From: Cherax quadricarinatus
Lineage: Eukaryota; Arthropoda; Malacostraca; Decapoda; Parastacidae
Reading direction: 5' to 3'
Assembly: GCF_038502225.1 (NCBI RefSeq)
Contig: NC_091292.1
Coordinates: forward strand, 50,066,879-50,130,878
Length of the DNA: 64,000 nt
In this document: in pieces, positions 1 to 64,000 of the stretch
How positions within the stretch are numbered: the stretch's first letter is position 1
How the letters are laid out: each line of letters begins with the position of its first letter
Made by a program: the position numbers and the translations under genes
The notes under the pieces: model-generated
The model's database searches: none
What the model was told of the DNA's origin: nothing
What the model saw: only the letters and a program-made list of their open reading frames with translations

Positions 1-573
1 CGCTATGACAACAATAACTTTAAATACGTATATAAATACTGTCTGCGACATAGGAGTCACTGGCAGTTATATCATACCCTCCACATCACAATGTATCCTT
101 TAAATGACGAGAGAAAACCCTAATGTATAGAGGGAAGACTTCTAAAAGTTATGTAAAGGAAACGAGGCTCATTAACATAAACTCGTTTAAAGGGAGGAGA
201 GGAATCTGCAATGACAAGTTGGCCACCGATGTTCATTCCACAAAATTTTGAGGCAAACAATGGTTCAAACTTCAGAAACTGCAGGAAAAAATGCACTAAT
301 TCCTCGGTGTGACACATTTAATATAAGAGCCCAATTTTAAACTCTGTACTGTTGCCTCAACTAAAAACGCATCTAATTTGAACAGCCCATCACTGATATT
401 GTATGACTGCCTATCATACTTAATAACTGCCGATTCTACAATATTCCTTTCAAGCCAGGAGGAACAAGGAAAGCTGACTCTTGCTTTCCAGCCATTTCCA
501 GGGTGTGCAAGAATTGTATATAATACCGACAAGATGAAATTAAGACACATGTGGAACATCTGGGTATCTTTAT
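1..573. other. Unassigned non-coding stretch
   Basis: I see no gene here. The short open frames have no recognisable motif. The last part (about 480-573) runs straight into the Penelope-like terminal repeat and resembles the sequence just outside the related terminus at 45,660-45,700, so part of it may be the outer end of that element. Confidence 0.4.
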
Positions 574-610
574 TGTAGACGTTTCGCCATCCAGTGGCTT
601 TATCAATACA
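574..610 (-). ncRNA. Degenerate hammerhead-ribozyme-like motif
   Basis: On the minus strand: stem I UGUA...UACA, core UUGAUAA (consensus CUGAUGA), stem II GCCA/UGGC, then GAAAC and the cleavage triplet GUC. Two core positions differ from consensus (C3 to U, G8 to A), so self-cleavage is unlikely. The placement at the terminus of a Penelope-like element matches what is known for hammerheads in this group. The same variant occurs at 45,617-45,653. Confidence 0.6.
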
Positions 611-689
611 AATTCCAGGACATAACTTGAAGACAGTAGGACTATATACAGAAGATGAAGTAATCAGTCCCTCAACCTAGGAGTAGGTA

Positions 690-895
690 CGAAGAGCACC
701 GTAGTCGTGGAGATCCACGACTACGGTTCTGGGACATTCTCACGTCCAATGACTTTCCAGTTTGTCCCAAATAGGAGAGACTGCAACCGTTGCAACCAAC
801 TCTGTAGACACCACCAACACGTAGTTGTGGTACATTATTTATCAGGATGCTTCTAACAGTCCGTGAATTTTTAAAAACTACTTGTATATTTTATC
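690..895 (-). pseudogene. GIY-YIG endonuclease fragment of the Penelope-like element
   Basis: A third minus frame just downstream of the RT reads GGVYRV, a Cys-x2-Cys pair, then SYLGQTGKSLDVR. GVY and YLG stand for the GIY and YIG halves of the catalytic motif, with the cysteine pair between them as in Penelope-like elements. The domain breaks off after roughly 30 residues of the core and passes directly into the terminal repeat, so most of the endonuclease (including the usual downstream catalytic Glu) is missing. It is in a different frame from the RT end, so it is not translated with it. Confidence 0.72.
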
Positions 896-1470
896 TTATA
901 AGAGCATTGGGTAGGATAGATAAATTCTGGTTATATGGGAGGACCAGCACATTCTTGGTCTGAGGTGTTATCCTAGGTTCTGTCTTATAATAAGTTTTCT
1001 TAGCTGCCAGCAAGATAGATTTCATAAACATCTTAGGATATTGGAGTTTCGTGCCAATGTCGAATATTTTCCTAATTTCTTCATCTAGGAACTCTGGACT
1101 GCACACTCTATAGGCTCTCAAAAACATGGTTGGAGTAGTAGTGAATGTATGAGCACACATTGGTAGCCTTCCTATATACTGTAATCTTAAACTTTTTATC
1201 AACCCGGTGTATCAACACATCCAAGAATGGAAGTTTACAGTCCACCTCTTTCTCCACGGTGAATTTAATAGACGGGATTAAAGTGTTGGGTCTTGGTAAA
1301 AACGTTTCCAGGGCCATATCGTTTGGCCTAACACACAAGATGTCATCCACAACTCCAGAGGCACACATCAACTGGATAATTGCTGTAGCATATGGGCGCC
1401 TGGCAAACCTGAGAGATGTATGCCCATTTGGGTTCATATTTTGCGTCACTATGGTACTGACACCTAGTGG
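891..1470 (-). pseudogene. Penelope-like reverse transcriptase, C-terminal half, frameshifted
   Basis: Two overlapping minus frames (1473-1108 and 1202-891) cover the palm and thumb of a Penelope-type RT. Visible blocks are GVVDDILCV (the YVDD catalytic region, first residue changed), then LPFLDVLIHR, YRKATNVCSYIHYYSN, and in the second frame MFLRAYRVCSPEFLDEEI. These blocks and their order are typical of Penelope-like RTs. The two frames differ by one register, so at least one indel lies near 1110-1200, and the usual residues between the two blocks seem partly lost. No start codon of the element is present. Confidence 0.82.
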
Positions 1471-1473
1471 CAT

Positions 1474-1640
1474 AGGCCTACAAAGCCCAGTCGCACCACG
1501 CTTACCCTATCTCACTCTGGCAGCCATCTTCACTCAGTCAACAAGGTCTGCTCCATCACTCTCTCACGGGCATGGCCCTCAGGGCCTGGGCTACTTAAAA
1601 CAGCCTGTGTATAAGACCCCAAATAAAGTAATGTTGCCTC
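1474..1640. repeat. Interspersed repeat fragment shared with 19,320-19,465 (opposite strand)
   Basis: The segment with TCACTCAGTCAACAAG, a GGGCATGGCCCTC block and CTGTGTATAAGACCCC aligns with the reverse complement of 19,320-19,465. Both copies contain AATAAA-like sequence (CAAATAAAG) at the same end, which suggests a retroelement 3' end or LTR. I cannot name the family. Confidence 0.5.
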
Positions 1641-1959
1641 TGAAGAGCCTTATCATTGATCCCCGGCTTGCACATGCACAGTACCCAAATCAATTGATAT
1701 GTTGGTGGCAGCAGTGGATTGGCAGCAAGTGTGTTGCCTGGAGGAAGGAAATAAGCTGAAAATGTTGTCTCCACTTCATCACTCCATACAAGAAGCATCC
1801 GTCTTTCTACGAGTTGTCCTGAAGTCACGTCTGCAAGTTTCATCATTCAGACACAGGATCAGTAAGACCCATGCCAAAATTTCGTTAATTTTCCTAGACA
1901 AATCTTTGTGGCGTCGCCTGGGTCTTCACAGGTTTCCACAATGTTCTTAAGTCACGTGT

Positions 1960-2990
1960 TCAGTGTCCAGTGTAGTTGAGTCTCCAAGTGGGTGTAAGGG
2001 GTGCAGAGGAAGTGGCCAGAATCCTCCCTCGCCATACACCAACCATGCTCATCTTGTACCACCATACACCACTGCGCTCTCATTTTCCCTCTGCTGTTAT
2101 GAATTCTGTGTGATTTCTTTGCCAGAGCTATGTATCTAATGGTGACTTGAAGCCATGTGGATCACAAAGCCACGTGTGGATAAGGCCACATGAATCTACA
2201 AGCCATGTGGAGCGAGCCACATAAGTTACCAAGTCAGATGTCCAAAGTCACATGCTGTTGTCTGCTGCCTGGCATCACCTTCAACATCACCTCGTGACGT
2301 CACTCCAGGATGTAATTAGTGATGTCACCCAGGGCGTCTGCCTGATGCTACCTCATGACGTCACCCAGGACATCTGCCCAACGTCACCCAGGGTGTCTAC
2401 CTGATGTCACTCCAGGACGTCTGCCAGACGTCACCCTGGACATCTATTCCACGTCACCCTGGGCATCTGCCCAACATCACCTTGCTACAGCACCCAGGAT
2501 GTCTGTTCAACATCAACTCAGAACGTCTGCCTGACATCGCCCTGGACGTCTGCCCTGATGTCACCTTGTAATGTCACCCCACGACATCACGCCTGACAGC
2601 ACCACATGTCACATCGAAAGTGTTATAGTTTCACAATGAGCAATTTGTTTCAGTATTGTCGAGAAGGATTGAGAGAAGATATGTCATGTGTCAATTCCTC
2701 TCATTGTTCCTTACTATTTTTCTCATATGTTCGTGAATGCCTTAGTGTCGATTTCGCACAGAAAAGCATCTTTTGCTAGTGCAAGCCATGTAACTGCATG
2801 TGCAGTGTGAGTGTGTGCAGTTTTCCGTATGTCGTGATGTGTGTTCTGAGCCCAGATGTGTGTGTACTGTGGTCTGAGTCCAGACCATTGGTAACACCCC
2901 CATGTTTCATGTCAACGCGTTGTGACTGTTTGACAACTGACACTACTAATCAGTCTAGGCATCAGATTATGAGCGTCTGAGCCCCCATGT
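1960..2990 (+). repeat. GACGTCAC-family repeat unit, copy 1
   Basis: This long unit has a leader (ACCAACCATGCTCATC, TTCTTTGCCAGAGCTATG, AAGCCATGTGGATCAC) and then a degenerate 30-40 bp tandem repeat with alternating GATGTCACC / CAGGACGTCTGCC blocks (about 2260-2600). It ends with CACAGAAAAGCATCTTTTGC and AGCCATGTA. Other copies lie at 20,460-21,075 (inverted), 23,222-24,518, 33,885-34,609, 34,610-35,452 and 35,453-35,965. There is no coding potential. The dense GACGTCAC sites resemble CRE half-sites, but nothing shows that they act as such. Confidence 0.7.
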
Positions 2991-3004
2991 ACAGAAAGCT
3001 CTTA

Positions 3005-3440
3005 TGCTCGCCATTCGTAGATGGGTTTCGGGGATCAACGCCCCCGCGGCCCGATCTGTGACCAAGCCACATGGTGGACGAGGGCCTGATCAACCAGGAT
3101 GTTACTGTTGGCCACATGCAACCCGACGTACGAACCACAGAGCGGCTGATCAGATACTGACTTTAGGTGCCTGTCCAGGGCCTTCTCGAAGACAGCCAGG
3201 GGTCTATTGGTAATGCACCCCTTATGTATGCAGGCAGTTGAAAAGTCTTGGGGCCCCTGATTCTTATTGTGTTGTCTCTTATCGTGTTGTCTCTTATCAT
3301 GCTAGTGGCGCCCCTGCTTTTCTTTATGGGGATGTTGCATCATCTGCCGAGTCTTTTGCTTTCATAGGGAGTGATTTTCGTATGCAAATTTGGTACTAAT
3401 CCTTTTAGGATTTTCCAAGTATATATAATCTTGTATCTCT
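3005..3440 (+). repeat. Decapod interspersed repeat (CAACGCCCCCGCGGCCCG core)
   Basis: It begins with TTTCGGGGATCAACGCCCC, followed by CGGCCCGATCTGTGACC, GCCTGATCAACCAGG, CTGACTTTAGGTGCCTGTC and TTTTAGGATTTTCCAAG. Partial copies of the same element lie at 9,345-9,425, 36,640-36,735 (minus) and 36,885-37,000. I recognise it as a very common interspersed repeat of decapod genomes. Its class is not certain from sequence alone. It carries no usable open frame. Confidence 0.7.
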
Positions 3441-4516
3441 CCTGCCTGCATTTAAGGGAGTACATATATTGTGTAGAATAGAGGTTGTGTATGTGGATTT
3501 CACGGCTGGATATGTTAGTGGTCCCATTTCAGTTATGAAATTCAGTCCAGAACTTGCTGCCCCATTCTGGCTAATGAAATAATGGTTACTCACCTCTATT
3601 ACTGCACAGGAGGCAGTGTGAATATAATAAACTGTGACTTCTCCAGGACACTGGTGCAGGAGGAAGCCCACCTTTGCACGCAACCGCAATAAACAAGTGT
3701 GCAGATAATACACCTGGGATACTTACATGCTAGGTAGTAGCTGTGGAAGCACCTAAGAATATGTGTGGGGAGTCATGGGCCACAGTCTCATCTGTAGCAA
3801 GCTTTCCTGGTATATATATCTGTGTCGAGGGAGGTAACTGGTAATCCATGGTATCTACGAGGGGAGTAGCATCGTGGCTTCCAGGCCTTAGTTTGACTTC
3901 TGCCCAACATGCGGCTCAGGTCTCCCATGGACCTATGGCCTATTTAATGTATGGATAGTGTAATTATTATGTTTAGCTAAACAACTAACGCTAACTTAGC
4001 CTAAATATATATAGTGTAAGTAGTTATGGTAGTTCATAAAGTAGTCTAAGGAGTTACAAGGCTATGCCTTAGAAATTAAGTGTATGTACAGAATGGTGGT
4101 ACTAGATGCAGATACACACGATTCTCTGTAGACTGTCCTGGCCGGTCACAGCAGCTCTGACTCTTATCGTACAGTATCCCTACGATCCCCATTGGGGAGG
4201 GGAGCCTCTACCTGTCTCCAAGCAACTCTAATCTTCCACGATAACACATCGTGTGAAGATCAAACCTAAAAATGCTGTCGTCAACTATTACAAAAACACT
4301 AGTTGGCCTTATACTAGTGCAGTAATACGAGAGTTCGGGATACTGAATAAACATAAAGCAATTTATCATCTTTACTATCATATATAAAAACAATCTTTGG
4401 TCTAGAGGTATTCTATAATAAATAATCTTTAATATAATAACATCTGATAAAAACCTATTATCTTTGGTACAAATATATACATGCTACAATAATAAATTAT
4501 AATTAACATCTTTGCG

Positions 4517-4519
<3 letters not shown>
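3441..4519. other. Unassigned non-coding stretch
   Basis: No gene or known element seen. The last 150 bases become AT-rich and lead into the (TA)n tract. Two short direct repeats with ATCTTTGGT occur at about 4393 and 4461. Confidence 0.4.

Positions 4520-4598
<79 letters not shown>
4520..4598. repeat. (TA)n microsatellite, about 39 units
   Basis: An uninterrupted alternating TA run. It abuts the AT-rich 3' tail of the RTE-like LINE that follows, and so probably expanded from that tail. Tyr-Ile open frames on both strands here are artefacts. Confidence 0.98.
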
Positions 4599-4601
<3 letters not shown>

Positions 4602-5540
4602 TTTTTTTATTATTATTTTATTATCACACTGGCCGATTCCCACCAAGGCAGGGTGGCCCGAAAAAGAAAAACTTTCACCATCATTCACTCCATCACTGTC
4701 TTGCCAGAAGGGTGCTTTACACTACAGTTTTTAAACTGCAACATTAACACCCCTCCTTCAGAGTGCAGGCACTGTACTTCCCATCTCCAGGACTCAAGTC
4801 CGGCCTGCCGGTTTCCCTGAACCCCTTCATAAATGTTACTTTGCTCACACTCCAACAGCACGTCAAGTATTAAAATCCATTTGTCTCCATTCACTCCTAT
4901 CAAACACGCTCATGCATACCTGCTGGAAGTCCAAGCCCCTCGCACACAAAACCTCCTTTACCCCCTCTCTCCAACCTTTCCTAGGCCGACCCCTACCCCA
5001 CCTTCCTTCCACTACAGACTGATACACTCTTGAAGTCATTCTGTTTCGCTCCATTCTCTCTACATGTCTGAACCACCTCAACAACCCTTCCTCAGCCCTC
5101 TGGACAACAGTTTTGGTAATCCCGCACCTCCTCCTAACTTCCAAATTACGAATTCTCTGCATTATATTCACACCACACATTGCCCTCAGACATGACATCT
5201 CCACTGCCTCCAGCCTTCTCCTCGCTGCATCATTCATCACCCATGCTTCACACCCATATAAGAGCGTTGGTAAAACTATACTCTCATACATTCCCCTCTT
5301 TGCCTCCAAGGACAAAGTTCTTTGTCTCCACAGACTCCTAAGTGCACCACTCACTCTTTTTCCCTCATCAATTCTATGATTCACCTCATCTTTCATAGAC
5401 CCATCCGCTGACACGTCCACTCCCAAATATCTGAATACATTCACCTCCTCCATACTCTCTCCCTCCAATCTGATATTCAATCTTTCATCACCTATTCTTT
5501 TTGTTATCCTCATAACCTTACTCTTTCCTGTATTTCCTAT
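4602..5540 (-). mobile_element. RTE-like LINE, 3' end (copy 1)
   Basis: Minus-strand LINE, 5'-truncated, with an open C-terminal RT region (5513-4863, about 216 aa), a 3' UTR holding GGCCACCCTGCCTTGGTGGG, and an AT-rich tail (TTATTATTATT in window orientation). Motifs include VFRYLGVDVSADGS, YESIVLPTLLYGCEAW and AMCGVNIMQRI. A diverged second copy lies at 61,886-62,990 (+). The truncation leaves out the endonuclease and the FADD catalytic site. Assignment to the RTE group is from general similarity of the C-terminal region and is less certain than the LINE call itself. Confidence 0.78.
4863..5513 (-). pseudogene. RTE-like reverse transcriptase C-terminal region, open but truncated
   Basis: This is the part of the RT after the catalytic site: a YLGVDVS thumb block, the KRGMYESIVLPTLLYGCEAW stretch typical of LINE RTs, and a basic C-terminus (WGRGRPRKGWREGVKE). 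There are no internal stops over 216 codons, so this copy is younger or better kept than the one at 61.9 kb, where several stops have appeared. It cannot be active without the palm and endonuclease domains. Confidence 0.75.
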
Positions 5541-5639
5541 ATATCTATATCTTAAAATAATAAATTATAATAAGTCGTCATGACCCTACCACACAGGGTA
5601 CAACGTTTCTGACACGACTGTCACACTCAGTCGTACAAC

Positions 5640-6170
5640 ACTAATTCAAAGTTTATTCTCTATAAGGATTACAATGCTGACTTTACAGAATTTGGTTATT
5701 GTGTGGTTTACATGTAGTAAAATAATAATTAGAGAGTGTACCACTAGATCACCTAGCATGGCTAGGCATTTCGGGTAGACTTAGATTAAATCTTAAGTTT
5801 AAAATATTACAAAATTATGAGGTAAGTTGGTATTATGGCTAAGTGACTAAATACTAGTTTGTGAGTTTAGCAATGTGAATGCTTTTGTTTTGGCATTATA
5901 CATAGTTTCAGTATTGGAGTATCACAGGCCAACTTATGACTAGTTAAGATTCATTATTTTGAGATTGAGATTGATATTTCTGTTTATGGTCAAATGGGTG
6001 AGTGAGTGTAAGTGTGAACCACCAGGTGGTATTCGTATAATTAGTTGACAGGGTGTATCAGGGAGATAAGATGTTTTCTGATGGTAGTTTTGAAGGTGAT
6101 GAATGTGTCTGCAGTTTTAGAATTTTCAGGTAGGGTGTTCCAGATTTTAGGGCCTAGTTACACGGAGTTA
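5640..6170 (-). mobile_element. LINE 3' end, same family as the 29,390-30,654 insertion
   Basis: The reverse complement matches 30,110-30,640 almost throughout. It covers the last RT codons (GGCCCTAAAATCTGGAACACC side), the TAATTACACGAATACCACC stretch just past the stop, the 3' UTR, and the terminal AATAAACTTTGAAT. It is a strongly 5'-truncated insertion. Here the (TTTGAA)n tail seen in the other copy is absent or very short. Confidence 0.8.
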
Positions 6171-6184
6171 TACTACACTCCTGT

Positions 6185-6450
6185 CTCTCAGTATTATAAC
6201 ACTTTCTCCTCCATGTCACACGACACCCTTGTCCGTGTTATGATGCTCCTTCTCTCCATGTCACACGACACTCCTTCTCTACCATGTCCACATGACACCC
6301 TTGTCTCTGTGTCACACACACCATCTCTACTGTGTCCACATGACACCCTTGTCTCTGCGTCACACACACACCATCCTACTGTGTCCACACGAAACCCTTG
6401 TCTCTGTTATAACACTCTTTCTCGGCTGTGTCACCCGCATAGCGTCTTTC
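6185..6450. repeat. Degenerate tandem repeat, about 55-65 bp unit
   Basis: Repeated phrases are CCATGTCACACGACACC, TGTCCACATGACACCCTTG and TCTCTGTGTCACACACACC, over about 4-5 imperfect units. Open frames across it on both strands reflect the repeat and not a protein. Confidence 0.7.
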
Positions 6451-6479
6451 TCTTCAGAGGACAGCCAAACACTACACTC

Positions 6480-6725
6480 CCTTAGATCAGCAGGAGGCCA
6501 GCAAAGTTCACCAAGGCCCGCAGGTCGAAGTCCGCAAAACTGGCCAGTAAAAGTTCAACCAGAGGCCCACAGGTAACGAAGTCCTGAGGCCCACAATAAC
6601 TGAAGCCAGCAGACTAAGCGAAGCCCTCAGGTAACTGAAGTCTGCAGGAATCCAAGTAACTAGAAAAACTGCAGCCAGAAGGCCTGCAGTTGACTGAAGT
6701 CAGCAGTGAGTCAGAAGACATCACT
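6480..6725. repeat. Degenerate tandem repeat (AGGCCCGCAGG / AACTGAAGTC units)
   Basis: Short imperfect units with GAGGCCCACAGGTAACGAAG, AGCCCTCAGGTAACTGAAG and GAAGGCCTGCAGTTGACTG recur every 25-35 bases. No coding content. Confidence 0.55.
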
Positions 6726-7010
6726 TTCAAATGTACTCCGTGAGGTAGTTTGGTGAATACTCTCTATGTATACCTATACCGTAAGGTGGTCTGGTAAATA
6801 CTCCTAAGGCCAGCTCAGCAGTCCCCACATTGGGATTGATGATGTACCCGTGGTGCTGCAGGACAGCAGGTTAACAATCTAACCACTAGTTTGGCAGGAG
6901 GCCGACACATCAACAATGCATCAAAGCTTGAACTTGCACCTGCCCTGAAACGCTGTCTGCAGTTCAAGTTCTCGGGCATTGCATCACTCAAGGAAGCTTT
7001 CTTCGTCACC

Positions 7011-8735
7011 TGGACCAACTCTGGTCCCACGCCTAAACGCCAACGACAGTTACCTGCTGATGATACTTCTCCAGCTTCTCGTTCTTCTCAGAAAACATCG
7101 ACACGTCCTGCACTCCCTTTCCACGCTCAGTTTCAGAATGCACAATGGACTAAATTCTTCACTTTACGACCGACTTCCTCTACCCCCTATCTTTCCGACC
7201 ACAGTATTGGCAAGGCACTCCTACGCCACGTTGGTAGAGATATTTCTTCTCATGCTCTTAAGAGCGGTACTCGCATCATCACTGTACAGAATGCTACCCA
7301 AGCTCATGATCTTTCTCTTCTTTCCCATATAGATACTGTTCCTGTCACTATTGAAAAACATCATTCCCTCAATTCTTGTAGTGGTACCGTCATTTTGCCC
7401 CATACCATAGTTCAACAAAATTTCCAGACATGTGGCAATGACATTCTTGAACAGCTGGAACTCCAAGATCTCCCAATCCTCAAGGTAGACACTTATGTTC
7501 TTCCTGCCCGCGGGCGGAGACGATACCCTAGCAATGTGGCTCATTTATTGACAGCCGTGAACTCCCATCCTCAGTATATGTAGCAGGACATCGGTTACAA
7601 GTTCGAAAGGTGATCCGTACACCGCAACAGTGTAGAAATTGCTGGCGATTTGACCATCTAGCAAAATATTGCAGATCTAAAGCCGAATGCCCAGTCTGTG
7701 GTGCCGATGACCATTCAAATACGTCTTGCAATCGACCTCCCTCTTGCCTTAATTGTCATGAGGCTCACCCTTCGTACTCTCGCCGTTGCCAAGTCTACTT
7801 AAATGAGTGGGAAATCCGTTACCTCAAAGAGGCAGAAGGTCTCCCTTATGCCATGGCAGTTTCTCATCTCTGCCTCCAAGGGAGACTACCTAGTGTTTCT
7901 TATTCCCGTGTTTCAAAACATCCCCCCACTTCTGGGGTCCAATCTTCTGCACCCTCCTCTGTGGTTACTTATCCCATAGTCACTCCTGTATCTAATTCTT
8001 TTGCTGTCCTAGGCTCAGTCTGTTCTCGCTTCTTCGTGTTCTCCCTCACAAGCCTCAGTATCGACGAGATCTCGTACGACACCTCCTCCCAATCATCCCT
8101 CTACTTCTCAGAAGTCAAGAAAAGGTCCTTTAACCCCTCCTTCCCTTCTTCCACCTCCTCATTTTACCTTCCCTGTCTCTGTACCGGGTTCTTCCCCTCT
8201 CACTGGCTCTGTTACAAGTGTAGAGGTTCACCCTCCTCCTCGTACTATACCTATCTCCCCTGTTCCCTCCCAAGTTTCTTCCTCTTCTGCCACCTCCCAG
8301 GTTTCTGCCTCTTCTGTCCCCTTCCACGCTTCTTCTCCAGTTCCCTCCACCCTTTCGCCCCCTCCTACCTTGGTACAGTCCATTACAATTCCAATCTTTA
8401 CTCATCCTCCCCCTACCATCTCCAATATTGTCTTCCATACGACGTCTCTGAATTCCAAAACACTTGAAGCAATCTCTGAATATATTGCAGAGACCAAACC
8501 ATCCATTGACACTGATCCACCCTCTGTTCCTTCTCTCTCCTCTCCTCCATCTGCACAACTCCTTTCTTCACAGCGCACCGTTCCTTCGCTGCTTGAACTT
8601 TTCCGCTGCCTCCGCATGTGGACTTTTCTAACCCCTCTAGTCTGTAGGAACCCTTACCTGTGGATTTCAGGTATCTTTATCATTGCCAATCATGGCCTAT
8701 TTACAGTGGAATATACGCGGCCTCAGGGGTAATCG
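7011..8735 (+). pseudogene. LINE ORF1 (gag-like, CCHC zinc knuckles), copy A
   Basis: The N-terminal part (7011-7545) carries WTKFFTLRPTSSTPYLSDHS and QDLPILKVDTYVLPARGRR, an RNA-binding-like region shared with copies B and C. A frameshift near 7548 splits it from the part with three zinc knuckles: CRNCWRFDHLAKYC (CX2CX4HX4C), CPVCGADDHSNTSC, and CLNCHEAHPSYSRRC. A Pro/Ser/Thr-rich tail follows, where the reading frame changes again. ORF1 proteins of this type coat the LINE RNA. This copy cannot make a full one. Confidence 0.82.
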
Positions 8736-8790
8736 GGGTGAGCTTTAGATGTTACTCTCCCAGTTTTCTTCACCAGCGTTCTTCACCCTT
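8693..8790 (+). pseudogene. LINE ORF2 N-terminal fragment, copy A
   Basis: ATG at 8693 begins MAYLQWNIRGLRGNRGEL, matching copy C at 50,418 (MPFLQWNIRGLRSSRGEF). A stop codon follows within 20 codons and homology ends by about 8790. The asparagine in WNIRG is the conserved first catalytic block of APE endonucleases. Confidence 0.75.
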
Positions 8791-8825
8791 CTCCATCTAT
8801 GACTGCAATACTCCTCTCCATATTG

Positions 8826-8965
8826 TGTCAAAGTGGGTGGGCCACTTATCTTTATTCCCCCACCTCTCCTGCACCCACCCTTTTCCCATCTTTCCATCCT
8901 TACCCAACCTTCTTCCTTCCCCTTCTTACCAAAGCTCTGGCCATACAAGTTCAAATTCAAGGTGG
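8826..8965. repeat. Repeat shared with 15,070-15,215 (inverted)
   Basis: GTGGGTGGGCCACTTATCTTT, TCCATCCTTACCCA and CTTACCAAAGCTCTGG are also found in the reverse complement of 15,070-15,215. The family is not identified. The pyrimidine-rich stretch gives open frames that are not genes. Confidence 0.6.
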
Positions 8966-9344
8966 TACCACTCCTTATACATCATCCCCTTTTCTTTACA
9001 TTCCTTCAACTGGGGGGCAGGTATAACGGTTGTTTGGAAAATTCAAGCAATATTTTACATATATATAGTACTGGCATTATTATTATGCATTTAAAAAAAT
9101 CGATTAATATTTGGTTTGACACCCCTTGCATCAGTAAGTGCTTTTGCATGGTTGTGCAAACAAAGTTTTGCACACTTTCTTGCTGTCCTGATTTCGCATA
9201 CAAAGGTTGTTTTCTGCTTTTTATTGAATATGAGGCTTCAGTTACAGACATTAACACAACTAGTGCAACATAATGCATTATTATTTTATATATATATAAT
9301 GACTTTTTATATGATTTTATATTGAAAATGTTTTCATTAGTTTA
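8966..9344. other. AT-rich unassigned stretch
   Basis: No gene seen. GCATTATTATTATGCAT (about 9073) and AATGCATTATTATT (about 9272) are near-palindromic AT blocks about 200 bp apart, which could mark a short MITE. I cannot show termini. Confidence 0.35.
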
Positions 9345-9425
9345 TCTGGAGTTTATCTGGAGAGAGTTCCGGGGGTCAACGCCCCCGCGGCCCGGTCTGT
9401 GACCAGGCCTCCTTAGGTCAGTGTC
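9345..9425 (+). repeat. Decapod interspersed repeat, 5' fragment
   Basis: GTTTATCTGGAGAGAGTTCC then GGGGGTCAACGCCCCCGCGG and GTCTGTGACCAGGCCTCC match the element at 3005. It switches abruptly into the tRNA-like repeat at about 9426. Confidence 0.75.
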
Positions 9426-9595
9426 CCAGGATGCGACCCACACCAGTCGACTAACACCCAGGTACCCATTTTACTGATGGGGAACATAGACAACAGGTGG
9501 AAAGAAACACGTCCAATGTTTCTACTCTGGCTGGGAATCGAAACCAGGCCCTCACCGTGTGAAGCGAGAACGTTAACCACCACTTGATTTATTAT
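9426..9595 (-). repeat. tRNA-related SINE (minus)
   Basis: On the minus strand the first 55 bases look like the 3' two thirds of a tRNA. They contain an A-box-like TGGTTAACGTT, an anticodon-arm-like CTCGC-TTCACAC-GTGAG resembling a valine CAC arm, and a B box GGTTTCGATTCCC. The tail contains CACCCAGGTACCCATTTTAC in window orientation, a block that also occurs reversed at about 23,675-23,700. This is best read as a tRNA-derived SINE and not a working tRNA gene, since no complete acceptor stem is visible. Confidence 0.6.
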
Positions 9596-10621
9596 ATTAG
9601 GTTATGTATATATGTAGGATGTAACTACACCTCTCATTGTGCTTGGTGATGGAGAATTATGATTGGCTGCCAGCATTTGTAAGCTACCTATCCACTCATT
9701 AGGCAATTTTGTGTGAGGCGTTGTCCTTGGAGTAGGTGCAACAAGTCACATGATTTTGCCTGATACCAGAGCTGCAGTCCTTGCCTCGACCTCTCTTTAG
9801 CACTGTTTCTCAAAGTAGAAACATCTCTCACTGGCTGTTGTTCAGGGTGGCAGCATGCTTAGTCTGCTGTCATCTCTTGTGATTTAGACTCTGTTTTTGG
9901 TAGAGTATGACTTCGTTGGGGAGCCAAGACATACTTACCCTTACTCTGCAACTCTGTTCACAGAACATCACATAGACTTAGTGATATTTGATGTTTTGCA
10001 GAGAGGTTGTGTGTCTTGGAGATGCACTTTTCGGCCCTGGTCCCTAGTTAAACATCAGACCTACATTTATTGAGGAATCTGCACTAGTCAGGGTTTTTGG
10101 TAATGCCAAGCTTAGTTTCAATGTTAAGGAAGTTTTATGCCTTTGTGGAGCATCTACTGATAGTCCCCAGTTAGGGTCATTGTTTTGTTCCTTGTTTCTG
10201 GCCTAACGCTGTGCTGTTCACCTCTGCTTCGTAAATTATTGCTGTTTGGCGAATGGTTCGTCATATTGTTCAAGCAAGCTGCTTGATTGCCTTGTTGGTT
10301 GAAATGTTAGATTATTTGGGGACTTGTTGCCTGTCACTGTTAAAGTGTAAGTCGAGTCGAACCTGAAACATAACGAACACATTGAACACATACACACATT
10401 CTCAAACACGCTTGTATCTACTTATATTATTCAAATACTAAAGTGTATTTCATAGCAACGTAGCAGACGGTACTTAGAGTCGTATTGCTATTAAATTTGC
10501 CCTCAGCACTATACTATTTTATGTGCAATTTAACTACGACATAAATGTATACAAAGTTATATTCCAAGAGAAGTGTAGGAGTGTATCTCCTTAATTATGC
10601 AAAATATATTAACTTTGCTTA
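9596..10621. other. Unassigned non-coding stretch, about 1 kb
   Basis: No coding frame, repeat family or RNA gene recognised. Base composition is balanced and there is no simple repeat, so this may be single-copy DNA. Confidence 0.4.
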
Positions 10622-10664
10622 TGAAGATTGAGACACTTATGCAACATATGCGAATCTTTATTCA

Positions 10665-10699
10665 GGAAACGTTTCGCCACACAGTGGCTTCATCAGTCC
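10665..10699 (-). ncRNA. Hammerhead ribozyme motif, intact core (left arm)
   Basis: On the minus strand this is identical over 35 nt to the motif at 11,030-11,064: GGA, CUGAUGA, a 5-bp stem II GCCAC/GUGGC with loop UGU, then GAAAC, GUU and UCC. All invariant core bases are present. Stem III is only AC/GU and palindromic, which fits dimeric hammerheads known from Penelope-like elements. Cleavage would follow the second U of GUU. Confidence 0.65.
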
Positions 10700-11029
10700 A
10701 ATACAAAGCAGAAAGTATAAGGAGAGGAGGAGTATGAGGTAATCAGTCCCTCAGCCTGGAGTCGATGTGTTCAGTCCATCAATCTTGTAGAATGTACAGC
10801 ATAGGGCCGTAGACGTGGCTTACATACTGTAGTCAGGTGAGGCGAAGCAGGATGAGGCGGGGTCACAGTGGTACCATCCACTAGTCGAAGTAGGTCTTTG
10901 TCTAAAGGTTGGACAAGTGTTGAAGAATACTTTGTAACAAGATCCCATGATGGACTGAACACATCGACTCCAGGCTAAGGGACTGATTACCTCATACTCC
11001 TCCTCTCCTTACACTTTCTGCTTTGTATT

Positions 11030-11064
11030 GGACTGATGAAGCCACTGTGTGGCGAAACGTTTCC
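11030..11064 (+). ncRNA. Hammerhead ribozyme motif, intact core (right arm)
   Basis: Stem I is GGA (11,030-11,032) with UCC (11,062-11,064); the core CUGAUGA is at 11,033-11,039. Stem II is GCCAC/GUGGC, the core GAAA starts at 11,054, and the cleavage triplet GUU is at 11,059-11,061. The core is consensus at every position. Stem III is minimal and self-complementary (ACGU), so activity would probably need a dimer. Activity is inferred and not shown. Confidence 0.68.
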
Positions 11065-11232
11065 TGAATAAAGATTCCCATATGCTGCATAAGTGTCTCA
11101 ATCTTCAACTTGTCGGTTTTCCAAACCATTCATCACAACTTTTTTACTATTATATTCCCTAGCTCCTTCATTTTTTAGCTTTAGAATATTTACATTATTC
11201 TTAAATCTAGTTATAGATTCACTATAAATCTT

Positions 11233-12000
11233 ATGATTACAAGCATTGATCCTGATACCAACCTTTTACTAAATGACTCAAATGAATCTAACAGCAACTG
11301 TAATTACTACACAGCAGAACAAGCAAAGGCACTTCTCAGAGCCAACAACAACATAACTGTCTTTAACTACAATGTCAGATCTTAAAGCAAACATTACGAT
11401 GACCTCATAGCATTACTAAATTCCCTGCATGCCAGTATGTCCATCATTACTCTCACCAAAACCTGGCTAAAGCCAGACACTACAGATGCCTATGCCATTC
11501 CTGGTTACACAGCCATACACAACTGTAGGCCACATCAACAAGGGGGTGGCACAGCTATATACTACTCAGACCAACTAGAATGTATCAATAATACTTGCAC
11601 AAGGGATGAACATGAGGAATATATAATAGCTAAATTCAAATCCAATTACCTACAAAAACATCTCACAGTGATAAACATCTACAGAGTTCCACAGTCAAAA
11701 ATTAGCCGTTTTAGTGAAAACCTAGGAAGTATGATAACTGATGCACGCATGAACAAAGATCACTTACTACTCACAGGAGACTTCAATATAAATCTCCTGC
11801 AAGACCAGGACCCACATGTAACTGAATTCACAAACACTATGAGTAACTGCTTGTTGCTACCAACAGTAACAAAACCTACAAGAATCTCTGAGGCTAGTGT
11901 TTCCCTATTAGACCACATCTGGACCAACACCATATCCCCTTCAAATCAGGAATAATCACAGATAACACCACAGACCACTTCCCTACCTTTCTCATAACCA
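11233..12000 (+). pseudogene. LINE APE endonuclease domain, one nonsense codon and a frameshift
   Basis: The frame from ATG 11,233 is open except for TAA at 11,383-11,385, just after NYNVRS (the N-containing first APE block). It resumes in the same frame through TKTWLKPD (the E of the usual TETW is K here), LLLTGDFNINLL (GDFN catalytic block) and LLDHIWTN. The frame shifts near 11,936, after which SGIITDNTTDHFPTFLIT (the S/T-DH block) is read in another register. The Glu to Lys change alone would kill the nuclease. Confidence 0.85.
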
Positions 12001-12866
12001 ATCTCGGTAAATTACCCCAAGACACTACTAAAGTTACCTTCAGACATCATAATGAGACACCCATTAATAACTTCACTACAGCAATGACAGACATCGACTG
12101 GCAAACAGAGCTAGAAATCTATACAGATACTGATGAATGTATTAAGAATTTTGTAAAAAAGGACCCAATACCTCTATAACAAGCACTGCCTTAAAAAAAC
12201 TAAACAGATCACAGCTAAGAGACTGAACAGTCCCTGGCTAACACCCAGCATCCTCAAATCCATAAATATAAAGCACCTATATGAAAAACAGTACAGAATG
12301 GGCCAAATAACCAGAGACCAAACAAAACGTTACTCGTCAATCCTAACCAGCCTGATAAGAAGGGCAAAAAATTGTATTATGAGAACAGATTATCCAACTT
12401 AAAACATGATATAAAAAAGACCTGGAAAACCCTATCTGAAATTCTAGGAACAAAAAAGATATCAAGAAATGGAACAATCAAACTAACTAAACCAGATGAA
12501 CCCCTAGTCCCACTGACTTAAACAGCAAACAAACTCAATGTTTTCTTCTCCACCATAGGAAAAAACCTGGCAAGCGAAATCCCAAGCTCAAACACCCCAC
12601 CAAATGACTACCTCACTGGCACCTACCCGAATACACTATTCCTAGCTCCGACCAACCCAACAGAAGTCTCACTTATTATCAACACACTAAAGAACAAGGC
12701 AGGAGATTTAAATAACTTACCACCCTATATATACAGAAAAGCTTCACAAGTACTGTCACCAATCATTGCAACACTCTTTAACAGATCCATAGAATCCTCT
12801 ACCTTCTCCACAGTTCTCAAAATAGCAAGGGTCACCCCAACACATAAAGGTGGAGATCAAGCAGAC
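12001..12866 (+). pseudogene. LINE linker and RT N-terminus, broken frames
   Basis: Between endonuclease and RT, short open pieces in changing frames read NSPWLTPSILKSI, RYSSILTSLIRRAK, KTWKTLSEILGTKK, LNVFFSTIGKNLA and IATLFNRSIESSTF. These are typical of the segment between endonuclease and RT in this LINE group. Stops at about 12,178 and 12,520 and a frameshift near 12,370 separate them. Confidence 0.7.
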
Positions 12867-14171
12867 TTGAATAACTATAGGCCAATATCCAACTTACCCC
12901 TTCTCTCTAAAATCTTTGAAAAATTAATTCATAAGCGAATTTATTCCTACCTCATCTCCCACAACATACTCAACCCCTGTCAGTTTGGGTTCAGGCCTAA
13001 TAAAAATACGAATGATGCTATTATACACATGCTTGAACAAATATACACTGCACTCAAGAAAAAAGAAGTCCCATTGGGGATCTTCATTGATTTATGTAAA
13101 GCTTTTGATACAGTTGACCATGATTTGTTGAACATAAAATTATCACACTATGGTATAAGAGGGCACTCCCTCAACTACCTAAAGTCATACCTTAGCAACA
13201 GAAGCCAATATGTGTACACAAATGGAGCAAACTCTTCCACACAACCAATTACAGTTGGTGTCCCACAGGGAAGTGTCCTTGGCCCTCTTCTCTTTCTCAT
13301 TTACATAAATGAGCTACCAAATGCATCGCAACTACTCAAACCCATACTATTTTCAGATCACACTACATACGTCTTCGCTCACCCAAGCCCAGTCATACTA
13401 GCCAATACTGTAAATACTGAATTACAGAAAATATCTACCTGGATGATGATTAACAAGCTTACTCTCAATATTGACAAAACCTACTTCATTCATTTTGGAA
13501 GCAGAATCACAAATGTTCCACTTAACATAATGATAAACGGTTCACCTGTGACTAAGCTCACAGAGGGAAAATTCTTAGGAATCCACCTTGATAATAGACT
13601 CAAATTTCAGCCACATGTACAACAAATTTCCAAGAAAATCTCCAAGACCGTAGGCATACTATTGAAGATACGGTACTATGTTCCACAATCAGCACTCCTT
13701 GCCCTGTATCACTCACTCATTTACCCCTATCTCACCTATGGAATCTATGCATGGGGCTCAACAACAATAAATCATCTCAGACCATTAATTACCCAACAAA
13801 AGGCTGCAGTCAGAATGATGATAAATTCCCACTCCAGGCAGCATACTCCACCAATATTCAAAACTCTAAACTTACTCACTGTACAAAACATCCATTCTTA
13901 TCATTGTACCTACTACATACATAGACCACTAAACTCAGATATAAACCCTCCCCTCAAACTTCTCCTTACCAGCCTCAACAGAACACATGGCCATAACACA
14001 AGGCACAGATCACTCTTTGATATTCCCCGTGTCCATATCACACTATGTAAAAACTCAATGCACATAAAAGGCCCAAAAATCTGTAATTCATTACCTGTGA
14101 ATACAAAAAAAACACTGTTTATCAATTCAAGACCCTTCTTAAAAACCACTTACTTACCCACAATTAAATAA
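12867..14171 (+). pseudogene. LINE reverse transcriptase, open frame but mutated active site
   Basis: This is a 434-codon open frame. Blocks in order: NNYRPISNLPLLSKIFEKLI, QFGFRPNKNT, GIFIDLCKAFDTVDH, VGVPQGSVLGPLLFLIYIN, then ILFSDHTTYVF, where FADD is expected, and GKFLGIHLDN and QSALLALYHSLIYPYLTYG. The start used here is internal, since coding homology extends upstream to about 12,540 in the same element. FADD has become FSDH, removing one of the two adjacent metal-binding Asp residues, so the enzyme would be dead in spite of the open frame. Confidence 0.88.
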
Positions 14172-14580
14172 ATATTGAATAACTGTATTAAATAACTGTG
14201 ACTCTATCAAACTATGTTCTTTAATTACATTACCTAATAGAATAATCCATTCTCTTGAATGTGCAGTAACTCATCTAATGACCATATGACCTGTTTCTGC
14301 ACTACATATCATTGATTTTCTTCGATTTGATTGGATTAATAAATTGTATGACTTCATATAGTATATTGATCATTTTGTTATATTATACATTGTAATGCTA
14401 CAAATTTGTACGACTATAATGTTTCTTATTTGAAATGTTCAAATTTCATTGTTGAAAATACTCATTTGTACTTCATGTTGTAGTTTGTTTACTGTAATTT
14501 TTACCACTGAATATATCATTGCTTAGTTAATCTTAAGTTAATTTAAAGCCTGTCCATAATGCTCTGCATACAAGGGCTTC

Positions 14581-15342
14581 CACGGGGCAAAAAATGGCAT
14601 ACAGAAGAAGTAGAGGGAGAGAACAAGGAAAGAAGAGAAAGGAAGAAAAGCGACAGGAGAAGAAATAGGAAGAAGAAATGAAACAATGGAAACATGTTTC
14701 AGGAAAAATATTTACCGATTCCATTTCAGTCTCTTCTGCAGTGAGACTTGAAAAAGTGTAAGTCATTCCAACTCTCACCACGATGGGCTAAACAGAGATC
14801 GCTTGATTACAAGTACATATTGTGTGTCAGAAGTGTTCCTCTCTCAGTAATATAAGGAAACGAGAAAATTATTCATATCTGTGTAGGTGACGATGCAGAA
14901 ACTTGCTTGTATTGTGTTTCTCCTTACTCTACTTCGTTATACTGCTGGGGCGATAAAAGCTTGCCTATAACACCATGGGCCAGCGTATATATATAAAAAA
15001 AAGATAATACACGTTACAGAGAGAGGAAAACTTCGTAAGGGTAGATCCAATGCAGTATGTGTTCTGACAGCTTCTTCAGCTTCTAATGACCAGAGCTTTG
15101 GTAAGATGGGGAAGGAAGAAGGATGGGTAAGGATGGAAATATTGGAAGAGGGTTGGAGGGGGGGGAGAGGTAGGATATAAAAGGTAAGTGGCCCAACCAC
15201 TTTGGTGTAATTTAAAAAGTGTATTTGAATTGATAAGATTATTTTTTAAGAGGTATAATACTAACCCATCAGAGTCACATAAATATAATAGGTATATAAG
15301 TACATGAGTCTGAATTGGTTGTAATTATACAAGTTGCAATTG

Positions 15343-15343
<1 letters not shown>
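14581..15343. other. Non-coding stretch with a purine-rich tract and a shared repeat
   Basis: 14,600-14,690 is A/G-rich (GAAAGAAGAGAAAGGAAG and similar). 15,070-15,215 is the inverted relative of 8,826-8,965. The rest is unassigned. No gene. Confidence 0.5.

Positions 15344-15381
<38 letters not shown>
15344..15381. repeat. Poly(T) tract, 38 bases
   Basis: An unbroken T run, which as poly(A) on the minus strand could be a retroposon tail. No matching element is recognised on the minus side. Confidence 0.95.
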
Positions 15382-15675
15382 CGCGATTGCACAACGGATA
15401 TTTATACGACAGGAAAGGCAATATTTTCTGGCCAGTTTATGAGCTCGTGACAATAGCTTCTTAATGGTGGTGTCCAACCATAGTCAATAGCCTGGTAATA
15501 CTAGTTTGCAGCCGCAAACGTGATCAGTTAGAGCAGCTGGTAAAGTTAATCACTTTCCATTACATGGGCTTTGAAACGCAGCCCTACGACGTCAGGCGGT
15601 GATAAACACATTATTTTCTTGTAGCTAACCTGCGGTTTTAAGGAGTTTATTAGTGCAAATAGAATTTCAATCAGA

Positions 15676-15766
15676 CCCTTTGTGTGGGATTTGGGATAAG
15701 ATGAGTATATATAATTATAATAATAATTATAATAATTATAATTATAATAAAAAACACAAAGGGATT
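15676..15766. repeat. Imperfect inverted repeat around a TAA/ATT-rich core
   Basis: CCCTTTGTGT at 15,678 pairs with ACACAAAGGG ending near 15,763. The middle is (ATAATTATAATA)-type sequence. It could form a hairpin. Short AT-core palindromes of this type are often MITE remnants, but no target duplication is seen. Confidence 0.5.
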
Positions 15767-16904
15767 GTACTCATCTTTTGATGATGACTACTGGAAAACC
15801 ATTCGCAGCTTCCCTCAGAGGGTGCCGCCTTTGAAACATGTCGTCTGATAACCCACCAGGGCTTTGTGGAAGTTGATAGTGCAAAGGGTTAGAACATTCC
15901 CTGCTGTCTTATAATTAATATGTCAAGTGTATCACCTGTAGAGTCGTGGGTTAAGCCTTCCTGTTAGAGTTCGTTGATACTCTATGCAAACAGAACCAGC
16001 AGTTAGCCAGCAGTGCTGTAGAGATAGTCTGGGCAAATTTTGAAGGGTATACTCGGCCACCAATTGCCTAACATGTGTTGATGGCATAACTCTACTATAA
16101 CCAAACGCTGCTTACAATACTCTCAATGCAACACAAAGCAGTTGCACAGAACGACTTGCAGGGTGCGATGCAATACTAAAGGCAGGTCTGCAGACACAAA
16201 ACTTCAGAACAGGCACACCATACTACAAACACAGATATGGCCTGCACATCGAAAGATAGCAGGGAATAAGTGAATTATATTTCCTTCACCAAAACAAGCT
16301 GGTATTATTGCATATGAACAGTATTTACACTATGTACAATGAGGGAAATGCAAGCACAAGACATGGTGAGCTGCAGGCGACCAGCAGTGAAGGAAAGTCT
16401 TCCCAAGTTGTTTCCACGAGTGTACCACATCGCTTCACAGCTTTGGGAGGCTTCCTTGTGATTGGGTGGTTGAACCAAGGTACTGGTAACGCAACGGGGC
16501 CCCTTACATCGTTAAACCCTTAGCACCTGGTTTGCTGGTTGAGAGGCAGCCTACGTGGGTGTGTGACATACACTGAATAAAATGTAACATACTCTTAGCA
16601 TGCCACAGAGGGCAAAGAAGCTTGAGATGTATGGACAAATTGATATGGATGAGATTCCTGGAAAGAAACGTATCTAAATTTTTATCTAAATAATAATAAC
16701 AGAAGGCAACTCAGGGAAGCCCATCAGAGTGGCTCAGTGTGAGATTTATCTCTGTTTTAACCTAGATCTTAACACTACACGTAAGAATGTCACACTAGAG
16801 TCTCTTTCACGACTGTGTTGGCGAAACAGAGAAATGTCAGACGAGTCATAGTGATGGGGGGAATATCAAAATCATAGCGGAGATGAAACATTAACTCTCG
16901 ATTA
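15767..16904. other. Unassigned non-coding stretch, about 1.1 kb
   Basis: No gene or repeat family recognised. Short frames lack motifs. It may be single-copy DNA. Confidence 0.4.
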
Positions 16905-17041
16905 AAGTCATTGAAGCGAAATCCCTGTGTAACTTTTAAAATACATTAGATGAGAACATGAGTGGCTGTGGGTGGGAGTAAGTGTGACGTGCCTAGCATG
17001 GACCAGTAGGCCAGGTTTAGTACTTCCTTCATATGTTCTTA
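16905..17041 (+). mobile_element. CR1-like LINE 3' end remnant
   Basis: TGAGTGGCTGTGGGTGGGAG, ATGGACCAGTAGGCC and CTTCATATGTTCTTATG match the last part of the longer CR1-like copy at 49,650-50,092. The copy ends at ATGTTCTTATGA and the G-rich minisatellite starts at once, so the array abuts the LINE 3' terminus. Confidence 0.7.
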
Positions 17042-18470
17042 TGACAGGTGGGGTGTGGTTGATAAGGTTGTCGTGGTTGTAATGGTGAAGGGCATCGTGG
17101 TTATGGTGGAGGATTTTGTGATGGAAGCGAAGGGGCAAGTGGTGGAGGTAGCAGTGGTGACAGTGGATGTTACAGTGGTGGTAATGGATGTAGCAGTGGT
17201 GGTAGTGGAGGTAGCAGTGGAGGCAGTGAGTAGAGGTGGTGGTAGTGGAGATAGCAGTGGTGGTAGGGGATGTAGCAGTGTTGTCAGTGTGGGTAGTGGT
17301 GGTTGTAGTAGTAGTGGTGGTGGTGAGGTAGCAGTGGTGATAGCGGAGGTAGTAGTAGTGGTAGTGGAGGTAGCAGTGGTGATATTGTAGGTAGCAGTGG
17401 TGATAACAGAGGTAGTAGTAGTGGTAGTGGAGATAGCAGTGTTGGTAGTGGTTGTAGTAGTTGTGGTAATGGATGTAGCAGTGGAGGCAGTGTGGGTAGT
17501 GGTGCTGGTAGCAGTGGTGATAGCGGAGGTAGTACTAGTGGTAGTGGAGGTAACAGTGGTGATATTGTAGGTAGCAGTGGTGATAGCAGAGGTAATAGTA
17601 TTAGTTGTAGTGGAGATAGCAGTGTTGGTATTGGATGTAGTTGTGGTGGTAGTGGATGTAGCAGTGGAGGCAGTGTGGGTAGTGGTGGTTGTAGTATTGG
17701 TGGTAGTGGAGGTAGCAGTGGTGATAGTGGAGGTAGTAGTGATGCTGGATGTAGCAGTGGTGGTAATGGAGGTGACAGTGGTGGTACTAAAGGTAGTTCT
17801 GGTGGTAGTGGAGGTGGCATTGGCGGTGGTGGAGGTAGCAGTGGTGGTAGTGGAGGCAGGTGTGGTGATATTGGAAGTAGAAGCGATGGTAGTGGAGGTA
17901 GCAGTGGTGGCAGCAGTGGTTGTAGTGGAGATAGCAGTGGTGGCAGCAGTGGTGGTAGTGGAGGTAGCAGTGGTGGTAGTGGAAATCTCAGTTGTTGTAA
18001 TGGTAGTAGCAGTGGTGGTAGTGAAGGTAGCAGTGGTGGTAGCAGAGGTAGCAGTGGTGGTAGTGGAGATATCAATTGTGGAAATGGTAGTAGCAGTGGT
18101 GATAGCAGTGGTGGTAGTGAAGGTAGCAGTGGTGGTAGTGGAGGTAGCAGTGGTGCTAGCGGAGGAAGTAGTAGTGGTAGTGAAGGTAGCAGTGGTGATA
18201 GTGTAGGTAGTAGTGGTGATAGCGGAGGCAGTAGTAGTAGTAATGGAGGTAGCAGTGTTGGTAGTGGATGTAGCAGTGGTGGTAGTGGATGTAGAAGTGG
18301 AGACGCTGTGGGTAGTGGCGGTGGTAGTAGAGGTAGCAGTGGTGATAGCGGAGGTAATAGTAGTGGTAGTGGAGGTAGCAGAGTTGGTGGTGAAGGTAGT
18401 AGTGGTGGTAGTAGTGGAGGTAGGTGTGTTGGAGGTAGCAATGGTGTCGTGTGGGGTTCGAAACATGGGT
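17042..18470. repeat. G-rich minisatellite 1 (GGTAGTGGAGGTAGCAGT-type)
   Basis: About 1.4 kb of imperfect 21-bp-like units built from GGT, AGT, GGA and AGC trinucleotides (GGTAGCAGTGGTGGTAGTGG). Because units are multiples of 3 bp, several frames stay open for hundreds of codons on both strands: Gly/Ser-rich or Val-rich on plus, Thr-rich or Pro/Leu-rich on minus. None has a non-repeat domain, so none is called as a gene. Confidence 0.92.
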
Positions 18471-18475
18471 AATAA

Positions 18476-18640
18476 ACACCCACGTTGGATGTTCTAATAT
18501 ATTTGATGGAATATTTGGGGAGTGCCACGCCTGGCTCACGTTGGATGTTTTAATGTATTGGATGGAATATTTGGGGAGTGCCACGCCTGACTCACGTTGG
18601 ATGTTCTAATATATTGGATAGAATATATGTGGAGCGCCAC
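18476..18640. repeat. 58-bp tandem repeat, three copies
   Basis: CACGTTGGATGTTCTAATAT, then GGATGGAATATTTGGGGAG and TGCCACGCCTG, recur three times in a row with few changes. They sit between two G-rich minisatellites and have no relation to them. Function unknown. Confidence 0.85.
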
Positions 18641-18784
18641 GCCTGACCTGCCGTCTGTCCTAACGCCTCTACTGGCACTGGCTCACGAGTGCCTATAGGG
18701 TGAGCGGCATGCAAATCATGCTAGGTCAGCAGTAACAGTCAGTGACGGTTGTATGAGTCGCTACTACTGACACTACTGGTAAAT

Positions 18785-19262
18785 GATACTACTGAGAATG
18801 GTAATAGTGGAGGTAGCAGTGGTGGTAGTGAATGAAGCAGTGTTGGTAATGTAGGTAACAGTGGTGATAGCGGAGGTAGTAGTGGTAGTGGAGGTAGCAA
18901 TGGTAATAGTGTAAGTAGCAGTGGTGATAGCGAAGGTAGTAGTACTGGTAGTGGATGTAGCAGTGGAGGCAGTGTGGGTGGTAGTGGAGGTAGCAGTGGT
19001 GACAGCGGAGGTAGTAGTAGCGATAGTGGAGGTAGCAGTGGTGATAGTAGTGGAGGTAGTAGTGTTGATGGTAAAGGTAACATTGGTGGTAGTGGATGTA
19101 GCAGTGGTGCAAGTTGAGGCAGCAGTGGTGATAATGGAGGTAACTGGTGGTATTAGAGGTAGCTCTGGTGGTAGTGGAGGTGGCATTGGTGGTAGGGGAG
19201 GTAGCAGTAGTGGTAGTGAAGGTAGCAGTGGTGGTAGTGGAATTAGTAGTGGTGATAGTGTG
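18785..19262. repeat. G-rich minisatellite 2
   Basis: Same unit style as the 17.0-18.5 kb array (GGTAGCAGTGGTGATAGCGG). The 18,640-18,780 spacer between them is unassigned. Open frames here are repeat artefacts. Confidence 0.9.
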
Positions 19263-20455
19263 TTTACGAGGTTTATTGGTCGTTCTTGGTAGCATGGAGT
19301 AATGATAAAGGCTTTGGAGGGGTTCTTTATTTGCAATGTCGTGGGGTACACAGGCAGTGTGTTAAGTGCCCATGGCCTGGGAGGGCCATGCCCAGTGAGG
19401 GAGAGGAGGAGTGAGGCCTGTTGACTGAGTGATGTGAGCGGCCAGAGTGAGACAGAGGCAGGTGTGGGCATACTGAAGTGGTAGGCCTATAGGTGGCAGC
19501 ACCAACATGGCACGAAATATGAACTCAGCTGGCAGACAGCATGGGCTCTCTATGTAGACAGTACAGGCTGTCTACATTTGCTCGGCCATCTACCACACGG
19601 TCATCCCTAACCATGACTGACTAAAAAAACTCGGTCTCTCTCTCACAGGAACAGGGCACAGAACACAAAATAAAAACATATGTATACATATGGACATGGA
19701 AAAAAAAACTTCCTACAGGGAGGGAAGAAAAAAACAGGTGGGGTGTGCTAAACGTCGTAGTCATAGGCAGTGAGCATCGATGGGCATCACTGCAAGCCTT
19801 CCTGCATCTGGACAGATACTCCAACACAGGAGACATCACTGCGGCTGAGCTGTGACGTAACAGGGTACAGTCTGCTCTGGAACGTGAAGCAGTCATCGTA
19901 GGAGTCGCTGCAGGTTTCACTCAACCTGGGGCACTACCTGCTGGTGCCCTCAAGTAAGGCATCATCAGTACTCGGCAACTGGGCAGGACTTCTTCTGGAA
20001 AGTGACTCAGGACATTTCTCAACTGGTACTGTCACTGTGGCTGTCACTGCCGGCGAATGTGGAGTGAGTCATGGCAGAGGTGACTCGGCGAAACTGGGAG
20101 TCATAACAGTATACACCATACTGCAGTGAGCGGGCTAGCAGTCAAAGTGACATCATCTTTGTGCAGGAGCTCACTGAAGCTATGACACAAGGCTGACACA
20201 GCACCTGCCAACAGGGCTTAAACTGTGGCTTGACGAGTGCCATTCTGTCGGGAGTTGGAGTTATAGCAGAAGTTAGTAGAAGCGTCCCCAGACTGGTTTC
20301 TCTACATATAACTGCACTCTGACAGTCTGGAGATGAAGTGAAGCAAATCTCGATGGGAATCGTAGCAGGTACGATTCTGCAGGGCATCACGAGCGATGGG
20401 CATAAGAGCTCTCTGTACAAGGGTTCAGACGCTCGGGGCTGACTAATATCAGCTG
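19263..20455. other. Unassigned stretch with one shared repeat block
   Basis: 19,320-19,465 matches the reverse complement of 1,517-1,635. The remainder (19,470-20,455) has no recognised gene. A short A-rich stretch near 19,690 is the only simple-sequence feature. Confidence 0.45.
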
Positions 20456-20459
20456 TCAA

Positions 20460-21075
20460 ACGCACTGGTCACACTGGGTGACAAGTAACACAATGGTGCT
20501 ACACAGTGGTCTGGGCTCAAGACCACACTGGACACACGGAAAACTGCACACACCCGCACTGCACATGTGGTACTACATGGCTTACTAGCAAACAGCTTTT
20601 CTGTGCAAAAAACAGACACTTAGGCATTCACGAACATGTGAGAACACTGACTGAGAGGAATTAATTAACATGACATATACCTTCTCTCAATCTTCTCGAC
20701 AATACTGAAATAATTACTAGAACACTCAATGTGACATTGTGTGATGTCAGGTGTAACGTCGCGAGGTGATGTCGGCAGATGTCTCGAGGTGACGTCAGCA
20801 GACATCATGATGCCATGAAGTCGGGCAGCATTGTGGGTGACGTCGTGAAGTCAGGCAGCATTGTGGGTGACATGAAGTCAGGCAGCATCGTGGGTGACGT
20901 CATGAGGTGACGTCAGTGGAGTGATGCAAGCAGCAGACCACAGCATGTGGACTGAGACGTCTGGCTTGGTAACCCACCTGGCTTGTAGAGCCACATGACA
21001 TTGTCCACACCCCACATGGCTTGCTCCACATGGCTTCATGATCTACGTGGCATGGTGATCCACGTAGCTTCGAGT
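20460..21075 (-). repeat. GACGTCAC-family repeat unit, inverted copy
   Basis: Reverse complement of the family at 1,960-2,990. It includes the outer block (GTGTGCAGTTTTCC when read on minus), the AAAAGC-type end, a shorter GACGTCA tandem (20,745-20,930), and the AGCCATGTGGAGCAAGCC leader. It leads directly into G-rich minisatellite 3. Confidence 0.7.
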
Positions 21076-21084
21076 GGCCTCGAG

Positions 21085-21478
21085 CACTCAGATGCACAGC
21101 AGTGGTGGCAGCAGTGGTGGTAGTGGAGGTATCAGTAATGGTAGTGGAGGTTGCAGTGGTGGTAGTGGAGGAAGCAGTAGTGGGAGAGGAGGGAGCAGCG
21201 GTGGTAGTGGAGGTAGCAGTGGTGATAGCAAGGGTGGTACTGGTGGAAGCATTGGTGGTAGTTATGGTAGAAGTGGTAATAGTGGAGGTAGCAATGGCGG
21301 TAGTGGAGGTATCTGTGGTGGTAGTCGATGTATCAGTGGTCGTACTGGAGGTAGTAGTGTTGATATCAGGAGTGATAGCACTGGTAGTGATGGTAGCAAT
21401 GGTGGTAGTGGAGGTATCAGTGGTGATAGCAGAGGTATTAGTGCTGGTAGCAGTGGTGGTAGCAATAGTGGTGGAGTA
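21085..21478. repeat. G-rich minisatellite 3
   Basis: A third array of GGTAGTGGAGGTATCAGTGG-like units, about 390 bp, more degenerate than the first two. Gly/Ser-rich and Val-rich frames are artefacts of the 3-bp periodicity. Confidence 0.88.
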
Positions 21479-21999
21479 CAAAAGAGGTCTGACCTACATG
21501 GCTTAGAGATGACAGGATTTAATACTTATGACACTGATATTTCATCACCAGTGAATGGCTTTCCAACAATGACTTGCTCTGCCGACGCGGGCACGACTAT
21601 ATTTATTAATTTCTAACAGATGAATTATAAATAAATAATATATTTGTCTTAATTTTTTACATATGCATGCAGACCTTGGTTATATATACACTTTATGCAT
21701 ATATAGTGAACTAATGTTTGTTTGGTAAAGAAATGAAGGTGCTTCACTAACTGAAGGTTTTATATTTATGTTGTATTAATAGTTCAGTGGGTGGAGGTTG
21801 GGAGAAGACTGGTGGGTTGGGTGAAGATTACTGGGAGGGCTTGTTTGTTGGTGGAAAGGAGGCCACAGCTCAGCACTGCTGACAGCGTCTTGAACACGTA
21901 CAGTTGGTAGCTCCACAACACTGTACCACACAACACCCACTCTACTCACCATAAGCCTGCCCCTCACCTTACACCCACCCTCCCTCTCACACCCACACT
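21479..21999. other. Unassigned non-coding stretch
   Basis: AT-rich in 21,600-21,780. No gene, no repeat recognised. Confidence 0.4.
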
Positions 22000-22320
22000 A
22001 CTCGCCATCACGCCTGCCCTCCCTTTCACCCCCACCCTAATCACCATAGAGCCTGCCCCTCCCTTGGCCCCCTCCCTACGAATCGTTATAGCCACCCAAC
22101 CTCTCCCACCTACACCAGTCACCCTCACATCCACTCACACCCACTCATCCTCTCTTACTCTCGCCCCCACCCACACACCCATCTACTCTAACACAAACTC
22201 TCTCTCCCACCTTCCCCACCCACACACCCACACACAAACTCCCCTCTCCCACCCTTACCCCCACCCAAACACCCACCTGCCCTGACCCCCACCCTCGAAC
22301 CCACCATCACACCCATCCTC
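22000..22320. repeat. C-rich low-complexity tract (CCCACC / CACACCCAC)
   Basis: Irregular ACACCCACC and CTCTCCCACC units. Similar in composition to the large C-rich array at 52.6 kb but much shorter and less regular. Confidence 0.75.
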
Positions 22321-22324
22321 ACAC

Positions 22325-22835
22325 CCTAAGAATAGCATTTCGACATCTAAGTAAGAAGTCATTCAAGACACTGTACCCCCGTGGAACCCACACCTTTGAC
22401 AGTCAAACGCATCAACCAGTTTGAGAAAGTGCAAAGGTTGGTAACTAGACTAGACCCGGAGCTAAAGAGGGGTTAAAGGAACTCAACTTGACAACACTGG
22501 AGGACAGGAGGAATAGGGGGGACATAAAAATAAAAAAAAATTCTGAGAGGAATTGACAAGGCGGATAGGGACAGGATGTTTTAGAGATTGGACACAGCAA
22601 CAAGGGCTCACAACTGGAAGTTGAAACCTCAGATGAGTCACAGGGATGCTAGGAAGTACTTCTTCAGTCATAGAGGTGTCAAGAAGTAGAACAATCTGGA
22701 GAGTGTTGTAGTGGAGACAGGATCTAAACTTAGTTTTAAGAAGAGGTATGAGAAGGCTCATGGAGCAGGGAGAAAGTGGACCTAGTAAGGACCAGTGAAG
22801 ACGTGGGGCCAGGACCAATGAATCGATCCCTGCAA
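22325..22835 (+). pseudogene. CR1-like LINE RT C-terminal fragment, decayed
   Basis: Pieces in shifting plus frames read VKRINQFEKVQRLVTRLDPE and LKELNLTTLEDRRNRGD, typical of the last 100 residues of CR1-type RTs, then remnants up to GGACCTAGTAAGG. Multiple stops and frameshifts. The matching 3' terminal region found at 49,650-50,092 is not present here. Confidence 0.7.
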
Positions 22836-23221
22836 CTATCACTTCCACTCTCACACACCCACCCTCATGTTCTGGGTTGACTGGAGAGTGATTAAGTGTT
22901 GGAATAATACTGGCACTTGCTCTGGTAACATACATATAATGTAATGAATGAATATTGACTTGCTGAGCCGTACCTGCCCTCAATGGTAGTCTCCTATCAA
23001 TTATACTCCAGCCACCGAGGCATGTTAGAATATGAATCTGAGGTCATAGGATACAACCCCACCAACCATCATACCGGTTATGTACACATTACATTGTCTG
23101 ATGACAATAATAGTATAATGATAGTATAATGACTGTATTGATAGATCAAACACACTACGATATATCGATATTCAGACATAACTGATACAATTGAACATGG
23201 CTGTCATCTGGGCAATGCTAA
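22836..23221. other. Unassigned non-coding stretch
   Basis: AT-rich, with a small (AATAGTATAATG)-type direct repeat at about 23,107. No gene seen. Confidence 0.4.
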
Positions 23222-24518
23222 AGAATGAGTAGACAGTAAGCCTACTGCTACTTCTCATGGTTCCCCCCTTGTAGCAAGTTGTTGTTGGTCTAAGTCCCCT
23301 GAGTTCCTACCAGAGTGCAGGTCCTCATCTCAGCCATACCTGGCCATGCCCTGGCCTCACTCACCAGGCAACCTATGGACAACAAGTGCACTCCTCTCTC
23401 CCTCACAGTAGGGGGCTCAGCAGGTTGGGCCCCCAGGGTGAGGAGGAAACATTGGGAGTCCGCGCCTGACCCATGCTCATCTCATACCACCATACATCAC
23501 TCACCGCTACCCACTCCCTATCTGCTGTTTTCTCTGAATTCTTTGCCAGAGCTGTGTATTAGAGTGTCCGAGATCACTCGAAGTCATATGGATCACGAAG
23601 CCATGTGTGGATTCCCGGTGCGTGGAAACATTTTGACACATTTCCTTACACCTGTTGTCCTGTTCACCTAGCAGCAAATAGGTACCTGGGTGTTAGTCGA
23701 CTGGTGTGGGTCGCATCCTGGGGGACAAGATTAAGGACCTCAATGGAAATAAGTTAGACAGTCCTCGATGATACACTGGCTTTCTTGGGTTATCCTGAGT
23801 GGCTAACCCTCCAGGGTTAAAAATCCGAACGAAATCTTTTCTCTTATAAGGCCATGTGGATCTACAAGCCATGTGGAGTGAGCCACTTAGGGTACTAAGC
23901 CAGATGTCGAAAGCCACATTTTGTTTGTCTGCCTGACATCACCCAAATAACCATTCTGCCTGATGTCACTTCACGACATCACTCCTGGATGTTGCCCGAC
24001 ATCACCTCCCAACGTCACTCCAGGACGTTGCCTGACGTCACCTCGCAACGTCACTCCAGGATGTTGCCTGATGTCACCACGCTGTCTGATGCTACCTTGT
24101 GCTGTCACCATTGCTCAACGTCACCCCTGATTTCTTAGTGCTTCCTGACGTCACTCCAGGACATCACCTTGTGAAGTCACCCAGGACATCTTTCCGACGT
24201 CACCCACAATATCTGCCTGACATCACCCTGGACATCTGCTCTGATGTCAACTCGCAATGTCACTCCATGACATCACACCTGACATCACATGATGTCACAT
24301 TGACAGTGTTATAGTTTCACAGTGAGCAATTTGTATTCCATATTGTCCAGATTGAGATAAGATATATATGTCATGTGTTTACTCCTTTCAGTTATTGTTC
24401 CTTTACTAGTGTTCTCACATGTTTTTGATTGCCTTAGTGTCGATTTTTTCACAGTAAAGCATCTTTTAATAGTGCAAGCCATGTAGTAATCCCACCACAG
24501 CCACCACCATTTTAATTG
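23222..24518 (+). repeat. GACGTCAC-family repeat unit, copy upstream of BEL
   Basis: Starts at TAGACAGTAAGCCTACTGC (compare 34,810). It contains the ACTCACCGCTACCCACTCCC leader, is interrupted by a SINE-like block (23,640-23,850), and then carries the ~32-bp CTCCAGGATGTTGCCTGACG tandem (23,930-24,290). It ends in AGCATCTTTTAATAGTGC and CCACCATTTTAATTG. The BEL/Pao element is inserted right at its 3' end. Confidence 0.78.
23640..23850 (-). repeat. SINE-like block inserted in the GACGTCAC unit
   Basis: AGGTACCTGGGTGTTAGTCG and ACTGGTGTGGGTCGCATCC are the reverse complement of the tail region at about 9,430-9,475. It then continues with TTGGGTTATCCTGAGTGGC and AAATCCGAACGAAATC. It splits AAGCCATGTGTGGAT from the matching GGCCATGTGGATCTACAAG of the host unit. 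Confidence 0.65.
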
Positions 24519-24523
24519 TCTTT
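24519..24523. repeat. BEL/Pao target-site duplication, left (TCTTT)
   Basis: TCTTT here and at 33,885-33,889 flank the LTRs. Joining the flanks gives the AACTGTCTTTTGAGTTGG sequence of the uninterrupted repeat (compare 34,606). Confidence 0.88.
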
Positions 24524-25559
24524 TGTGGAGAAATTTTCTCCAGGAGCCCCTTTCAGCCCCTTTCAACCCTTTCAGCCCAGGGGCCCAGCCCTCCCAGAAG
24601 GGGCAAGCATCTTGTTTACTGCTACAGCAAGTAATTGATCACAGATGCAGTACAAGTATGCGACGCGTGGTCAAGCGACGGATGCTCCTTGCAGTCCAGT
24701 GTTGCAAAGTGTAGTTTAGTAAAAGACAGTCCATCTCTTACCTTAAAGGACAATTAAGGAAAATACTGCTCCCACTTTATTACCATGGTAAAGATAGTGT
24801 ACATTATTGTCTATGCTTAAGACAGCAAGAATCAAACATTCTGCTTTGCTTCATGGAGGAAGTGGCAAGGAAGCAATAAGTACTAGGTCAGCTTTTCCTT
24901 TATGTGCTAGGGGCAGTGACGGTGGAGGACGCTATGATTTCAGATTACTTTTGACTCTACTGAGGGTCACACTGATGCCAGGATAACCAACAAAGAACAC
25001 TGATCCATGTGTTAGTGTGAACAAAGTGTCTCACAAAACATGATAAACACAGAGAAGTGTGATCAACTTCTTAGTGATATTGTGTGAACAATTTTTGACG
25101 AACAGTGTAACAACGAGTGTTGCGATCCAACAGAGTGTAGTGCGACATTCTTCGAAGAACACTATTCTTCAATCAACTCAACGGATATCCGGACATAACT
25201 ACGGGTCAGATACATACACCCAGGTAAGTGCTCTAACTCGTGATGTACTACTATTGACTGCACAGTTGAGTCGAAGTTATGGGTTAGTCATTTATCATAA
25301 ACCCCGGTGATAAGCGGACTTTTGAGTCCACACAAGTAAGTTTGTCAGCAATCAGTGAATGAAATATGCTGACATAATACCCCCTAGGGGTAATTTAGAA
25401 TCTTACAAAATATAATTCATTTCAGCCCATTGAAAAATGATCAGGATAGCTACTCAAGACCTTGTCTGCAGGGGCAGCTGTGTAGACGATTTGCTGTCTT
25501 TTATCAGCTAAGTATTCCCTATATTTAAACAATCTTAGCTGGTAACCCATTTCTCAACA
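24524..25559 (+). repeat. BEL/Pao 5' LTR
   Basis: Begins TGTGGAGAAATTTTCTCC and ends CATTTCTCAACA. It matches 32,860-33,884 throughout with scattered substitutions and small indels (for example GGAG extra near 24,543). It should hold the promoter and the RNA start, though no clear TATA box is visible. Confidence 0.93.
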
Positions 25560-25562
25560 GTT

Positions 25563-25580
25563 TGGTCGTGCTCGAACCAG
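25563..25580 (+). other. Putative tRNA primer-binding site
   Basis: TGGTCGTGCTCGAACCAG starts 3 bases after the 5' LTR. Its complement ends in CCA and includes a GGTTCGA T-arm-like stretch, as a tRNA 3' end would. I do not assign the tRNA. Confidence 0.5.
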
Positions 25581-26351
25581 ATAAAGGCCACACTGTGGTC
25601 CAAATGTTGTACTACAGTGTACAAATAACCTACGACCCAAGGTCCTTCAAAAAAAGCTGTAAAACTAGTGTTTTACAATATAATCAGTATAAATGAGTCC
25701 ATCCAGACTCAATCACAGAGAATGGGCAGCCAAAAGAAAACGGGTGCTCACCCAGCATTCACCCAAAGAAAACGGGAGCTGGGTGACTCACCCAACAAGA
25801 AAACAGGGGATGGCACCCAGCATCCACTGCTCCCAAGCTCGAGAAACGCTGACGACAGCAGCAACCCAACTGATGTTCAGTTTGTCTTAGTGCATATACA
25901 CATAGTTTTTATAACGTTTATGTACAGAGATTAAGAGACGAGATTGTGTTTAAGTTTCTTATAGATATACCTGTTATATTAAAGGAAACTATATATAAAA
26001 AATTTAAGCTTTCATATATATATTAACAGTGACATTTATATGTGTAAGAAATATACACATGTGATTTACAATTATACAGTGACATTTATAGTGTATAGTG
26101 AATAAATTGTATAACGTCGTTATTTATGGTTAATCATCGTTGTCAGGCTGACACAGCAAACTCAAGCCATAAACACCAGCCATGTGTACTCTGTACCCTT
26201 CGTGGTCATTGACCCTGAGGTCAAGCTTATTGGGTCATTAGTGTTTGACTCGATTATTGCTCACTTAAGCATAAAAACTCAGCTGTTTATAGCAGTACAG
26301 TGTTTTTAAACACACTAAGTGTGGTGCTAGAATTTTCAGTATACCATTAAA
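25581..26351 (+). other. BEL/Pao leader between primer site and gag
   Basis: Non-coding leader of about 770 bp. It includes a small AAGAAAACGGG direct repeat (25,733-25,800). RNA packaging signals would be expected here but none can be identified by sight. Confidence 0.6.
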
Positions 26352-27600
26352 ATGGTTTGTTTGAAAACTCAGTTTCAGTCTTTACAGACTAAGATTACAC
26401 AATTAGAAAATCTAATTTCAGTCTGTATAGGATTAACTCAAGATACAAATGTAGATTTTGATGATCTTGAGGTCAAATTTGAATTACTTACACAACGTCT
26501 GAAAATAATTAATTCAGACTATACAGATTATGAAAATAAATTTCTTGAATCAGATCCATCTGAGGATGAAATTAAAAATGTTTTGGATACTTTTAGTAAT
26601 CAACAATTAAGGTGGACAGGAGTACAGGCAATTTGCCACAAAACTCTGTCACAGAGACCTACTGTAACTAGTGGTCAAACACCTGTTACACCTGTAACAA
26701 CAACAAGTGTCCCATTACCAAGTTTACCTACCTTGTCATTACCTATTTTCCAAGGTCATAATTACGAAGAATTCATTAGTGGTTTTCAATCCATAGTAAA
26801 TTCACGAACTGACATAGATGAGATTGCTAAGTTCAATTATCTTAAATGTCTTGTGAAGGGAGAACCCTATGAACTGATTAAGTCATTTCCGGTGGTTAAA
26901 GGCAATTATCAAATAGCCTTACGTGTCTTAGCATACAATTACATTGACGCTGACAAGGCCAGAGTTAGACATGCAGTTTTAATATCAAGCTTGAAGCCAC
27001 CCAAACATTGTTTTTCAGACTTACAGGCATTTAGGATCACAGACAATAGTCTCAGATATCTAGGTGCTCAATATGACCTAAGGCAATGTGATTGGTTTAT
27101 CAGCGGTATTGTACAGGATAAGTTGTCACAACAAACTATTGAACGATTAAATATTATGTTCAATAAACGCTATTTCACTTGTGAAGAAATTAGCAATGGT
27201 TTACAAACAATAGTTTCATGCATGCAAACAACGAGACAAGATGAAAAATCCACAAATCTCGTGGATAACAAACCTTCAACTCAGTATAAAAAGAGTATAC
27301 CTACTCCCACTAAACCACAGAATGGGAAATCCCATATAGGCATTTATCAAGCTGTGAATACAACAGACAGTAAACAAACTGTCACACATAAACGTACTCC
27401 AAAATGTGTACTTTGTGATGGAACACATTGGGCACAGTATTGTATTCAATACACATCAATGAAGGCACGTAAGCAACGTGTTCATCAGCTGAAAAGGTGC
27501 ATCAAGTGTTTAGGTGAACACAAGGGAGGAAAATGCTCACTGAAGAAGTGTTTTAAATGCAAGGGTATGGATCATAAAGCATTATGCCCAAATACTTTTG
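26352..27600 (+). CDS. BEL/Pao gag region (DUF1759-like, CCHC knuckles)
   Basis: The frame starts at ATG 26,352, the first in-frame Met after the leader. The N-terminal 130 residues are polar and possibly coiled. A DUF1759-like region follows (LPTLSLPIFQGHNYEEFISG, then residues to about 280). Three Cys/His knuckles lie at residues 355-415: CVLCDGTHWAQYC, CIKCLGEHKGGKC and CFKCKGMDHKALC. This is the usual BEL/Pao structural protein that forms particles and binds RNA. It is open and fused in frame to the protease; the first stop comes at 27,969. Confidence 0.85.
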
Positions 27601-28085
27601 CTGAGCAACGGATGACTTACACAGAATCAGGAAGTCAACAAGCAACAGCATTAATTGTGAGAGATAAGTTTAAAGCAACTGCTCTCCCGATAGCTCGAGT
27701 TGAGTTATCTAATAAATTACACAAAACCAATGTGCTAACACTATTTGATCAAGGATCACAAAGGTCCTTCATAAGAAGAACAGTGTTGCAGAAACTGAAT
27801 AAACAACCCTATGCCAAAGTACAGTTAGATATAGCTGTTTTTTTCCACAATTCTGGTAAACAGACGTATGACCTAGCCAGAATCACTGTTGGTCTTGGAA
27901 ACAGGAAAAAGACAGTAGAAGCTGTGGTAGTAGATGATTTGCCAAAGTCTGTGCAGATCCAGGGAATATAAGAAACAGTTGCAGCACTGAAAGCAGCTAA
28001 GGTCAAGTTAGCCTGTCCTGAAATACAGACGGACACTATTAGTCCAATTGATTTAATCATTGGAAGTGATTATTATCACTGTTTT
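27601..28085 (+). pseudogene. BEL/Pao aspartic protease region, one nonsense codon
   Basis: LTLFDQGSQRSFIRR contains the D-x-G-S active site of the retroviral-type aspartic protease (family A17 in BEL/Pao), and LIIGSDYYHCF the later Gly/Asp block. A TAA at 27,969-27,971 interrupts the frame, which continues unchanged on the far side (28,086 onward is in register with gag). The break separates protease from RT, so no full polyprotein can be made. Confidence 0.82.
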
Positions 28086-29389
28086 GTGCAAAATATAGTA
28101 AGTAAACATGATGTTCACTTGCTACAAACAGCAGGAGGCCACATGATATGCGGCCCCATTCCCTCTCAAAGTGGGAAAGAAACTGATATTGATTCAGTGG
28201 AAAATGTACTAGTTACGAGAATAACCGCTGATCATGTACCACAGCAAAAATTATCATTACTGGATGAAATGAATGAACCAGTTGATAAGTTGTGGGATTT
28301 AGATGCGATAGGTATTGATGTAAATAAACCAAGCCCACAAGAGTCTCAGACTTATAACCAATATTTGGACACTGTCAGATATAAAGATGGAGAGTATTGG
28401 GTTAGGTTACCATGGAAATTAAATCCACCACATCTGCCTAGCAATTATCGCATGGCTTTCGGACAAATGAAAGCACAAATACATGAGCTCACGAAGAATC
28501 CAGAGCTGCTGACTGTCTGTGATAGTATCATACAAGAACAGTTGGACAATAAATTCATTGAGGAAATAGTAGAAGACAAGTTGAAGGCAGAAGCTCATTA
28601 TCTCCCACACCATGGAGTAAAAAAAGATTCTGAAACCACTCCACTACGTGTTGTGTATAATTGCAGCGCACGTGCAAATAAAGATGTAGCAAGTCTTAAT
28701 GATTGTCTGATGACCAGACCCTCACTAACTGAGAAGCTTGGAGACGTGCTTATGAAATTTTGCACAAACGCATATGCCTACACGGCTGATATTTCCAAGG
28801 CTTTCTTAAGAGTAGGACTACAAGAAATAGATAGAGATTATACTCGATTCTTGTGGCCTGAAAATTCACATGATCCTCAAAGTCCTGTGAAAACTTATCG
28901 TTTCAAGTCAGTATTATTTGGTGCAACATCCTCTCCATTCTTACTAGAAGCTACTCTAAATACACATTTGAAGAAATCTGAAAGTCCCTTCTAAGAAATC
29001 TTAAAAGTTTCTATGTGGATAATTTTCAAGGTACTGTGAACAAAGAGGAGGATTTGAAATCCTTATACAGAGAAGCTAACAAGGAGATGAAAGAAGCAAA
29101 TATGCCTCTAAGGATGTGGAATACAAATTCAAATCAATTAAGGGAACTTATCAAGGAAGATTTCCCTGAAGCTGAAATTCCTGATTGCAACAAAATGCTG
29201 GGACTTAATTGGAACACACAGGAAGATACTTTGAGTCTCAAAAGGATAAACAATAAATCAAGCAGTACACTCACTAAGCGTAGTTTACTGTCAGAGGTAT
29301 CACAATGTTTTAATCCTCTAGGACTCGTCTCACCAATTACCATAAAAGGTAAAATGTTTATACAAGATGCATGGAAACTCAACACCTGA
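28086..29389 (+). pseudogene. BEL/Pao reverse transcriptase, frameshifted and interrupted
   Basis: Blocks: HYLPHHGVKKDSETTPLRVV, YNCSARANKD, YTADISKAFLRVGL (first catalytic Asp) and FKSVLFGATSSPFLLEAT. After a register change near 28,985 the frame continues with FYVDNFQGTV, where YVDD is expected (second Asp is Asn). Connection residues follow: SEVSQCFNPLGLVSPITIKG and IQDAWKL, where the LINE insertion cuts the gene. YVDN may be a family feature or a mutation; I cannot tell from one copy. Confidence 0.85.
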
Positions 29390-30654
29390 AACCCATTCTC
29401 TTTGCTGAGGACACGACTTATGTCATCTCTCACCCTAATCTTGCCACCCTCAACACCATTGTTAATGAGGAGCTGATCAAAATATCGACTTAGATGACAG
29501 CCAATAAACTTACGCTTAAAGCTGACAAAACCTACTACATTATGTTTGGTAGCAGAGCAGGAGATGCGCAAATTAACATTAAGATCGACAACACTCTAAT
29601 TGTCAGGCATAATGAGGGAAAATTCCTAGGCCTATACCTCGACAACAACCTGAACTTCAGCACCCATATCCAACACATAACCAAAAATGTATCCAAAACG
29701 GTTGGGATCCTCTCCAAGATACGATACTACGTGCCACAAAGTGCCCTTCTCACACTATACCATTCACTTACATATATCCATACCTCACCTATGCTATCTG
29801 TGCTTGGGGTTCAACTGCAGCAACACACCTAAAGCCAATAATAACCCAACAAAAAGCCGCAGTAAGAATAATCACTAAATCCCATCCTTGGCAACACACC
29901 CCCCCACTCTTCATAGATCTAAACTTACTCCCTGTTCAGTACATCCACACTTACTATTGTGCAATCTACATCTACAGGACCTTAAATTCCAATATTAACC
30001 TTGACCTAAAATGCTTTCTTGATAGTTGTGACAGAACCCACAGGCACATCACCAGACACAAACATCTCTATGACATTCCCCGTGTCCGACTAAACCTTTA
30101 CAAAAATTCAATGTATGTCAAAGGCCCTAAAATCTGGAACACCCTACCTGAAAATTCTAAAACTGCAGACACATTCATCACCTTCAAAACTACCATCAGA
30201 AAACATCTTATCTCCTTAATACACCCTGTCAACTAATTACACGAATACCACCTGGTGGTTCACACTTACTCACTCACCCATTTGACCATAAACAGAAATA
30301 TCAATCTCAATCTCAAAATAATGAATCTTAACTAGTCATAAGTTGGCCTGTGATATTCCACTACTGAAACTATGTATAGTGCCAAAACAAAAGCATTCAC
30401 ATTGCTAAACTCACAAACTAGTATTTAGTCACTTAGCCATAATGCCAACTTACCTCATAATTTTGTAATATTTTAAACTTAAGATTTAATCTAAGTCTGC
30501 CCGAAATGCCTAGCCATGCTAGGTGTTCTAGTGGTACACTCTGTAATTATTATTTTACTACATGTAAACCACACAATAACCAAATTCTGTAAACTCAGCA
30601 TTATAATCCTTATAGAGAATAAACTTTGAATTTGAATTTGAATTTGAAATTGGA
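29390..30654 (+). mobile_element. 5'-truncated LINE nested in the BEL RT/RNase H junction
   Basis: It contains the RT from the catalytic block (LFAEDTTYV, FADD changed to FAED), NKLTLKADKTYYIMFGSR, GKFLGLYLDN, QSALLTLYHSL and the C-terminus near 30,230. A 3' UTR and an (AATTTG)n tail follow at 30,626-30,650. The BEL frame resumes with IGWDEN right after the tail. An internal TAG at 29,491 and a frameshift near 29,770 disable it. It is a relative of the 11.2-14.6 kb LINE and shares its 3' UTR with 5,640-6,170. Confidence 0.88.
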
Positions 30655-31580
30655 TGGGATGAGAACTTGCCTCTAGAAATGAGTCAAGCATGGGATGAAA
30701 TATCCAGGGAGTTTAAGCAACTTCATCAAATTAAATTTCCCAGACAAATAGGTCAAGAGGGAAACAATTACACATTACATGTGTTCTGTGATGCATCAAC
30801 CAGAGGTTATGGCGCTGTAGCTTACATGAGTAATGCTGAAGGAAGTACACTAATTACTTCAAAGACCAGGGTAGCACCCTTGAAGGTCAGAACAGTACCA
30901 CAATTGGAACTGACAGCACTCTATGTAGGTACAAAATTAGCTGTCTATCTCAACAAAGTACTTGATCATCTCAATATTGAAAAAACCGTGATCTGGAGTG
31001 ATAATGAAGCAGTTCTCCAGTGGTTAAGAAATAATAAGAGTAAGTTGGTCTATGTACAGAACAGAGTATCAGAAATAAAAGAGATGCAGAGAGATTCTCT
31101 CTTTCTCCACGTCTCTACCCAAGAGAATCCAGGTGACATGTTGTCACGTGGTGTCCCGCTAAAGAAATTTGTGGATAATAAATTATGGCTCCACGGACCG
31201 AACTGGCTCTCTAATGAAAATAACTGGCCTCAGCAAAAAGCTCACGTTACGCCAGAAGAAACAGTTTGCTTGAACACAGCAGAAATAAGTTGTGTAAATA
31301 CTGCAGACACAACAGAAATAGTCATTGAGAGTTACAGCTATTGTCTTTAAATACATTAAAGGAATAAAACCTGATTATGAATATCTTGAACCCATTAAAT
31401 ACAGGGTGAAACTAATACAGAAAGATGTTTTCTCTACAGAATATAAATTTCTGGAAACACAAAATAAATTCCCAAAGAAACCTGTCATGATTAATTCTTT
31501 AGGACTTTATCTCGACTCAGGAAAGATCATAAAGATGTCGAGGAAGAATTCATAATTCTTCACTACCTAAAGAAGCCATA
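30655..31580 (+). pseudogene. BEL/Pao RNase H region
   Basis: Motifs: LHVFCDASTRGYGAVAY (first Asp), VPQLELTAL (Glu), WSDNEAVLQW (Asp) and STQENPGDMLSRG, the standard order of retroelement RNase H. The region is open from 30,655 to about 31,350. The register then changes, and the next piece (DYEYLEPIKYRVKLIQ) leads toward the integrase. Confidence 0.85.
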
Positions 31581-32280
31581 CATCCAATATTGATCCCCAA
31601 GAATCATTGGCTAACAAAACTGATTGTTCAAAACGCCCACAGTAACGTGTTACATGGTGGGGTAGCTGACACACTTTGTCATATACGACAATCCTACTGG
31701 ATACCTCAGGGTCGACAAAGTGTAAAAAAACAAATAAAGGACTGTATTACTTGTCGTCACTACGATATGCGAGTATGTCAGTATCCAGGTCCACCTCCAT
31801 ATCCCTCTGAAAGAGTTTGCCATATCACTCCATTTGAGGTGACAGGTGTAGATTACACTGGACCAATAATTTTAATCAAAACAGCTGACAAAGTTCCCAT
31901 CAAGGTATACATCTGTTTGTTCACTTGTGCTACGACTAGAGCAGTACATCTAGAAGTAGCCACTGACATGTCTGCTGAAACCTTTATCAAATTATTCAGA
32001 AAGCTTGCAGCCAGAAGGGCGTGTCCCTGACTGATGATTTCAGATAATGCAACGAACTTTGTTGCTGGTGCTGCTTATATAAGCAAGATCTTTGATCAAC
32101 CAGAAGTACAACAGATGGTGAATCGACGCAGTTGTCGTTGGAGATACATTCCTCCTAAATCTCCATGGCACGGCGGATTTTATGAAAGAATGATCGGCAT
32201 TGTAAAACGTTGTTTAAGGAAGACTTCATCGTCAGAGAATAGACTTAGAAGAATTCCGTACAATTGTGACTGAAATAGAA
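31581..32280 (+). pseudogene. BEL/Pao integrase, one nonsense codon
   Basis: An HHCC zinc region (H-x3-H in the NAHSNVLHGG stretch, then CITC) is followed by the DDE core: FEVTGVDYTGPI (Asp), MISDNATNFVAGA (Asp) and SPWHGGFYERMIG (Glu). A TGA at 32,028-32,030 lies between the first and second catalytic Asp, and the frame resumes unchanged. A frameshift near 32,215 follows. All three catalytic residues survive, but the product would be cut short. Confidence 0.87.
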
Positions 32281-32827
32281 AATAGAGTCAACAACAGACC
32301 TCTAACATATGTTACCGATGATCTGGACAATTTAGAAGTGTTAAGTCCATCTCATTTACTCCATGGCAGAAGGCTCGAGACTGTTCCTCCCATGAATGAT
32401 TAAGAAATCATAGAGGATCCTACTTATTTCGAACCTGAACAACTCAGACGTAAATTCAAACACCATAATAAAGTGATTGAACGTTGGGAGAAAATTTGGC
32501 TAGAAGACAGAACACTTCTATGGAGCTGGTGTTCCAGAAAATCATAAGTCCTTAAGAACTGGTGACAGAGTGATTATTGACAATGATGGTTCGAGGTCCC
32601 AATGGCCTCTTGGAAAAATTGTGCCAATATATGCTGATGCAAATGGAGTCATCAGGACAGTTGATGTTTTAAGCAAAGGTGTAGTGAATAAGCGGACAAT
32701 AAATAAACTAGTGCCGTTAGAATTACACAGTGTTGAAAACAAAATTAGTGATTCTCCAGAAACCACACAGACTAAAGCAGCAGTGGTGGCGAGTGAGAAA
32801 ATCAAATTAATATTAAGTGATGAATAG
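32281..32827 (+). pseudogene. BEL/Pao integrase C-terminus and DUF5641-like tail
   Basis: Reads RPLTYVTDDLDNLEVLSPSH, then EQLRRKFKHH and WPLGKIVPIYADANGVIRTV, the typical BEL/Pao C-terminal segment (DUF5641-like). A stop near 32,402 and a frameshift near 32,510 break it. Coding ends at TAG 32,825-32,827, 32 bases before the 3' LTR. Confidence 0.78.
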
Positions 32828-32859
32828 TTCACCTGCAGCAAACCTCCGCCACCCCCAAG

Positions 32860-33884
32860 TGTGGAGAAATTTTCTCCAGCCCCTTTCAGCCCCTTTCAGC
32901 CCTTTCAGCCCTGGGGCCCAGCCCTCTCAGAAGGGGCAAGCATCTTGTTTACTGCTACAGCAAGTAATTGATCCCAGATGCAGTACGAGTATGTGATGTG
33001 ATGTGGTCAAGCGACCGACACTCCTTGCAGTCCAGTGTTGCAAAGTGTAGTTTAATAAAAGACATTCCATCTCTTACCTTAGCAGGACAAGGAAAATCCT
33101 GCTCCCACTTTATTACCATGGTAAAGATAGTGTACATTGTTGTCTATGCTTAAGACAGCAAGAATCAAACATTCTGCTTTGCTGCATGGAGTAAGTAGCA
33201 AGGAAGCAAAAAGTACTAGGTCAGCTTTTCCGTTATGTGCTAGGGGCAATGACGGTGGAGGATGCTGTGATTTCAGATTACTTTTGACTCTACTGAGGGT
33301 CACACTGACGCCAGGATAACCAACAAAGAACACTGATCCGTGTGTTAGTGTGAACAAAGTGCCTCACAAAACACGATAAACACAGAGAAGTGTGATCAAC
33401 TTCTTAGTGATATTGTGTGAACAATTATTGATGAACAGTGTAACGAGTGTTGTGATCCAACAGAGTGTAATGCGACATTCTTCAAAGAACACTATTCTTC
33501 AATCAACTCAACGGATATCCGGGCATAACTATGGGTAAGATACATATACCCAGGTAAGTGTTCTAATTCGTGATGTACTACTATTGACTGCGCAGTTGAG
33601 TCGAAGTTACGAGTTAGTCACTTATCATAAACCCGATGATAAGCGGACTTTTGAGCCCCCTCAAGTAAATTTGTCAGCAATCAGTGAATGAAATATGCTC
33701 ACATAATACCCCCTAGGGGTAATTTATAATCTTACAAAATACAATTCATTTCAGCCCATTGAAAAATGATCAAGATAGCTACTCAAGACCTCGTCTGCAG
33801 GGGCGGCTGTGTAGATGAGTGCTGTCTTATCAGCTAAGTATTCCCTATATTTAAACAATCGTAGCTGGTAACCATTTCTCAACA
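32860..33884 (+). repeat. BEL/Pao 3' LTR
   Basis: TGTGGAGAAATTTTC to TTCTCAACA, matching the 5' LTR. The sequence just before it is C-rich (CCGCCACCCCCAAG) and is not a classic purine tract. Confidence 0.93.
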
Positions 33885-34609
33885 TCTTTTGAGTTGGTCT
33901 AGTAACTTGCTAGCTAGCGTATTGGTAGGTGAGATATACAGTCATTCACTAGCTTTTTCTCTACTGCAATAATGGGGTTTACAGCGAGCAGTATGAGGTG
34001 TGGCAAAGCCAGTCCTGCAGGGATTAATTTCCTTTTTTTTATCCTTCTGTCACCTGTTGTGTCGTGTCAAGATGGCATGAGGTGTGTGGCAAGTTGTTGT
34101 AGGCTTAGTTTCCCTGAGTTTTCACCAGGGTGCAGGTCCTCATCTCAACCTTACCTGGCCTCACTCTCCTACCAGGTAACCTAGAGACAACAACTGCACT
34201 CCTCTCTCCCTCACAGCAGGAGGCTCGACAGGTTGGGCCCCAGGGTGAGGAGGAAGCGGCAGAGTCCTCGCCTCACCCATGCTCATCTCACACCACCATA
34301 CACAGATCACTGCTACCCACTCCCTCTCTGCTGTTTTCTCCGTGAATTTTGTGTGAATTCTTTGCCAGAGCTGTGTATCCAAATGCCCGAGGTCACTCGA
34401 AGCCATGTGGATCACGAAACTGTGTGTGGATAAGGCTATGTGAGTCTACAAGTCATGTGTAGTGAGCCACGTGGGGTACCAAGCCAGATGTCCAAAGCAC
34501 ATGATCCACATGTTTGTAAATGCCTTAGTGTCGACTTTTTCACAGAAAAGCATCTTTTGCTAGTGCAAGCCATGTAGTAATCCCACCACTGCCACCACTG
34601 TTTTAACTG
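33885..34609 (+). repeat. GACGTCAC-family tandem unit (725 bp)
   Basis: Starts TCTTTTGAGTTGGTCTAG, contains CAATAATGGGGTTTACAGC, the ACCCATGCTCATCTCACACC leader and AGCCATGTGGATCACG, and ends GAAAAGCATCTTTTGC and CACTGTTTTAACTG. The GACGTCAC tandem part is deleted in this unit. The first 5 bases are the right target duplication of the BEL element. Confidence 0.82.
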
Positions 34610-35452
34610 TCTTTTGGGTTGGTCTAGTAACTTTCCAGGTAGCGTAGCGGTAGGTAAGATATACAGCCATTGACTCGCTTCTTTTCTATTGGAATAATGG
34701 GGCTCGCAGCAAGCAGTATGAGGGAGATTAATTTTCCTTTTTTTTTTTTCCTTCTACCTGCCTGTAGTGTCGTGTTGAGATGACATGAGGTGTGTAGCCA
34801 AGCAAAATGTAGACAGTAAGCCTACTCTTACTTCTCATAGTCCCTCTTGGGGCGAGATGTTGTAGGCTTAGTTCCCCTGAGTTTCTACCAGAATGCAGGT
34901 CCTCATCTCAGCCATACCTGGCCATGCCCCGGCCTCACTCCCACCAGGCAACCTAGAGACAACAAGTGCACTCCTCTCTCCCTTGCAGCATGGGGATCAG
35001 TGGGGTAGGCCCCAGGGTGAGGAGGAAGCAGCAGAGTCCTCGCATCACCCATGCTCATCTCACACCACCATACACCACTCACTGCTACCTACTCCCTCTC
35101 TGCTGTTTTTTCTGCGAATTCTGTGTGAATTCTTTGCCAGAGCTGTGTATCCAAGAGCCCAAGGTCACTCGAAGCCATGTAGATCACGAAGCCATGTGTG
35201 GATAACACCATGTGGATCTACAAGCCATGTGGAGCAAGCCATGTGGGGTACCAAACCAGATATCCAAAGGCACATGTTGTTTCTCTGCCTGACGCCACCC
35301 ATGATGTCACCATACTGCCTGATATCACCTCATGACTTTACTTCAGGATGTTGCCTGACATCTAACATCACTCCAGGATGTTGCACAGAAAAGCATCTTT
35401 TGCTATTGCAAGCCATGTAGTAATCCCACCACTGCCACCACCATTTTAACTG
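34610..35452 (+). repeat. GACGTCAC-family tandem unit (843 bp)
   Basis: Starts TCTTTTGGGTTGGTCTAG directly after the previous unit and runs to CCACCATTTTAACTG. Head-to-tail with its neighbours. It keeps a short piece of the GATGTCACC tandem (35,290-35,385). Confidence 0.82.
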
Positions 35453-35965
35453 TCTTTTGAGTTAGTCTAGTAACTTGCCAGGTAGCATAGCTATAGGTGA
35501 GATATACAGCCATTGACTAGCTGCTTCTGGAATAATGGGGTTCACAGTGAGCAGTATGAGGTGTACCAATGCCAGTCCTCTGGGGACTAATTTCCTTTTA
35601 TTTTTTCTTCTGCTCACCTGCAGTATCGAGTCAAGATAACATGATGTGTGTGGTCTTGCAAAGTGTAGACAATAAGCCTACTGTTACTACTCATAGTCCC
35701 CCCTTGGAGCGAGTTGTTGTAGGCCTAATTCCCCTGAGTTGCCAACGGAGTGCAGGTCTTCATTTTGGCCATACCTGGCCATGTCCTGGCCTCACTCGAC
35801 GACCAGCGGTCTACCTGGTAGCAGCTCCCCTCCACGGACTACCTCATACTGCCCACTGTGAACCCCATTATTCCAGTCAAGAAGAAGCTAGTCAGTGGCT
35901 GTATATTTCACCTACCTCTACACTACCTGGCAGGTTAATAGGCCAACCCAAAAGACAGTTAAAAG
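35453..35965 (+). repeat. GACGTCAC-family tandem unit ending in an inverted copy of its own start
   Basis: Starts TCTTTTGAGTTAGTCTAG. From about 35,843 to 35,965 the sequence is the reverse complement of a unit start (CTCATACTGCCCACTGTGAA ... CCAAAAGACAGTTAAAAG), so the tandem array is closed by an inverted half unit. Confidence 0.78.
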
Positions 35966-36071
35966 AAATGTTATGGAATATTGCACAACCAGACATTCAT
36001 ATATCTATTGGGTGAAGAACCAAAAGGCACAATACCATTAGTGGAACAATATACAAATAACCTGCACATAA

Positions 36072-36640
36072 TCTAGCTCCTTCCATCAAATTTAAAGCTG
36101 AATGGGAATCCAATTTTTTGTTTCCTGTCCTTGATGTACATGTCCACCACTTGGATACAGGTTTTGCATTTTCTGTGAATCACATGCATATCACAGTAGC
36201 ATGTACATTCACTACTTTTCTTTTGCGCCCTCTTTCTCCGTGTTCTCTGTATTTGTGACTCCCCCAGTTCCTTGAACTGGAAATTTCCGCTTTTCACGAT
36301 TCATTCTCTCACCTTGGCTACCCTTCCCATTTCATAAACTATGCCTTCTCATGTGCTAAATGGAATTTCTTCTCTCCTAAACTCTCTACTCCTGGGAACT
36401 CTCCTGTTCTCTGCCTTTCCCTACATTTCCAGCCTTTCTAATCTCAACAACTCTCTCCGTTCCTTGGGCAGCAGACTTACTTTTCGCCAGACTAACACTC
36501 TTGGCACCAGTCTAGTTCATACATCTCCTGTTATAGATGCCCCTGGTATCTACTCTGTCATGTTTCTCTCGTCTTCTTCAGTACTTTGGAGAAACTGGCC
36601 GTTCTGTTTCTGACAGAAAGAGAATGTCCAGCAGTAATAG
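36072..36640 (+). pseudogene. Penelope-like element fragment 2: RT C-terminus and GIY-YIG start
   Basis: Plus frames read LAPSIKFKAEWES with FPVLDVHVHHLDTGFAFSV (relative of LPFLDVLIHR in fragment 1). Next come HLGYPSHFINYAFSCAK and TLGTSLVHTSPVIDAPGIYS, and after a register change QYFGETGRSVSDR. GIY and YFG are the two halves of the GIY-YIG motif. Several frameshifts and a stop are present. The sequence is well diverged from the 0.6-1.5 kb element, so it is a separate lineage. A decapod repeat follows at once. Confidence 0.75.
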
Positions 36641-36735
36641 CCTGGTTGATCAGACCCTGATCCACCACGAGACTTGGTCTCAGACCGAGCTGCAGGGGCG
36701 TTGACCCCGAAACCCTCTTCAGGTATACTCCAGGT
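36640..36735 (-). repeat. Decapod interspersed repeat fragment (minus)
   Basis: GCCTGGTTGATCAGACCC, GGGGCGTTGACCCCGAAACC and ATACTCCAGGTAT are the reverse complement of the 36,885-36,985 copy. The two form an inverted pair about 150 bp apart. Confidence 0.8.
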
Positions 36736-36884
36736 ATCTAGTACTTTCTTATTTGTTCTTTCTGCTAAACCATTACTGGCAGGGTGGTCAGAAACAATAG
36801 TAGATTGTTATTTTATTTCAAGTTCAGTAGTGTGCAAATTGGAACAGGACTAATGTTTTAAAAACTTTTTAAGTAGATACGTGA

Positions 36885-37590
36885 GGTGTGTATACCTGGA
36901 GTATACCTGGAGAGGGTTTCGGGGGTCAACGCCCCTTCAGCCAGGTCTAGGACCAGGGCTCATGATGGATCAGGACCTGATCAACCAGGCTGTGCCTTGT
37001 GGAACAGAGCTTTTCACAGTAGCTGCCTCAGACTTTACTCTGTTTACCACTACTCTTTGTGCTCTGTTTGTTAGGAAATTATAGATCCATCTACCAACTT
37101 TTCCTGTTATTTCGTTGCTGGCTTTACACCCTGTATATTTGCAGAGAAGAATGTCGTCGTATTGATGGTATGTGGGGGTCTTTTTTTCCTCGAGCTAATA
37201 TCTGTTGTTTTGGAGTGGAGGACACTGATTCCACTCCAGAAATGATCGGAGTTGGTGTACGGTTTCTGTCATTTGCTGCCAGTTTTTTTTCCTTCCTGGC
37301 ACTTAAAAATCTCTCTGTGAAGTGGTTGTGACTACCCAGGTTTTCCCATAGCCTGGATATTCTGTATCTTCTTGTTCCCTTTGGGTGGTGAGCCTGACAA
37401 TATAAGTTATAGCATTGCCTTTCCTGAACTTAAGAGTGACACATTTCAGGGTGGAAAATCTCACAGGAAGGAAGGTTGCATTTTCCTTTTGTCATATGGA
37501 CACGGCATTTTCTGGGGTGGTCCAAGTTGCACATCCCATCTGTCTTTCCAGATATTCCATGCCTGCAAGTAAGCTCTTAGAAAACATGCG
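36885..37590 (+). repeat. Decapod interspersed repeat, longer copy
   Basis: GTATACCTGGAGAGGGTTTC, GGGGGTCAACGCCCC and GATCAGGACCTGATCAACC begin the copy. It then continues with CATCTACCAACTTTTCCTG, a GTATTGATGGTATGTGGGGG stretch and CAAGTTGCACATCCCATC. I recognise this as a common decapod repeat tail. It runs into the Tc1-like pseudogene. Weak open frames carry no domain. Confidence 0.65.
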
Positions 37591-37599
37591 GAGACTTGA

Positions 37600-38503
37600 G
37601 TATAAAACCTTGAGCCTAGCAAAGTCAGCTGTTGGTCGGATTCTAAAGAGAGCTGACGACACTGGTGTTTGTGGAGAGTTGTGTTGAGGAAGATGTGGGA
37701 GAAAACGCAAGACAGCACTCACGATTACAAGGTTATAACAAATGGTGTAAAGGATGCCAAGAAAGCCAGCAAAGATCTACAGAGAGATTTGGCTTCAGAA
37801 AGCTGATAAAGAAACAATTATTGACTGTTGCTATGAAGAAAAAAGGGCTGTGGTGGGCACTCAATCATAATGGATGGATGACAGGTGAATGAAGAGAAGT
37901 TACATTTTTCCAAAGAGGCTAATTTTGGAGGTAGAGTGGTAGAGGTAGTAGAGTGGTAGAGTGTTAGTAGGGTGGTAGGAGGTAGTGGTAAAGAGACAAA
38001 GCAAAGGCGAACCTCTTCGGAATATATACATTCAAAAAGCGCCAAAACACCCACCTAAGATGTTTTGGGTTGTTTTACTGCTAAAGACCTTGGATGGCTT
38101 GTCAATGTTTAGGGAACGATGAACAGTGACAAATACAAATTAATCGTGGCACCTTATTTACTTCCCATTTTGTATAGAGACTTTCCTGGTGGAGAAGGCA
38201 TTTTCCAGCAGGATCTTGCTCCATGCCACACTTCCACAAAAATGCTGACATTCTTCTAAGAGAGCGTTCTGAATTGGGCCTGGAAACTCTACTGACCTCA
38301 ACCCAACTGAGAATCAATGGGCAATATCCAAACGCAGGATCATGAAACAGGACTGTTCAACTGTAGAAAAGCTAATTGCTGCTGTTATTACGACCTGGTT
38401 CCGCGATAAAGCACTTGACAAAATGTGTTCAACATTGGGCAATTCTATGCCAAAGCGTTTAGCAATGCTTAGAAAAGCAAAGGATAGTCATATCTCTTAT
38501 TAA
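37600..38503 (+). pseudogene. Tc1/mariner-like transposase, decayed
   Basis: N-terminal helix-turn-helix remnant AKSAVGRILKRADDTG and a GRKRKT hook are followed by a long decayed middle. Next are KLIVAPYLLPILYRDFPG and GIFQQDLAPCHTST (second catalytic Asp). In another frame STDLNPTENQWAI (the third acidic position, with N-P-x-E) leads to NSMPKRLAMLRKAK and a stop at 38,501-38,503. Order and motifs are those of Tc1-type transposases. A GGTAGAGGTAGTAGAGTGG tandem (about 37,930-37,990) has expanded inside it. Multiple frameshifts; inactive. Confidence 0.85.
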
Positions 38504-38606
38504 TTATCCATCATATCATTACTGTGTATTTTTCAAATTAATATTAATTTTCCAAATAAATGTCCTATTTCATCACTGTCCCAATTAATATGCTCACTAC
38601 TGCACA
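38504..38606 (+). mobile_element. Probable 3' end of the Tc1-like element
   Basis: AT-rich tail ending CACTGTCCCAATTAATATGC and CTCACTACTG, a form I associate with Tc1-like termini. The left terminus is not found, so the inverted repeat cannot be confirmed. Confidence 0.45.
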
Positions 38607-39047
38607 CAAGTTTTCTAAAATCTCGTTACAAAATTCACCACCGTCAGTTACTAGAGACTTATCGCTGGTATGTCTACAAATTGTGTGTTTCTTAAAATCT
38701 CTGGCAACAGTTTCAGCAGTTTTATTTTGTAATTGGAACTCTCAGTATCTCCTGAAATGATCTACCATCATGCATAGATGCTTATTTCCTTGGATAGAAT
38801 ATTGGAAATTAGTTAATAAATCAAGCGATACTCTTTCCCAAGGTCCACTATCAGTGGAATATATTTAAATAGAACTACATGCAAACATTGCATTTTCCAA
38901 CAAACTCTGTCGACTTTCGAAGCAAAAATATTTCAGCTTGTTTAACTGAACGATCTATACCAGGGTGCGTTATGAACTGGTTGCAGGGTTATATTCACCA
39001 ATGTTAGAATGACTGAATGATGTATTCTTCTGCTAAGAGTACCAAGT
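38607..39047 (-). pseudogene. Gypsy integrase core fragment, decayed
   Basis: SVELGTLSRRIHHSVILT (zinc region), PWERVSLDLLTNFQYSIQGN (first Asp of DDE) and DKSLVTDGGEFCNEILENLC (second Asp) lie in shifting frames. The third acidic residue would lie beyond the truncation. Confidence 0.8.
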
Positions 39048-39049
39048 TC

Positions 39050-39639
39050 AGCTATGTAGTACAGTAGATCTTGATTCATGACAGTCACTAACTGGAGCTG
39101 GTGGTTTCACTGAGAGTATTCGATCTTCCTTCAGTAGGAATCGAATCACACCGACCCACAATGGTTCTGTTCTCTGAGCATGCAGTGTGTCCTCTGCGTT
39201 TACCGGAGGATCAACGAAAACTTCACTTACATGTGGAGATAATGCATCTGCGGTAATCGACTTACCTGGCAAATGCACAAAAGAAGGATTGAACTCTTGT
39301 ATAGTCAAAAACTATCTGGCTAATCTTCCAGTAGGTTGTTATTCTGGAATCAAGGCGTTAGTGGAGCATGATCTATCAAAACATGAATTTGATAGCTAGG
39401 TAGATATCTCGGACGTGTTTTAAAGACCAAACTATTACAAAGGCTCCTTCGTCAGTTATGGTATAATTATGTTCTGCTTTAGTTAAGACTTGACTAGAAG
39501 TAGCGTCTGTACTAAAATAAAAGTTTTCTTTAAAATCAGGAAATGTTAATGCAGGAGTAGAAGTCAACTGATCTTTTAAAGTCTGAAATGTTCTTTCTTG
39601 ACGGAAGGTCCAAATGAATGGAGCATCTTTCTTAAGCAA
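39050..39639 (-). pseudogene. Gypsy RNase H, partly open
   Basis: LLKKDAPFIWTFRQE-like start, FQTLKDQLTSTPALTFPDF, FYFSTDATSS (catalytic Asp block), VLTKAEHNYTITDEGA, VWSLKHVRDI, and further on FNPSFVHLPGKSITADALS. Part of the domain between STDATSS and VLTKAE is deleted. Confidence 0.83.
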
Positions 39640-40190
39640 CTCCTGGGAGATTCATTGGAAGAATTAGCAATGAAAGCTCAATAAAAACCTGCTAAGCCCA
39701 CGAAGAATCTTCGGGTTTCAGCAGTTGCTGGAGTTAGAAAACTTCAAGCAGCACTTAATTTACTTTGGTCAGTCGTAATCCCTCTAGGAATGACTACCTG
39801 ACTAAGAAACTTGATCTCTGAACTTAGAAACAGACATTAAAAAAGTTTAAATTAGTTTTGTCAGCCTTACTGAGTACTAAATGTAGGCTTTTGAGATGCG
39901 TCTCCACATCTTCGGACATAACGATTACATCTCGGGCCTAAGTATATCATAAGGGTATTACATATGAGGCACTGAAAAATGTTTGTCATGAGCCTCGAAA
40001 ATGTGATTGAAGATCCCAGTCTGAAAACCATTCTGAGGAAATGAAAATAACATGAAGGAGTAGAGAAGACAGTTAACTCTTGACTATCCTCATGAAGAGG
40101 TACCAAATTTCTGGCACTGAAAATGCTATTTTTCCCCAAAAGTCTCAAAAATTTACCTAGTGTCTTGGAAGCTGAAGGTTATGTTTCTCA
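39640..40190 (-). pseudogene. Gypsy reverse transcriptase, decayed
   Basis: Pieces include FSRLMTNIFQCLICNTLMIY, DVIVMSEDVETH (the region just after YLDD), PRGITTDQSKLSAA and AETRRFFVGLAGFY. The YLDD block reads YLGPR, so both catalytic Asp residues at this site are lost. Frames change at least three times. Confidence 0.8.
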
Positions 40191-40200
40191 TAGGCCTCAG

Positions 40201-40800
40201 CCTAAGCCTAGAGAAGTGTTTCAGTGCTAGACAGCAATTTACGCTCCTCTGTATGACCCAATCATGTAAACATTTTGTGTGAAATAAAGAATATGTAAAA
40301 ATAATCGTAGATAATCGTAAAAATTCGTTAACACTTAGCACCGGTAGACTAAGGTAAATCAAACAATTGAGTCTGATGAACTATAGGTAGTATCAGTAGG
40401 CTAAATAGCTTGTTTACTGTCAAACTACCCAGTAATAATATTTTTACTAACTTCAAACTATCCTTATATTAACCCTTTCGGGGTCCCTGCTTTGAGCTCA
40501 GTGTACATGCCATAGTGCTATGGCTTTAAGCTCAGGGTTCATGCCATATGAGCTCAGCTCACTTGGATAAGCTATGAGCAGTAAATTTTGGCATAGATGT
40601 GACAGAATGGATCTGTGCAATGAGTGTGCACCATATAAGAAAAATACTGCTCTATAGAATGCTTGACAGAAAAACAAATCTGTGACTGTGATTATAGTTT
40701 AAAAATAACGATTTTGATGTGTATTTTCAGATGGTTTTTACGGTTTTATTCCCAGTTTCTTGATATCATTTCATAGAATGGAAGATATATTACAGAAACA
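40201..40800. repeat. Non-coding stretch with a probable AT-rich interspersed repeat
   Basis: AACCCTTTCGGGGTCC near 40,472 and the following block to about 40,795 (TGACAGAATGGATCTGTGC, GCTCTATAGAATGCTTGAC) look like a non-autonomous DNA element, but I cannot find matching termini. 40,200-40,460 is unassigned. Confidence 0.4.
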
Positions 40801-41526
40801 GACCTCTTCAAGGGGGGCTCCTTGGCGTGGTGAAGAGGCTCTTGGTCTGAGAAATTAGACCTGTCGGTCTCCTTCCTCAGACCGAGCCTAATTACCCCCC
40901 AATCCCCCCTTCCCTATCCCATCCTCCCCATCCTTCCCATCCTCCCCTTTTTCCTTTCCTCCTCCTCCTCCCCACCCCTCCCTTTTGCCCTTCCTTTTTT
41001 TGGCCTTCGGGATTTTTTCCCACAGGCGCGCTAGCTCCTAGGTAGGGGAAAGGGTACCGGGGTCCATCCTATTCCGTTGAGGTTCTTGGCGGTGGTGTAG
41101 TTTGCCGTGGAACCTGGATCGCCTGGGGATGTCCCGATCCCTCTCTGATATCCCGGAGGGTGGCTTTGGGTGTCATTCGGGCGACGAGTGTATCTCTGGA
41201 AGCCACCTTTCGGATTCCCGGACTGGTGGCCGAAGGAGGTATGCATTGTGGTGGATATCCAGCCGCACTCTCTTTTGTCCACCGAGGTAGCTCGGCAGAT
41301 GTGAGGTTGCTATCCCGGATTGCTGGTTTACTGGCATGATGGGTAGGGTATGGCACTGGTTCCATGCTGCATCTTCGCTACTTGCGGTGCTGAGGTCCTC
41401 TTGGGCGCGGAGGGAGATTTCCGGCTCTTTCATTCCTCCTAGGAACTATCCCTCCCCGGTCCCCCCTTTTTTTTTTCTTTTTTCTTTTTTTTTTCTTAAA
41501 AACAAAATGAAAGAAGTAACCTAACC

Positions 41527-43236
41527 ATGGGGTACCCGATCCATGACCTCGCTACCCCCGGGCCCCTTATTGTTACTGCACCCCATTCTGACCTCGCCTC
41601 GTATTTTGGCCACTCTTCAGACATTCCTAAGGCCCCTGTACCTCTTGCTGGTGCTGTTTTGTCACCCACTTCAAGTGCCGGGGTTTCAACTGACTCCTTT
41701 GATTTGTCTAACCTCCGCTCTCCTTTGACTATGCTTCCGGCTTCTCCTTCTGTGGTGCGGCGATTTTTGAATCGTCAGCCCATCCCATGTCGGACCGACT
41801 CTGGTCCCACTTCTAAATGCCAACGACAATCTCCTGATGATGTTACTTCCTTACCTTCCCATTCTACTTGGAAAAGACCGACATGTCATGCACTCCCTCT
41901 CCACACTCAGTTTCGGACCACACAATGGACTAAATTCTTTACATTAAGACCGACTTCTTCTACTGCCTATCTTTCTGACCATAGTATTGGCAAAGCACTC
42001 CTACACCACATTGGTAGAGATATTTCCTTTCATGCTCTTAAGAGTGGTATGCGCATCATCACAGTCCAGAATTCTACCCAAGCTCATGACCTTTCTCTTC
42101 TTTCACATCGAAAACCATCATTCCTCAATTCTTGTAGTGGTACTGTTATTCTGCCCATACCATAGTCCAACAGAATTTCCAGACATGTAGCACTGACATT
42201 CTCGAACAGCTGGAACTCCAAGATCTCCCAATTCTCAAGGTAGACACTTATATTCTTCCTGCCCGTGGGCGAAGAACATAATGTGGCTCGTTTAACTTTT
42301 GACAGCCGTGAACTCCCATCCTCTGTTTATATAGCAGGACATCGGTTATAAGTTTGGAAGGTGATCCCTACACTGCAACAGTGTAGGAATTGCTGGCGAT
42401 TTGGCCACCCAGCAAAATATTGCAGATCTAAAGCCGAATGCCCAGTCTGTGGTGCCGATGACCATTCTAATATGTCTTGCAGTCAACCTCCCTCTTGCCT
42501 TAATTGTCATGAGGCTCACCCTTCGTACTCTCGCCGTTGCCAGGTCTACTTAAATGAGTGGGAAATTCGTTGCCTCAAAGAGGCAGAAGGTCTCCCTTAT
42601 GCTATGGCGGTTTCTCATCTCTGCCTCCAAGGGAGACTGCCCCGTGTTTCTTATTCTCGTGTTTCAAAGCGTCCCCTCACTTCTGGGGTCACGTCTTCTG
42701 CAGCCTCTAATGCGGTTGCCAGTCCCACAGTCACTCCTGTATCTAATTATTTTGCTGTCCTGGGCTCAGACATCCCTACTTCAACTCCTCAGTCTGTCCT
42801 CACTTCTTCGTGTTCTCCTTCACTAACCTCGGTATGGACAAGACCTCGTACGACACCTCCCAATCGTCGCTCTACTTCTCAGAGGTCCAAAAAATCTCCT
42901 TTAACCCCTCCTTCCCTTCATCCACCTCCACATTTTACCTTCCCGGTCTCTGTACCTGGGTCTTCCCCTTTCACTGGCTCTGTTACAAGTGTGGAGGCTC
43001 ATCCTCCTTGTACTGTGCCTGCCTCCCCTGTCCCCTCCCAAGTTTCTTCCTCTTCTTCACCTCCCAGGTTTCTGCCTCTTCTGTCCCCTCCCACACTTCT
43101 CATGTTCCCTCCACCCTTCCGCCCCCCCCTCTACCTTGGTACAGTCCATTACAGCTCCAATCTTTACTCAAACTCTTCCTCCTTCCATCTCCAATATTGT
43201 CTCCCATATGACATCTCTGAACTCCGAAACACATGA
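41527..43236 (+). pseudogene. LINE ORF1, copy B (two compensating indels)
   Basis: ATG 41,527 gives MGYPIHDLATPG and runs to a stop at 42,163 caused by a lost C near 42,155 (compare copy A at about 7,401). A second indel restores the original frame by 42,361. Zinc knuckles: CRNCWRFGHPAKYC, CPVCGADDHSNMSC and CLNCHEAHPSYSRRC. A Ser/Pro-rich tail follows. Compared with copy A, about 24 nt are deleted near 42,107. This is the best-preserved ORF1 N-terminus in the window. Confidence 0.85.
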
Positions 43237-43975
43237 AGTAATCATTACCGCTACCACTTCTGTTACTTGGCGATTTTAATGCCCATCATTTCCTCTGGGG
43301 GGGTCTCACTGTAATTCCTGTGGCATTCAGTTAGACGCTTTTCTTGCTACCAACCCCCTCCATGTTTTAAATACAGGTGCTCACACCCATTTTGATCAAT
43401 GGACTCATACTCTCTCTTGCATCGATCTCTCAGTCTGCTCTTCCTCCACCACATTAGACTTCACCTGGTCTGTTCTCCCGGATTTACATGACAGCGATTA
43501 TTTCCCAATCATTCTTACTTCCTCTTCATATTCACCACCTCTTTGTAACCCATGCTGGCAATTTCATCAGGCAAATTGGAACCTTTACTCACAACTAACT
43601 GTTTTTAGTGAGGTTCCTTCTTCGTTCTCCATTGACGAGCTTTTACACCTCTTTTCGTCCTCCGTTTTAACAGCAGCTTCTCATTCTGTACCCCAAACTT
43701 TGGGCAGGCATTCTCAGAAATGCGTGTCTTGGTGGTCTCCTGCTTGTGCTCGTGCAGTACGTTTGAAATGCGCTGCATGGGGCAGGTACCCGTACAATAG
43801 AACCACATAGAGACTTCTTGATTTTAAGCAGAAGCGTGCGATCACTCGCCGTGTCATCTGTGATGCTGCTAAACGCACTTGCTGGCGAGACTATGTCTCC
43901 ACCATCACCTCTGCTTCCTCTATGAGTGCAGTCTGGAAAAAGTACGAAAACTGAGTGGTAAATATTCTCCTGACC
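43237..43975 (+). pseudogene. LINE ORF2 endonuclease, C-terminal half, copy B
   Basis: Reads LLLLGDFNAHHFLWGG (GDFN catalytic block), LSCIDLSVCSS and DLHDSDYFPIILTS (the S-D-H/Y block, His changed to Tyr), then RRVICDAAKRTCWRDYV toward the RT. Frames change near 43,300 and a TAG interrupts near 43,808. Confidence 0.78.
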
Positions 43976-45505
43976 CGGCTCCTGTTCTGCGGGTTGCCGG
44001 TGTCGATATAGCAAACTCACTAGATGTTGCCAATGAAATTGGCAATCATCTGGTCTGTATTTCTCATGGGCTCCATCTATGCCCCTCGTTTCATTCTTCA
44101 AAGTCTGTCAGAGAGCTAGCACCCTTGGACTTTTCTTCTCTCAGAGAAGAACAGTATAATGTGCCTTTTACACTTCAAGAACTGGAGGCAACACACTCAG
44201 CTTGCCGATCATCGGCAGCTGGGCCCGACGACATTCATATTCGTATGCTACAACATTTACATCAGTCAGCCCTTGCAGTCCTATTACGCCTTTTCAAGCT
44301 TATTTGGTCACAAGGAGTTCTTCCACAGCTGTGGAAATCTGCCATTGTTCTCCCTTTTCGCAAACTGGGTACTACGGGACATGAAGCCTCCCACTATCGT
44401 CCCATTGCTCTTACCAGTGCAGTTTGCAAAGTGATGGAACGCCTAGTAAATAGACGTTTAGTGTGGTATTTAGAGACACACAACAGTCTTTCCACTCGTC
44501 AATATTGCTTTCGTAAGGGTCGTTCTACCATAGACCCCTTCCTACGCTTGGATATACGTATGTTCGAATGCCTTTGCGAATAACCACTCAGTTATTGCCA
44601 TATTTTTTTGACCTTGAGAAGGCATATGACACGACTTGGAGGTATAATATTTTGGCCCAAGCCCACTCCTTAGGCCTTCGAGGCAATCTATCATCCTTCC
44701 TTAAGAACTTTTTAACTGACAGACATTTCTGTGTTCGGATTAATAATGTGCTCTCCCCGGACTTTATCCAAGCTGAAGGTGTCCCCCAGGGATGTGTTCT
44801 AAGCACAACACTTTTTCTCCTTGCTATAAATGATTTGGCCTCTAATCTTCCATCCAATATTTGATCATCACTCTATGTTGATGACTTCACTATTGCCTGT
44901 GCAGGCGCTGACTGTCACCTCATTACAGTTTCTCTCCAGCATGCGGTCGACCGTGTTTACAATTGCGCCACCACACATTGGTTTAAATTTTCCAGTACCA
45001 AAACTCACCAAATTACTTTCACTAGACGTTCTGTCATCTCCAATCATCCTTTATACCTCTATGGCACCCGTATCTCTGAACGTGATGCAGTCAGGTTTCT
45101 AGGCCTCCTCTTTGACCGTAGGTTATCCCGGAAACCTCACATTACCTCTCTGAAGACAACTTGTCATAGCTGGCTGAACTTTCTTAAAACCCTTGCTTAT
45201 CTTTCATGGGGAGCTGATCGTCGAACTCTCTTTCGCCTACATTCCACCCTCATTTTATCGAAATTTGATTATGGTGACCAGATCTATTCAGCTGCCTCTC
45301 CTGCTACTCTATCTAGCCTCAGCCCCATTCATCACCAAGGATTACGTTTATGCCTTGGTGCTTTTCGCTCTTCCCCTGTTGAGAGCCTCTATGCAGAAGC
45401 AAACATTCCATCCTTATTCGATAGCCATTATGCCCATTGCCTTTGCTAGTATGTACGCTCTCATGATCTCCGCAATCCTTCCATTTATAGAATGGTTACC
45501 GTTGT
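43950..45505 (+). pseudogene. LINE ORF2 reverse transcriptase, copy B
   Basis: Blocks: HYRPIALTSAVCKVMERLVN, CFRKGRSTIDPFLRLD, FFDLEKAYDTTWR (first Asp region), AEGVPQGCVLSTTLFLLAIN and LYVDDFTIACAG (catalytic YVDD intact, 44,873-44,900). Then DAVRFLGLLFDRRLSRKPHI and STLILSKFDYGDQIYSAAS. Breaks: a frameshift near 44,575, a TGA at 44,862-44,864, and later shifts. Homology stops near 45,505 before the C-terminus. Confidence 0.85.
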
Positions 45506-45539
45506 TAGTAGACATTATTTGTTCACAGCATCATGAACA

Positions 45540-45718
45540 CTAACTCCAAGGCTGAGGGACTGATTACCTCATCTTTTGTATATAGTTCTACTGTCTTCCA
45601 ATTATGTCCTAGAATCTGTATTGATAAAGCCACTGGATGGCGAAACGTCTACAATAAAGATATCCAGATGTTGCACATGTGTCCTAACTTTCAACCTGGT
45701 ACCTTCTTCGGGTAACCT
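45540..45718 (+). mobile_element. Penelope-like terminal repeat (solo)
   Basis: Matches the minus-strand terminus at 530-700 for most of its length (GGGACTGATTACCTCATC, GGCGAAACGTCTACAATAAAG, TGTTGCACATGTGTCC). No RT lies next to it, so it is a solo terminus inserted at the broken 3' end of LINE copy B. Confidence 0.75.
45617..45653 (+). ncRNA. Degenerate hammerhead-ribozyme-like motif
   Basis: Stem I UGUA/UACA, core UUGAUAA, stem II GCCA/UGGC, GAAAC, cleavage triplet GUC. Same two core changes as the copy at 574-610, so they were present in the shared ancestor. Probably inactive. Confidence 0.6.
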
Positions 45719-46133
45719 GTTGTTGCCCACCTCTGATACCGTGGTTTCGACCTACCCTTTTGACACACGTCTTTAACCATGATTCTGGTTTCTCCCCTTA
45801 AAATGCATTGATTTTCAGATTGCACACAACTCAGATTGGCACACATGTGATCCCATGTCCAAACGACCTCGACTTGTCACAGATGACTCTCCCTCAGTTT
45901 CCTTTCACACTCCTAAGAAATGGCCAGCTAGGCAATTCCTTCCCTTACACTCAGTGTTTCAAAGTCCTTCATGAACTAATTTTTTTTACACCCCAGCCAG
46001 CTTTTCCTATTGTCTTTCCGACCATAGCATCAGCAAGACACTCCTTTGCCATGCTGGACAAAACATTTCCTTCCATGTCCTTAACAGTGGTACACCCATT
46101 GTCACAGTCCAAAATGGAGAGCAAGCACATAAT

Positions 46134-46145
46134 ACTGGTTAACAA
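46134..46145 (+). repeat. Left terminal inverted repeat
   Basis: ACTGGTTAACAA; one mismatch to the right TIR. Confidence 0.7.
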
Positions 46146-46314
46146 TTTTTGAAAAGTTATATGCTTCTTAAATGAGAAGTTTATTCTTATGTTTTTTCAT
46201 GTCCTAAATCCAAATATCACCTTGAAAAATGCTTATTGACTATAGATTTAAAGATACGAGACATGTAATATTTTATTATTTTATTATAACGTACATGTGT
46301 CAGTATGTTTTATA

Positions 46315-47285
46315 CCCTGATCCGTACCTACTCTCTGCCTTTTTGCTTGACGCTTCTAGTGGGCTGAAGAATCATCTCTTGCCAATGTCCAGCAACAATC
46401 TGCAAGCATTCTTGTGCACCATTTGCCCTGGTACCATTTTTCCGTGGTTGAAATATCTTGGTGAAACTTTTCACCATGTTCGTCACTAACTGCCCCACAG
46501 TTCGCTGGAAAAAAATCTAAATGCAAGTCCAAAAAGTGGATTTTAAGTGACATGTTACATCTCGTGTTCTTGTAAACCTTGATGAGGTTTTCCACCAATT
46601 GTTCATAGTTGCCTTTCCTTCTGTTTCCGAGAAATCCCTTCGCCACTAACTTGAATGCTTCGCAAGCAGCTTTCTCCTCCTCTTGAAGGTCTGATTCAAA
46701 GTCATCATCTTTAAGAAGCTCTCGAATCTGAATATTATTGAAGACCCTGTCTTAGCATCGCTCAGTGAGGGGAATTTTGATGTTAAATCCCTGACCGGAT
46801 TTGTCCATAACTTTTACAAAGTTTATCATGCGCCCCAGTTTTGTGTGTAGTGGTGGTAGCAAAATTTTGTTTGGTTCAATGAGAGGTGGATGTTGAACAT
46901 TTTTCATCCCAGGCTCCAATGATTGATGAGGTGGCCAGGCTCTCCTGATGTAATGGGAACCTCTTGCACGACTGTCCCATTCACATAAAAAGCAGCAGTA
47001 CTTGGTGTATCCGCTGTTGCAACCCATCATAAGAGCAACCACCTTTAAGTCACCACAGAGCTATCATTGATGTTCATCATATTTCATGCATTGCAACATA
47101 TACTTTATATTCTCATAAGAATCTTTCATATGTGGTACATAGCTCACAGGACTGATGGTTTACTATTGCCGTTATGCAGCAAGACAACTTTCAGACTCGT
47201 TTTTGATGAATCTATTAACAGCCTCCAATGACTGGGTTCGTAGTCGATGCCAAGTGCTTCCAACAGACCATTAATATTTATCATT
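46315..47285 (-). pseudogene. Conserved transposon-borne protein of unknown function, decayed
   Basis: From 47,285 down: LEALGIDYEPSHWRLLIDSS and VVLLHNGNSKPSV, a frameshift near 47,150, then MKDSYENIKYMLQCMKYDEH and two stops. LCGDLKVVALMMGC follows, then TKYCCFLCEWDSRARGSHYI, an in-frame TAA at 46,750-46,752, IQIRELLKDDDFESDLQEEE, HFLDLHLDFFPANCG and VSDEHGEKFHQDISTTEKWY. I recognise this as a recurring arthropod and Hydra protein usually left as uncharacterised, often in many copies. The matching TIRs here suggest it is a transposon protein, perhaps a transposase. Catalytic residues are not assigned. Confidence 0.7.
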
Positions 47286-47677
47286 ATAATACAGAGTATG
47301 ACAGCTAGGCAGATATATTTATATCATTCAGTAAGAAAATAATATTAATATAATATGCCTCACATGCATATAAATAACTTGCTAAGTGAATATTTATTAT
47401 AAGTTTAAAAAGTATTTGGCTAAGGAAATTACCCACCTTTCACCTCAAAATATGAACTTGAACATCACAACCATCTTCTATGACTGCTGGAACAATAATG
47501 AAGGTCGGTGAGACTGTGAGTGTGGTAAGAAACAGACTGCCACAAGCCTGTTGGAACCTGTTGTGACACGTAGGTATATATTGAAAAGTAGAACTAACAG
47601 ACAATTTTAACTGATATTCATTATCAGTGACCTAAAATTAGTTGGAAATTGCTACTCTGGTCTCGGAAGCATTTTGG

Positions 47678-47689
47678 TTGTTGACCAGT
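47678..47689 (-). repeat. Right terminal inverted repeat
   Basis: TTGTTGACCAGT on plus; the reverse complement matches the left TIR at 11 of 12. Confidence 0.7.
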
Positions 47690-48373
47690 GTATAATCTTC
47701 CAATTCTTACCAACACTGACGACACACCAGTTATGATTTGCAAGCACATCTCCCTAATCCTTCCCAACACAACCGTCTAACACGACTTCCTTACGAGCAA
47801 TGCAGACATTCTGGAGCATCTCGAGCTCCAGAATCTCCCGATCGTAAAAGTCGACACTTTGCATAGTTTCTACCTGTGGACAGAGGTGCTATCTGTGCAA
47901 TATAGCTAAGCTGACTTGTGAAAGCCGTGAATTGCCTCCTGTTGACGTAGTGGGACAGTGTTTACACGTATGGGAGGTGATCCCTACACCACATCAATGT
48001 AGAAATTGCTGGCACTTGGTCACCGGACAAAAAATTACAGGTAAGTGGCAGAATGCCCTATCTGTGCTGCATCTAACTATAGCAGTTCATCCTGCAACCA
48101 CTCTCCCACTTGTCTTAACTGCAGAGAGGTGCACCCTGCCTATTCTCACCATTGCCCAGTTTCCTTAAGGGAAACGAAGATCCATTGTCTTAAGGAGAAT
48201 AAGGGTTTCTCTTACACTATGGCAGTTTCCCATCTCTGCCTTTAAGGGCCACTCCCATGATTCTCTTATTCTAGGGTTGCTAGACGGCCCCAAACCTCAG
48301 TGATGCCTTCTTCCACAGTCGCCTCTGTAACCCTTCCTTCTACAGTCACCTGTGTGAAGGCTTACTCAGCCCT

Positions 48374-49265
48374 GTAACAACTTCAGACAGTATTACCAAG
48401 GCTGGCTCCTCCTCAGGAAAATTAATGAATAGAAAAAGAAATAATAATTCAGTAAGATAAACATTTTATTATTTAGTAATGCAAGGATAAAATATTAAAA
48501 AATGAAGGTGTATCCTACTTGAAAGAAAAATGAAATGAAAAATTGCCATTTGAATTCAGCACTAATATGTACAAGTAAACTGGGGTGTCTGGTTGATGTT
48601 GACACCGTCTTGTAGAAATTGTTGCCGTTGATGATGATGGGGTCACAGGTGTTGGTGACAACCCAACGACTAGTTGTTCACAGAGTCTATAGCCTTGAAT
48701 AGTCAGTCCAGATGACAGGAACGCAGGTTCTTTACCACTGCGAAGATGAGGGGTAGTCATCTACGGTTGACTGTAAGTAATCAGGTAGGTAGATTATAAG
48801 GTGACGTCCAAAGACCGTTTTCAATCCGTCTCCTTCAACACTTCTCGTTGGTTGGCAGGTGACCCGATCTGTCATTCCAAGCTGGAAAGAGAGAGAGGTT
48901 ACCCACTGCTTAAGAAATCACTCTCCATGATAAGTGCAAGATACTTAAAAAAGGTGGTGATTATCGAAAAGTCTTATGTGGAGCTCAGAACTGAAAGGAC
49001 TAAGTTTATTATTGGTCAAAAGTGAAGCTTTCAACCAATATCCACTAGAATAGGAGCAGAGGCTTTTACTTAGTTGTGCTGGGAGCTGTGAGTCGAGTGG
49101 TTACTGTTTGGCCGGAGCCCCACACATCACCTTTTGGGGTGGGGAGAAAGGGGGGAGAGGATAGGGGGAGCTAGACTGACCCTACCTTAACAAGCAGCCG
49201 GCAATCAAAAATATCGTCACCCTATACTTGCTCGTTACTCCTATCTGTTGAACTTTTCCCTCACA

Positions 49266-49322
<57 letters not shown>

Positions 49323-49343
49323 CGCGCACAACACTTTTATGGT
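48374..49343. mobile_element. Unidentified insertion in LINE copy C
   Basis: LINE ORF1 homology stops at about 48,373 (GCCCTG) and resumes at about 49,345 (GGCTCTGACG), so about 970 bp was inserted. It holds no recognised protein. CCAAGGCT occurs at 48,396-48,403 and 49,344-49,351 and could be a target duplication, but the left copy lies inside the non-LINE part. The G-rich stretch at 49,135-49,170 and the (TG)n tract lie in it. Confidence 0.5.
49269..49328. repeat. (TG)n(CG)n dinucleotide tract
   Basis: About 23 TG units followed by about 6 CG units without interruption. Alternating purine-pyrimidine sequence of this kind favours Z-DNA. Cys-Val open frames are artefacts. Confidence 0.97.
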
Positions 49344-49649
49344 CCAAGGCTCTGACGTTAGAACCTCATCATTTCTTACTGTCCCTAATTCTTAATCTTC
49401 CTGCTCCCATGTTTCTACGTCTATGTGCCGTGTCCCCTCTTCTCCAATGTTTAAGTCGTCATTTCATTCCAAATCCCCTTCACCCCCCAAACCACATGAC
49501 ATTCCCAAACATACTTTTCCTGTCACTGAGTCTGTCTTTACCTCGTGATGCATCTGCTACTGTTGTGGAAGTTTATCTCCTCCAAGTATAACTACTCCCT
49601 CTCCTATTCCTGCTGAAATTTCTCCCTGCCAAGACACCTTTACCCCTTC

Positions 49650-50092
49650 TTTAGTGTAGAATTAGGAGGGATATGATTAAGGTGTATAGACAGGAATAAA
49701 TAAAAGGGATGTAAATAGCGGCTAGAAATATCTAGCCAAGACAGGACTCTCAGCAATGGTTTTAAGTTGGAAAAATTCAGATTCAGGAAGGAAATAGGAA
49801 AGCACTTGTTTGGTAATAGAGTTGTTGATGAGTGGAACAAAGTCCCGAGTACCGTCATAGCTGAAACGTTGTGTAGTTTTAAAAATAGGTTAGATAAATA
49901 CATGAGTGGGTGTGGGTAGGTGCGAGTTGAACCGGACTAGCTTGTGTTAATAGGTCTGATGCCGTGCTCCTTAAGTGAATGTGACCTGACCTGACTAGGT
50001 TGTGTCATTTGCTTAAGCCGGTAGGAGACTTGGACCTGCCTCGCATGGGCCAGTAGGCCTGCTGCAGTGTTCCTTCTTTCTTATGTTCTTAT
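49650..50092 (+). mobile_element. CR1-like LINE 3' end nested in LINE copy C
   Basis: The C-terminal RT remnant GNRVVDEWNKVPSTVIAETL and SFKNRLDKYMSGCG (the usual CR1 C-terminal block) is followed by the 3' UTR AAGCCGGTAGGAGACTTGG, CATGGGCCAGTAGGCC and the end TTCTTATGTTCTTAT. Stops are present. The same 3' end lies at 16,905-17,041. Confidence 0.82.
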
Positions 50093-50417
50093 CTTCCGTT
50101 GCCTCTTCAATTTTTCCTCAAACTACTGCTTCTCCCTGTGCCACCATGCTTCCTCCATCTTCTCCCTCTTCCAAAACTACTGAAGCGAGATATTTCTGCT
50201 TTTATCACAGAGATAAAGCCAGTGATAGGCACTGATCGACCCCATCCCCCGCCACCACTTCACATTCTCACCTTATGCAATCTTTTTCATACCTCCATTC
50301 TTCTCACTAGTCCAGTCCTTCACTCTTAGCTCCTCTGCATGTTGACTTTACTGACCTTACTAGTCCTTAGACAACTACTGTTTAGTGTTACCAGTATACT
50401 TCTATTTGAAAACCATG

Positions 50418-52553
50418 CCTTTCTTACAGTGGAACATTCGAGGCCTCAGGAGTAGTAGGGGTGAGTTTCAGGAGTTACTCTCCCAGTTTTCCCGTTTGTT
50501 TCTGTTTACAAGAACGAGAACTGTGCTCTAATGTTGTCCACCCCATCTCAGGATATATATTATTACATTCATCGGATCCTTCTCCATGAAGAACTTTTAA
50601 TGAAAGTGCACTTTTTGTGTGCACCGGTATACCACATTCTTGCAGCCCTCATCTACTTGGTAAGTGGTACACAGTCTGCTGTTTGTATTTCTCCTTCTCG
50701 ACCTCTATTTGTTCCTGATGTTGAATTTCTGGTTTCTTCTCTACCTCCACCTCTCCTCTGATTAGGTGATTTTAATGGTCATCATTTCCTCTGGGAAGGA
50801 TCTCGCTGTAACTCTCAGGGCGATCAGTTACAGGCTTTTCTCACTTCTTTTCCCCTACATGTTTTAAATACAGATACCCCAATCATTTTGACCCTCGCAT
50901 TCCCTTGCATAGATCTCTCAATATGCTCCTCTTCAATTGCACTTAATTATACCTGGTCTGTGCTCCCAGATTTACATGACAGGGATCATTTTCCAAGTCT
51001 CATTACTTCTCATTCATATTCCTCGTAGCCCACGTTGGCAGTATGTGTAGGCAAATTGGGCCTTCTAGTCACGTCAAACTGTTTTTGCTGGGAACCTTCT
51101 CCTTTGTCCTTCACTGATCTCTGTTTTAATTGCAGTTTTTAATACAATCCCTCAGACCTCGAGTAGGCACTCCCAGAAATGTGTGTCTTGGTGGTCTCCT
51201 ACTTGTGCTCATGCAGTACGTTTCACTCCTCGATTTTAAGCAGGCTAGGGCGGTTCCCCGACATGCCATCCGAGTAGCTAAATGTATTTGATGGCAGGAT
51301 TGTTCCTACCATCATTTCTACTTCCTCCATGAGAAAGTAGAAGTGCACTTTACCAAAAAAAAAAAAAATGTAAATTACGTGACAAATACTCTTCAGACCA
51401 GCCTCCGGTACTTAAGGTTGTCGGTCTCGGCATAGCAAGCCGCCCTGAAGTTGCCTCAGAAACTGGAAATTATCTTGTCCATATCCTTAGTTTCTTTCCT
51501 CGAAATCTGCCAGAGAGTTACTGCCTTTAGACTTTTCTTTTAGCAGAGAAGAGTCTTATAATGTCCTTTTTATGCTTCTAGAACCAAGAGTCGGCACTTT
51601 CCGTTTGCCTATCCTCGGCAGCTGGGCCTGACGGCATTCATATTAGTATGCTTCAACATTTACATCGATCAGCCCTCTCAGTCCACTTATTCCTTTTTAA
51701 TCTTATATCGTCGCAAGGGGGTTCTTCCCCAGCTGTGGAAAACTGCTATTGTTCTGCCTTTTCGTAAACCAGGTACTTTGGGCCATGATGCCTCATACTA
51801 TTGTCCCATTGCTCTTACCAGTGCAGTTCAGAAGTTGACGGAACGTCTAGTAAACAGATGTTTGGTGTGGTATTTAGAGAGACACAATAGCCTCTTCACT
51901 AGTCAATTTGGCTTTCATATGGGCCGCTCTGCTGTTGACCCCTTATTCCGCATAGATATTTATGTTGGTAATGCCTTTGCTAGTAACCACCCAATTATTG
52001 CAGCCTTTTTAATCTTGAAAAGGCATATAAAACTACTTGGAGATATAACATCTTAGCCCAAGCTTGTTCATCAGGACTCCGAGGCAGTCTACCACTTTTC
52101 CTTATAAACTTCTTATCTGATAGATATTTTCGTGTTTGTGTTAATAATTTGCTTTCCCCAGATGTGTCCTTTTTATTTGCTATAAATGATTGGCCTCTAT
52201 TCTCTCCCCTAATATTTGATGATCACTTTACATCGATGATTTTGCTATAGTCCATGCAGGTGCTGGCTGTCGCCTAGTAGCAGCCCTACTCCAGAATGTT
52301 TTCAACCGTATTTCCCATTCGACCACAACGCATGGGTTGAAATTTTCTGGTGCTAAAACACACCAAATTACTTTCGACAGACTTCCTGTTTTCTCTGTAC
52401 CTGTATGATTCCCTTCTGTTTGATCCCCGGCTGTCTTGGAAGCCTCATATCACCTCCCTGCAAGCAACTTGCCATAGCCAACTGAGCCCCCTTAAAACCC
52501 TTACTCATCTTTCGTGGGGGTGGATTGACAAACTCTCCTTCGACTGCAGTCAG
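50418..52553 (+). pseudogene. LINE ORF2 (endonuclease and RT), copy C, decayed
   Basis: ATG 50,418 gives MPFLQWNIRGLRSSRGEF. LGDFNGHHFLWEG (50,763) and CIDLSICSSS mark the endonuclease. RT blocks: YYCPIALTSAVQKLTERLVN, QFGFHMGRSAVDPLF and SNHPIIAAFLILKR. The catalytic region is damaged (SMILL in place of YVDD, with DDFAI surviving in part near 52,228). The last recognisable block is KTLTHLSWG at about 52,495-52,520. Many stops. Confidence 0.8.
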
Positions 52554-55500
52554 CCTTGCACCCACCGTCACATCCACCCTCGCTCCCTCCCTCACACCCT
52601 CATATCCACCCTCACACCCTCACACCCATCCTCACACCCTCACACCCTCACAAACACCCTCACCCCCACACCCACCCTCACCCCCACTCTCACCCCCACT
52701 CTCACCCCCACTCTCACCCTCACCATAATACCCTCCCCACAAACTCACTCCCACCCTCACACACCCTTACACCCACCCTCACACCCACCCTCACAACCAC
52801 CCTCACACCCACCCTCACAACCACCCTCACACCCACTCTCACACCCTCACAACCTCATGCCCACTCCCACAACCTCACACCCACCCTCACACTCACTTTC
52901 ACACCCATGACCACAGCCTAACACCCACCCTTACACCCACTCTCACATCCTCACATCTCTCACACCCACCCTCATACCCTCCACATCCTCCCCCACATCC
53001 ACCCTTGCTCCCTCCCTCATACCCTCTCTCACATCTACCATCACACCCACCCTCACATCCACCCTAACATCTACCCTCCCTCCCTCACACCCACCCTCAC
53101 ACCCACTCTCACACTCACCCTCACACCTCTTACACCCACCCTCGTACCCTCCACACCCTCCCCCACAACCTCACACCCACCCTTACACTCACTTTCACAC
53201 CCATGCTCACACCCTAACACCCACCCTCACACCCACTCTCACACTCACCCCTCACACCACTTACACCCACCCTCGTACCCTCCACATCCTCCCCCACATC
53301 CACCCTCACTCCCTCCCTCATACCCACTCTCACATCCACCCTAATATTCACCCACCCACCCTCACATGCACTATCACATCCACCGTCGCTCCCTCACACT
53401 CTGCCTCACATCTACCCTCACACTCACCCTCGCACCCACCCTCGCACCCACCCTCGCACCCACCCTCATACCCACCCTCACACCCACCCTCACACCCCAC
53501 ATGCACTCTCACATCCACCCTCCCTCCCTCCCTCACACTGCCTCACATCCACCCTTACATCCACCCTCGCACCCACCCTCACACCCACCCTCACACCCAC
53601 CCTCACATCCTCTCTCCCACCATCCCACACATGCTTACATCCACCCACGCACCCACCCTCACATCCACCCTCGCTTCCTCCCTCACACCCTCACATCCAC
53701 CCTCACATCCACCCTCACACCCACCCTCACACCCCTAACATTCACTTTCACGTCCACCCTCGCAACCACTCTCATATCCATCCTCACATACACCCTTACC
53801 TCCTTTAAGCTCTTCCTCACACCCATCCTCACACTCTCCCTCCCTCCCTCCCTCCCTCACACCCTCATATCGACCCTTGCTTCCACCCTCACATACACCC
53901 TCCCTCACACCAATTCTCGCTTCCTCCCTCACACCCACCTTTGCACTCTTCCTCACACCAACCTTCACACCCTACCTCACACCCTCACTCCGTCCCTCCC
54001 TCACACCCACCCTCGCAGCCTCTCTAAGAGCCTCCCTCACACCCACCCTCATACCCACCCCCTCATACCCACCCTCACACCTACTCTCACACTCACCCTC
54101 ACACCCACTCACCCACGCTCACACCCATCATCACGCCCACTCTCACACCGTCCCTCACAACCTTATGCCAACCCCCACAAACTCACACCCACCCTCACAC
54201 CCACTTTCACACCCATGCTCACACCCACCCTCACACCCACCCTCACACCCACCCTCACACCCACCCTCAGACTCACTCTCACAACTCTCGCACCTACCCT
54301 CACACCCACCCTCACACTCACCCTCACAACTCTCACACCAACCCTTGCTCCCTCCATCATACCCTCTCTCACATCCACCCTCACATCTACCATCGCACAC
54401 ACCCTCACATCCACTCTCACACCCACCCCTCACACCCACCCCTCACACCCACCCTCACACCTCTCACTCATCCTCTTACCTCTCACACCCACCCTCGTAC
54501 TCTCCACACCCTCCACCACATCCACCCTCGCTCCCTCCATCATACACTCTCACATCCACCCACACATGAACCCTAGCACCCACTCTCACATCCATCCTAA
54601 CATCCACCCTCTCTCCCTCACACCCACCATCACATCTTCCCTCCATTCCTCACACTCTGCCTCCCATCCACCCTCACACCCACCCTCACATCCTTTCTCC
54701 CACCGTCCCACACATCACTCATCCACTCGCGTACCCACCCTCATATTCACCCTCGCTTCCTCCCTCACACCCTCACATCCACCCTCGCACCCACCCTCAC
54801 ACACACCCTCACACCCACCCTCACACCCACCCTCAAACCCACCCTCACACCCTCCCTTACACCAACTCTCACACTCACCCTCGCACCCACTCTCACACCT
54901 CTCACACACACCCTCGCACCCTCCCTCGCACCCTCCCTCGCACCCACCCTCGAACCCACCCTCACACCCACCCTCACACCCACCCTCACACCTCTCTCAC
55001 CCACCCTCACACCCACCCTCACACCCACCCTCACACCTACTCTCACACCTACTCACACCCACCCTGGCACCCACCCACCCTCGCACCCACCCTGACACCC
55101 ACCCTGACACCCACCCTCACACCTACTCTCACACCCACCCTCACACCTCTCACACTCACCCTCACACCTCTCACACCCACCCTCACACCTCTGACACTCA
55201 CCCTCACCCACCCTCACACCCACCCTCACACCCACCCTCACACCTACTCTCACACCCACCCGCACACCTACTCTCACCCTCACACCCACCCTCACACTCA
55301 CACCTCTCACACCCAGCCTCACCCACCCTCACACCCACCCTGACACCCACCCTCACACATACTCTCACACCCACCCTCACACCTGCTCTCACACCCACCC
55401 TCACAACTACTCTCACACCCACCCTCACACCTACTCTCACACTCACCCTCACACCCACCCTCACACTCTTACACCTCTCAAACCCACCCTCACCCACCCT

Positions 55501-56650
55501 CACCCACCATCACACCCACCCTCACCTACTCTCACACCCACCGTCACACCTACTCACACTCACCCTCACACCTACTCTCACTCACCCTCACACCCACCCT
55601 CACACCTCTCACACCCACCCTCACACCCATCCTCACACACCCTCACACCTACTCTCACACCCACCCTCACACTCACACTCATCCACCCTCACACCTACTC
55701 TCACACACACCCTCACACACCCTCACACCTACTCTCACACCTACTCACACCCCCCCACACACCCACCCTCACACCCACCCTCACACCCTCCCTCACACCC
55801 TCCCTCACCCTCACACCTACTCACACCCACACTCACACCCACCCTCACACCTCTCACACCCACCCTCACACACACCCTCACACCCTTCCTCACACCCTCC
55901 CTCACACATACTCTCACACCCACCCTCACACCCACCCTCACACCTACTCTCACACCCACCCTCACCCTCACACCCACCCTCACACCCACCCTCACACCTC
56001 TCACACCCACCCTCACACCCTCACACCCACCCTCACACCCACCCTCACACACCCTCACACCTACTCTCACACCCACCCTCACACCCACTCTCACACCTAC
56101 TCTCACACCTACTCTCACACCCACCCTCACACCTACTATCACACCCACCCACACACACCCTCACACTTACTCTCACACCCACCCTCACACCTACTCTCAC
56201 ACCCACCCTCACACCCACCCTCACACACCCTCACACCTAATCTCACGCCCACCCTCACCCCCACCCTCAAACCCATCCACCCTCACCCCACCCTCAAACC
56301 CACCCACCCTCACCCCCACCCTCAAACCCACCCTCACACACCCTCACACCCAATCTCACGCCCACCCTCACTCCCACCCTCACACCCACCCTCACCCCCA
56401 CCCTCACACACCCTCACACCCACCCTCACACCCACCCTCACACACCCTCACACCCAATCTCACGCCCACCCTCACTCCCACCCTCACACCCACCCTCACC
56501 CCCACCCTCACACACCCTCACACACACCCCTCACACACACCCTCACACCCACCCTCACACACACCCTCACACCCACCCTCACACACACCCTCACACACAC
56601 CCTCACACCCACCCTCACACACACCCCTCACACCCACCCTCACTTACTCT
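52554..56650. repeat. C-rich minisatellite, (CACACCCACCCT)n, 4.1 kb
   Basis: Mostly 12-bp units (CTCACACCCACC) with frequent 6-bp variants and insertions. Since 12 is a multiple of 3, a 1,098-codon open frame (His/Pro/Thr/Leu/Ser) spans it, and Val/Gly/Cys-rich frames lie on minus. There is no non-repeat domain, start context or codon signal, so it is not a gene. Longer similarity between about 53,600-53,720 and 54,680-54,790, and between 56,335-56,420 and 56,435-56,522, points to higher-order duplication. Confidence 0.95.
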
Positions 56651-56734
56651 ATGTATAAGTAAAAAGAAACATTACTGAATGAATTTTTTTTTAATTTTAC
56701 TAAAATTTGATACAGAATATTTTTGCGACTGTGG
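56651..56734. other. AT-rich spacer between C-rich and G-rich arrays
   Basis: About 84 bases (ATGTATAAGTAAAAAGAAAC, a TTTTTTTTTAATTTTAC stretch) unrelated to either array. It marks the point where G-richness switches strand. Confidence 0.85.
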
Positions 56735-58740
56735 TAGTGTTGGTGGTGGTAGTGATGGAGTTACTGTAGGTGGTGGTAGTGATGGAGTTACTGTTGGTGG
56801 TGGTAGTGATGGAGTTACTGTTGGTGGTGGTAGGGATGGAGTTACTGTAGGTGGTGGTAGGGATGAAGTTACTGTTGGTGGTGGTAGTGATGGAGTTACT
56901 GTAGGTGGTGGTAGTGATGGAGTTACTGTTGGTGGTGGTAGTGATGGAGTTACTGTAGGTGGTGGTAGGGATGGAGTTACTGTAGGTGGTGGTAGGGATG
57001 GAGTTACTGTAGGTGGTGGTAGGGATGGAGTTACTGTTGGTGGTGGTAGTGATGGAGTTACTGTTGGTGGTGGTAGGGATGGAGTTCGTGTTGGTGGTGG
57101 TAGTGATGGAGTTACTGTAGGTGGTGGTAGGGATGGAGTTCGTGTTGGTGGTGGTAGTGATGGAGTTACTGTAGGTGGTGGTAGGGATGGAGTTCGTGTT
57201 GGTGGTGGTAGTGATGGAGTTACTGTAGGTGGTGGTAGGGATGGAGTTACTGTTGGTGGTGGTAGTGATGGAGTCCGTGTTGGTGGTGGTAGTGATGGAG
57301 TTACTGTTGGTGGTGGTAGGGATGGAGTTACTGTAGGTGGTGGTAGGGATGGAGTTACTGTAGGTGGTGGTAGGGATGGAGTTACTGTTGGTGGTGGTAG
57401 TGATGGAGTTACTGTTGGTGGTGGTAGTGATGGAGTTACTGTTGGTGGTGGTAGTGATGGAGTCCGTGTTGGTGGTGGTAGTGATGGAGTTACTGTTGGT
57501 GGTGGTAGGGATGGAGTTACTGTAGGTGGTGGTAGGGATGGAGTTACTGTTGGTGGTGGTAGTGATGGAGTTACTGTAGGTGGTGGTAGGGATGGAGTTA
57601 CTGTTGGTGGTGGTAGTGATGGAGTTACTGTTGGTGGTGGTAGTGATGGAGTCCGTGTTGGTGGTGGTAGTGATGGAGTTACTGTTGGTGGTGGTAGGGA
57701 TGGAGTTACTGTAGGTGGTGGTAGTGATGGAGTTACCGTAGGTGGTGGTAGGGATGGAGTTACTGTTGGTGGTGGTAGTGATGGAGTTACTGTTGGTGGT
57801 GGTAGGGATGGAGTTACTGTTGGTGGTGGTAGTGATGGAGTCCGTGTTGGTGGTGGTAGTGATGGAGTTACTGTTGGTGGTGGTAGGGATGGAGTTACTG
57901 TAGGTGGTGGTAGGGATGGAGTTACTGTTGGTGGTGGTAGTGATGGAGTTCGTGTTGGTGGTGGTAGTGATGGAGTTACTGTTGGTGGTGGTAGTGTTGG
58001 TGGTGGTAGTGATGGAGTTACTGTAGGTGGTGGTAGGGATGGAGTTACTGTTGGTGGTGGTAGTGATGGAGTTACTGTAGGTGGTGGTAGTGATGGAGTT
58101 ACTGTTGGTGGTGGTAGTGATGGAGTTACTGTTGGTGGTGGTAGGGATGGAGTTACTGTTGGTGGTGGTAGTGATGGAGTCCGTGTTTGTGGTGGTAGTG
58201 ATGGAGTTACTGTTGGTGGTGGTAGGGACGGAGTTACTGTTGGTGGTGGTAGTGATGGAGTTCGTGTTGGTGGTGGTAGTGATGGAGTTACTGTTGGTGG
58301 TGGTAGGGATGGAGTTACTGTTGGTGGTGGTAGGGATGGAGTTACTGTTGGTGGTGGTAGGGATGGAGTTCGTGTTGGTGGTGGTAGTGATGGAGTTACT
58401 GTTGGTGGTGGTAGTGTTGGTGGTGGTAGTGATGGAGTTACTGTTGGTGGTGGTAGTGATGGAGTTCGTGTTGGTGGTGGTAGTGATGGAGTTACTGTTG
58501 GTGGTGGTAGTGATGGAGTTCGTGTTGGTGGTGGTAGTGATGATGGTGGTAGTGATGGAGTTCGTGTTGGTGGTGGTAGTGATGGAGTTCGTGTTGGTGG
58601 TGGTAGTGATGGTGGTGGTAGTGATGGAGTTCGTGTTGGTGGTGGTAGTGATGGAGTTACTGTTGGTGGTGGTAGTGATGGAGTTCGTGTTGGTGGTGGT
58701 AGTGTTGGTGGTGGTAGTGATGGAGTTACTGTTGGTGGTG
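56735..58740. repeat. 27-bp G-rich minisatellite, about 74 units
   Basis: Very regular units of GGTGGTGGTAGTGATGGAG plus TTACTGTT, with two-state variants: AGT/AGG at the fourth codon and TTACTGTA, TTACTGTT, TTCGTGTT or TCCGTGTT at the end. It translates as GGGSDGVTV / GGGRDGVRV with no stops, but other frames are open too. Treated as non-coding. Confidence 0.96.
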
Positions 58741-59530
58741 GTAGTGATGGAGGTAGTGGTGGTGGTAATGACGGAGTTAGTGGTGGTAGTGATGGAGTTA
58801 GTGGTGGTGGTGGTAGTGATGGAGGTAGTGGTGGTGGTAGTGATGGAGGAAGTTGTGGTGGTGGTAGTGATGGAGGTAGTGGTGGTGGTAATGAAGGAGT
58901 TAGTGGTGGTAGTGATGGAGTTAGTGGTGGTGGTGGTAGTGATGGAGGTAGTAGTGGTGGCGGTAGTGATGGAGGTACTAGTGATGGTTGTAGTGATGGA
59001 GTTAATGGTGGTGGTGGTAGTGATGGAGTTAGTGGTGGTGGTGGTAGTGATGGAGTTAGTGGTGGTGGTGGTAGTGATGGAGGTAGTAGTGATGGTGGTA
59101 GTGATGGAGTTAATGGTGGTGGTGGTAGTGATGGAGTTAGTGGTGGTGGTGGTAGTGATGGAGGTAGTAGTGATGGTGGTAGTGATGGAGGTAGTAGTGA
59201 TGGTGGTAGTGATGGAGTTAGTGGTGGTGGTGGTAGGGATGGAGTTAGTGGTGGTGGGGGTAGTGATGGAGGTAGTAGTGGCGGTGATAGTAGTGATGAA
59301 GTTAGTGGTAGTGCTGGTAGTGATGGAGTTAGTGGTGGTGGTGGTAGTGATGGAGGTAGTAGTGGCGGTGATAGTAGTGATGGAGTTAGTGGTGGTGGTG
59401 GTAGTGGAGTGGTAGTGGTGGTGGTAGTGATGGAGTTAGTGGTGATGGTGGTAGTGATGGAAATAGGGGTGGTGGTAGTGATGGAAATAGGGGTGGTGGT
59501 AGTGATGGAGTTAGGGGTGGTGGTAGTTAT
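58741..59530. repeat. Degenerate G-rich continuation of the array
   Basis: Units become irregular (21-30 bp; GGTGGTGGTGGTAGTGATGG with GGAGTTAGT or GGAGGTAGT). It links the 27-bp and 30-bp arrays and looks like their older flank. Confidence 0.9.
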
Positions 59531-61768
59531 GGAGTTAGGGGTGGTGGTGGCAGAGATGGTAGTGGTGGGAACATTGATAGAGGCAGTGGTGATGGCAGTC
59601 GTGGTGGTTATGATGAAGATAGTAATAGTGTTGGTTGCAGCGATGGCAGTGGTGGTAGTCTTGTGAGGGAGGCAGTAGTGGTGGTGCCAAGGTTAGAGGT
59701 AGTGGTGCGGGCAGTGATGGAGGTACTGGTGGTTGTGATGATGGTAGTGGTGAAAGTAGTAGTTGTAGTGGTGATGATGGTAGTAGTAAGGGTGGTGGCA
59801 GTGATGGAGACAGTGGTAGTGGTGGTGGCAGTGATGGAGGCAGTGGTAGCGGTGGTGGCAGTGATGGAGGCAGTGGTAGTCGTGGTGGTAGTGATGGAAG
59901 CAGTGGTAGCGGTGGTGGCAGTGATGGAGGCATTGGTAGCTGTGGTGGCAGTGTTTGCGGTGGTGGCAGTGATAGAGGCTGTGGTAGCGGTGGAGGCAGT
60001 GGTAGCAGTGGTGGCAGTGATGGAGGCAGTGGTAGCTGCGGTGGTAGTTATGGAGGCAGTAGTAGCTGTGGTGGCAGTGATGGAGGCAGTGGTTGCGATG
60101 GTGGCAGTGATGGAGGCAGTAGCAGCGGTGGTGGCAAGTTTGGAGGGAGTTATAGTGATGGTGGCAGCGATGGGGGCAGTGGTGGCAGTGATGGATGCAG
60201 TGGTGGCGGTGGTGGCAGTGATGGAGGCAGTGGTAGCAGTGGCGGCAGTGATGGAGGCAGTGGTAGCGGTGGTAGCAGTGATGGAAGCAGTGGCAGCGGT
60301 GGTGGCAGTGATGAAGTCAGTTGTAGCAGTGGTGGCAGTGATGAAGGCAGTTGTAGCGGTGGTGGCAGTGATGGAACCAGTGGTAGTGATGGTGGCAGTG
60401 ATCGAGGCAGCGGTGGCAGTGATGGACGCAGTGGTAGCGGTGGTGGCAGTGATAGAGGCAGTGGTAGCGGTGGTGGCAGTGATGGAGGCAGTGGTAGTGG
60501 TCGTAGCAGTGATGGAAGCAGTGGTAGCGGTGGTGGCAGTGATGAAGGCAGTGGTAGCGGTGGTACCAGTGATGGAAGCAGTGGTAGAGGTGGTGGCAGT
60601 GATGAAGGCAGTGATGGAAGCAGTGGTAGCGGTGGTAGCAGTGATGGAAGCAGTGGTAGTGGTGGTAGCAGTGATGGAAGCAGTGGTAGCGGTGGTGGCA
60701 GTGATGGAAGCAGTGGTAGCGGTGGTGGCAGTGATGGAAGCAGTGGTAGTGGTGGTAGCAGTGATGGAAGTAGTGGTAGCGGTGGTGGCAGTGGTAGCAG
60801 TGGTGGCAGTGATGGAAGCAGTGGTACCGGTGGTGGCAGTGATGGAAGCAGTGGCAGTGATGGAAGCAGTGGTAGTGGTGGTAGCAGTGATGGAAGCAGT
60901 GGTAGCAGTGGTGTCAGTGATGGAGGCAGTGGTAGCGGTGGTGGCAGTGAGGGAGGCAGTGGTAGCTGTGGTGGCAGTAATGGAAGCAGTGGTAGCGGTG
61001 GTAGCAGTGATGGAAGCAGTGGTAGCGGTGGTGGCAGTGATTGAGGCAGTGGTAGCGGTGGTGGCAGTGATGGAAGCAGTGTTAGTGGTGGTGGTTGTGA
61101 TGGGGGCAGTGGTAGCGGTGGTGGCAGTGATGAGTGCGGTGGTAGCAATGGTGGCAGTGATGGAAGAAGTGTTAATGGTGGTGGCAGTGATGGGGGCAGT
61201 GGTAGCGGTGGTGGCAGTGATGGAGGCAGTGGTAGCAGTGGTGCCAGTTATGGAGGCAGTGGTAGCAGTGGTGGCAGTGATGGAGGCAGTGGTAGCGGTG
61301 GTGGCAGTGATGGAGGCAGTGGTAGCGGTGGTGGCAGTGATGGAGGCAGTGGTAGCAGTGGTGGCAGTGATGGAGGCAGTGGTAGCTGTGGTGGCAGTGA
61401 TGGAGGCAGTGGTAGCAGTGGTGCCAGTGATGGAGGCAGTGGTAGCAGTGGTGGCAGTGATGGAGGCAGTGGTAGCGGTGGTGGCAGTGATGGAGGCAGT
61501 GGTAGCGGTGGTTGCAGTGATGGAGGCAGTGGTAGCTGTGGTGGCAGTGATGGAGGCAGTGGTAGCGGTGGTGGCAGTGATGGTGGCAGTGGTGGCAGTG
61601 ATGGAGGCAGTGATAGCGGTGGTGGCAGTGATGGAAGCAGTGGTAGTAATGGTGGCAGTGATCGAGGCAGCGGTGGCAGTGATGGACGCAGTGATAGCGG
61701 TGGTGGCAGTGATGGAGGCAGTGGTAGCGGTGGTGGCAATGATCTAAGCAGTGGTAGCGGTGGTGTCA
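59531..61768. repeat. 30-bp G-rich minisatellite, about 66-70 units
   Basis: Units GGTGGCAGTGATGGAGGCAG plus TGGTAGCGG, most regular at 61,200-61,600 where one unit fills exactly half of a 60-base line. It gives a 694-codon Val/Ala/Met/Glu frame on plus and Leu/Pro frames on minus. No non-repeat domain. Confidence 0.95.
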
Positions 61769-61885
61769 TGTACTTTATCCACTAAGTTTGTTAAGAATAA
61801 TGTGATTCGTTTACCAGTGGGATCTTTCCTTAAGAATGTCACCAGTTTGCACTACAAAATATCACTCTTATATTAAAAGATCATT
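61769..61885. other. Short unassigned spacer
   Basis: AT-rich sequence between the array and the LINE. No feature seen. Confidence 0.5.
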
Positions 61886-62990
61886 ATTGATGGAGTTGTA
61901 AGAGAAATAAATGCTCGCGTGTTGGCAAGAGGTGTGGGGTTAAAAGATAAAGAATCTAACACAAAGTGGGAGTTGTCACAGTTGCTCTTTGCTGATGACC
62001 CTGTGCTCTTGGCAGATTCTGAAGAGAATTTGCAGAGGTTGGTGGATGAATTTGGTAGGGTATGTATAAGAAGAAAATGAAAAGTGAATATAGGAAAGAG
62101 TAAGGTGATGAGGATAACCAAAAAATTAGGTAATGAAAGATTGGATATCAGATTGCAGGGAGAGAGTATGGAGGAGGTGAATGTATTCAGATATTTGTGA
62201 GTGGACTTGTCAGCAGATGGGTCTATGGAAGATGAGGTGAATCATAGAATTGACGAGGGAAAAAAGGTGAGTGGTGAACTGAGGAGTCTGTAGAGACAAA
62301 GAACTTTATCCTTGAAAGCGAAGAGGGGAATGTATGAGAGTATAGTTATACCAATGCTCTTGTATAGGTGTAAGACATGGGTGATGAATGTTGCAACAAG
62401 GAGAAGGCTGGAGGTAGTGGAGATGTCATGTCTAAGGGCAATGTGTGGTGTGAATATAATGCAGCGAATCCATAGTTTGGAGATTAGGAGCAAGTGCGGG
62501 GTTTCCAAAACTATTATCCAGAGGGCTGAGGAGGGGTTATTGAGATGGTTTGGACATGTAGAGAGGTTGGAACGAAATAGAATGACTTTGAGTGTATAAA
62601 TCTGTAGTGGAGGAAAGGCGAGGTAGGGGTCGGCTTGGGAAAGGTTGGAGGGAGTGGGTAAAGGAGGTTTGGACTTCCAGCAAGCGTGCGTGAGCATGTT
62701 AGATAGGAGCAAATCGAGACAAGTGGTTTTTAGGACTTGACGTGCTGATGGAGTGTAAGCAAGGTAACATTTATGAAGGAATTCAGGGAGACCGACAGGC
62801 CGGACTTGATTTCTGGAAATGGGAAGTACAGTGGTAGCACTCTGAAGGAGGGGTGTTAATGTTGCGGTTTTATAACTGTAGTGTAAGCATACCTCTGGCA
62901 AGACAATGATGGAGTGAATGATTATGAAAGTTTTTTTTTTCGGGCCACGCTGCCTTGGTGGGAAACGGCCGATGTGTTAATAAAATTAAT
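61886..62990 (+). mobile_element. RTE-like LINE, 5'-truncated (copy 2)
   Basis: Starts within the RT (IDGVVREINARVLARGVGLK) and includes LLFADDPVLLADS (FADD catalytic site intact), KVMRITKKLGNERLDIRLQ and YESIVIPMLLYRCKTWVMN. The 3' UTR has GGCCACGCTGCCTTGGTGGG and a TAATAAAATTAATAAAATAA tail. Stops occur near 62,078, 62,199, 62,292 and 62,597. Relative of the 4.6-5.5 kb copy, which is better kept but ends before the catalytic site. Confidence 0.82.
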
Positions 62991-64000
62991 AAAATAAAAA
63001 ATAATGAAGGCATGTGTGAGAAATTATGTGTAGGAATTTTTACAAGTACAGTCTTGAATTAACTTTTAACTCACGTAACTTGGGAGAACTCTGGCTCATC
63101 TAAAACAGATTATACTTACTGATATTGATGTACTTAGGATACATGTGGAACTTTAGGAACAATAGCTTGCAATATTATCCCTCCTTCGATGTCCAACGAC
63201 TCGGTTCCCCAACTCACGTCTAGACCTTAAAATTTATGTGAACCTATAGTTCTTCAATATTCATTATAAAACAATTTCAAGCCAGTAACACTGGCAGTAT
63301 TTAATGTGGACTGTACATAATTATGGAAAAATTATTGTGAACTTGACTAAGGATTTATTTATTCTGTAACATTTTTATGCATTATACAAAGAAAAAATAT
63401 ATCTTACCAAATTATGGTCTTCATATATCCTGATCCTTCCTTATTGGCAGGCAATAATGGCCAATAACAGTATTAATCTGACAGTTATTTCATAGATCTG
63501 GACCTTTCCAGATACACTACACATTAGTTGTTCCTTTCGTTGTAAGAGTCGGCCTATAATTTTCCTATCGGGTCCGATGACCCTCGATTAATTACTCCAC
63601 TCATGAGTCCAATACACACGTTACGCTATCTTCCATTACCATCCTCTTCCCCATCACTGAACACTTTGTTTTTCACACATAAATACAGTGACATTTCCAG
63701 GTATTTATTACATTTTCTTTATCAGAATATTTGCATTAAAACATATAACAATTATATTTTACTTAACTGATTATCCTAAAGAAATTAGAGAATATACATT
63801 CTCATATGACTTAACTCCTGTTAAAAGTCACATTAAAGATACACATCTACACTATTACATAAACATTATTGTCCCCATTAATTCTTGCACACAGATTAGA
63901 GCAAAATTATCCAAATTTTCCACGGAATGATTAACGATGAGAAAGTCTTAGAGGACAGAGGCAGACACTGAGCAGACGCAGCTGCTCAGTGGCTAGCACT
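62991..64000. other. Unassigned AT-rich stretch at window end
   Basis: No gene or known repeat recognised. A short frame at 63,688-63,930 has no motif. AT-rich composition suggests intergenic DNA. Confidence 0.4.

Follow-up and report, generated by a model that had tools for sequence, protein, structure and literature searches.

A palindrome carrying two hammerhead motifs in a 64,000-nucleotide stretch of Cherax quadricarinatus DNA (NC_091292.1, positions 50,066,879 to 50,130,878; hereafter the window) is one insertion of an ORF-less, hammerhead-bearing family of Penelope-like elements (PLEs). From the anatomy and the counts observed across the genome, it is likely that members of this family insert by two-ended PLE priming, that the two copies are joined at their 5′ ends and that the palindrome arises at insertion. 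Judging from the form of the palindrome, both ends of a cut chromosome may usually receive a copy of such an element simultaneously.

An inverted-repeat search of the window identified the left arm at 10622-10781 (-) and the right arm at 10948-11107 (+) as reverse complements of 160 nt, which are 98% alike with four ungapped differences and lie 166 nt apart. The inverted arms described in an earlier note on this DNA could thus be confirmed, but the right boundary given there for the palindromic element (10622-11107) was too short, since comparison with other copies showed that a tail extends the insertion to 11137. This 30-bp PLE-type tail at 11108-11137 (+) contains the hairpin GGTTT-TCC-AAACC at 11115-11127 and has no counterpart at the left copy. 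When the unit was compared by blastn with a 378-nt monomer taken literally from locus L020 (positions M), it resolved into an antisense copy of M18-M348 joined to a 5′-truncated sense copy running from ∼M182-189 to M377. The longer antisense copy occupies 10622-10952 (-), with its tail-less 3′ end at 10622, and the apparent spacer between the arms is the remainder of this copy, which is missing from the shorter one. The inner head-to-head junction with microhomology lies at 10937-10952 (blastn overlap of 16, with M18 meeting M182). A TATA-like TATGTAA at 10820-10826 (-), which corresponds to TATATAA at M144 of the L020 monomer, is likely the pLTR promoter. No ORF was found within the unit. Possible target duplications, AACTTTGCTTA on the left (10611-10621) and AACTTTTTTA on the right (11137-11146), are degenerate and not significant alone, their best score of 6 reaching only the 95% level of the null. 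Elsewhere, a search of the window gave a weak GIY-YIG fragment at 723-815 (-; 38.7% over 31 aa, E=8e-5), which may derive from an old PLE, and fragments of non-LTR retrotransposons, in which endonuclease and RVT_1 domains were identified, lie just right of the insertion at 11386-14171.

The 27-nt core CTGATGAAGCCACTGTGTGGCGAAACG is present exactly in both arms, at 10670-10696 (-) and 11033-11059 (+); no other site in the window matched it with up to three mismatches and none was found in 100 shuffles. As the earlier note had stated, each arm contains CUGAUGA, a 5-bp stem II (GCCAC/GUGGC) and GAAA, and the motif therefore has the CUGANGA...GAAA core with stems I and II that defines a hammerhead. 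One unpaired A sits between CUGAUGA and stem II, and stem III is minimal. Hammerhead rules predict cleavage after GUU, between 10668 and 10667 in the left arm and between 11061 and 11062 in the right arm. The note had counted a failure of covariance models against the motif, and indeed the Rfam hammerhead models gave no match in the whole window at the gathering threshold and none at E<=10 in 10500-11200 or 11005-11095; covariation between families, however, supports the fold. In 24 motif representatives, hand-chosen from 67 on condition that stem II was paired and position 8 was a purine, stem I was paired in 91.7% of cells and showed changes on both sides in all three of its pairs, the core pair 3-8 was C-G in 13, U-A in 9, U-G in 1 and another combination in 1, and the whole motif was 91.9% paired compared with 33-55% when slid. 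Because the representatives were selected for a paired stem II, this stem is not independent evidence. U3-A8 covariation occurs naturally and such pairs are active in vitro, according to the part of PMC3088659 consulted. Since the Rfam models do not match, the motifs are regarded as putative hammerhead ribozymes on the basis of the core and the covariation. Single-strand folding of the 47-nt motif (z -2.23) formed stems I and II and paired the core GAUG with the cut-site strand, and this result does not decide for or against the active fold.

The motif has a gap of 14 nt and was therefore missed by a core pattern in which the gap was set to 12 nt. Neither exact motif patterns in viral and prokaryote collections nor phage blastn gave a match; the motif letters, as printed sequence, had no match in the literature searched. 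The cut lies 26 nt from ATG, which was considered as a match to Poseidon of Anolis (PAc) and rejected, since in PAc C3 and G8 precede the start codon, which is not so here. In family C, a related PLE-type family, one pattern was present in 19,811 copies with up to one mismatch; among the 100 places listed, position 3 was always T, and position 8 was A in 96, G in two and T in two. U3-A8 in place of C3-G8 was observed in the PLE-type families C (L003, L006, L010, L049, L077, L090), D (L032, L054) and E (L044, L045, L091). The reasoning of the earlier note that a transcript spanning both arms would fold back is sound, and a hammerhead within the palindrome could act only in a transcript containing one arm.

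In the 3.95-Gb assembly, 74,927 cores with up to two mismatches were counted, 37,495 on the (+) and 37,432 on the (-) strand, while the reversed pattern gave 0 and 0. The same locus apparently lies on two contigs in the cases L018/L025 and L020/L023, so that genome counts may include duplicates. Some copies are tandem: among 12 same-strand pairs within 600 bp the spacing was 378 in six and 371-372 in three. In the L020 monomer the core starts at M274.

Orientation was studied in a position sample, for which the exact cores on contig C1 were taken in the order listed up to the hundredth and all 60 of their clusters were fetched. As the sample was picked by position and exact core, it is independent of structure. 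Neighbouring motifs within 600 bp formed 37 pairs, of which 25 were head-to-head ('-+'), 12 direct (8 '++', 4 '--') and none tail-to-tail ('+-'), and the expectation that hammerheads usually occur in direct orientation thus fails for this family. The 60 clusters comprised 65 blocks, 42 of them antisense-sense ('-+'), 10 '-', 6 '+' and 7 complex, and no block was purely '+-'. Target duplications, called at a score of at least 9, were identified in 27/42 '-+', 0/10 '-', 2/6 '+' and 1/7 complex blocks, compared with 1.2% of 975 mismatched flank pairs used as a control, in which the maximum score was 14. In this count two of the '-+' blocks, both from L088, share one duplication that is counted twice, and that of L081 consists simply of an AT repeat. 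The commonest duplication lengths are 12-13 bp. A convincing duplication was missing from 15 of the 42 '-+' blocks and likewise from the window's own copy. Solitary blocks accounted for 16 of the 65, and the duplications at two of the six '+' ones (L040 and L065) indicate that single-ended insertions also occur.

To score the tails, the position-sample loci were pooled with 30 loci picked by similarity, which gave 73 '-+' rows after the second L088 copy had been dropped. A duplication was present in 46 rows, and in 43 of these both ends could be resolved (26 in position-sample loci, 17 in the similarity set). Exactly one tail was found in all 43, on the left in 26 and on the right in 17, while an independent choice of tails would give one tail in at most half. 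L018 and L025 share flanks and are probably one insertion on two contigs, which leaves 42 independent insertions. Of the 27 rows without duplication 17 were resolved, and 12, including the window copy, had one tail, four had two and one had none. Two of the features by which PLEs are recognized are present: a tail of ∼30-40 bp at one 3′ end together with a target duplication was found in 43/43 resolved insertions with duplication, with the tail present and the duplication weak in the window copy, and the repeats of the family are of the pLTR type, truncated at the 5′ end and arranged either directly or inverted. While the inner ends vary, the outer ends fall at two fixed sites. The tail arm was the longer one in 24 of the 43 insertions, the tail-less arm in 14, and both were equal in five; in the 14 with a longer tail-less arm, neither arm is a copy of the other.

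Blastn placement of 78 head-to-head junctions, which is exact only to a few nt, revealed many different 5′ ends. In the position sample 35 of 90 5′ ends fell in M170-200, where 7.4 were expected; this region lies ∼30 nt past the TATA box and would fit transcription starts. In the small sample of junctions (n=14) at which each arm resembles the monomer to 90% or more, the median overlap was 3.5, compared with a median of 0 in 300 simulations (rank test, p=0.004), and the mean was -0.4 compared with 1.2, because two junctions carry filler of 20 and 33 nt. The identity between arms was 0.967 within a copy and 0.889 to other copies (mean of medians, 41 pairs, subfamilies pooled), and within-copy identity was often 100%. 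As the junctions vary and the arms are most alike within a copy, each palindrome looks newly made, although the similarity within a copy could also be increased by conversion between its arms.

A GIY-YIG search (PF01541) gave 14,992 genome candidates, and among the best 150, which were scored and listed, all 27 neighbouring pairs within 6 kb were '-+'. One GIY-YIG copy was read and is a head-to-head palindrome, 99.3% alike, with GIY-YIG at 37.6 bits, a tail at one end only and 15 letters, ATGTTATCTATCATG, common to both outer ends. It is called a PLE on its GIY-YIG domain, tail and anatomy, the RT lying beyond the piece read. Its 3′ end is 75% identical to the monomer over 57 nt (E 6e-4). Downstream of the motif, the tail hairpin was identified in six families, of which the GIY-YIG family is one (28, 16, 10, 3, 1 and 2 occurrences), and its pairs change between GGTTT/AAACC, GGTTC/GAACC, GGTAT/ATACC and GGTA/TACC; the search required GTCGGT and left the second strand free. 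For family C, 22 '-+', 1 '+-' and 1 '++' pairs within 6 kb were observed among 100 listed places. The loci were fetched with 1.5-kb flanks, and L001-L090 contained 53 ORFs of at least 160 aa. Among the 20 that were domain-searched, GIY-YIG was identified in three (L045, L046, L071), RVT_1 in six and other domains or none in 11; none of the 20 was assignable to a copy of the window family, and within these flanks and these 20 of 53 ORFs no autonomous copy with the exact window hammerhead was found. An autonomous PLE has its own ORF with RT and GIY-YIG, and since the window element has none, it is considered a PLE derivative.

The earlier note had proposed a non-autonomous palindromic retroelement, and its retroelement character is borne out, as the family is Penelope-type, has no RT inside the unit and forms retroelement-like, genome-wide repeats with target duplications. 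Whether the palindrome also transposes as one unit, as the note supposed, could be judged from its copies. The unit is not a single occurrence, which the note had named as evidence against its reading: a search with the 486-bp unit gave 2795 genome candidates, and among the 40 scored, 22 including the window's own copy cover at least 450 bp, the 21 other places being 84-94% identical. In addition, nine loci have the junction ends M18 and M182-189. Transposition of a fixed unit does not, however, account for junctions that differ widely or for a tail that may lie on either side (26 left, 17 right). Moreover, in six copies with the window's junction ends the within-copy identity of 0.964 exceeded that between arms of the same type (long-long and short-short, 0.917), which equalled that between long and short arms (0.918). 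It follows that the window-type junction probably recurs at microhomology, and mobility as one palindromic unit is considered quite improbable. In a further model, cDNA or antisense RNA would fold back and be copied on itself, as proposed for rotifer PLEs in the section of PMC3846280 consulted. The high and often perfect identity of the arms within a copy would be expected from such self-priming, and 29 of the 43 insertions are compatible with it, but in the other 14 the tail is on the shorter arm and each arm holds sequence missing from the other, and the outer ends lie at two fixed sites. Fold-back copying is therefore regarded as unlikely, and because it fails for these 14 insertions, coupled two-ended priming is favoured.

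The family is dense, with six '+-' pairs within 6 kb among 100 listed matches, and two unrelated insertions could meet by chance or be brought together by an assembly artefact. Against this, no tail-to-tail but 25 head-to-head pairs were observed within 600 bp, one duplication encloses both arms in 27/42 blocks and the arms of one copy have a common source, so that such an origin is very improbable for a palindrome of this kind and unlikely for the whole family. Inverted ends and target duplications are also known from DNA transposons, and the unit might be taken for a MITE with 160-bp terminal inverted repeats. This identity has hardly any probability in view of the variable inner 5′ ends, the tail at one end only, the tandem 378-bp monomers and the GIY-YIG-encoding relative with the same anatomy.

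For coupled two-ended priming, the following course may be envisaged. A dimeric PLE RT-endonuclease, supplied in trans, would cut both target strands with a stagger, and each 3′ end would prime reverse transcription of RNA from the same source, with one start beyond the tail hairpin and the other before it. The two cDNAs would then be joined at their 5′ ends by microhomology. The RNAs may start within the monomer, ∼30 nt downstream of its TATA box, which would explain the common inner ends near M173-192, and the hammerhead probably trims tandem transcripts. The enzyme in trans, the division of labour in the dimer, the start sites and ribozyme activity are the parts that we infer, the first because no copy with the exact hammerhead and its own ORF was identified. 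According to the part of PMC11167929 consulted, the PLE protein of the anole acts on both strands, cutting as well as extending them, a dimer is predicted, and reverse transcription starts internally at two sites between which the tail lies. The outer ends observed here correspond to two sites of this kind, and a complete insertion has one end at each. Since the strands in that study show no start-site difference, in the portion consulted, the asymmetry of the tail must come from coupling within one reaction. The pairs with no duplication, the single-ended insertions and the two-tail (four) and no-tail (one) pairs speak against the model.

A wider generalization, for which the evidence is evenly balanced, would be that PLE retrotransposition is normally a coupled two-ended process in which the two RT starts used by a dimer flank a conserved tail hairpin, so that each event that runs to completion yields a palindrome with one tail; among the users found here, ORF-less hammerhead RNAs exploiting GIY-YIG PLEs would be the most abundant. 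As single-ended insertions exist, the term is normally and not always. The ∼75,000 hammerhead cores of one type form a natural record of orientation, single tails, microhomology and start-site-like 5′ ends, which makes two-ended target priming directly testable as a model and suggests a route by which retrozyme-like RNAs could be mobilised.

Inverted pLTRs with a one-sided tail are already known for Penelope (PMC3846280, PMC8969392, in the parts consulted), and retrozymes are a known case of hammerhead monomers that have no ORF (PMC7229834, likewise). In what was seen of PMC3846280, the pLTRs of rotifer Pen2a_Av and other Penelope inverted pairs are most often head-to-head, as here, an optional 31-bp tail lies at the 3′ end of one inverted pLTR and promoter motifs lie within the pLTR, both as in the window family; several elements have target duplications of 8-10 bp, compared with the peak of 12-13 bp here. 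The window family differs from these elements in its lack of an ORF, its tens of thousands of hammerheads and its single tail in 43/43 insertions. With PAc, as presented in the part of PMC11167929 consulted, it shares GIY-YIG relatives, the tail between two RT starts on cut and extended strands and a hammerhead near the pLTR-ORF border; joined two-ended products do not appear in that part, and the window element differs in having no ORF and another hammerhead position relative to the start codon. Neither the window unit nor a strict one-tail rule was found in the literature searched, and as far as these searches went the combination, its scale and the one-tail regularity are new. The window family also has the small, ORF-less tandem monomers with a type I hammerhead that characterize animal retrozymes, whose RNAs of ∼170-400 nt (PMC7229834, in the part consulted) include the size of the 378-nt monomer. 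In contrast to those retrozymes, inverted pairs that carry a PLE tail make up most of the blocks sampled here; the terms 'inverted' and 'orientation' are absent from that paper.

Further observations were made at other loci. At L082:1047-1417, eleven ∼33-bp tandem units are made of M317-M349, apparently a small satellite born from the 3′ end of the element. On contig C84, L016 and L017 are inverted copies that give the same matches and are separated by ∼1.5 kb, so that the palindromic insertion lies within a larger palindrome.
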